Below, piece after piece: positions 1 through 44,993 of a stretch of 44,993 nt of DNA. The stretch comes from an uncultured Geobacteraceae bacterium. GTDB taxonomy: Bacteria; Desulfobacterota; Desulfuromonadia; Geobacterales; CAIOGM01. Positions within the stretch are counted from its first letter, which is position 1; each line of letters opens with the position of its first letter. The translations under genes were made by a program, and so were the position numbers. Under the pieces are notes generated by a model. The model made no database searches, was not told the DNA's origin, and worked only from the letters and a program-made list of their open reading frames with translations. The stretch covers positions 1 to 44,993 of the forward strand of contig CAIUUR010000125.1 in the NCBI GenBank assembly GCA_903902345.1, given 5' to 3'.

Positions 1-58
1 CATGATACTTTAACTTTTCATGGTTTTCGATGAAGCTTAATGTTCCGGAAAGGTTGAT

Positions 59-1855
59 ATGCCTCACAGAATGTCGGAAAAGGCCATCAAATCACCCAAC
101 TTCTTCTTCCTCGAATCCCATGATCACCTCCTGGTCACCCTGGCTGCCCAGGCTGAAACCTACCTCCTTTCCGATCCGAATACTTCACTCATAAAACTTC
201 GACAATTTGTAGAATTACTCGCCCAACAGACCAGCGCCTATTCCGGTGTTTACACAACACGAGAGGAGAAGCTGTCGGATCTGCTGGAAAGACTGAGGAG
301 TAAGGGAGTCCTGTCACCTGAGGTCGACCAGCTCTTTCATGGTATCCGCAAGGCCGGCAATGAGGCTGTCCATAAACATACCGGCACCCGGAGTGAAGCA
401 CTCCACCAAATCCGGATGGCCCGGACTCTGGCTGTCTGGTTTCACCGCTCTTTCAAAAAGCCGGATTTCAAGATTGGGCCTTTTGTCCCGCCCCCGGACC
501 CGACCGATGTCGAAAGTCCACTTCTCGCCGACCTGGAGCGATTACGCCGGGAGCTAACCGAGTACCGTCACCAGACTGTCGCCGAGCAGGCGGCATTTCA
601 GGAAGACGCTGAAGCCAAAATCAAGGCCGCTTACGATGATATGGCGGCGGCATTGGAGCTGGCCGGAGAAACAGAAGAGAAGCTAAGGGTCGAACAGGAG
701 CGTTTTCAGCAGCATATCCAGACGCTCCAGGCCACTGCTGCTGCGAAAAGTACTTCTGAAGCTGAGGCGACCGTCAAGCAGGTACAGAAGGCATCACAAC
801 ATCTGGACCTCAGTGAGGCCGACACCCGTTCGATCATCGACGTTCAGTTACGAGAAGCCGGGTGGGAAGCTGATAGCAAGGAACTGACCTATCAGAAGGG
901 TGCTCGCCCTCAGAAGGGAAGAAGACTCGCCATTGCCGAGTGGCCCACCGCCAATGGACCGGCGGACTATCTTCTTTTTGCCGGACTCCGTCCCGTGGGA
1001 ATTGTTGAGGCCAAACGCAAGACTAAGGATGTCCCCGGATCTATTGAGCAGGCTAAACGATACAGTCGGGGGTATGCTCTGCAGAACGACCAGCTTTCCC
1101 CCGGCGGACCCTGGGGCGAGTATAAGGTTCCTTTCCTCTATGCGACCAATGGCAGGCCCTATCTGGCGCAAATTCAGACAAAGAGCGGCATCTGGTTCCT
1201 GGATAGCCGGATCGCTACCAATCACCCCCGTTCCCTGAATGGTTGGCACTCACCCGAAGGTCTCCTGGCCTTGCTTGACATGAACGAGCAGGAAGCCGCC
1301 CGAAAGCTGAAGAAAGAACCCATCGATTACCTGAACCTCCGTGTGTATCACTATGATGCTATCAGGGCTGTAGAGGCAGGACTTGCCAAGGGGCTGCGTC
1401 GGATACTCCTTGCCATGGCCACCGGTACCGGCAAGACCCGAACCTGTATAGCTCTCTCCTATCGCCTCATCAAGGCCAAACGGTTCAGGCGGATATTGTT
1501 TCTCGTGGACCGGACCTCGCTGGGTGTGCAGGCAACTGATGCCTTTAAGGATGTCCGGCTGGAGGGGCTGCAAAAATTCCCTGATATCTACGATGTGAAG
1601 GAACTGGGGGACATCCAGCCCGAGGCGGGTACCCGTTTGCACATTGCCACCATTCAGGGGATGATGAAGAGGCTCCTTTACCCTTCCGATGAGACCAAGC
1701 CCTTGCCGGTAGATCAGATTGTTGATCGGGAATCATTTGAAAAAGGGCGGTTCAAGGACGAAGGTGGTTTTGCCCGGTTGAATAAGGTTTTCGAGGGGAA
1801 GTTGGAGCAGGTACTTGATGAAATCTCTGACGATCTCTGGCAAGATGCAGCATAA
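59..1855 (+). pseudogene. hsdR: Type I restriction enzyme R subunit, internally deleted (DUF4145-like N-terminus, HSDR_N, helicase Walker A, then directly the C-terminal tail)
   Basis: ORF has ATGTGKTRTCIALSYRLIKAKRFRRILFLVDR (motif I region), but jumps from LHIATIQGMMKRLLYPSDETKPLPVDQ to IVDRESFEKGRFKDEGGFARLNKVFEGKLEQVLDEISDDLWQDAA, which resembles the extreme C-terminus of HsdR. The DECH box and later motifs are absent and the length is 598 aa. Confidence 0.85.
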
Positions 1856-1880
1856 TCACACCACGAACAGGAGTCCTGCG

Positions 1881-2111
1881 ATGCCTACCACTATGCAGCA
1901 GCTTGAGGCCGAAGCTTTAAAACTCGATCTTCATGCCCGTGCCCATCTCGCCGGTCGGTTGCTACTGAGCCTTGATGAACCATCGCCCTCGGAAATCGAA
2001 CGACTCTGGCTGGACGAGGCTGAACGCAGGCTGGAGGAATATCATTCAGGAAAAGTTGTCGGAATACCGGCAGATGAAGTATTCAAGCGTGCTTTGGCTG
2101 AGTTGTCATGA
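1881..2111 (+). CDS. Addiction-module antitoxin (TIGR02574-like putative addiction module component)
   Basis: MPTTMQQLEAEALKLDLHARAHLAGRLLLSLDEPSPSEIERLWLDEAERRLEEYHSGKVVGIPADEVFKRALAELS; stop overlaps the start of the toxin reading frame. Confidence 0.75.
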   Translation: MPTTMQQLEAEALKLDLHARAHLAGRLLLSLDEPSPSEIERLWLDEAERRLEEYHSGKVVGIPADEVFKRALAELS

Positions 2112-2408
2112 ATACTATCTTTTTACCGGATGCGGATGAAGAACTCCGGGAAGCAGCTCGCTACTACGAAAATGAGGCCAGCGGAGTAGGGGTTGCTTTT
2201 ATCGCAGAAGTAAAATCGAACTATCTCACTTATTCACGCCCAACCGAAGTCGACCAAAAAGATCCGTGGGAAAATTCGCCAGAAGGTAATGAATCACTTT
2301 GCCTATAATATCCTGTATTCCATTGAGACTGACCACATCCTGATTATTGCTGTTGCCCACCAGAAACGACGGCCAAACTATTGGCTGAAGCGCGTCGCGA
2401 CGAGATAA
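2108..2408 (+). pseudogene. ParE/RelE-family toxin, frameshifted
   Basis: N-terminal frame MNTIFLPDADEELREAARYYENEASGVGVAFIAEVKS; C-terminal part in another frame KIRGKIRQKVMNHFAYNILYSIETDHILIIAVAHQKRRPNYWLKRVATR*. Length 301 nt is not a multiple of 3. Confidence 0.75.
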
Positions 2409-2429
2409 CTTACCCAAAATCGAGGGACC

Positions 2430-3872
2430 ATGTCCACTACCTACGATATCGTTCAAAAACTCTGGAACCTCTGCAACGTCCTGCGAGACGACGGCATCAC
2501 CTATCATGAATACGTTACCGAGCTGACCTACCTCCTTTTCCTCAAGATGGCCCAGGAAACGGGTACAGAGAAGCAGATCCCCGCCGGATACCGCTGGCAT
2601 GATATCGAATCCAAGGAAGGGATAGAGCAACTGACCTTCTACCGGGGGCTGCTGATCTTTCTCGGCACCAAGACGGTCGGACGGGTGCAGGCGATCTTCG
2701 CCGATGCTTCCACATCTTTGCGTCAGCCGCGCAACCTGAAGAAGCTGGTGGATTACATCGACGAGTTGGATTGGTACAGCGCCCGTCAGGAAGGGCTGGG
2801 AGATCTCTACGAAGGACTGCTGGAGAAGAACGCCGGCGAGAAGAAGTCAGGGGCGGGCCAGTATTTTACCCCGCGTCCGCTCATCGAATGCATGGTGAAC
2901 CTGATCAAGCCGAAGCCCAGGGAGATGATACAGGACCCGGCGACCGGAACCGCCGGTTTCATTATCATGGCCGACCGCTACATCAAGGCGCGGACTGACG
3001 ATCTCTACGACCTGCCGGAAGAGGTGCAGGTGTTCCAGAAGAAACAGGCCTTCTACGGGATGGAGTTAGTCCCGGACACCCACCGACTGGCGCTCATGAA
3101 CGCCATGCTTCACGACATTGAGGGAGATATTCTGCTGGGCGATTCCCTTTCACCGGACGGGGCAGCTCTCCCCAAGGCCGACGTGATCCTGACTAATCCA
3201 CCCTTTGGCACCAAGCAGGGTGGGGGGATGCCGACCCGTGACGACTTCACCTATCCAACCAGCAATAAGCAGTTGGCCTTTCTCCAGCACATCTATAGGG
3301 GGCTGAAACCGGGAGGTCGAGCCGCCGTGGTGCTGCCGGACAATGTGCTCTTCGAGGGGAACACCGGCAAGCAAATTCGCGCTGACCTCATGGAGAAGTG
3401 CTACCTCCATACGATCCTGCGACTCCCTACCGGTATTTTTTATGCTCAAGGGGTCAAGACCAATGTTCTCTTCTTTCGGCGTGGGACAAAGGAGAAGGGG
3501 AATACCAAAGAGGTCTGGGTCTACGATCTCCGGACCAATATGCCGCAGTTCGGCAAACGGACGATGCTGACGCATGACAACTTTGTGGAGTTCGAGGCGG
3601 CTTATGGGGACGATCCACTTGGGAGTCCTGAGAGTCTGGCGAAGCGGGTGGATACCGGAGAGCAAGGGCGTTTCCGTAAATTCAGTCGGGAGTGGATTAC
3701 CGAACGGGGGGACAGCCTCGATATTTCCTGGCTCAAGGATGACAGTGCCACAGCAACTGAAGATCTGCCGGAACCTGCCTTGCTGGCCCAGGAGGCATTG
3801 GGAGAACTGGAAGCGGCCATGAACGAGTTGCATGGGATACTGGAAGAGCTGGGCGCGGAGGTGGAGGCGTAA
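2430..3872 (+). CDS. hsdM: Type I restriction-modification system M subunit (N-6 adenine DNA methyltransferase)
   Basis: HsdM_N region followed by GQYFTPRPLIECMVNLIKPKPREMIQDPATGTAGF and the catalytic NPPF motif (DVILTNPPFGTKQ). Confidence 0.95.
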   Translation: MSTTYDIVQKLWNLCNVLRDDGITYHEYVTELTYLLFLKMAQETGTEKQIPAGYRWHDIESKEGIEQLTFYRGLLIFLGTKTVGRVQAIFADASTSLRQPRNLKKLVDYIDELDWYSARQEGLGDLYEGLLEKNAGEKKSGAGQYFTPRPLIECMVNLIKPKPREMIQDPATGTAGFIIMADRYIKARTDDLYDLPEEVQVFQKKQAFYGMELVPDTHRLALMNAMLHDIEGDILLGDSLSPDGAALPKADVILTNPPFGTKQGGGMPTRDDFTYPTSNKQLAFLQHIYRGLKPGGRAAVVLPDNVLFEGNTGKQIRADLMEKCYLHTILRLPTGIFYAQGVKTNVLFFRRGTKEKGNTKEVWVYDLRTNMPQFGKRTMLTHDNFVEFEAAYGDDPLGSPESLAKRVDTGEQGRFRKFSREWITERGDSLDISWLKDDSATATEDLPEPALLAQEALGELEAAMNELHGILEELGAEVEA

Positions 3873-4014
3873 ACCTTACCACCCTTGGCCCCTCTTGAGA
3901 ACCTTACCACCCCCGGCCCCTTAAACCTTACCACCCCCGGCCCCTCCTAAAATAGGAGGGGAGCAAACCACTCCCCCTCCTTGGATAAGGAGGGGGTCGG
4001 GGGGTGGTTTGAAA
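3871..4014. repeat. Palindromic repeat copy A (AACCTTACCACCCCCGGCCCC leader units plus TCCTAAAATAGGA and CTCCTTGGMTAAGGAG hairpins)
   Basis: Three leader units then CCTCCTAAAATAGGAGGGGAGCAAACCACTCCCCCTCCTTGGATAAGGAGGGGGTCGGGGGGTGGTTT; begins at the hsdM stop codon. Confidence 0.9.
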
Positions 4015-4167
4015 AGCTGGCAATCGGCAGGTTAGGGGGTGGTTCGATAAAAGGTGGCCGAGGGATGTCGGTTTGGATGTACGCGGGTGTAAAGGGATGA
4101 GTGATTAACAGAACCTCCTGAAATGGTAATACTCATCACTACCAAGCACTACCTGGAGGCAACGTGT

Positions 4168-4452
4168 ATGCAGACGACGGTGAAACCCATGGCAATCAAG
4201 CTGCCTCAACAAGAGAGGGAACGTCTCCAAAAACTGGGCGAAGCGAGGAAACGCTCTCCGCACTGGTTGGCCAAGGAAGCGATTAGCCAATATCTCGATC
4301 GGGAAGAAGCCGCCGAACAGTTTCGACAAGAAACCGTAGCTCGTTGGGAAGAGTTCAGCCACACAGGGAAATCCGTTCCCCATGATGCAGTTATGAAGTG
4401 GCTTGAATCCTGGGGGACCGATAGTGAGCTTGAGCCGCCCCGATGCGAATAG
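4168..4452 (+). CDS. Ribbon-helix-helix (CopG/RelB-like) antitoxin
   Basis: MQTTVKPMAIKLPQQERERLQKLGEARKRSPHWLAKEAISQYLDREEAAEQF...; overlaps the RelE-like ORF by 10 nt. Confidence 0.75.
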   Translation: MQTTVKPMAIKLPQQERERLQKLGEARKRSPHWLAKEAISQYLDREEAAEQFRQETVARWEEFSHTGKSVPHDAVMKWLESWGTDSELEPPRCE

Positions 4453-4865
4453 AGTGGCTTGATTCCGCTATCCTTGACCTGCAACGGCTCAGGAATTTCA
4501 TTCTTCCTCACAATGTAGACGCTGCGCGACGTGCCGTCAGAACGAATCAGACAGCAGTTTCTCCTCTTATGTTGAATCCGCGCATTGGTAAACCGGTGGA
4601 AGACCTTCCGAATTACCACGACATTTTCATTCCGTTCGGCTCTTCCGGATATGTGCTTCGTTATCGGCTTCAAGGTGATACCGTTTATGTTATCGCCGTG
4701 AAGCACGGCAGGGAAGCCGGTTCTGCCGGTCAGATACCAACAGCAGAGTTGGTAAACGAGCCGATTGAAGCTGCTTATGGTACGCGCGAGAACCTTACCA
4801 CCCCCGGCCCCTTAAACCTTACCACCCCCGGCCCCTCAAACCTTACCACCCCCGGCCCCTCCTAA
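4443..4865 (+). CDS. RelE/ParE-family toxin with a C-terminal extension that runs into repeat copy B
   Basis: MRIEWLDSAILDLQRLRNFI...NPRIGKPVEDLPNYHDIFIPFGSSGYVLRYRLQGDTVYVIAVKHGREAG; then non-toxin tail ...RENLTTPGPLNLTTPGPSNLTTPGPS encoded by the repeat. Confidence 0.75.
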   Translation: MRIEWLDSAILDLQRLRNFILPHNVDAARRAVRTNQTAVSPLMLNPRIGKPVEDLPNYHDIFIPFGSSGYVLRYRLQGDTVYVIAVKHGREAGSAGQIPTAELVNEPIEAAYGTRENLTTPGPLNLTTPGPSNLTTPGPS

Positions 4866-4936
4866 AATAGGAGGGGAGCAAACCCGACCAAACACTCCCC
4901 CTCCTTGGACAAGGAGGGGGTCGGGGGGTGGTTTGA
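4791..4936. repeat. Palindromic repeat copy B
   Basis: Three AACCTTACCACCCCCGGCCCC units followed by the TCCTAAAATAGGA / TCCTTGGACAAGGA hairpins; loop is longer than in the other copies. Confidence 0.9.
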
Positions 4937-4969
4937 AAAGGGTGAAAGATGAATTCAATCAGGTGATCT

Positions 4970-5413
4970 ATGCTCAACAATAAGCCCATCCTGAAAACAC
5001 GCCGTCAAGAGTTGCGTAACAATGCCACGCCGGCGGAAAAGCTGCTCTGGAGTGTGCTTCAGCACAGCAATCTTGGTGGCTACAAGTTCCGCCGTCAGCA
5101 CAGTGTCGGGATGTATATCCTCGATTTTTACTGCCCGGCGGAAAAGTTCGCGGTGGAACTCGACGGTGATTCCCATTTCACCGACGAGGCAAGGGAGCAT
5201 GACCGGCAGAGGACGGAGTATTTGAATGGGTTTGGCATCCGCGTTATTCGGTTTCTGAATACGGATGTCTACGACAATCTGCAAGAGGTCTGTGAGAAGA
5301 TAGTGGAATGCCTTGTTGCACACGGTAGTACATCGGAAGATCTTACCACTTTCGGCCCCTTAAACCTTACCACCCCCGACCCCTTAAACCTTACCACCCC
5401 CGGCCCCTCCTAA
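4970..5413 (+). CDS. DUF559 domain-containing protein (Vsr/PD-(D/E)XK-like endonuclease fold)
   Basis: RRQELRNNATPAEKLLWSVLQHSNLGGYKFRRQHSVGMYILDFYCPAEKFAVELDGDSHF...RTEYLNGFGIRVIRFLNTDV is the typical DUF559 signature; C-terminus is repeat-derived. Confidence 0.9.
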   Translation: MLNNKPILKTRRQELRNNATPAEKLLWSVLQHSNLGGYKFRRQHSVGMYILDFYCPAEKFAVELDGDSHFTDEAREHDRQRTEYLNGFGIRVIRFLNTDVYDNLQEVCEKIVECLVAHGSTSEDLTTFGPLNLTTPDPLNLTTPGPS

Positions 5414-5474
5414 AATAGGAGGGGGGCAAACCACTCCCCCTCCTTGGCTAAGGAGGGGGTCGGGGGGTGGTTCG
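5340..5474. repeat. Palindromic repeat copy C
   Basis: ACTTTCGGCCCC, ACCCCCGACCCC and ACCCCCGGCCCC leader units then TCCTAAAATAGGA / CTCCTTGGCTAAGGAG hairpins. Confidence 0.9.
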
Positions 5475-5489
5475 ATAAAGGGTGCCGGC

Positions 5490-5693
5490 AGCTGGTTCGA
5501 TACAATTACCGAAGGGCGTAAACGGATGGAAGAGCTTGAATTGCTTCAGGACATTCATATGGCGGAACGCCAATTGACTGATGGCGAAGGGATCATCTAC
5601 AATGAGGCGCTTGAAAAGTTACTGGCGGGTCTTTCTGAGAACCTTACCACCCCCGACCCCTTAAACCTTACCACCCCCGGCCCCTCCTAAAAT
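5490..5693 (+). pseudogene. Antitoxin C-terminal fragment (Phd/YefM-like?) fused to repeat copy D
   Basis: Open frame SWFDTITEGRKRMEELELLQDIHMAERQLTDGEGIIYNEALEKLLAGLSENLTTPDPLNLTTPGPS*; no complete N-terminal domain present. Confidence 0.4.
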
Positions 5694-5755
5694 AGGAGGG
5701 GAGCAAACCACTCCCCCTCCTTGGCTAAGGAGGGGGTCGGGGGGTGGTTCGATAA
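5640..5755. repeat. Palindromic repeat copy D
   Basis: Two leader units plus hairpins, near-identical to copy C. Confidence 0.9.
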
Positions 5756-5849
5756 AGGATGTAAATAAAGCAGGTTCGACACAATTACCGGAGATAGTTT
5801 GATGCTTGATAACGAGTTGATACAAGAGTCAGGGCGCGGAGGTGGAGGC

Positions 5850-6866
5850 GTGAGTGAGCTTCCGGAAGGTTGGGATGGAGTATCGCTCGATGATGTCGCC
5901 CAATGGGGTTCTGGAGGAACTCCTTCTCGTTCAAATCCCGATTACTATAGTGGCCATATTCCTTGGATTAAAACAGGTGAGCTTGGTTCTGGTACAATAA
6001 ATAAAGCTGAGGAAATGATATCAGAGCTGGCCCTTAAAAACTCAAGTGCAAAGATTTATCCGAAAGGTTCTGTGGTAGTTGCAATGTACGGGGCAACAAT
6101 CGGCAAAACCAGTATATTAGGCATTGATGCTGCGACGAATCAAGCCTGCGGAGTCGGAATCCCTATAGATGGTGTCACCACTTCTAATTATCTTTATTAC
6201 TATTTACAATCTCAGAAAGACGCATTTATTGAGGCAGGTAAAGGTGGGGCGCAGCCGAATATATCACAAGGAGTAATCAAAAATTGGCCTCTTCCCCTCG
6301 CCCCCCTCAATGAACAAAAGCGCATCGCCGACAAACTGGATTCATTGCTGAAACGGGTGGATTCGTGCCGTGAACGGCTGGACCGGGTGCCGCTCATCCT
6401 CAAACGATTTCGCCAGTCAGTCCTGGCCGCCGCCACCTCGGGGGCGTTGACTGAGGATTGGAGGGAGAAAAACCGTGGTGAGGTAGGGGCGAACGGCGTT
6501 CGCCCTGGTGTTGTGAATGGCGATGATGCGGAAGAGGGCGCATGCCATGCGCCCCTACAGGGTCGGGAAGAGGTGGAAGGGTGGGCGGCTGTAAGACTTG
6601 CTAACGTCGCACATTCCCGATTGGGCAAGATGCTTGATAAGTCAAAGAACCAGGGAACACCAGTATCTTATCTGAGAAACGTAAACGTGCGATGGTTCGA
6701 TTTTGATCTGTCAGACATTTTAACGATCAAAGTGAGTGTGAAGGAGAAAGGTGGAGGCAAAGACAGAGATCACCGCCGGCAGCATCCCCCTCGCACTCCT
6801 CAAGGCCATGAAACCGGGACAGGAGTATTCTCGATCCGACCTGACCACCGCAACTGGAATAACTGA
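5850..6866 (+). pseudogene. hsdS: Type I restriction-modification specificity subunit, truncated in the second target recognition domain
   Basis: GTG start overlapping an ancestral hsdM-like TGA: VSELPEGWDGVSLDDVAQWGSGGTPSRSNPDYYSGHIPWIKTGEL...QPNISQGVIKNWPLPLAPLNEQKRIADKLDSLL (TRD1 plus central conserved region); second TRD stops making sense after RNVNVRWFDFDLSDI. Confidence 0.85.
6483..6558. repeat. Short palindromic element with GTAGGGGCG/CGCCCCTAC terminal inverted repeats, inside hsdS
   Basis: GTAGGGGCG at 6483-6491 and CGCCCCTAC at 6550-6558, with two internal 8-bp stem hairpins (GGGCGAAC-GGC-GTTCGCCC and GGGCGCAT-GCC-ATGCGCCC). Confidence 0.8.
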
Positions 6867-6963
6867 TGCTGACTGGACCTGGGCTATCCGCCAACTCCGA
6901 GAATCCGGTCAGGTCGTACAGGTAGGAGAACGGCGCGGGGCGAGATATCGCCGGAAGGAATGA
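6751..6963 (+). CDS. Small hypothetical protein, possible winged-helix, abutting the truncated hsdS
   Basis: MEAKTEITAGSIPLALLKAMKPGQEYSRSDLTTATGITDADWTWAIRQLRESGQVVQVGERRGARYRRKE; starts within the hsdS degenerate end. Confidence 0.45.
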   Translation: MEAKTEITAGSIPLALLKAMKPGQEYSRSDLTTATGITDADWTWAIRQLRESGQVVQVGERRGARYRRKE

Positions 6964-7044
6964 TGTTAAGAATCATAGTGAAAATTGTTGTTATCAATCT
7001 GGTGGAGTGATAAGATTCCAGGCTAAAAATAAGAGGGTAAGTGT

Positions 7045-7776
7045 ATGCTTAACAATTTGTGCACAGATATACTGCGGGCATTTTCTGTTGGTACGCAAGC
7101 GAATAATCACGAGCTTTTCGATAAAGCTCACGATCTCTCGGTATATTTCCATATGAATAGCGCTACACCAGCGTTGCTCGACACCGTTATCGAACTTGAA
7201 TATTCCGTCCTAAAAATGACAGGGCCTCATAAACAATTTCTTGAGGAGTGTATCTTTGGAGCGCTTAGAAGAAGTACTTGTTACTATGCGCCAGAGGATG
7301 AACCCTGGGAAAAACTAAACCAAGACTTTGCCGAGGTGGGGTTAACTTCAGAGCAAAAGCTGAGACGGAAACTTGCGTTACGGATAGTGACATTTTCAGA
7401 ACAGATATTCGCCCAGAATAGACCTAGGGATACCTTTGCCAATAAGCGCAAGTGTCTCGCCATGGGACTGCTCGACAGAATTGATCGTTACTATGATGTC
7501 CCACAGTGCGAGAAACTTTATGTGGCGGCCCTGGCGAGCGGCAAGAAGGCTCTTGTGCCGGCTGCAGTTGAGTTCTACGAGAACTACTTGCGCAGACGAA
7601 ATGCTGAGCTCACTCCGGAGGTGCTCGCTCTACTCGACAAACTGGTGCGAAAGACGAAGAACCGCTCAGTCGCCGTTGCAGCCTTAAACCTTCAGGTAAC
7701 CACAGGCGTCATCAGTGAACTAAGCGCCCTGTCTGATATCGATGAGTGGAAAGAGAAAAACGTTAATCGGTGGTGA
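7045..7776 (+). CDS. Hypothetical protein, predicted largely alpha-helical
   Basis: 243-aa ORF MLNNLCTDILRAFSVGTQANNHELFDKAHDLSVYFHMN...; no family recognised. Confidence 0.65.
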   Translation: MLNNLCTDILRAFSVGTQANNHELFDKAHDLSVYFHMNSATPALLDTVIELEYSVLKMTGPHKQFLEECIFGALRRSTCYYAPEDEPWEKLNQDFAEVGLTSEQKLRRKLALRIVTFSEQIFAQNRPRDTFANKRKCLAMGLLDRIDRYYDVPQCEKLYVAALASGKKALVPAAVEFYENYLRRRNAELTPEVLALLDKLVRKTKNRSVAVAALNLQVTTGVISELSALSDIDEWKEKNVNRW

Positions 7777-7810
7777 CCACCAATGCAGCTATGAACGAGT
7801 TGCACGGGAA

Positions 7811-7899
7811 AACCTTACCACCCCCGGCCCCTCCTAAAATAGGAGGGGAGAGAACACTCCCCCTCCTTGGCTAAGGAGGGGGCCGGGGGGTGGTTCGAC
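7811..7899. repeat. Palindromic repeat copy E
   Basis: AACCTTACCACCCCCGGCCCCTCCTAAAATAGGAGGGGAG...CTCCCCCTCCTTGGCTAAGGAGGGGGCCGGGGGGTGGTTCGA. Confidence 0.9.
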
Positions 7900-8195
7900 A
7901 AGAACCCGATCATGTTGATTTATATCGAAAACCGCGAAAACCGGGAACCGTGGTGCCACCCATTTAAAGGCCCCTGTCAAGCTACAAAAACAACCCGTCT
8001 ACACGATTTTGATCTTTTTCGCGGGGGGCGGTGTCCGGATTGACTTCCAGACATTCCTCCTTGAATCGGGGTAGTTGTTCCCGTTCCCTTGCTCAGGAGG
8101 CGCCTGGCAAAACAGTCGATGCGTGTCTTGAGGAGCAGTTGGGGTAGGCTTTCCACGAGGCCGGACTGCGGGGTATTCTGGGGACAGTATGCAGG

Positions 8196-8531
8196 TTAAC
8201 TTACAATCTCGTTCAAGCCATCGATCACCTGAAGTAGCTCTTCTGGGCTCGCTGTGGAAATCTTTTTGCCGATCCGTTCGACAGACAGTGTCCGAACTTG
8301 ACTGATCTTGACCCAGGACTGCATGGGAAGGCCAGACGAAGAGAGAACGAGGGTAAGGGGAAACCCGGCACGCTGCGGCTAACTGGTTATTGCGACGGCA
8401 ATTACCGTGCATGATCGTTCGTTGAAAAGATCATGACTCAAAATGAGCACCGGACGGAGCCCAGCCTGTTCATTGCCTCGCACCAGGTTGAGGTCAGACC
8501 AGCGAATTTCACCTCTCAATATTCGGGCCAT
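8196..8531 (-). pseudogene. MazF/PemK-family toxin with a premature TAG
   Basis: Minus-strand translation [110 protein letters not shown]; in-frame TAG at complement(8379..8381). Confidence 0.85.
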
Positions 8532-8617
8532 TCACTCAACTCCTGCCCCAATCCCTCTTCAGCCATCGCCTGCTCAAAGGTCAGATCAAGCAGAGCGCAT
8601 TCCGTTCCAAACGGCTT
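8516..8617 (-). pseudogene. 3' end of a possible cognate antitoxin overlapping the mazF start
   Basis: Open frame [33 protein letters not shown], whose TGA overlaps the start region of the MazF frame. Confidence 0.35.
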
Positions 8618-8790
8618 TTATCTAATGTCCTGAAATATCGGCTCACGGGAATTAACCTGGTGGGGAAAAAGTGGAGAAGATTCCTCAGCCCCGATATTGT
8701 TCCACTACCCCGCTTTAAAACTGGCCTTTATGGCTGAAAAATGAGAACATGGAACATCGTTAGCAACAAGGACAAAAAGGGGAAGATAAA

Positions 8791-8935
8791 CATGTGTAAA
8801 TGTGGAACGAAAGAAAATGATTCTAACTGTAGTGAGAAGAAAGAAGCCGTTGTAGTTGAACAGAAGCCGGTCTGCTGTAGTACAGGTCAGGTTAAGGCAG
8901 TCAACGAAGATTGCTGTTCCGGAAAAAGTGAATAA
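8791..8935 (+). CDS. Small cysteine-rich peptide (putative metal-binding)
   Basis: MCKCGTKENDSNCSEKKEAVVVEQKPVCCSTGQVKAVNEDCCSGKSE; 7 Cys in 47 residues (CxC, CC, CC); purine-rich ribosome-binding site AAGGGGAAG upstream. Confidence 0.6.
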
Positions 8936-8958
8936 TACGGGGACGGGTAAATAAGGAA

Positions 8959-8996
8959 CAAAGAGCCGATCTCGAGAAATCAAGATCGGCTCTTTG
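8959..8996. terminator. Hairpin terminator between the Cys-rich peptide gene and the convergent MCP gene
   Basis: CAAAGAGCCGATC-(N12)-GATCGGCTCTTTG perfect 13-bp inverted repeat. Confidence 0.75.
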
Positions 8997-9020
8997 TGAC
9001 TCAGCTCAACCGTTTTCAGG

Positions 9021-11375
9021 TTAAAACGTTTCGAACTGGCAGTCAAGATCATCATGGTCGTTCATGACCAGATTGTGCCCCCCGGCTGCCTGAATCGCTA
9101 TCCTGGGCTTGGCGTAGCTGATGGCCTTCTTGGCCGGTGCCTTGGGGAGCGCCCGGGTGGGCCTGGCCATGGTCCGCGTGGGGTGGCTCCTGGCGACATC
9201 GCCAATCTTGAAGAAGGCCACCGCCCCCTGAAGCTGTTCCGCCTGGGAGGAGAGCTCCTCTGCGGTGGAAGCCATCTCCTCGGCTGCTGAGGCGTTCTGC
9301 TGAATCACCAGATCCAGCTGCTGGATCGCCTTGTTGATCTGCCCGGCGCCGGAATCCTGTTCCCTGCTGGCGGCGTTGATCTCCTGCACCAGTTCCGAGG
9401 TCCTCTGGATGTCCGGAACGATACGTGCCAACATCTCCCCGGCCCGTTCCGCCACGTCCACACTGGAAGCAGAAAGTTCGGAGATTTCCCGGGCCGCCTG
9501 CTGGCTCCGCTCGGCCAGCTTCCGCACTTCCGAGGCCACCACGGCAAATCCCTTGCCGTGCTCTCCGGCCCGGGCCGCCTCGATGGCGGCATTGAGAGCG
9601 AGCATATTGGTCTGCCGGGCGATCTCTTCGATGATGGTGATCTTTCCCGCGATTTCCTGCATGGCGGTGACTGTCCTGGCCACCGCTTTTCCACCGGCCT
9701 TGGCGTCGTCGGCCGACTTCACAGCGATTTTTTCGGTCTGCTGGGCATTGTCGGCATTCTGCCGGATGTTGGCGGTCATCTGTTCCATGGAGGAGGAGGC
9801 TTCCTCGGCAGCGGCGGCCTGTTCCGAGGCCCCCTGGGAGAGGTTTTCGGCCCCGGAGCTCATTTCCAGGGAACCGGCGGCGACATTGTCGGCGGCAGCC
9901 TTGACCTCGCTCACCACGGAGGTGAGCTGCCGAACCATGGTAATGAGAGCCTTCATCAGCTCGTCATTTTCCGAACGCGGGGTGAGCTGCACCATCAGGT
10001 TCCCCTGGGCCACCTCCCGGGCGCCGGTGGCTATCCGATGCAGCGCCTCGATGAGGACGTTGAGGTTGTTCTTGATCTCGTTGAAGTCACCATGGTACGT
10101 GGCGGTAATGACCGGCGGCATATCCCCCTTGGAGATCCGGGCCACGTAATCGGCGGCCATGTCCAAGGGAACGATAACGGCATCCAGGGTGTCGTTCACC
10201 CCCTGTACGATCTTTCTGAAGTCCCCCTGGTGTCGTGAGGCGTCGGCACGGGTAGCCAGGTTGCCGGCCACAGCGGATCGAACCAGGGTATCGGTGTCCG
10301 TCGCCAGGGCGTTCACCGCCTCGATGCAGACGTTGAGGTTGTTCTTCACCTCGTTAAAGTCACCATTATAACTGTCGGTGATCTTGGGGGGGATATCCCC
10401 CTTGGAGATCCGGTCCACGTACTCGGCCGCCACGTTGAGGGGGCCGATGACGGCGTCCAGAGTCTCGTTGAAACCGACCACGATGTTCCGGTATTCCCCC
10501 TGATGCCTGCCGGCGTCGGCCCGAGTCGCCAGCTTCCCGGCCACCGCCGACCGGCTCAACATCCCCGCATCGGCCACCAGCGCCCGGATGGTCTCCACCA
10601 TGGTGTTCATTCCCACGATGAGGCTGTCGTCCCGCTTCCCTTTCGTGTCGATGGTCATGGAGAGATCACCCACCGCCACCTTCCGTGTAATGGCGACAAC
10701 CTCCAGGGGATCTCCCCCCAGCTGCCCCTGGACGATGCGGGAGATGAAGATCCCCAACCCCACGGCCAACAGCGCCCCGATAACGGCCAGTGTGAGCGTA
10801 GAGCGGGTCGCCGTACCGGCCAGAATGGTATTGCTTTGGGCCATCAGTTTCCCCTGGGTGATCTTGGCATCCACCAGTTTGTCCATGGCATCATAGGCCG
10901 CCATGCCGGTGGTTTTCACCTCGCCGTCCATAAGGACCCTGGCTTCGGCATCCTTGTCCTGCTCGGCCAACAGCAGCAACGGTTCCAGGGCCGCCTTGTA
11001 CTGTTTCCAGGAGTCGGTAAAGTTCGTGAAGAGCTTGCGCCCCTCCTCCGTGAGAATGGTCTTTTCCAGATTAACAGTATCTTTTTCCACGATAGTCACA
11101 AATTCACGTATCTTGCCGATATGAATCTTGTTTTTTGCCGGATCATTCTCCAGGATCACGTCCCGCACGGCCACACGGATCTGCAGGTACGAGCAGGTCA
11201 TGTTCTGCAGTTCACCCAACGGCACCGTGATCTTTTCGTAGAGCTTGGCGTCCTCGGCCTCGATCTTGTGGATGTTAACGACTCCGATCCACCCGATGAC
11301 CCCGGCGATGAACGCCACCAGAATAAAGCCACTGATCAGTTTCGTGCCGAGTTTCAGGTCGTAGTACCATTTCAT
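9021..11375 (-). CDS. Methyl-accepting chemotaxis protein with 4HB-like sensor, repeated HAMP-like modules and a C-terminal FETF tail
   Basis: N-terminal TM and helical sensor region; signature [48 protein letters not shown]. Confidence 0.95.
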
Positions 11376-11852
11376 GATGCTCTCCTCTTCCTGCCGTTGG
11401 TATCTCGTTTTCGGCCCCCGCTGCGGTCCGAAAAAGAGAATGAGTTTATCGATGCACCCTATCGTTTCCGCATCCTGAATTCACGATGACAGGTATGCCG
11501 ACACAACAATGTGTAGCCGAAGGGCTTGGCATTGCAGCACTCCGGTCTGTTCATGAGGCATTCGGAATACCCGTCCCCCGCTCCTTTCGTGAGGCAGGAG
11601 CCCGTACGGCTACCCTCATCACTAATCGAAGAAGAAACAGCTTCCTGCTTTTGTTCGTCCGCCACCGGAGATGGCATATTACCCCCGTTTTCGCCTTGAT
11701 TCTCCAGCGGCAACGCCGATGGAGACACCTAATGAGGACCCTGACTTATGTGAGCGGGAATATTATGACTCATATAGAGAATGCGTGCTATAGGGGAATT
11801 GCGACGGAGGGGTGCGATAACTCCCTAACGGGGGGGCGGAATGGTGGAGGTA

Positions 11853-12503
11853 CTAGGTCAGCGTGGTCAACCCTTCGCGGATGGCGTATTTGGTCAGCTC
11901 GGCGATACTGTAGAGGTCCAGCTTGGTCATGATGGCATGCCGCTGGTTTTCCACGGTCTTGATGCTGACCTCGAAGGCGGAGGCGATCTCTTTGGTGTTC
12001 CTCCCGGCGGCGATCAACTGCAGTATTTCCCGTTCGCGAGGGGTCAACAGGGTGCTGGTCAGCGCGGCGTCATCGGGAACCCGCTGCAGGTATTCCCGGA
12101 TGATAATGTGAGAGATCCGCGGCCCCAGATAGGTTTCATTGGCGGCCACCGTCCGGATTGCCGTGGCCAATTCGGCAAAAGCCGACTCCTTGAGGACATA
12201 ACCGCTGGCCCCGGCCTTCAGCACCTCCACGATGAAGCGTCGGTCGGACTCCATGGAGAAGGCCAGCACCCGTACCCCGCTCAATTCCTCGGAAATGACC
12301 CTTGTGGCGTCAATGCCGTTCATGTCCGGCATGGAGATATCCATGACCACCACATGGGGACGGTGGCTCCGGGCGAGTTCCACCGTCTCCCTCCCGGTAC
12401 CGGCCTCCGCCACCACGGTCATATCCGGTTCCTGCTCCAGAAGCGACCGAAGCCCTTGGCGAACGATGATATGGTCATCGGCAAGGAGTATCTTCAGCAT
12501 CAC
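11853..12503 (-). CDS. LuxR/NarL-family response regulator
   Basis: REC domain (LLADDHIIVRQGLRSLLEQEPD, VVVMDISMPDMNG) plus LuxR HTH (LTPREREILQLIAAGRNTKEIASAFEVSIKTVENQR). Confidence 0.95.
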   Translation of the reverse strand: MMLKILLADDHIIVRQGLRSLLEQEPDMTVVAEAGTGRETVELARSHRPHVVVMDISMPDMNGIDATRVISEELSGVRVLAFSMESDRRFIVEVLKAGASGYVLKESAFAELATAIRTVAANETYLGPRISHIIIREYLQRVPDDAALTSTLLTPREREILQLIAAGRNTKEIASAFEVSIKTVENQRHAIMTKLDLYSIAELTKYAIREGLTTLT

Positions 12504-14425
12504 CCCACCCTCCTCTCTTGGTCTTCTTCATCAGTAGGAACCGTAATGGTTGCCCTGGTCCCGGCGCCGGGCCCGGAGTCGATCACCACCGAGCCTCCCA
12601 GATATTCTATTCTCTGCTGGATATTGAAGAGCCCGAAACCGCCGCTCCTGGTTTTTCGTGTCCGTGCTTCCAGGGTATCGAAGCCGACACCGTCATCATG
12701 AATGGTGATGACCAGCGTAGTGATGTCCCGCATTACCCGCACCCGGACCTCATTGGTACCGGCATGCCGGGCCACGTTGAGCAGGAGCTCCCGCACGGCG
12801 TGGAAGAGCGTGGAGCAGATCTCGTAGGGGAGCGGTTTTGGGGTCGTATCGGCGGTGAATAGCATCCGAAGGCCGTAGTTCGCCTTCAACTCCTCCCCCA
12901 GCCACTGCACCGTCGCCTCCAGCCCGGCGCTGGCAAGGAGCGGCGGCCTGATCTGGAACGTCAAGGATCTGGTGTCCTGGATGGTCTGTTCCACCAGGGA
13001 GACCACCTCCGCGGCGCTCTGCTCCAGAGGATGCGCTTCCAGACGGCTGGTCAGCGCATCCAGTTTCATCTTGGTCAGAATCAGCCGCTGCCCCACCTGA
13101 TCGTGGAGCTCGCCGGCGATCCGGTCCCGCTCCCGCTCCTCGGCCATGGCCAACTCCAGGGACATGGCCTGAAGGAGCCGCTGATGGTCCAGCATCTCCT
13201 GTTCGATCTTTTTCCGTTCGTCGATCTCCCGCAGGAGCTGGGCATTGGTGGACGAAAGAGCGGCGGTTCTTTCGCCCACGAGAGACTCCAGCTCCTCATT
13301 GGCGCCGGCCAGGAGAAGTTCGTTCTTTCGGAGCTCATCGGTCATCTCCCGAGCCAGGGACAAAGCCTTGTCGCGGGTGAAGAGGAGCATGTAGGTGACC
13401 ACCGAGAGAAGCAGACTGACAAAGAACCCGCCGCCGACGAGGGCCAGGGGTGATCGTCCCTGGGCGAGGGCCGCGTCAAAGGGTGGGAGACTCCTGAAGG
13501 TTATATGCCAGCTGCTACCGAAGAGATCGATGGTTCTGCTGCTGGTGAAGAGAGAGCGATATCCCGGGGGGAGAGTCATCCGCTCACTCTGCAGGGAGCT
13601 GAACACTACGGTTGCCGGGGCCGGCGCCGCGCCGGCGTAGATCTCGAAGGCGATATCATCGGGGAGCTTCCCCAGTGTACCGTAGACAAAGTCGTTCATC
13701 CTGATGGGGCTGTAGACAAACCCCCTCAGCGCAGCCCGGCGATCGGCCACGGAATCTGTGGACATCCCCTGACGGTAGACCGGCAGATACATCAACATGC
13801 CGCTCTGTTGCCCCACGGCAGTCTCCTGTACCAGGGTGATGGGGGCGGCGATGGTTGTCCCTCCCGTATCCCGAGCCAGTTCCATGGCCGCATGACGGAG
13901 CGGTTCCGTGTACATATCATAACCGAAGGCCCGCTGATTGCGCCAGGTGAACGGTTCAAGGTAGACGACGGAGGTATAGACCGACCGTTCCCCCCCGGGG
14001 TGGATGGTGTAGTTCGGGAAGCCCTCGGAGCGGGTCGTCCGGAGATGCGCCTCCCTCCCCTCAGGGGTAAGCCATACCGCATAACCGACACCCTGGATGC
14101 CGGGATGGTACTGATCCAGCTGTAACGCCGCAACATAGTCACGCCAGTCGCCGCGGGTGACCTCGGACTTAACGTCAAACAGTCCGCCCCCACCCCGTAG
14201 CAACAGCTGGTGAACGTGCAACTGTCTGACGAGGTGGTCAACGACATCCTCGGTGTTTCCGGTGTAGATCTGATGGGCCTTGAGTCTGGTGGCCGTGGAG
14301 ACCGTATGCCAACCGAAAAGGGTAATGCTCAGCGACAGGGAGAGAACCAGGAAGGGGATGGTCCTGATGAGACGGGAGCGGTGCTCCAGATGGGGGAGTG
14401 ACGGAAAGCGCGACATCCTGTTCAT
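12500..14425 (-). CDS. CHASE-domain sensor histidine kinase (HisKA_3/NarX-type)
   Basis: CHASE region (GIQGVGYAVWLTPEGREAHLRTTRSEGFPNYTIHPGGER), HisKA_3 (ERDRIAGELHDQVGQRLILTKMKLDAL), HATPase (HDDGVGFD...GGFGLFNIQQRIEYLGG). Confidence 0.93.
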   Translation of the reverse strand: MNRMSRFPSLPHLEHRSRLIRTIPFLVLSLSLSITLFGWHTVSTATRLKAHQIYTGNTEDVVDHLVRQLHVHQLLLRGGGGLFDVKSEVTRGDWRDYVAALQLDQYHPGIQGVGYAVWLTPEGREAHLRTTRSEGFPNYTIHPGGERSVYTSVVYLEPFTWRNQRAFGYDMYTEPLRHAAMELARDTGGTTIAAPITLVQETAVGQQSGMLMYLPVYRQGMSTDSVADRRAALRGFVYSPIRMNDFVYGTLGKLPDDIAFEIYAGAAPAPATVVFSSLQSERMTLPPGYRSLFTSSRTIDLFGSSWHITFRSLPPFDAALAQGRSPLALVGGGFFVSLLLSVVTYMLLFTRDKALSLAREMTDELRKNELLLAGANEELESLVGERTAALSSTNAQLLREIDERKKIEQEMLDHQRLLQAMSLELAMAEERERDRIAGELHDQVGQRLILTKMKLDALTSRLEAHPLEQSAAEVVSLVEQTIQDTRSLTFQIRPPLLASAGLEATVQWLGEELKANYGLRMLFTADTTPKPLPYEICSTLFHAVRELLLNVARHAGTNEVRVRVMRDITTLVITIHDDGVGFDTLEARTRKTRSGGFGLFNIQQRIEYLGGSVVIDSGPGAGTRATITVPTDEEDQERRVG

Positions 14426-14468
14426 GACTGAACACTCTATAGTAGATCGCTCCCCGCCGTCAACAGCA

Positions 14469-14504
14469 ACGGGGAGCGGACACCCTGTCCGCTCCCCGTT
14501 TTTT
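14469..14504. terminator. 14-bp stem hairpin downstream of groEL
   Basis: ACGGGGAGCGGACA-CCC-TGTCCGCTCCCCGT followed by T-run on the plus strand; a further CGCTCCCCG copy at 14448-14456 can pair alternatively. Confidence 0.65.
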
Positions 14505-14532
14505 ACATGTTTCAGCTAAAGGCCGGGAGCTG

Positions 14533-16197
<1,665 letters not shown>

Positions 16198-16269
16198 TTA
16201 TCCTCCATGTCGTTTGATTGATCTGCGGTTCGAGGGGCGTAACTGTCGCTTCCCCCGGGAAATACCTGG

Positions 16270-16560
16270 TTATTTCTCCACAACACCGAGGATATCGTCT
16301 TCCCTCATGATGAGGTAGTCCTGACCTTCCAGTTTGATCTCGGTTCCGGAGTATTTGCCGAAGAGCACCTTATCCCCCACGTTTACATCCATGGGGATGA
16401 TCTTGCCGTCTTCGGTTTTCTTTCCTTTCCCTACAGCCACAACTTCACCCTGCTGGGGCTTTTCCTTGGCTGTATCGGGGATGAAAATGCCGCCTGCGGT
16501 CTTGGTCTCTTCGTCAACCCTCTTGACGATAATCCGGTCCTGCATTGGTCTCAGGTTCAT
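16270..16560 (-). CDS. groES: 10 kDa co-chaperonin GroES
   Basis: [47 protein letters not shown]...; adjacent to groEL. Confidence 0.99.
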
Positions 16561-16611
16561 GCTTCTTACTCCTTTCTTCAGGTGGTGGTATGGATATGAG
16601 TAGGGAAAAAA

Positions 16612-16638
16612 TTAGCACTCAGGAACTCCGAGTGCTAA
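16612..16638 (-). promoter_or_regulatory. CIRCE element (HrcA operator) upstream of groESL
   Basis: Exact TTAGCACTC-N9-GAGTGCTAA. Confidence 0.97.
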
Positions 16639-16720
16639 CGAAGAGGAATATAACTACCACTCGAGGAAAAATCAAGTGTCTCGTGAAAAAAAATTTTTCA
16701 GGGGGGAGCAGGAGGGGGTG

Positions 16721-17026
16721 TCAGCGTTTCCGCCGGGCCACCTCTTCCTGGTGGAATTTCTGGAAAAGGATATCATACTCCCGGCTGCCGGGGGTCTTGG
16801 GGGGGCGGTAGGAGGCCAGCTTGGCCCGGACGGCGGCGTCGATCTCGTCCCCAACCTCGAAGTAGTGGGCAACGGCATCCTTGACACAGAGAAGCGACCG
16901 CCGTTCGTCGGGGAGGTCGGCCAGATCATTTTTCCAGAGAGCGTCGATGATCCGGTGCGCCAAGTGGGATATGCGGTCTTCGGAGATATGCATCAGAACC
17001 TCAGAACATGGTTGGAAACGGTTCAA
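16721..17026 (-). CDS. DUF507 family protein
   Basis: Core MHISEDRISHLAHRIIDALWKNDLADLPDERRSLLCVKDAVAHYFEVGDEIDAAVRAKLASY...; the internal ATG (MHISED) is a more likely start than the track start. Confidence 0.8.
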   Translation of the reverse strand: MNRFQPCSEVLMHISEDRISHLAHRIIDALWKNDLADLPDERRSLLCVKDAVAHYFEVGDEIDAAVRAKLASYRPPKTPGSREYDILFQKFHQEEVARRKR

Positions 17027-17068
17027 GGTTCAAGGTTCAAACCCTGAACACAGAACGTTGAACCGGTT

Positions 17069-17353
17069 TTAAAGGACGATTTTCCGTTCCTTGGCCAACT
17101 TTTCCTTGACCATCCGGAGCATCTTCGGCTTGTCGATGTCGCCGCCGCCACCCATGTTCCGGAGAGTCTGCTCCAGAAGACGCTCGGCGTCCTTCTCCAG
17201 GTCGGCCTCCTGCCGGAGATCAAGGGCAATGGCGCCCTTCACGGCGGCCAGGGCCTTACCCCGTTCAACCTTGAGAGTCATCAACCCATCATGGTCCAAT
17301 GCCATCAGCACCTGCTCGGCCAGTCGCCCTATCTGCTCTTCTTTCAGTCTCAT
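17069..17353 (-). CDS. DUF507 family protein (paralogue)
   Basis: MRLKEEQIGRLAEQVLMALDHDGLMTLKVERGKALAAVKGAIALDLRQEADLEKDAERLLEQTLRNMGG... Confidence 0.85.
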   Translation of the reverse strand: MRLKEEQIGRLAEQVLMALDHDGLMTLKVERGKALAAVKGAIALDLRQEADLEKDAERLLEQTLRNMGGGGDIDKPKMLRMVKEKLAKERKIVL

Positions 17354-17513
17354 ACGCGCCTCGTAACGTCATTCTAGCGAACCTTTGGAAAATTGCAAGA
17401 ATAAACGATGGATAACCTGTTGACTCTTTCTGAAGTTTCCATCATAACTATGCGTGTCCTTTACGTTCCCGGAAAGGATCGTAGCATTCAGCTCAACAGA
17501 TCAGGTGGCAGCC

Positions 17514-19553
17514 ATGCCCGCTAAGAACGCCAACATCTTCCTGATGCTGCTGCTCACCCTCCTGATGACCACGGTCGCCGGTGTAGCGTCACCATATGCC
17601 GCCAATGAACCGCCGGGTAGCCCCCCCCCCTCCGACACTCTTCTGAACCTCTCCCTGGACGAACTCCTGAATATGGATGTGACCATGGTGGCGGCAAAAC
17701 CCACCGTGCAGAGCGAGGCCCCCGCAGTGGTCACCATCATCACCCGCGAAGATATCGCGCTCTCCGGCGCCCGGGATCTCATTGATGCCCTCCGGATGGC
17801 GCCCGGCTTCGACTTCGGCGTGGATATCTGGAATGTCGTCGGCGCCGGCTTCCGTGGGCTCTGGGGCCTGGAGGGGAAGATCCTCCTTACGGTGGATGGC
17901 ATGGGGTTCAATGAATATATGTACGGCAACGTCCCCTTCGGCAACCATTTCCCCCTGGAGTTAGTTGAAAGGATAGAGATCATTCGTGGACCGGGATCGG
18001 CGCGCTTCGGCAATTTTGCCGAACTGGCCGTCATCAACGTCATCACCATGACCGGGGCCGAAACTCAAGGGGGAGTCCTCTCCTCGACCACCGGTTTTTT
18101 CGGCAGTGGGTTCAGCCGGGAAAATCTGGCGACTAACTACGGCACCGCGCTGGGAACGGACGGCTACCTGGGTGTCTCCCTCTCCGGCGCTCTCGCCCAA
18201 CGAAGCGACAGTAGCTACAGGGATCAGGCCGGCGCCACCTGGGAGATGCGAAACGACTCACCCCTAAATACAGGGAACGCAATTCTCAACATCAGGTCCG
18301 GCGGATTAAGCGGCGGCTTCATCTACGATAATTACCGTAGTTCCGGTCGCGACGGTTATGGCGATGTCCTCCCCTCCCCCGTAAAGCCGAGCTTTATTTC
18401 CTACCTGGGGCGCCTCGCCTACGAACATTCCGTGACCGAAGAGCTGAAGATGACGGGTGCGGTAAAAGGGTCTATCCAGCAACCCTGGCGCAACACGGAG
18501 GTTCCCGCCACTGATCCAGCCTACTATGATCCCACCGTCCAGGTCTACAATGTGAGTTTCAACACCCTCTGGGAGCCGTTGCCGTGGGCCGGTACCCAGG
18601 TCGGCGTGGAGTATGAACATCAACTGGCCCGTTATGGTTCCAACGACCTGCAACTGCAATACCTCTTCCCGGGGGGCGCCCGGCAGATCGATTTCAACCG
18701 GTATGCCCTCTACAACGAATGGCTGCTGGAGACCCCCCTCTGTAACATCACGGCAGGTCTCCGCTTTGAAAAGTACAGTGATTACAAACCGGCCGTCGTC
18801 CCCCGGCTCAGCCTGACCCGCTCCTTTGGCGATACCAGCGTGAAACTCCTCTACAACGGGGCATTCCGGGCGCCGTCCATCGAGCAGACTTCGTCGGGGT
18901 TGAAAACGGGGCACAAGCTGCAGACGGAAACCTCCGATGTCCTGGAACTGGAGGTAAGCCACCGCTTCGACGCCCACAACCATGCATCGGTCAACCTGTT
19001 CGACATCAGGATGGATCATCCCATTGTATTCCAGTACGACCAGACCACCAATCAGGATACCTACCGGAATCAAGGGCGGGTCGGCTCGCGGGGGGTCGAG
19101 GCCGAATACCGTTTCCGCGACGATTGGGGACACCTGGCCCTCCGCTATGCGTTCTACCAGGCCACGGACCAGGGCTCTTCCTACTACCATGTTCCGGGTA
19201 ACGACTCGGTTTTTCTCGGTTTCCCCGCGCACAAGGTGACCGTTGACGCCAACTACCGGGTAACCGGCAACGTCAATCTGAACAGCTCGCTGATTTTCAT
19301 CAGTGACCGCTACGGCTACGACCAGATTGATCCCACGACGAACCAATCAGTAGTTAAAAGATACAATCCGGAACTGGTGGCCAACCTCTACCTCCTGTAC
19401 AAGAATGCCTTCGCTCAGGGGCTTGATCTGGGGTTCGGGGTCTACGACCTGTTCGACGTTGCCCACACCTTCATCCAGCCCTATGACGGCGGACACGCTC
19501 CGCTCCCCGGACCGGGGCGTGAATACCTCCTTCGGGTGAGCTATGCGTTTTGA
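17514..19553 (+). CDS. TonB-dependent outer membrane receptor
   Basis: Signal peptide, plug domain (AAKPTVQSEAPAVVTIITREDIALSGARDLIDALRMAPGFDFG...ERIEIIRGPGSARFG) and beta-barrel ending ...YLLRVSYAF. Confidence 0.93.
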   Translation: MPAKNANIFLMLLLTLLMTTVAGVASPYAANEPPGSPPPSDTLLNLSLDELLNMDVTMVAAKPTVQSEAPAVVTIITREDIALSGARDLIDALRMAPGFDFGVDIWNVVGAGFRGLWGLEGKILLTVDGMGFNEYMYGNVPFGNHFPLELVERIEIIRGPGSARFGNFAELAVINVITMTGAETQGGVLSSTTGFFGSGFSRENLATNYGTALGTDGYLGVSLSGALAQRSDSSYRDQAGATWEMRNDSPLNTGNAILNIRSGGLSGGFIYDNYRSSGRDGYGDVLPSPVKPSFISYLGRLAYEHSVTEELKMTGAVKGSIQQPWRNTEVPATDPAYYDPTVQVYNVSFNTLWEPLPWAGTQVGVEYEHQLARYGSNDLQLQYLFPGGARQIDFNRYALYNEWLLETPLCNITAGLRFEKYSDYKPAVVPRLSLTRSFGDTSVKLLYNGAFRAPSIEQTSSGLKTGHKLQTETSDVLELEVSHRFDAHNHASVNLFDIRMDHPIVFQYDQTTNQDTYRNQGRVGSRGVEAEYRFRDDWGHLALRYAFYQATDQGSSYYHVPGNDSVFLGFPAHKVTVDANYRVTGNVNLNSSLIFISDRYGYDQIDPTTNQSVVKRYNPELVANLYLLYKNAFAQGLDLGFGVYDLFDVAHTFIQPYDGGHAPLPGPGREYLLRVSYAF

Positions 19554-20169
19554 CGTTAACGGCGTCACCCCCATGAAAACCTCCGGGGGGGTATCCGGCT
19601 GCTACCGACCGTCCTCATCTCTGCGGAGAGCACCGCTCCTGATCCTGGTAGCCATCATCGGATGGTTATCTCCCGGAACGCTCCATGCCGAGAGTCCCGC
19701 CACCGGCGGTGAATACCAGGTCAAAGGAGCCATGATCTACAAGATTCTCAGCTATGTGGAATGGCCGGCGGATCTCTTTTCCTCGGAAAATTCTCCCCTC
19801 ACAATCTGCGTCCTGGGGAGTGGCCCCATGGAGAGCGCCATCCCCCTCCTCAATGGGCAGCAGCAGAAGGGGCGGCCACTGATGGCGAGGAAGATCACGT
19901 ATCACGAAGAAGCAAAGAAGTGTAATGTCCTGCTCATAAACTCCTCCGAACGACCGCAGTTGCCCGCTCTTCTGGATAAAATCCACCCACTCCCCCTGTT
20001 GACCATCAGCGACCTCAACGGTTTCTCGGAGAGTGGCGGTATCATCGAACTAGGTAAGGAAGGGAACAGAATTCGGCTGGAGATCAATCTGGCCGCGGCG
20101 CGGCAGAACCGGATAAAGATCAGCTCACAACTCCTCAAGCTGGCACGAATCGTGAGGGGGGAGAAGTGA
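19543..20169 (+). CDS. YfiR family (DUF4154) periplasmic protein
   Basis: YQVKGAMIYKILSYVEWPADLFSSENSPLTICVLGSGPMESAI...LLTISDLNGFSESGGIIELGKEGNRIRLEINLAAARQNRIKISSQLLKLARIV. Confidence 0.9.
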   Translation: MRFDVNGVTPMKTSGGVSGCYRPSSSLRRAPLLILVAIIGWLSPGTLHAESPATGGEYQVKGAMIYKILSYVEWPADLFSSENSPLTICVLGSGPMESAIPLLNGQQQKGRPLMARKITYHEEAKKCNVLLINSSERPQLPALLDKIHPLPLLTISDLNGFSESGGIIELGKEGNRIRLEINLAAARQNRIKISSQLLKLARIVRGEK

Positions 20170-22190
20170 TGGATCGACTCCTGGCCGGCAAATTGAAACA
20201 TCTGAGCATCAGACGCAAGCTCATCCTGGTCATGCTGTTCACCAGCGGGGTGGTCCTGTTGATGGCCTCGCTGGCGTTTGTGGGAAACGAGGTCATTACC
20301 TTCCGCCGGAATGCCTTGGAAAACCAGAAACTCCTGGCGACAATCATCGGCGGAAATACGACGGCCGCAGTCGATTTCGGCGATCAGCAATCCGCCCACG
20401 AGACGCTTCACAGCCTGGCCGCCATCCCCCACATAACATCAGCTCACATCATCGCCCATGGCAAGCTCTTTGTGTCGTACACCCGTCCATCCGGCCATGA
20501 CGGACCGGGAGTGCCGGGCATTAACACCGTCGGCCCTGATTTCGAAATACCCCGGGAGACCCTGGCGGCGCTGGTCGCCGAAGAACGAAATCTCTGGCCA
20601 GAAGGCTTTCGTCTGGTAACGGTCACCCCGGTCAAGCTGTTCGGTCGGGAGATCAGCACCGTCATCATCATATCCGATCTCAGCGAACTCACCTCTCGAC
20701 TTTCCGGCTTTCTCGGGGTGGTTTGCCTGATCCTGGTGGGGGCCGCGGCAGTGGGGTATGTCCTCTCCGCCAAACTCCAACGGCTTATCTCCGATCCGGT
20801 TCTCCACCTGGCCGACATCATGGCGCAGGTCTCCGACGCCAAAAACTACTCCGTCCGTGCGGTGCGGGAAAGCAATGACGAACTGGGGGTCCTGATAACC
20901 GGATTCAATCAGATGCTTGCCCAGATCCAGCAACGTGATGATCAGTTATTGCGGTACCATGACGAACTTGAGACGGAGGTCGCCCTGCGCACCGGCGAAC
21001 TTACCTCCGCCAAGGAGGAGGCGGAGGCCGCCAACAGGGCCAAATCCGAGTTTCTGGCAATCATGAGCCACGAACTCCGCACCCCCATGAACGCCATTCT
21101 CGGTTTTTCCGAAGCACTCCAGGAATCCTACCTGGGCCCCCTGGCGCCGGCCCAGCTGAAGGCCGTTGTGACCATCGAGGAAAGCGGCCGTCACCTGCTC
21201 ACGCTCATCAACGACATCCTTGACATTTCCAAGATTGAAGCCGACAAACTGGAACTGGAACTGGAAGAGGTCTTCATCGAAAGCGTCTGTGAATCGAGCT
21301 TCAACTTCGTCAAGGAGCTGGCCCTCAGGAAAGGAATAGCCCCCACCGCAACCTACCATCAGATCCCGGCGGCAATCCGGAGTGACCAGCGCCGCCTGAA
21401 ACAGATGCTGGTCAATCTTCTCTACAACGCCGTCAAGTTTACTCCGCCAGGGGGAAAGATGGGGTTGGAGGTAGTGGGCGCCCGGGAAGATCGACAGGTC
21501 ACCTTTACGGTGTGGGATACCGGTATCGGTATTACCCCCGAAAATATGAATAAATTATTCCAGCCCTTTGTCCAGCTGGACAGCTCACTTTCCCGCCAGT
21601 ACGAAGGAACCGGTCTGGGTCTGGCCCTGGTCTCCCGGCTGGCGGAACTGCTGGGTGGTTCGGTGGCGGCAACCAGCGAACCGGACAAGGGGAGCCGCTT
21701 CTCCATTACCCTCCCCTGGGAGGATCACGAGCCGGAACCGGTAGAGAAGGTCGATCAGACGATTGTCCAGCCATGGCAGCCGGAGTCCGATTCCCATGGT
21801 CGCACATTCCCCCTCATTCTTCTGGCGGATGACAACACAACCTCACTACAGCTGCTGGAGGGGCATCTTCACGCCAAAGGTTTCCGGGTCATTACGGCTC
21901 GCGACGGAAAAGAGGCGGTGACCAGAGCCTGTGACGACCACCCGAAGCTGATCCTCATGGATATTCAAATGCCCGGCATGAACGGCCTGGAGGCGATCCA
22001 GATCCTCCGGCTCTCCTCCGATCCCAGGGTCGCAACGGTTCCCATCATTGCCCTGACCGCCATGGCCATGCACGGAGACCGGGAGCGCTGCCTTGACGCC
22101 GGAGCTGACCACTACCTGAGCAAGCCGGTGAGGATGCAGGAGCTCTGCAGCCATATAAGCACATTGCTGGATTCCGCGGATAGACCGTAA
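20166..22190 (+). CDS. Hybrid sensor histidine kinase/response regulator (CHASE8-like sensor, HAMP, HisKA, HATPase, REC)
   Basis: FLAIMSHELRTPMNAILGFSEAL; FTVWDTGIGITPENMNKLFQPFVQLDSSLSRQYEGTGLGLAL; LLADDNTTSLQLLEGHL...LILMDIQMPGMNGLEA. Confidence 0.93.
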   Translation: MMDRLLAGKLKHLSIRRKLILVMLFTSGVVLLMASLAFVGNEVITFRRNALENQKLLATIIGGNTTAAVDFGDQQSAHETLHSLAAIPHITSAHIIAHGKLFVSYTRPSGHDGPGVPGINTVGPDFEIPRETLAALVAEERNLWPEGFRLVTVTPVKLFGREISTVIIISDLSELTSRLSGFLGVVCLILVGAAAVGYVLSAKLQRLISDPVLHLADIMAQVSDAKNYSVRAVRESNDELGVLITGFNQMLAQIQQRDDQLLRYHDELETEVALRTGELTSAKEEAEAANRAKSEFLAIMSHELRTPMNAILGFSEALQESYLGPLAPAQLKAVVTIEESGRHLLTLINDILDISKIEADKLELELEEVFIESVCESSFNFVKELALRKGIAPTATYHQIPAAIRSDQRRLKQMLVNLLYNAVKFTPPGGKMGLEVVGAREDRQVTFTVWDTGIGITPENMNKLFQPFVQLDSSLSRQYEGTGLGLALVSRLAELLGGSVAATSEPDKGSRFSITLPWEDHEPEPVEKVDQTIVQPWQPESDSHGRTFPLILLADDNTTSLQLLEGHLHAKGFRVITARDGKEAVTRACDDHPKLILMDIQMPGMNGLEAIQILRLSSDPRVATVPIIALTAMAMHGDRERCLDAGADHYLSKPVRMQELCSHISTLLDSADRP

Positions 22191-22203
22191 CACCCTATCC
22201 GAT

Positions 22204-24360
22204 TCAGTGAAGCTCTTCCTCCTCCCCGAAAATCCGGGGAAGTTTGACGGTAAAGGTGCTCCCTTTTCCAGGAGCGCTTTCCACCAGAATATCCCCCCCC
22301 CGTTTTTTGACCACATCATAGGAGACACTGAGCCCCAGTCCGGTTCCCTCACCCACATCCTTGGTCGTAAAAAACGGTTCAAAAATCCTGAGGCGAATCT
22401 CTTCCGGAATTCCTTGCCCGGTGTCACTCACTGAGGCGTAGACGAAGGTCTCGTCATGCCGGCACGTTATGACGATTTCGCCGGGCGGAGTGATCGCCTG
22501 ACCGGCATTCACCAGTAAATTCAAAAATACCTGGTTCAGTTGACCGGGGTGACAGAGTATTTCCGGCCCCGGTTCATACTCCTTCCGGATAGTGGCCACG
22601 TATTTAAGATTATTCCAACAGATGGTCAACGCGCTCTCCATGCAGGTTTCCAACGTTACCCGGGCAAACTCCGGCGCATCCACTCGAGAAAAACTCTTCA
22701 ATTCCCCCACTATCTTGGCAACCTGTTCCGCGCCCGTCCGGGACTCCTTGATCAGATCAACGCCGTCTTCCAGAATATAATCAATGTTCAGCGAATTTCG
22801 ACAGGTTGTAACGTCCATCCGGTCGCCCGACGACGACTCGCTCCGGTCAACCTCCTGTCGATAGCGATCAAACCGGATGATCTTCTCATAGTAATCGGCA
22901 AGCACATGCAGATTGCCCGAAATATACCCCATGGGATTATTGATTTCATGAGCCACACCGGCCGCCAACTGGCCAATGGAAGCCAATTTTTCCCGTTGCA
23001 TCAGGGCCTGATCCTTCTCCCGGTTTTTACGGACCTCCTCCGACACCCGTTCTTCCAGTCGACTGTTCAGCCATTCCAGTTCCGACTGCTGTGTTACCAG
23101 CAGTTCCTGGGCATGCCGCCGTTCGGTAACCTCATCGTTGAGGCGTTCCGTGGTCAACCTCAACGGTTTAACGATATTGGTGACAATATTGTTGACTCCC
23201 CAAACCAACTCCCGCCACCCGCCGACGAAAAGATCGGCATTGGCCCGTTCCTCAAACCTGGCATCCGCCGCCGCCACGAGCACCCTCTCTGTTTCTCCCT
23301 GGAGGTTGTTCATAATATCGATACAGTTGTTCAGGTTAACCTTCAACTCGTTAAAATCGCCATGGTATTCCGTTGTTATCTTGGGAGGAATATCACCTTT
23401 GGAGATGCGATCCACATACTCGGCGGAAACATTCAGCGGCATGATTACGGCATCCAGCGTTTCGTTAACTCCCCTGACGATCTCGTTAAAATCGCCGGGA
23501 TGCTTGGCCGAATCTGCGCGAGTTGACAATTGCCCGGCGATTGCCGCATTTGTCAACATGGAAAAATCCGCGATCAATGTTCGTATAGTCTCCACCATTT
23601 TTCTCATGGAGAGCATGAGGTGACCGATTTCGTCCCTTGACGTGACCTCTACTTCCACCTGCAGGTTGCCCGCGGAAATAGCATCGGCCACGGAAACGGC
23701 AACGCTCAGCGGCTTGGTTATGGAACGTGCGATGAAAATTCCCCATGCCATGCAGATGGCCATGACAACCAGACCGGCCGTCAGCATGAGGGTAGACAAC
23801 ATCGCCATTTCATGAGTGATGCGGTCATTACTCAGCGCAAGGAGAAAATATACTTCAGAGACACCCCCCTTCGCCTTGACATCAATTTTTGCCGCCGTCA
23901 ACTGGAGGTTGTCACGGTAGACGATGATAGTATCGTGGTTTCTTGGTGCGCGCGCCTCCAGGGCCTTGAATATCGGGGCAAGATCAAAGCCCTCATATCC
24001 TTTTTTCGCCTGATGTATCACTGCTCGAAAGGCGTCTGCCTGACTACGTTGGATAACCGAGGTAAAAACCACGTCGGCGTCGTGGGAGACCAGCCGACTC
24101 AGCGCCGCTTCAGTTTCGCCATCGGCGCGGCTTTGGACCGACGGTTTTAACATCTCCCCCGTGACGGTGGCCATATTGAACCCCTTTTCACGAAGAGCAT
24201 TCATCCCCATGGTCCGTATGGTCGAATCCGCAATCAACAGCAAAGCCGTGGTGAGGAGCAGCGCTGCGGATAAAATACTGACCGAAATTTTTTTGCTTAT
24301 GCTCAAGTTACGCCAATACCGCATACCGTTATAACCTCGGACAGGGATCGTTTTTGACAC
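22204..24360 (-). CDS. Sensor histidine kinase with HAMP and HAMP-like repeat modules shared with the MCP
   Basis: [93 protein letters not shown]. Confidence 0.93.
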
Positions 24361-24672
24361 GAGGAGACTATAGCAAAATGCCGTAAGAGTGGCAAAACAT
24401 TACCCCCGGAAAAAACAGTCCACCCGTGGCGCGGATCAAGGCCAATCCAGCTATAATCTTTGGGGTTTAAACCAAAATGCCTGCTTTTTCCTTAACCCGC
24501 CTCTATCCATGGAGATCCGTGTCATCCGTGTGCCGGTGGCGACTCGTTGTGGTCCGGCTTTTCCGGCTCGGGGCAACTCTCCACTGCTTGCCTGTTGCCT
24601 CCACCCGCCATCTCTGGTATGGTGGACCGGCTCATAAATTATATTCCAATTTCAGATAGTTTCGGAGTAACC

Positions 24673-25683
24673 ATGCTCATCGTCATGAACCATACGGCAG
24701 GAGATAAACAGATAGAGGCGGTAACGAAGGCCGTGGAGAGCATGGGGCTTACCGCCGCCCCCATTCCCGGCAGCGAACGGACCGCCATCGGCGTCCTGGG
24801 AAACAAGGGGTACGTGGACGACAGCACCATCCGCGACCTGGCCGGGGTCCAGGAGGTCATCCATGTCTCCAAACCGTACAAACTGGTGTCACGGGATTTT
24901 CATCCGGAAGATTCCATCGTGAAGGTGGGCACGGTGGAGATCGGGGAGGGAAGACGGCCGGTGGTGGTGGCCGGCCCCTGCGCCGTGGAGAGCGAAGAAC
25001 AGATCATGAAGACCGCTTGGGCCGTGAAGAAGGCCGGTGCGGATATGCTGCGGGGGGGCGCCTTCAAGCCCCGCACCGGCCCCCATACCTTCCAGGGACT
25101 CCGGGAAGCAGGATTGATCCTCCTGGCTCAGGCAGGGAAGGCGGTGGGGCTCCCCATCGTCACCGAGGTCATGAGCCCCGACAACGTGGGACTGGTGGCC
25201 GAACACGCCGACCTCCTGCAGGTGGGAGCACGCAATATGCAGAACTTCGACCTGCTCCGGGAGCTGGGTAAAATCCGGAAGCCGGTTCTTCTCAAGCGGG
25301 GGATGAGCGCCACCCTGGAGGAGTTCCTGGCCGCGGCGGAGTACATCCTGGCCGAGGGGAACAGTGACGTCATCCTCTGCGAACGAGGGATTCGCACCTT
25401 CGAGACCGCCACCCGGAACACCCTGGACCTGGCCATCGTGCCGCTCATCAAGGAGCTCTCTCATCTCCCGGTCATGGTGGACCCGTCCCACGCCACGGGG
25501 AGACGGAGCCTGGTCCCCCCCATGAGCAAGGCAGCCATTGTGGGAGGCGCCCACGGCATCCTGGTGGAGGTCCATCCGGAACCGGAAAAGGCCCTCTCCG
25601 ACGGCGCCCAGTCCCTCACAATCCCCGGCTTCGAGACCTTGATGGAGGAGCTGAGGAGACTCTCCACCTACCTGGGGTTCTGA
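24673..25683 (+). CDS. aroF: 3-deoxy-7-phosphoheptulonate synthase (DAHP synthase)
   Basis: VVVAGPCAVESEEQIMKTAWAVKKAGADMLRGGAFKPRTGPHTFQG...VMVDPSHATGRRSLVPPMSKAAIVGGAHGILVEVHPEPEKALSDGAQSL. Confidence 0.97.
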   Translation: MLIVMNHTAGDKQIEAVTKAVESMGLTAAPIPGSERTAIGVLGNKGYVDDSTIRDLAGVQEVIHVSKPYKLVSRDFHPEDSIVKVGTVEIGEGRRPVVVAGPCAVESEEQIMKTAWAVKKAGADMLRGGAFKPRTGPHTFQGLREAGLILLAQAGKAVGLPIVTEVMSPDNVGLVAEHADLLQVGARNMQNFDLLRELGKIRKPVLLKRGMSATLEEFLAAAEYILAEGNSDVILCERGIRTFETATRNTLDLAIVPLIKELSHLPVMVDPSHATGRRSLVPPMSKAAIVGGAHGILVEVHPEPEKALSDGAQSLTIPGFETLMEELRRLSTYLGF

Positions 25684-25705
25684 CACTCTTCGGCTCGAGC
25701 GACCT

Positions 25706-25733
25706 GTAAGGGCGAATAATTATTCGCCCTTAC
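25706..25733. terminator. Perfect 28-bp palindrome between convergent aroF and the TPR gene
   Basis: GTAAGGGCGAATAA-TTATTCGCCCTTAC, 14 bp per arm. Confidence 0.7.
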
Positions 25734-27309
25734 GACTCTCCAACTCCTCCGCCACCCGGCGGATCACGCTATCCCAATCGCCACGGTGCGGTTGTCGGAA
25801 AATTTTCATGCCGGGATACCAGGGAGAATCTTCCCTGTCCAGCATCCAGCGCCACTCGCTGGCAAAGCGGTTGAGAAGCCAGACAGGCTTCCCCAACGCC
25901 CCCGCCAGATGGGCCATTGCCGTATCCACGGAGATCACCAGATCCAGTTCGGCCACCAGTGCCGCCGTATCCAGCAAATCCGGACATTCATCCATCCAGT
26001 CGACAATGTCCCAGCCAACCCCCGCCAGTTCATCTCTCCCCTCTTCCCGCTGCAGGCTCACGAAACAAATCCCCTCAATCCTCATCAAGGGAGCAAAGGT
26101 TCTCAAGGGGACAGTGCGGGAGGAGTCGTCCTGATTCAGGTAGCAACCGGCCCAGGCCAGCCCCACTTTCACCCCCTCCAGAGCGCCCAGCCGGCTGCGC
26201 CAGAACCCCCTCGTTCCTGCCGGAGTCCTGAGATAGGGAACCGTACGGGGAATCGAATCCATACGGCTTCCCAGAAGATGCGGCAGACTCATGATAGGGC
26301 AATGGAGGTCCAATTTCCCCGGATGTTGAACCTCTTCCAGCAGCACAACATCATCCACACCGGGGGCGCCCCCCATGACCCGGAGTAACTCCGGACGATG
26401 GCAGCAGACCGACAGCCGCTGCAGCTGCCGATCCTTGAGCAGAGGCAGGTAACGCATCATCATGAGGTTGTCGCCGAGCCCCTGCTCGGTGATCACCAGC
26501 AACGAGCGCCCGGCCAGCGACTCCCCCCGCCAGCGTCCACAGGGAGGAAACCGGCCAAGAACGAGCTCTTGATACTTTTTCCCCGTCCCCACCGCAAAAC
26601 GGATCTCGTTACGGGCAAAACCTTCCTCGTAGTTTCCCTGCAACAGTTGCAGCAGGGAAAGGTTATGGTCGGCTTCCACGAAACCGGGATTCAGGGCGAG
26701 GGCTTCCCGGTAAGCGGCTTCCGCTTCCTTCGCTTGCCCGAGCCCTCGCAACGTGGAGCCGAGATTCCCATAGATATCTCCGGACGGCCTGAGGGCGACG
26801 GCCTGCCGGTAAAGCGCCACCGCCTCTTCCTCCCTCCCCACCCCTCTCAGCATGGCCCCGAGATTGTTGCAGGCCTCGACGCCCCGGGGGTTGAACAGGA
26901 TGGCTCTTCGGTAGGATGTTTCCGCCTCTCCGTAACGACCGCTCTCCGCCAGGAGAGTACCCAGGTTGTAGTGGGCATCGGCGTAACCGGGCATGAGGGC
27001 CAGCGCCCGCCGGTACTGAGTTTCCGCCTCGTCCCGATGACCGGCGGCCTGATGAGCGACCCCCAGGTTGTTGAAAACCGCCGGCTCCTGATCGTTGATC
27101 AGTAGCGACCTCTCCATGAGATGGATGGCCTCATTCAACCGTCCCCGTTGCCGGTTCAACACCCCCAGGAGGTGCCAGGCATCAAAACAGTCCGGGGCGA
27201 CGGCCAACAATTGCAGGTAGAGAACTTCCGCTTCAGCCAGCTCACCTGCCCGATGATGCGTCAGAGCCGACGCCATCATCGGGGATAGTTCCGACTGCCG
27301 ATGATCCAT
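25720..27309 (-). CDS. TPR repeat protein with C-terminal glycosyltransferase-like (GT9/GT41-type) region
   Basis: Multiple TPRs (AVFNNLGVAHQAAGHRDEAETQYRRALALMPGYADAHYNLGTLLAESGRY...) and ITEQGLGDNLMMMRYLPLL...DLVISVDTAMAHLAGALGKPVWLLNRF. Confidence 0.9.
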   Translation of the reverse strand: MDHRQSELSPMMASALTHHRAGELAEAEVLYLQLLAVAPDCFDAWHLLGVLNRQRGRLNEAIHLMERSLLINDQEPAVFNNLGVAHQAAGHRDEAETQYRRALALMPGYADAHYNLGTLLAESGRYGEAETSYRRAILFNPRGVEACNNLGAMLRGVGREEEAVALYRQAVALRPSGDIYGNLGSTLRGLGQAKEAEAAYREALALNPGFVEADHNLSLLQLLQGNYEEGFARNEIRFAVGTGKKYQELVLGRFPPCGRWRGESLAGRSLLVITEQGLGDNLMMMRYLPLLKDRQLQRLSVCCHRPELLRVMGGAPGVDDVVLLEEVQHPGKLDLHCPIMSLPHLLGSRMDSIPRTVPYLRTPAGTRGFWRSRLGALEGVKVGLAWAGCYLNQDDSSRTVPLRTFAPLMRIEGICFVSLQREEGRDELAGVGWDIVDWMDECPDLLDTAALVAELDLVISVDTAMAHLAGALGKPVWLLNRFASEWRWMLDREDSPWYPGMKIFRQPHRGDWDSVIRRVAEELESRKGE

Positions 27310-27355
27310 TGCGATTTATCCGGGATATCTGGAGGGGAAAAAGGTGGGACGACGT

Positions 27356-27688
27356 TCAGGAATCCTTCTTCCTGCCAAAGAGAGGGACAACCTTTCCCCC
27401 CTTGCCCTGGGGCGACTCTTTGCGGGGTGGAGCGGGGGGTGCTTCTTCTTTTTCCGGGCAGACAATCTTCTCCAGCTGGATGGGGGTTCCTCCCATGGTG
27501 TACTGAGCCCCTTCGATCTGACTCTCGTCCAGTATCCAGTGATAGACCTGGAGCGGCATGGTAAGAACCAGCAACTTCACCTGCCACCAACCCGGCTTGA
27601 AGTCGGGGGAGATATCCTCAATCCGGGCGAAAAATCCGGGACTATTGTCCACATGAACCAGCACCAGGTCATTGATTTCAGTTGCCAT
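27356..27688 (-). CDS. Conserved hypothetical protein
   Basis: MATEINDLVLVHVDNSPGFFARIEDISPDFKPGWWQVKLLVLTMPLQVYHWILDESQIEGAQYTMGGTPIQLEKI... Confidence 0.75.
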   Translation of the reverse strand: MATEINDLVLVHVDNSPGFFARIEDISPDFKPGWWQVKLLVLTMPLQVYHWILDESQIEGAQYTMGGTPIQLEKIVCPEKEEAPPAPPRKESPQGKGGKVVPLFGRKKDS

Positions 27689-28280
27689 AGTTGCTACCTC
27701 CGTCGGTGGTGGGTGTCAGAACCGGGACGCCGTCCCGATCACTTCGCTCCATCTCAAGAAAAAAACTCTCCGCTAGACGCCCCCCGAACCGTGCTGCGAT
27801 CCTCCGGCGGAGGTGGCGCAGCTCCTCCTCCATCCGGGCAAGCCTGGTGAGCTCTTCCTCGGGGAGTCGCTCCGCAATGAGTTGACAGATGAAGATGACG
27901 CAAGTGAATGGTCGTCGGGACGGGACGATACGGCAGCCGGAACTCCCCAGAAACGGGCAGGCGGCGGTGGCGAAGTCAGGTTCCACGGGGGACTCTGCTA
28001 CGGCGACGCAGACCAGAAGATCCAGGAAGGTCGGGTGATATCTCCCCACCCGGCAGCAGGCCCCGTTGCAGACGGTGCAGAGCGCCGAGCCGTCGGCCCC
28101 GTCGGAGAGGAGTACGATCTCTTCCTTGAGCCGCCCCATCTCCGCCAGCAAGGGTACAAGTTCGGCACGCGCCACCGGGGGAAGGGCAGAGAACTCCGCT
28201 CCCAGCCGCGCCACCCCCCTGTCCCAGAGTGCCGCGTCAGACTCATTTTTCTGCTGCTGGATCTTTACGCTATGAGTCAA
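27678..28280 (-). CDS. YkgJ-like cysteine cluster protein
   Basis: LCTVCNGACCRVGRYHPTFLDLLVCV...CPFLGSSGCRIVPSRRPFTCVIFIC Cys motif pattern. Confidence 0.75.
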   Translation of the reverse strand: MTHSVKIQQQKNESDAALWDRGVARLGAEFSALPPVARAELVPLLAEMGRLKEEIVLLSDGADGSALCTVCNGACCRVGRYHPTFLDLLVCVAVAESPVEPDFATAACPFLGSSGCRIVPSRRPFTCVIFICQLIAERLPEEELTRLARMEEELRHLRRRIAARFGGRLAESFFLEMERSDRDGVPVLTPTTDGGSNYGN

Positions 28281-28304
28281 AAGAGATCTACCGGAGACGT
28301 ATCG

Positions 28305-28392
28305 TGTAGGTTGGCGATGAACGGCCTCATCGTGAACCCCAACGGTGCATTGTTGGGGTTCGCGATAAACCTGCTCACCCCAACCTACGAGT
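28305..28392. repeat. Inverted-repeat intergenic element (TGTAGGTTGG...CCAACCTACGA family)
   Basis: TGTAGGTTGGCGATGAAC...CGTGAACCCCAACGGTGCATTGTTGGGGTTCGCG...CTCACCCCAACCTACGA. Confidence 0.7.
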
Positions 28393-28441
28393 TACGTCCA
28401 GATCGTTCAGGATGACAATCTGTTTCGTCGAATCAAAAATT

Positions 28442-28824
28442 GGCTGGAGCAGCCCATAAGCCGGGTCCTGTTCCCGACGCACGTTACCCCGCGTCGAGTA
28501 ATGGTCATTCATCTAGGACTGCCGTTACCGGCAGCCTCAAGCGGCCAACCCGGAAGCACGGGCGGGACACCCTTAACGCTTCCCTATGAGGCCTTGCTCC
28601 TGGTGGGGTTTACCTGGCATCCGCTGTCACCAGCAGATCCGGTGAGCTCTTACCTCACCCTTTCACCCTTACCCGCCTTCGCAAAAAGCTTCGGCGGGCG
28701 GACTTCTCTCTGTGGCACTATCCCTGGGGTCGCCCCCGCTGGACGTTATCCAGCACCATACCCTGTGGAGCCCGGACTTTCCTCCCCCCGCAAGCGGGCG
28801 GCGACCATCCGTGCTGCTCCAGCC
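28442..28824 (-). ncRNA. rnpB: RNase P RNA, bacterial class A
   Basis: Minus strand GGCTGGAGCAGCACGGATGGTCGCCGCCC...GGGGGGAGGAAAGTCCGGGCTCCACAGGG...GGATAGTGCCACAGAGAG...CAGGTAAACCCCACC...GGACCCGGCTTATGGGCTGCTCCAGCC. Confidence 0.97.
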
Positions 28825-28836
28825 AAACCGTAAAAC

Positions 28837-29556
28837 CTAGGCGGCCGTCTCCGCCGCCCGGATAAAGAGCATCCTCTGACAATGCGGGCAGACGATCAAC
28901 TCCAGCCCTTTGTACAGGTTGTTATACATCTGGGGGGGGATCTGCATATTGCAACCGAGACAGCTTCCGTCGCGCGCCTCAACCACGGCAATCCCCTGCC
29001 GTTTCTCCCTGAGCATCTGGTAGCGGTTGAGCAGGGGAGGGGTAAGGCCGGCGGTGGTCTCCTCCCTACGGGACTGATCACCGGCAATCACTGCCTCGAG
29101 TTTGTCCAGCTTTTCCTGAACTTCCCCCTTGCGCAGGCCGATGTTCCCGGTGAGAAGCGCCAGATTCTGCTCCCCTTCGGCGATTTTCCCCTGCAGAAGT
29201 TCAGCCTCACCGATTTTTACGATCATCCGCTCTTCCAGCTCGGTTTTGACCTTTTTCGCGGTGGAGACCTCCTTCAAGACGGCCTGATACTCCTTCTGAG
29301 TCTTGATATCGTGGAGACGGGCCTCCGACCGGACGATATTGTCCCCTTCCGTAGCCAGAGTCTTGTCGTTCTCCTCTTTCTCTCCCTGGAGAGCGGCCAA
29401 CTCCTCCCTGAGGGTATCCAGGGAGAGTCGCGACTCCTGGATCTCCCTGTCCAGATCGGCCAACTGCTGGAGGAGGAGATCCTTCTCCGCCTGCCGGCCG
29501 TCAATCTTCAAATCGATACACTGCAACTCCTCCAACAACTTCACCTTGACTTGCAC
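28837..29556 (-). CDS. Coiled-coil protein with C-terminal C4-type zinc ribbon (DUF164-like)
   Basis: N-terminal coiled coil; C-terminus GSCLGCNMQIPPQMYNNLYKGLELIVCPHCQRMLFI. Confidence 0.9.
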   Translation of the reverse strand: MQVKVKLLEELQCIDLKIDGRQAEKDLLLQQLADLDREIQESRLSLDTLREELAALQGEKEENDKTLATEGDNIVRSEARLHDIKTQKEYQAVLKEVSTAKKVKTELEERMIVKIGEAELLQGKIAEGEQNLALLTGNIGLRKGEVQEKLDKLEAVIAGDQSRREETTAGLTPPLLNRYQMLREKRQGIAVVEARDGSCLGCNMQIPPQMYNNLYKGLELIVCPHCQRMLFIRAAETAA

Positions 29557-29638
29557 TACACACCTCCTCGTGCGGATTCCTCCACGACAGTTCCGTGGCC
29601 GGCGCCGCCGCGCCTCTTGTAAACAGCATTTACCGCTT

Positions 29639-30769
29639 TCAGGCCGCCGCCGTCACGACCTGGAAAGGGTCCAACTCGTCACGACAGCAGAGCAGCTCCA
29701 CCTCGTACCTCCGGCGGCGGCAGTCACTGCCGATTCTCTCCGCCAACCCTTGGGCTGCGATGATTTCAGTACCGAAGTGGCCGGCGTCCACCAGCGCCAG
29801 CCCGATCTCCTCGGCAGTTCGGGCATCGTGATACTTGACGTCACCGGTGACCAGCAGATCGGCGCCACGGCGTTTCGCCTCATGAATAAAGGACGCACCG
29901 CCACCGCTACAGAGAGCCACGGTCCGGACCGGCAGGGTGGGGTCTCCCACGTACCTGACCAGTGACGTGCCGAGACGCCGGCAAATGTAAACAGCATACT
30001 CCGCCAGGGTCACCGGCTTCTCCAGCGTACCGATCCGGCCAAGGCCGAATCCCTTCCCCTTGTTGAGGAGGGGGTAGAGGTCAAAGGCCGGCTCTTCGTA
30101 GGGGTGAGCAGCCCTCAGTGCCTCGGTGGCCTTTCCCAGATCGGCGGCATGCAGGAGAACCTCGATGCGCACCTCCGGAACGGACTCCCGTACCCCCTGT
30201 TCCCCTCGAAAGGGGTTGGCCCCCTCCAGAGGAAGAAACGTCCCCGTCCCGTCAACCCGGAATGAGGAGTCCCGATAGTTACCCATGACCCCGCTGAACC
30301 GGAACAGCGCCTCCATAACCTGCGACTCGAACCCCTTGGGGACAAAGACCGCCAGCTTGACCAGCTCTTCCCGTACCCTCTCCGCCAGCGGCGAGCAGGA
30401 ACCGACCCCGATCCGCTCCGCCAGGAGGTCGTTGAGTCCCCCCACGGCACTGTCGTAATTTGTATGGAGCGATATGACGGCCAGATTGTTCCGAATGGCA
30501 CGAAAAATTCGGGCGGTTACCGGATCGGCGGCGGAAAGCCGGGAAAGCGGTTTAAAGATGAAGGGGTGATGGGTAACGAGAAGTTGACATCCGTTGGCGA
30601 TGGCGGCTTCCACCGCACTGCCTCCCGGATCCAACGCCGTCATGATTCGCGACACGGGCGCCGCCGGGTCTCCCACCTGCAACCCCACGGCATCCCACTC
30701 TTCAGCAAGGTTCTGTGGGGCAATTTTATTAATGATTCCGACGATATCAGACAGTCTGGGAATCGTCAT
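29639..30769 (-). CDS. Nif3-like dinuclear metal centre hexameric protein
   Basis: MTIPRLSDIVGIINKIAPQNLAEEWDAVGLQVGDP...LLVTHHPFIFKPLSRL...ALCSGGGASFIHEAKRRGADLLVTGDVKYHDARTAEEIGLALVDAGHFGTE. Confidence 0.95.
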   Translation of the reverse strand: MTIPRLSDIVGIINKIAPQNLAEEWDAVGLQVGDPAAPVSRIMTALDPGGSAVEAAIANGCQLLVTHHPFIFKPLSRLSAADPVTARIFRAIRNNLAVISLHTNYDSAVGGLNDLLAERIGVGSCSPLAERVREELVKLAVFVPKGFESQVMEALFRFSGVMGNYRDSSFRVDGTGTFLPLEGANPFRGEQGVRESVPEVRIEVLLHAADLGKATEALRAAHPYEEPAFDLYPLLNKGKGFGLGRIGTLEKPVTLAEYAVYICRRLGTSLVRYVGDPTLPVRTVALCSGGGASFIHEAKRRGADLLVTGDVKYHDARTAEEIGLALVDAGHFGTEIIAAQGLAERIGSDCRRRRYEVELLCCRDELDPFQVVTAAA

Positions 30770-30886
30770 GCCTGCTCAAAAGAAAAGAGTGCACCCTGTC
30801 GGTATGCACTCTTTTTCCCCACTTCATGGGAATCGGTTCTGCTTCGTGTTGGCGTTAAATGCATCCCCGCGACATCCCATGAAAAA

Positions 30887-30963
30887 TGGTGGGCCCACCA
30901 GGATTCGAACCTGGGACCGACCGGTTATGAGCCGGTAGCTCTAGCCAGCTGAGCTATAGGCCC
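30887..30963 (-). tRNA. tRNA with CAU anticodon (elongator Met or Ile2)
   Basis: Minus strand GGGCCTATAGCTCAGCTGGCTAGAGCTACCGGCTCATAACCGGTCGGTCCCAGGTTCGAATCCTGGTGGGCCCACCA: all cloverleaf stems pair, CCA encoded. Confidence 0.96.
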
Positions 30964-31109
30964 TCAAAAGAGAATCTCATCGTACGCATTCCCGGGGGGG
31001 GTGTCAAGAAAAAACCCGGCAGAAGCTCCCCCCCTGGAGGAAAAAGCACCGGCAACCGATTGCGTTTGGACCTTTCCTGCGTGTATACTCCCACACAAAG
31101 GAGATTTTC

Positions 31110-32306
31110 ATGATATCTGGACGGGCGGACATTCTTATCATCGGAGCAGGAATCATCGGGCTAACCCTGGCACGGGAACTGGTGAAGGGGGGACACGGGG
31201 ATATCCTTGTTCTGGAGAAGGAACCGGAACCGGGGAGGCACGCCTCGGGACGCAACAGCGGAGTCCTCCACGCCGGGATCTACTATGCGCCGGACAGCCT
31301 CAAGGCCGGTTCCTGTCTCAACGGAAACAGGTTGATGAAGGAGTATTGCCGGGAACAGGGACTGCCGCTGAAAGAGAACGGCAAGGTCATCGTAGCCCGA
31401 AACGAGGGAGAACTCCCCGTACTGGACGAACTACACCGTCGGGCCACGTCCAACGGCGCGCGGGTGGAGCTCATCGACGAGCAGCAGCTTGCCGAGATCG
31501 AACCCAACGCCAGGACCGTGGGGAAGGCGCTGTGGTCACATGATACCGCCGTGGTGGACCCTAAAATCATCATGAAGAGTCTCCGCAGGGAATTGGAGGG
31601 TACGGGACGGGTCCGGATCCTCTGCGACTGCACGTTGACCGGACTCAAGGGAAGCAATACCGCGGTGACGACCCGAGGGGAAATCGTTTTCCGGCGCTTC
31701 ATCAATGCTGCAGGAGCACACTGCGACAAGGTGGCGGCCCTCTTCGGCGTGGGGAAACAGTACCGGCTCATCCCCTTCAAGGGGCTCTATCGGATACTCC
31801 GTCCCCAGACCCCCTGGACGGTGAACGGTAACATCTATCCGGTCCCGGACATCCGTAACCCCTTCCTGGGGGTACATTTCACCCGGAGCGTGAGTGGGGA
31901 GGTCTACCTGGGGCCCACCGCCATCCCGGCTTTCGGACGGGAGAACTACGGTCTATTCTCGGGCATCGACCGCGACGCCTTCCGGATTGCGCTGGAGGAT
32001 GCGGAGCTTTTCTGCGTGAATCCCCAGTTCCGGAGCGTAGCCCTCACCGAGCCGAAGAAATATTTCCCGTCATACTTCTTTCACGACGCAGCCAGGCTCG
32101 TCAAGGAGCTTGCCCCCGGCGACATCGCTCCCTCCGGCAAGGTAGGGATCCGACCTCAGTTGGTGGACTGGGGTAGAAAAGAGCTGGTCATGGACTTCAT
32201 GGTACAGGCTGACGGTGACTCCCTCCACATCCTCAATCCCATCTCTCCCGCCTTCACCAGTTCCATGGACCTGGCGCAGAAGATGGTGGCGGAGCACTTT
32301 CGCTGA
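31110..32306 (+). CDS. lhgO: L-2-hydroxyglutarate oxidase
   Basis: FAD motif DILIIGAGIIGLTLARELV; GRHASGRNSGVLHAGIYYAPDSLKAG...FKGLYRILRP family signatures. Confidence 0.9.
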   Translation: MISGRADILIIGAGIIGLTLARELVKGGHGDILVLEKEPEPGRHASGRNSGVLHAGIYYAPDSLKAGSCLNGNRLMKEYCREQGLPLKENGKVIVARNEGELPVLDELHRRATSNGARVELIDEQQLAEIEPNARTVGKALWSHDTAVVDPKIIMKSLRRELEGTGRVRILCDCTLTGLKGSNTAVTTRGEIVFRRFINAAGAHCDKVAALFGVGKQYRLIPFKGLYRILRPQTPWTVNGNIYPVPDIRNPFLGVHFTRSVSGEVYLGPTAIPAFGRENYGLFSGIDRDAFRIALEDAELFCVNPQFRSVALTEPKKYFPSYFFHDAARLVKELAPGDIAPSGKVGIRPQLVDWGRKELVMDFMVQADGDSLHILNPISPAFTSSMDLAQKMVAEHFR

Positions 32307-32382
32307 CGATCATGCTGCCTATTTATTGTGCAATTTGCCGGTCAAAACCTGCAACCAATGAGCTATGAAGCTTTTCCCGGAG

Positions 32383-32403
32383 TTTTCCACAGAGTTATCC
32401 ACA
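32383..32403 (+). promoter_or_regulatory. Candidate DnaA boxes
   Basis: TTTTCCACA at 32383-32391 and consensus TTATCCACA at 32395-32403 in an intergenic region. Confidence 0.4.
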
Positions 32404-32646
32404 TCCCCGGTGAAAACGGCGCACAACTGTCAGTCAAACCCGAAATAGTTACATAATAACAGCGAGTTGCGATTACCGGCCATTCTTCGGGAAGTGTTGA
32501 TAACCCGCCGAAAAACAGGAGGTTATCAACTTTTGTGGCAGGAGTTGTCCGTCAACGTAAAAAATCCGTTGTGGCGTTGAAACCTTCTCTCATTCCCTCC
32601 CTAAAGTATGCTAAGGTGTGGCACTTTCACCTACCATGAGGCCTTC

Positions 32647-34287
32647 ATGAAATACAAAGCTGCGACACCGGGAAAATGTCATCCCCTGGGCGCAACGGTG
32701 ACCCCCGACGGGGTCAACTTCGCCATCTTTTCCCGAAACGCCACCGCCATGGAACTCCTCCTTTTCCAGAGCGCCGACGCTCCGGCTCCCCATCGAATCG
32801 TCCGCCTCCATCCCCGATTCAACCGGACCTGCGACTACTGGCACGTCTTCATTCCCGACGCTCGTGCGGGGCAGATCTATGCCTTCCGGGCCGACGGCCC
32901 CTTCGCCCCCGAGCAGGGACACCGCTTCGACCGGAGCAAGGTGCTCCTGGACCCCTACGGCCGGGGGGTGGCGGTCCCCAGCAGCTACAACCGTGAGGCT
33001 GCCAGCCTGCCGGGGGACAATGCCCCCTTTGCCCTCAAGAGCATCGTCATCGACCGCCGCGGCTACGACTGGGAGGACGACACCCCGCTCCGCCACCCCG
33101 TCTCCCAGACGGTCATCTATGAAATGCATCTGGCCGGGTTCACCAAGAACCCCAACTCGGGTGTTCCAGCGGAAAAGCGCGGCACCTATGCGGGGCTGGT
33201 GCAGAAGATCCCCTACCTGCAAGAACTGGGGATCACCGCAGTGGAACTCCTTCCCATCTTCGCCTACGACCCGGAGGACGCCCCCCTGGGGCGTCTCAAT
33301 TACTGGGGATACTGCCCCATCTCCTTCTTCGCCCCCCACGTGGGGTACAGTTCCCGGAAGGATCCGCTGGGACCGATTGAAGAATTCCGCGACATGATCA
33401 AGGCATTTCACCGGGCGGGGATCGAGGTCTTCCTGGATGTGGTCTTCAACCACACCGCCGAGGGAAACCACGAGGGGCCTACGCTGAGCTTCAAGGGGCT
33501 GGAAAACAGCGTCTACTATATTCCGGAAGCCGACCGCTCCTGCTACGCCAACTACACGGGGACCGGAAACACCCTCAATGCCAACCACCCCACCGTCCGC
33601 CGGATGATCGTGGACAGTCTGCGCTACTGGGTGGAAGAGATGCATGTGGACGGCTTCCGCTTCGACCTGGCCTCCATCCTCTCCCGGGACGAGAACGGCC
33701 ACCCCATGAGCAATCCCCCCGTCCTCTGGGACATCGACACCGATCCGGTCCTGGCCGGCACCAAGCTCATCGCCGAGGCGTGGGATGCGGGGGGGCTCTA
33801 CCAGGTGGGCTCATTCATCGGCAATACCTGGAAAGAGTGGAACGGCCGGTTCCGGGACGACGTCCGGAGCTTTCTCAAGGGGGAAGAGTCCACCGTCCGT
33901 CCCCTCTCTTGGCGACTTCTGGGGAGTCCCGACCTTTACAGCCACGAGGAACGGGAGCCGGAACAGAGCATTAACTTCGTCACCTGCCACGACGGCTTTT
34001 CCCTCAATGACATGGTTTCGTATAACTTCAAACACAACGAAGCCAACGGAGAAGGAAACCGGGACGGCACGGATGACAACCGGAGCTGGAATTGCGGGGT
34101 GGAGGGACCGACGGATGATCCGGGGGTGGAGGCGCTCCGCGAGAGCGGGGATGGCGCCGGTGGATCGACACATCCCGGCCGTCACCCGACGACATCTGTG
34201 ACTGGCGGGAAGCGCCGGCCTTTACCGGCACAACCTGCACGGTGCCTCCTCGTACCATCGTGGCGCTGGTATCGCTCTTACCGGTGA
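32647..34287 (+). pseudogene. glgX: Glycogen debranching enzyme with an out-of-frame C-terminal internal deletion
   Basis: Intact N-terminal two thirds through NFVTCHDGFSLNDMVSYNFKHNEANGEGNRDGTDDNRSWNCGVEGPTDDPGVEALRE, then the genuine C-terminus RWIDTSRPSPDDICDWREAPAFTGTTCTVPPRTIVALVSLLPV in another frame (to about 34325). Confidence 0.88.
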
Positions 34288-34321
34288 CACAGGGGAAGAA
34301 AAAACCGACCAGGAAGAAGGC

Positions 34322-34419
34322 GTAGGTTGGGGTGAGGCACGAACCCCAACGGTGTACACACAAGGATCGCCCCTACAGCTCCCCACATTATCCCGTGGGT
34401 GTAATCTTGTTTTCGCCCG
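34322..34419. repeat. Intergenic palindromic elements (TAGGTTGGGGTGAGGCACGAACCCCAAC; ACAAGGATCGCCCCTAC...CCCCACATTATCCCGTGGG...TCTTGTTTTCGCCCG)
   Basis: Same modules recur at 41172-41268 and 43878-43945. Confidence 0.75.
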
Positions 34420-34423
34420 ATTT

Positions 34424-34778
34424 TTAATTTTCCGTCCTCAATTCTCCATTTTCAATTTTCTTCTGACGAGCCCAACTACCCCCAACGAAATACAGAGCAG
34501 GGCGTAGGTGGAGGGCTCGGGGACGACAGCGGGGCCGAAGGAAGTGAGCTGCATCGGCTCGCCTATGCCGGTTTTTGGTAATTGGTAGTGGGATCGTAGA
34601 GGTAACGACCCGGAGTGGACAGCAGTGACATCTCCAGGCCGATGGTTCCATGAGCCGTGGCCGTGCCGCCGGCAGCCCCCAGCGGGACAAAGGTGAAGTC
34701 AAAGTACTTGACGGAGGCGGCAGCCGGAGCTGCTGCGAACAGAATGGTCATGAGGCCGGCAATAAGGGTGCGTTTCAT
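34424..34778 (-). pseudogene. PEP-CTERM sorting-domain protein, internally deleted or frameshifted
   Basis: MKRTLIAGLMTILFAAAPAAASVKYFDFTFVPLGAAGGTATAHGTI...; other frame GEPMQLTSFGPAVVPEPSTYALLCISLGVVGLVRRKLKMEN*. Confidence 0.8.
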
Positions 34779-34799
34779 TACGGTGTTTCCTCCTTGGTT

Positions 34800-34974
34800 G
34801 AACTAAGATCTAAAATCCAAGTTCTAAGTTCTATGTTCTATGTTCTAAGTTCTATGTTCTAAGTTCTATGTTCTAAGTTCTATGTTCTAAGTTCTATGTT
34901 CTATGTTCAGGGTTCAAGGTTCAGGGTTCAAAGCTTATATTCACCTTTCACCTTTCACTCTTCACCCTTCACAT
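34800..34974. repeat. Contiguous period-7 (heptameric) tandem repeat array
   Basis: (GTTCTAW)x12 then (GTTCARG/A)x4 at 34821-34932, then TTCACCT/TTCACTC/TTCACCC units at 34940-34974, all 7-bp periodicity. Confidence 0.9.
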
Positions 34975-34977
34975 GGT

Positions 34978-37900
34978 TTATTGTGACACCCCGCTCAGGC
35001 CCAGCGTCCCGGTGGAGCTGCCGCCGTTGGCGCTGTAGCCGATGGCGACACTGAATTTAAGCGTCTTCAGCTTGGGTGAATTGCACGTGCTGAAGTCGAC
35101 AGTAACGCTCCCTGTGGCCGAATTACCGGGGGCAATATCGCTCATGCTTACCGGGAAGACCGTGGTGGCCGTCGGCTTGCAAGATCCGCTGTAAGAAAGG
35201 GTCACCCCGGTAAGCTGTGCCGCGCTGACGGTAGCCCCCCCGGTATTAGTGATAATCACCGGCCAGGTTCTGCTCCCGCCGGGGTTTCCGGTGGCAGCGC
35301 CGATGACAGCGCTCAAAGAGACCGTCTTGGCCTGGAACGTGGCGGTCACGCTGTTCGGTCCGTTCATGGCAACAGTGGTGGAGTTGCCGGCCGGGTTGAG
35401 GATCGGCCCGCTACCGCTGGTCAGGTTCCACGTGGTAAAGGCGTAACCGCTCCCGGCGGTGACGACGACGGCATAGGTCTTGGTGTCGGTAAAGGTCAGG
35501 GGTTGGCTGAAGGCCCCGACTGCAACCGCAGGGGAGTAACTCTGGCCATCATGGACGACGGTGACGGTGACCGTATCCGTGGAATCCACCGTGCCGGTAA
35601 CGGTCAGCCCCGGCGCGGTGGCGTCCAGGGTAACCGTCCGGTTGTTGGTGGCGGTTTGGTTGGCTGCGTCGGTGGCCATAGTGGTGAGGAGGTTGGCCCC
35701 CGGCACGAGGAGGTACGCGGCGGAGAAGGTGTTGTCATCGGCCAGGGTCTGGGGCGCTCCGTTGAGCGTGAGGGAGGTAATAGCGCCGTTGCCGCTGGCG
35801 GCGCTGCCGCTGAGGTTGAGGACGCTCTCCGTGGTGACCGCGCCGTTGGCCAGGGTGGAGACCGCCAGAGTCGGTTTACCAAAGGAGGTCACCGTAAGGG
35901 TCCGGTTCACCTCGGGGGCTGCCAGCCAGACGCCGTCCCCGGTCTGGGAGGCGGTAATGGTAACCACGCCGGCCTTATGGAGGGTAGCGGTACTCCCGCT
36001 GATGCTGACCACGCTGCTGTCGGAACTGGCAAAGGTCACGGCCAGGCCGCTGGTAGCGGTGGCGGCGAGGGTAAAGGGGGCGCTCCCCAAGGCCTTGGGT
36101 GTCAGGGGGGCAAAGGTGAGGGTCTGGGGTGTGCCGCTGTTCACATTGATAGCGACATTCCTGGTGGCGGTGGTATACAACGTTGCATCGCTGGGGGTGA
36201 AGGTGACGCTGAGACTCTGCCCGGCGCCAACACCAAGGACCGTGCCGAAGTCCGGTGTATAGGCAAAGGTCCCGGCTACGTCAGCCGTGCTGGCAGTGAT
36301 GACCGTTTCCCCCGCGCCGACGATGGCGACGGTAACGCCGCTGACTGTGGCCACTGCCTGATTAGAGCTACTAAATGCCACAGGGTTGCCGGAGCCGCCA
36401 CCGGTGGCTATCAGGTCGAAGGGGGCATCGCCGTAAGTTTTTGCTTCCAGCGGGTTGAAGATTACGTTTTGACTCCCCATGCCTACCGCCAGAGTCCCCG
36501 GAATGAAGCTGAAGCTGTAGTTGGCCGCCGCGAGGGTCCCCGTGGCCGGGGTGATAGGATAGCTGCCGGTGGGGCTGGCATTGGCTGCGGTGGTGGTAAT
36601 GAGCGGAGCGCCGCTCAGCGCACCGGCGTTCTCTCCGTTAACAAAACCGGGGTAGGTGGCGGTAAACACCGGGTTGGCGACGCCTGCAGCCCGGCTCTTG
36701 TTAACGGCAATGACGGAGAGATTCGCCTTGGCTACCGTCAGAGCGAGCGTGGCCGAGGCGGCATTGTAGTTGGCGCTCCCCGCCTGGGTAGCGGTAATGG
36801 TGGCCGTGCCGGCGCCGACGCTATGGATCAGGCCGCCGGCGGTGATAGTAGCGACCATGGCGTTGTCACTGCCATAGGTTACCACCAGCCCCGACGAGGC
36901 GGCGGCGCCGGGGCCAAAATCAGCGTTACCATAAGTTCTGGCAGCGGCCGGAGACGCGAAAGAGACCGTCTGGTTAGCCTTGGCGATGGTCAGAACGCCA
37001 CTGACCGTCCCGCTGTAGGCGGTGTCGTTGATGACGGCGCTGACAGTGTAGCTGCCGACGCCGGTGGGGCTGTCCACCGGGTTGCTGTTCGAGTAGGCAT
37101 AGCTGAAAACCACGGTGAGGCCGGTGGGGTTGGTGGTCGCCGTGGCGGCCTGTGCCGAACCGTCGTAGGTCCGGTTTAGACTGGCTGCGTCCAGGGTCAC
37201 CGTGGCAGCCGCCTTTTCCACGGTCAGAACGCCGTTGACATAGACAAAGGTGTAATTGGCGGCAAAGAGATTCCCGGCGGCGGTCGTGATAGGATAACTC
37301 CCTGAGACGCTGGCAGTGTCGGCGAAAGCGCTGACCGCCGGAGCGCCGGAGAGTTTGGTCTGGTCGTCGCCGGTGGCAAAGCCGCTGTAAGAGAACGTCA
37401 GCGCCGGGTTAACCGCGCCATAGGTCCGGCTCTTGTTGTCGGCGGAGACCGTCATGCTCTTCGGCGCCACAGTAAGGAGCTGCTGGGTCGATGCCGGTGC
37501 ATAGTAATTATTACCGGCTTGGCTGACGGTGATAAACGTCTGCCCCGCGCCCACAAGGGTAAGAGTAGAACCGCTGACCGAGGCCACTGCCGGGTCGGAA
37601 CTGCTGTAGCTGAGCGGGTTGCCTGAGCCGCCGCCGGTGGCGCCGGGATCGTAGGGCTCGTCACCGTAGGTTTTGGACGCAATCCCGGCAAAGGAAATAT
37701 TCTGTAGCGCCAGATCAACCGCCAGGGTGCCGGGGGCGAAGAAGAAGTCGTAATTGTCTGCCGCCACTGTCCCCAGCGCCGGAGTGATGGGATAAGCGCC
37801 AGTGGGACTGCCGCTGCCGGCGGTGGTGGTGATGACCGGCGCTCCGCTCAGGATGGTTGTATCCTCACCATTGACAAAGCCGCTGTAGGTAGCCGTAAAG

Positions 37901-38487
37901 ACCGGATCAGGCTCGCCGTAATGGCGTTCGTAACTTTCGGCGGTCACCAGCAGCGGCGCTTTTTTGACCGTCAGGGTCTGTTGAGCCGAGACGGCGGCAT
38001 AGCCTGGGCTTGCTTGCTGACTGGCGGTGATGACGGTCTCACCAGCGCCAATGATAGTGACCGTGGCATCAACCACGACGGCCACTGCCGGGTTGGAGCT
38101 GCTGTAGGTGATCGTCATGCTCGGCGCCCCGCCGGTGGCGGCCACGGTGAAGGGGGCCGCTCCGTAAGTTTTCGCCGGGAGGGGGTTGAAGGCGAGGCTG
38201 GGGGCTTGAGCGTCGATGGCCAGGGTCCCGGTGACAAAGGTAAAGCTATAGTTAGCGGCGGTCAGAGTTCCCTGGACCGGGGTGATGACATAACTCCCCG
38301 AGGGGCTGTCGGTGGTGGCGTCGGTGGAGTAACTCGGGGCGCCGCTCAGGACGGTGGCGCTCTCGCCGGTGACGAACCCGCTGTAGGTGGCCGTGAAGGC
38401 CGGGTTGGCTGCGCCGTAGGCCCGGCTCTTGTTGTCGGCGGTGACGGTGAGGGGGGCCGTGGCCACGGTCAGGGTCATGGTAGACAC
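34978..38487 (-). pseudogene. C-terminal segment of a broken large MBG/Ig-like repeat surface protein
   Basis: Repeated MBG units such as LTVTADNKSRAYGAANPAFTATYSGFVTGESATVLSGAPSYST...GSYVITPVQGTLTAANYSFTFVTGTLAI; frame differs from the upstream segment. Confidence 0.85.
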
Positions 38488-38494
38488 TGCCGCA

Positions 38495-39300
38495 GGTCAG
38501 GCCTGTCATGGTCGCCGACACCGCAGAATTATTGGCGCTTCCCGCCAGCGGGCTCTGGCCGGCGCTGACCGTGTTGCCGTATGAGATGGTGGAGCCATAC
38601 TCGAAGGTTACCGTAGCGGCGCCGCCGTTGGCGCTGACCGTGCCGTTGAAAGTCCTGCCGCCGACCGTGACCGTGGCCGCTCCGGTGGTGACTGAGGGTG
38701 CGCAGGGAGCGGTGGTGAAGGTCGAGGAATCCGCACTGAGTGACCCGCTGCTGTTGACGGCGGTTGGTTTGAATGTATAGCGCGTGTTGCAGGTCAGCCC
38801 GGTGATGGCGGCTGACGCCGTGGCGTTGGTCGCGGTGGCTGCCAGCGGGCTCTGGTCGGCGTCAACCGTGCTGTTAAGGGAACCAACGCCATAGACAAAA
38901 CCAACGGTCGTTGCCGCGCCGTTAGCATTGAATGTGCCGGTCAGGGTCGCGGATGTGGCGGTGATAGCGGTGGCATTATATGAACTGACAGTTGGTGCGG
39001 AGATGCTTTCTCCCAATCGCTTCACTGTTGCCTTGTTGCCGTTACTGCTATCTATATAAGCCACAAAAGTGGTGCCATCCGGTGCAAAGGATAATGAGGT
39101 GAAAGCAGATACATCAGTCGAAATACCGGCGTTGCCGACCGTGAGCCACCCCGGCTTTTCGTAACCTGCTGCCACCGTGGTGGTGAAACTTGCGCTGGTT
39201 GGGGGCGCCAGAGTGCCGTTTTTATCGGCGGTGAAACAGACGGTGTAGGGGGTGTTTTCTTTCAGGTTACGAACGGTATAACTGGCCGGGATGTTGGCGG
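38495..39300 (-). pseudogene. Middle segment of the same surface protein (fibronectin-like repeats)
   Basis: TVSSYNATAITATSATLTGTFNANGAATTVGFVYG...NTRYTFKPTAVNSSGS; ends out of frame with the MBG segment near 38490. Confidence 0.75.
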
Positions 39301-40424
39301 TAAGCGGGAGCGAACCGAAGCGTGGTGCTGCCTTGGGTGCGGCATCCTGTCCGGGCCTTGGTCTGTATCGCAGTCCCGCAGGTGGCGGTGGCGCCGGGAA
39401 GCAGAGTGAAGTAGCCGGTTGCGGTGAAGTCCGATTGGAAGGTAAAGGTGGCCATACCTACCGCCGCACTGACCGTGGGAGTCGTAATGACCGGTGGGCA
39501 GGCGGTGCCGGTTTTGAAGACCATATTTGCGCCATTGGTTGTTCCGATGCTGTTGGTCGCCACCACCCGGTAATTGTAGGTGACACCGCCGCAGTTCAGG
39601 CCGGTGAGGTTGACCGCCGCCGCCTTGCTTCCGGCATTGGCGGTAATGCTGCCGTTGGTGGTGGCTGCAACCGCTGTGCCGTAACCGGTGGTAAGACCGT
39701 ACTCAAAAGTAACGGTGGTAGCCGCGCCGTTATCGTTCACCGTACCGTTCAGCGTGGCGGTGGTGCCTGCGATGTTGGTCCCGGCAACAGTGGTGGCGCC
39801 CGGCGCCTTGCTGACCGCCACGGAAGCCGCTGCCGCCAGTGATTTGAGTGTGCCGCCGACAATGGCTTTCTGGGTGGCGCTAACGGTTTTAGCACCGGTG
39901 GCGGCGACAACAGTGGCGTTGTTCCAGGTAATGGTGGCGCTTTCCCCACCGGCCAGCGTTACCCCGGTTACCTTGATCACGCCGTTGGCGAGGGAGGCTG
40001 TGCCGACGTTGCTGGTGACACTGCCGACTGTTCCCAGCGAGGAAACGGTAATATCGATCTCCCCGCCACCCATGCCGCCGATCGCTGCGGTGTAGGTGAA
40101 GGTAAAGGTCTGGCCGGTAGCTCCAGCGATGGCCGTTTGCGGTGACACCGTCAAGGCGCCGCCGCCGTCAACACCGGCGCGGATAACATTAATGGTGTAG
40201 GTTTTGACCGTGACCCCGTCCTGAGCGGTGACCACCACCGGGATGCTGTTCAGACCAGGGGTAAGGCTGATCGCCGCCGAAACAACGCCGCTGCTCTGCG
40301 CGATGCCGTTGACTTTCAGCGTGGCGGTGGCGTCGGCGACTATGGGGGTGATGGTGGCCGAAGTGACCGTGCTTGCGACCACGGCGCTGTAGGTGGTGGT
40401 TGTGCCGCTGAAGATTGGGGTCAA
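39267..40424 (-). pseudogene. Upstream segment of the same surface protein (cadherin-like beta-sandwich and fibronectin-like repeats)
   Basis: ATLKVNGIAQSSGVVSAAISLTPGLNSIPVVVTAQDGVTVKTYTINVIR; in frame with 40521..40802 apart from one TGA. Confidence 0.75.
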
Positions 40425-40520
40425 CGTTAGCGCCGTTGCGCCGGCGGTGGCGGCCAGAGAGCTGAGCGTTGCATTTTCGGAATTGAACGTGACCGTGATG
40501 GTGCGGCTAGCGTTATTCGT

Positions 40521-41016
40521 TCAATCACTCACTTGCACCGTGAAGGTCTCCGTACCGCCAAAGTTGGCGGCCGGCTGATAGGTGATGCTGCCGCCCGGGG
40601 TGATGTCGGCGCTGCCGGTGCTCGCCGTGGCGTTGGTGAAGACCAGAGCGCCGCCGTTTGATGGGGGCATGGCCTGCGACCAGGTAATTGTTTTACCGGT
40701 TTCCAGATCAGCGGCGTGCAGAAGAGCGCTGACGTCAACCGCTGCTGCGCTCTTGTTGATCTGTATGGCTGTCGTGGCGCCGGCAAAATAGAGCGGCCCC
40801 AAGGAAAGTCTGCCAATTCCCTTATTTTGAGTGTACCAGAGACTATTATCCGGCCCGTTTGTAATGGAACCGGGACGTAAACCTAATGGAAGACCGTATT
40901 CTGTGACAACACCGGCAGTGGTAATCTTTCCGATCTGGAAGGCATTGGTTTCGGTAAACCAAAGGTTGCCATCTGGACCGGTGGTAATGCCACCAAACCT
41001 GGAATCATGGTAGCGT
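40521..41016 (-). pseudogene. N-terminal segment of the same surface protein (Vgb/streptogramin-lyase-like propeller remnant, then Ig-like/cadherin-like domain)
   Basis: RFGGITTGPDGNLWFTETNAFQIGKITTAGVVTEYGLPLGLRPGSITNGPDNSLWYTQNKGIGRLSLGPLYFAG...FTVQVSD*TNNASRTITVTF. Confidence 0.7.
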
Positions 41017-41313
41017 GCGGAAATGAATCCGTCTATCCGTAGAACTACGGATTTTGGGAGAACTATCCCGGTCGAGAGGACATTTTTCAGAACGTCATTG
41101 GCGAAAGCAGGCGCGAACAGCGGGAGAAAGGCGGCAGGTGTGGTAATGGCGGTGGCGGTATTATTTGAAGGCGCAGGTTGGGGTGAGACACGAACCTCAT
41201 CGGGGGAAATGTGGAATTTACCGTGGGGGCATCAAACACGAATCGGGCGATCACAAGGATCGCCCCTGATATGGTTTCATGTCCCTTCGCTTTTCAATTT
41301 CCGCCTTCACTCT

Positions 41314-41640
41314 TCAACCTTCCCCCTTCACCATTTTCCTTCTCGCATATCCCACCGTCACCAAGCCGATGCAGAACAAGGCATAGGTCGACGGTTCCGG
41401 GACGGCGGATGCGGTGACGGAAACGGAGGCCAGGGCATCCTGGCCATTGAATTGTCCCGTCAGTCTACCCTGTCCCTGGTACGTCATTTCACTGTCATAC
41501 AGTTCGTAATCCAGATACATCTTGCCGTTTACCGAACCGCCAACCGGCGCGCCGGCGTTGATGGCGAAGCTTGCCAGACCGTCCCCGGGAAAACTGCCGG
41601 TGTACGTGACCCCGGTAGCCAGGGTAATACCGACGCCGGG
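41314..41640 (-). pseudogene. PEP-CTERM protein fragment, 5' truncated
   Basis: ...MYLDYELYDSEMTYQGQGRLTGQFNGQDALASVSVTASAVPEPSTYALFCIGLVTVGYARRKMVKGEG; no N-terminus, abuts a tandem repeat. Confidence 0.75.
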
Positions 41641-41648
41641 GTAGTTGT

Positions 41649-41733
41649 GGGAAAGGAGGGGTCAGCCCTTGAAAGCGGAAAGGAGCGGAAAGGAGGGGTC
41701 AGCCCTTGAGGGAAAGGAGGGGTCAGCCCTTGA
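41649..41733. repeat. Three copies of GGAAAGGAGGGGTCAGCCCTTGA
   Basis: Copies at about 41650-41672, 41688-41709 and 41711-41733. Confidence 0.85.
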
Positions 41734-41808
41734 AAGGGGATACCAATTTATTCGGTTTACGGTCGCGGGACAGGGAAGATAGTGCGCAAAAAAAAGTGTT
41801 ACCGTGTA

Positions 41809-42189
41809 CTACGCCTCCTTCACCCGATACAGCCCGTGATGCGCCTCGGTGTCGGACCGGTGCTCTGCCAGATCATCTGCAACAGCGTCAATCTTGCGGC
41901 CAAGGTTATGCTCCACAGCGTCGATTCTGTTATTCAACCGCGCCTCAACAGTATCGATCTTGGCGTTCATAGTATCGATCTTGGCGTTTAACCTTGCCTC
42001 CACATCGTCTATTTTGTTGTTCAAAACCTCAAACTTAAAGTCAACCAGTGCGAATTTTTCTGCAGTGTCCTGCCGTGAGTTCATAATCTCCTGATGCAGA
42101 GAGGAATGGCCTTCCAGCACCAAGGTAAACTTGCTGTTCATTTCTTCCAACAATATTTCCAGATGATCTCGTTGCATGGACACCTCCAT
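41809..42189 (-). CDS. Coiled-coil heptad-repeat hypothetical protein
   Basis: LNNKIDDVEARLNAKIDTMNAKIDTVEARLNNRIDAVEHNLGRKIDAVADDLAEH. Confidence 0.75.
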   Translation of the reverse strand: MEVSMQRDHLEILLEEMNSKFTLVLEGHSSLHQEIMNSRQDTAEKFALVDFKFEVLNNKIDDVEARLNAKIDTMNAKIDTVEARLNNRIDAVEHNLGRKIDAVADDLAEHRSDTEAHHGLYRVKEA

Positions 42190-42308
42190 AGTGCGCCTTT
42201 GTTACCGACACCAGCAAACTCCGCAGCATCGTGCCTGTCATCTTCACAAGATCAATAAAAGATATTCCTCTCGCAATTTATACCATAATTTTTAACGGAA
42301 TCGAAAAT

Positions 42309-42656
42309 TCATTTTAGAGGAGACTCCAATCTCTTGCGGCATAGGTTGCAGGGGCGTCCAATTGACCTGTCCCCGTTGCGGTGTAGGTTACTCGTCACCG
42401 AGGATAGAGCAGTCCAGGTAATACCGTCCGGACTGCTCATCACCTGGTTGCCCGCGCCGACCTGAGCCACCGCCACGAACGTGTTATTGCCATAGGTGAC
42501 GGACATCCAACCGAGATCATGCGAATACGTCACGCTGGTCCAGTCGATACCCGCCTGGGTGGCTCCGGCAGGGACGACGGCAAACATCACCAGCAGGGCC
42601 AGCAACAGGGCATTCGCTACAATCGCTGTGATGGTGTGATAAAAGTCTCGACTCAT
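42309..42656 (-). pseudogene. Truncated sialidase-like/beta-propeller repeat secreted protein
   Basis: Signal peptide plus SVTYGNNTFVAVAQVGAGNQVMSSPDGITWTA repeat unit, then frame loss. Confidence 0.55.
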
Positions 42657-43963
42657 ACCTGATTCTCGGTTGATGTCAGACGATCCCAGTAGCGGTCAAG
42701 GATATCCGCGCTGGAGGTAAGCAGGCCGAACGGGGTCCGAAATTCATGGGAGACCATTCGGATAAATCTGTTCTTTGCCTGCGTTGCCGCCTGAAGCTCC
42801 TCTTTTTGCAGGAGTAACAGCTCCTGCTGTTGTTTCCGCCGGGTGATGTCGGTTATGGAAAAAACCGCATGGCGTTGAGACCTCTCGGAAAAAATCGATC
42901 TCCCCTCCACCCAGACCCAGAACCGCTCGCCGGTGGGACGTATGGCCTGAATCTCGCCACTGAACCGGTTGTGCCGTTTGATTTCATCGTAGATCATGCT
43001 GCCATAACGGTCATACTCGGTTTCACCTTCATAGAGGCACTGGACGTTTCTGCCGATCAGTGTTCCTGGAGCATGGCCGAACATCTGCTCCAGCGAGGGA
43101 TTGCACCGTTCGACAACCCGATCCCGCACTATGGCGAGCCCGGTTGGGAGAGTCTCCAGGATAGCCTGCTGTTCCCGCAGAGATTCATGAAGCTCACGAT
43201 CACTGTTTTCCTTGGCCAGCAGCAGCATGCTGAAGCCGCTGATCAGCATCATGTAGTAGACCGTCGGCAGCATGACCTGGCCGATGACGGCCCCGAAACC
43301 GGAAAATGAGTGTTCCGGCACGAGCAGTATCCAGAGACTGCGGGTAAGAAAGACCCCGGCCACCAGCAGAAAACTGTAGCCGAGTACGGCGCGCAACAAC
43401 GATTTCCTGTCGGCGGAACGGAGCAGCGCCCAGCCGGGCAGACCGTAAAAGAGAGTGTGAATCAGGAAGTTGAGCGACAACCTCAGAGGAGGAAGCAGCA
43501 GGAGCATCAGGAAACAGGCGGTGAAGATGCCGCCGGTGACGGAGAGGTGCAGGCGGCTGCTGACGGTGCGTCCGGTGATGCAAAAGACCGCCCAGCTTTC
43601 ATAGGCGCAGCCCACCAGCAACAGCACGTCGGCTGCAAGATTCAGGGGGGATGGCGAACTGATATCGCAGGAGTACAGAATCAGCGATCCGGTCCCCTGG
43701 AGGAATTTTGCGGTAATCCAGAACGGAATCCGGCGTGACGGCTCTTTGCCATACTGGAAGAGAATCAGCAGGAAGCCGAAGACATACGAGCCGAACGCGA
43801 GCGTCAGTATGAGGGTGTTGGCATCCATGGGTGTCGTTTCAAACATCTGAACACGGTATAAACATGGGCTGACAAAACGGGCGATCACAAGGATCGCCCC
43901 TCCCCCCCACATTATCCCGTGGGGGGTAATCTTGTTTTCGCCCGGTTTGTACTCGCCCAACAA
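42653..43963 (-). pseudogene. Membrane PAS sensor histidine kinase truncated within HisKA (no ATPase domain)
   Basis: Multi-TM N-terminus; PAS (GEIQAIRPTGERFWVWVEGRSIFSERSQRHAVFSITDITRRKQQQ); ends RFIRMVSHEFRTPFGLLTSSADILDRYWDRLTSTENQV*. Likely start at MDANTL. Confidence 0.8.
43878..43945. repeat. MITE-like palindromic element with CGGGCGA...CACAAG / CTTGTTTTCGCCCG ends
   Basis: CGGGCGATCACAAGGATCGCCCCTCCCCCCCACATTATCCCGTGGGGGGTAATCTTGTTTTCGCCCGG. Confidence 0.75.
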
Positions 43964-44035
43964 ATCACTTGATCGTAGCGTTGTGCAGGTTCAAGCCGAA
44001 TGGTTCTATGGTTGTTATGTTCGGCATAAACCTCG

Positions 44036-44993
44036 CTAAACCTTGGCGAGTATCCCTGCGATCTCTTCGGCAAAAAGCTCCCGCTGCCACTGTCGAGGGA
44101 TGACATCAGCAACTTCGGCGCCCGCCGGCATCTCGATCAGCGCCTCCAGGAGAGCATTGTTGGCCAGGAGCCCCGGCTCCATGGCGAGTTTCCCGGCCTT
44201 CTCTTCCCGCCACCCCTTGAGGCTCTTCAGACGATTATCCTTCTGCGGATCCCGCGGCGACCGGGGGACGAAGGGGAACCGGGGGAGCTGGGCTCCCGGG
44301 ACGGCGCACCCCCTCTCCACAGCCTTCAGCAGGGCGGAGCCGAACCTCTGTACGAGTTTTTCGGAAAGACCCGGGATACCCGCAAGGTCCCCCACTGACC
44401 GGGGGCGTCGGGCCGCCAGTTCCGTCAGGGCTTCGTTACCGATGACCTTGAAAGGGGGACGATCCAACCGGCAGGCCTGTTCATCCCGGAACCGGAGCAA
44501 CTCCTCCAGCACCGCCAGAGTCCGCTGTTCCATCTTGGCCGCCCCTTTGAACCGGACGAAGAGCGGAACGTCCTCTCTCCCAACGACCCTCACCCGCTGA
44601 AGCACGGCGCACTCTTCTTCCACCCAGGCCAGGCGCCCCTTCTCCCGCAGTTCCTCCGACAGCTGCCCATAAAAGCGGATGAGCAGGGTGGTATCCTCCA
44701 CCGCGTAAGCCAGCATCTCCGGACTTAAGGGGCGCTGACTCCAATCAGCCTTCTGGAACTGCTTGTCCAGCTCCACGCCGAACCGCTTTTTCAGGGCTGC
44801 CGCCAACCCCACCTCTTTCTCGCCGAGAAACTGGCAGGCAATCATGGTATCAAAGAGATTTTCCACCTCTATGCCGAAATCACGATGGAGAGACCGCATA
44901 TCGTAGTCGGCGCCGTGGAAGATCTTGCGGATCTTCGGGTCAGCCATGACCGGGGCCAGGGGGGAAAGATCGGTAACGGCCAGAGGGTCTACC
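44036..44993 (-). CDS. rnd: Ribonuclease D (5' end beyond window)
   Basis: KIRKIFHGADYDMRSLHRDFGIEVENLFDTMIACQFLGEKEVGLAAALKKRFGVELDKQFQKADWSQRPLSPEMLAYAVEDTTLL; HRDC-like C-terminus; frame open to the window edge. Confidence 0.95.
   Translation of the reverse strand, partial: VDPLAVTDLSPLAPVMADPKIRKIFHGADYDMRSLHRDFGIEVENLFDTMIACQFLGEKEVGLAAALKKRFGVELDKQFQKADWSQRPLSPEMLAYAVEDTTLLIRFYGQLSEELREKGRLAWVEEECAVLQRVRVVGREDVPLFVRFKGAAKMEQRTLAVLEELLRFRDEQACRLDRPPFKVIGNEALTELAARRPRSVGDLAGIPGLSEKLVQRFGSALLKAVERGCAVPGAQLPRFPFVPRSPRDPQKDNRLKSLKGWREEKAGKLAMEPGLLANNALLEALIEMPAGAEVADVIPRQWQRELFAEEIAGILAKV

Follow-up and report, generated by a model that had tools for sequence, protein, structure and literature searches.

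DUF559 genes, which encode Vsr-like PD-(D/E)XK nucleases, adjoin triplex motifs of the BoxC/PIT type, usually lying between inverted ones, throughout the bacterial order surveyed, and do so more variably in other phyla. One such gene is found in a 44,993-nucleotide stretch of Geobacteraceae DNA (the window), where it occupies a motif-framed array within a type I restriction-modification operon, hsdR-hsdM-hsdS, that is decaying. In E. coli BoxC/PIT repeats were already known in the 1990s, and cyanobacteria and many others were added later; to our knowledge the repeats have been assigned neither a function nor a spreading agent, and we know of almost no literature on the DUF559 family.

The class II intrastrand-triplex motif (BoxC/PIT/TM) consists of a pyrimidine block, a loop, a complementary purine block, a linker and a mirror-related third purine block, with at most one mismatch. 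It is present in 10/10 hairpins of the window, which form five inverted pairs (Table 1), and a scan of the whole 45 kb found none outside these ten hairpins. By this motif the window repeats are BoxC/PIT elements with a predicted triplex fold. They are multicopy, since L-R pairs or solitary units also occur at G000 C90, C85, C246, C460 and C199 and in G002/G003. Tandem 24-bp head units precede repeat pair B from position 4788, and the toxin-antitoxin pair lies between motif R of pair A and motif L of pair B.

Table 1. Features of the window discussed in the text.
Feature	Position	Strand	Remarks
hsdR, internally deleted	59..1855	+	residues 553/554 fuse normal positions about 540 and about 1075 (1123-aa HsdR)
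Antitoxin of addiction module, PF09720, between hsdR and hsdM	1881..2111	+	Pfam E 2e-15
Toxin remnant after PF09720 antitoxin	2108-2406		
hsdM, apparently complete	2430..3872	+	N6_Mtase E 3e-76; 83% identity to G109
20-bp direct duplication at insertion, left copy	3851..3870	+	
Repeat pair A, inverted triplex motifs	3930..4007		L 3930-3962, R 3972-4007; triplex-motif scan
Toxin-antitoxin pair	4168..4865	+	RHH antitoxin 4168-4452, ParE toxin 4443-4865; Pfam
Repeat pair B	4845..4931		L 4845-4877, R 4896-4931; triplex-motif scan
DUF559 nuclease gene, Vsr-like PD-(D/E)XK	4970..5413	+	frame enters repeat C
Repeat pair C	5393..5470		L 5393-5425, R 5435-5470; triplex-motif scan
ORF54, 54 aa	5526..5690	+	reads into repeat D; no family match
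Repeat pair D	5670..5747		L 5670-5702, R 5712-5747; triplex-motif scan
20-bp duplication, right copy	5832..5851	+	ends in original hsdM-hsdS overlap GCGTGAGTGAGC
hsdS, one complete recognition domain	5850..6866	+	second half truncated near 6735
ORF70	6751-6963	+	no significant family
ORF243	7045-7776	+	no significant family
hsdM-tail fragment, 25 nt (copy 3)	7785..7809	+	
Repeat pair E	7817..7893		L 7817-7849, R 7858-7893; triplex-motif scan

The window motifs share with the BoxC/PIT/TM-ECO repeats (Holder et al. 2015, PMC4666352) a three-block class-II purine motif with 9-10 nt blocks and short loops, a mostly intergenic location and a frequent arrangement as inverted pairs of two loop types, which in the window are CC-G (L) and TC-G or CC-G (R). 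Their stem sequence is different, however, and unlike the published repeats they form direct arrays in which they frame genes, run over the ends of ORFs and are associated with DUF559. Holder et al. saw no mobility gene in the vicinity of the repeats and reported no link to DUF559 (PMC4666352), and we found no paper in the open-access literature linking DUF559/ycjD to BoxC, triplex or palindromic repeats. The window DUF559 protein matches PF04480 with an E value of 7e-32 (110 bits against a cut-off of 20.6) and keeps all of the invariant residues (Q43, D52, E63, D65, H69 and R81). It belongs to the same family as Caulobacter VsrA (PMC12907096) and E. coli YcjD, and PDB 3hrl is a relative. In the accessible part of its description, VsrA is linked to a cytosine methylase and regarded as a putative endonuclease of mismatch repair, and an association with dispersed repeats is not mentioned there (PMC12907096).

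The operon around the array does not have all three of hsdR, hsdM and hsdS complete, as in a functional type I system, both hsdR and hsdS being truncated. Comparison with relatives by tblastn shows that ~1.6 kb is missing from hsdR at residues 553/554, and the main stretch of the NCBIfam PRK11448 match covers only 3-540 of 1123. In HsdS the Methylase_S match is confined to 5-178 and the best PRK09737 stretch is 3-208 of 461. The stop codon of hsdM is now supplied by the first bases of repeat A.

In related operons hsdM overlaps hsdS directly. The junction GAGGCGTGAGTGA, which a preliminary description had taken to be ancestral, is indeed found in the G109 operon, which is 83% identical, with close variants in L001, L003, G116 and G248, and 3871-5831 is therefore an insert of 1,961 bp, accompanied by a direct duplication of 20 bp. 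The exact match between 3851-3870 and 5832-5851 has a local score of 46, against a maximum of 31 in 300 dinucleotide shuffles, and a BLAST E of 1e-4. These comparisons support an insertion that parted the two genes and made a second copy of part of the hsdM end. Three copies of the hsdM tail had been proposed, and two of them hold: copy 1 (3811-3870) is the genuine hsdM 3' end, and copy 3, at a distance of 3,972 bp, matches the tail at 22/25 positions, each of the three mismatches falling on a third codon position (score 35, 0/300 shuffles). Both lead, as described, into the same palindromic repeat at AAACC, copy 1 after ...GGCGT and copy 3 after ...CACGGGA. Copy 2 shrinks to the 20 bp; its supposed upstream extension (5810-5831) reaches a score of no more than 18 against the tail, as do 9/1000 shuffles, and is possibly derived from another fragment because it comes shortly after 5769-5793, a repeat of 5490-5514 in front of ORF54.

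The tails and repeats had been read as the bounds of a specificity or addiction cassette behind an intact methylase, excised or exchanged through its hsdM-tail and repeat copies, which would give epigenetic or addiction switching. We regard this as improbable. The tail homology of copies 1 and 3 is genuine, and recombination could use direct repeats of about 93-120 bp that are 92-98% identical, but no clean junction joining 3840-4010 to 7810-7900 was found in any relative compared. One same-genus relative (G003:C343, = L006) does differ at the right junction, where the break lies within repeat B; it keeps the hsdM tail, the repeat and the same toxin-antitoxin pair and has lost the rest, yet most of hsdM is missing there too. 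None of the relatives compared downstream of hsdM has an alternative hsdS cassette, hsdR and the second half of hsdS are broken, and profile searches found no recombinase among ten proteins checked from the window. The locus thus does not show the combination of a recombinase with alternative hsdS alleles or invertible repeats that marks a phase-variable system, unlike the pneumococcal tvr/SpnIV and cod loci, which the accessible parts of their descriptions present as type I operons whose specificity genes rearrange (PMC6265443, PMC12324116). Similar repeats, moreover, frame DUF559 genes unrelated to hsdM, and the general phenomenon therefore lies in the repeats and the nuclease rather than in the hsdM tails.

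Among 30 DUF559 loci, each from a different genome, 28 have a triplex motif within 350 bp of the gene and 20 have one on both sides. The same distance contains a motif at 0/24 ParE toxin genes, 1/26 hsdM genes, 0/22 Y1_Tnp loci and 1/60 distant windows (Fisher 2e-13 for DUF559 versus ParE). The nearest upstream motif is R in 24/26 cases and the nearest downstream motif L in 20/22. Inverted-end scores have a median of 33 at DUF559 loci versus 10 in far windows and 11 beside ParE genes, and 25/29 DUF559 loci have terminal inverted repeats of the insertion sequence/MITE kind (score at least 17), the control maxima being 15 beside ParE and 14 in far windows. End similarity correlates with DUF559 protein similarity (rho 0.41, p 0.0005).

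It is conceivable, if rather unlikely, that DUF559 genes are passengers, small selfish nuclease genes that gather where motifs make breaks and rearrangement hot spots or persist there by virtue of processing the structures, and that the repeats spread otherwise. Triplex-motif loci described in the literature tend to rearrange, and they stall polymerase in vitro (PMC4666352); the toxin-antitoxin genes of the window are likewise framed by repeats; but other mobile small genes of the same genomes (ParE, Y1_Tnp) are not near motifs, the orientation of the inverted ends is strict (24:2 and 20:2) and the ends track the DUF559 protein. A further possible reading of the association is that the repeats attract DUF559 genes, or that these genes serve to mend breaks arising at the repeats. 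Far less credible is the view that treats the repeats as REP elements mobilised by a RAYT (Y1 transposase), DUF559 being irrelevant. The head-plus-hairpin form recalls REP/BIME, as do inverted palindromic pairs that are dispersed between genes, frame a dedicated enzyme gene and occur as solo copies (PMC2817692), but the window enzyme is PD-(D/E)XK and not a Y1 HUH transposase, the palindromes have a predicted third triplex strand, and none of the 22 Y1_Tnp loci of the same genomes has a motif within 350 bp. The 'multicopy nucleotide sequences' of Geobacteraceae (PMC2700814, PMC2996986) are likewise families of palindromes lying between genes, several to an intergenic region, and come from the same bacterial group; the accessible parts of these papers mention neither a partner gene nor a triplex reading of them.

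The DUF559 gene and its repeats are gained and lost as a unit at one orthologous intergenic (RND) site, where the 19 genomes compared from one genus include occupied, cleanly empty and single-repeat states as well as R-L without DUF559. No obvious target duplication is seen in the clean empty-site pair (G169 versus G170/G172); the hsdM/hsdS insertion has its 20 bp. A search for dispersed solo copies of the DUF559 tail found the tail signature confined to this one site, so that the single-repeat sites are remnants left in place and not copies that had dispersed. The comparison of L198 with L199 at a second orthologous site is uninformative because the downstream gene differs. Neither a transposition event nor an excised form was seen in the genomes compared.

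Genomes with DUF559 have a median of 21 motifs versus 5 in those without (within-genus p 0.002). In a 60-genome sample of E. coli, BoxC-like places have a median of 23 in ycjD+ versus 3 in ycjD- genomes (15-35 versus 1-20; p 4e-8), a difference confounded by phylogroup. Some genomes without DUF559 are still rich in motifs (98 and 145), and O157 E. coli without it has 19 BoxC-like places, so that past loss or another cause is needed. An L-R BoxC pair lies on the 3' side of ycjD in E. coli and is absent from the locus in two ycjD- strains, within the sequence scanned.

From these observations we infer that DUF559 nucleases spread or maintain BoxC/PIT repeats. The explanation that we consider probable overall is that of a motif-framed insert in a decaying operon, with a nuclease through which repeats are copied into new sites. 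A decaying type I operon received, between hsdM and hsdS, an array of small genes (the toxin-antitoxin pair, the DUF559 nuclease and ORF54), each framed by motifs that form inverted L-R pairs. The nuclease would recognise the triplex or hairpin ends and nick or cut there, and repair or template switching would then copy the repeat into new intergenic sites, together with the nuclease gene, a neighbour such as the toxin-antitoxin pair, or neither. Later recombination between direct L-R pairs would delete genes and leave solo pairs. Such a scheme would parallel the REP/RAYT partnership with an unrelated enzyme. More tentatively, DUF559 proteins might be the mobility enzymes of BoxC/PIT repeats in general, a class of selfish elements combining a Vsr-like nuclease with triplex-forming ends, able to carry toxin-antitoxin neighbours into restriction-modification loci and exemplified in K-12 by ycjD and BoxC.

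The systematic link makes DUF559 the first testable candidate for the spread or maintenance of these repeats, and because E. coli K-12 has ycjD, the question can be put directly to a laboratory strain. The link also points to triplex repeats as a likely natural substrate of DUF559 and explains why repeats frame genes inside defence loci. In a cross-phylum check of data drawn from a plasmid collection, inverted ends beside DUF559 were absent in Photobacterium, Shinella, Sinorhizobium and E. coli and present in several Cyanobacteria, Deinococcota and Sphingomonas. Deinococcus DUF559 genes that are 68-87% identical occupy different positions within one hpa gene cluster.

All five repeats, A to E, are pairs of inverted units. 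In each unit a pyrimidine block, a loop and a complementary purine block are followed, after a 2-3-base linker, by a third block, of purines, which is the mirror image of the second except that T or A faces A (TCCCCCTCCTTGGCTAAGGAGGGGGTCGGGGGGTGG is an example). Judged by sequence, the units are of the class-II intrastrand-triplex type (BoxC, PIT or TM; PMC4666352), and a motif scan of the 45 kb recovered 10/10 repeat units and zero hits elsewhere. In the published E. coli inverted pairs the second loops are of two types, TTA and CCG (PMC4666352); in the window an L with CC-G is paired with an R that has TC-G or CC-G. The third block co-varies with the stem across DUF559 loci, as judged by eye and as partly built into the scan. 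In repeats A to D the third-strand part of the L unit, a 24-bp head (AAACCTTACCACCCCCGGCCCCTT), occurs as two or three tandem copies, and three genes therefore encode tails of the form NLTTPGPLNLTTPGPS.

Positions of repeat pairs, tandem heads and other features in the window
Feature	Position	Tandem AAACCTTACCACCCCCGGCCCCTT heads
Repeat A	3930-4007	3897-3946
Repeat B	4845-4931	4788-4861
Repeat C	5393-5470	5336-5409
Repeat D	5670-5747	5637-5686
Repeat E	7817-7893	
Insert	3871-5831	
Palindrome in the hsdS linker	6483-6558	
Antitoxin and broken toxin	1815-2406	

Triplex repeats are already known, as is the DUF559 nuclease family (Caulobacter VsrA, PMC12907096), and palindromic multicopy sequences of Geobacteraceae are described in PMC2700814 and PMC2996986; a published link between triplex repeats and DUF559 was not found in the open-access literature searched, and the triplex paper reports no mobility genes close to its motifs (PMC4666352). 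We found that the motif lies within 350 bp of DUF559 in 28 of 30 loci (one per genome, picked by profile score alone from 97 genomes of the order), on both sides in 20, as against 0/24 ParE toxins and 0/22 Y1 transposases from the same order, 1/26 HsdM loci from genomes of the class and 1/60 distant windows of the DUF559 loci. The unit nearest DUF559 is R upstream (24/26) and L downstream (20/22), that is, inverted ends, and the median inverted-end alignment score is 33, versus 10 for far windows, 11 for ParE and 10 for HsdM. DUF559 protein similarity correlates with end similarity, genome relatedness not being separated out. In a plasmid collection, DUF559 sits between inverted ends in Cyanobacteria, Deinococcota and Sphingomonas; such ends are less clear in Azospirillum and Neisseria, and none were found in Photobacterium, E. 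coli, Shinella or Sinorhizobium. The pair-DUF559-pair layout recurs in the window's genus (loci L151 and L152). The window genome's second DUF559 locus (L138, contig G000:C400, 5000-7300) is an array of HipBA, toxin-antitoxin, DUF559 and type I hsdR, with intergenic triplex repeats of another family. In Deinococcus hpa clusters (L181, L184, L191) and Synechocystis (L180) the ends are reversed relative to the window's order, L upstream and R downstream.

The Vsr-like DUF559 nuclease may nick or cut its own repeats, and repair would then duplicate or spread them, at times with neighbouring genes. Every residue invariant in the family sample is present in the window protein, which also has a relative of solved structure (3hrl). 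Such a system would resemble REP/RAYT in its way of working, repeats plus a partner enzyme, but differs in the feature that defines the latter, the motif occurring at 0/22 Y1 transposase loci. The chief rival reading has the nuclease drawn to, or tolerated at, break-prone repeats; the strict inverted-end orientation at DUF559 genes makes this less likely, as does the absence of other mobile genes from the motif neighbourhood.

DUF559 and its repeats are gained and lost together. At one intergenic site compared across 19 genomes of a single genus, R-DUF559-L is present in 2/19 and most are empty, two empty sites belonging to the closest relatives, with flanks 98% identical. Two genomes hold a lone unit, and in one R and L are both there but DUF559 is not. 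The single-unit copies carry DUF559's last codons, a signature not found elsewhere in those genomes, and are thus best read as remnants after in-place loss. Deinococcus species have DUF559 genes 68-87% identical at differing positions within one hpa cluster.

Hairpin-motif hits per genome of the order have a median of 21 with DUF559 and 5 without (p 9e-5; within-genus permutation p 0.002). The E. coli DUF559 gene, ycjD, is present in about 3,366/5,426 genomes, and the sapF-fabI site (L194-L197, L210) holds either ycjD with a BoxC pair or the efflux operon eefRABCD (PMC12817139), a replacement rather than a simple insertion. Among 60 evenly spaced E. coli genomes, BoxC-like places number 15-35 with ycjD and 1-20 without, phylogroup being a confounder; O157 is an exception, with 19 and no ycjD.

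The preliminary description read three hsdM tails as bounding a potentially excisable cassette. The first is hsdM's own 3' end, and the third is a real 25-nt fragment with 3 differences, all at third codon positions (score above 300/300 shuffles). The second holds for exactly 20 bases (3851-3870 = 5832-5851); its extension to 5810 scores only 18, reached by 9/1000 shuffles. The hsdM-hsdS overlap GCGTGAGTGA is ancestral, as proposed: it also occurs in the G109 operon (83% identical), with close variants at L001, L003, G116 and G248. Since the overlap is ancestral and the second copy comprises 20 bases, the 1,961 bp between are an insert with a 20-bp direct duplication. The same-genus contig G003:C343 (L006; metagenome-assembled, uncultured Desulfuromonadales) still has hsdM's final 54 codons, followed by repeat A and the window's toxin-antitoxin pair, has mostly lost hsdR and hsdM, and diverges from the window within the L hairpin of repeat B. 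The layout thus varies between genomes, through decay and rearrangement rather than any demonstrated switching.

Relative to intact relatives, hsdR lacks ~1.6 kb between residues 553 and 554, its main stretch reaching only 540 of 1123 in the family profile. Profile searches found one complete recognition domain in hsdS, no second, and no recombinase among the segment's proteins. hsdR and hsdM are separated by an addiction-module antitoxin (PF09720) and the remnant of a toxin. In the hsdS linker, between the two domains, a palindromic repeat of another kind (GTAGGGGCGAACGGCGTTCGCCCTG / GGGCGCATGCCATGCGCCCCTAC) lies in frame; many genomes of the class carry it in multiple copies.
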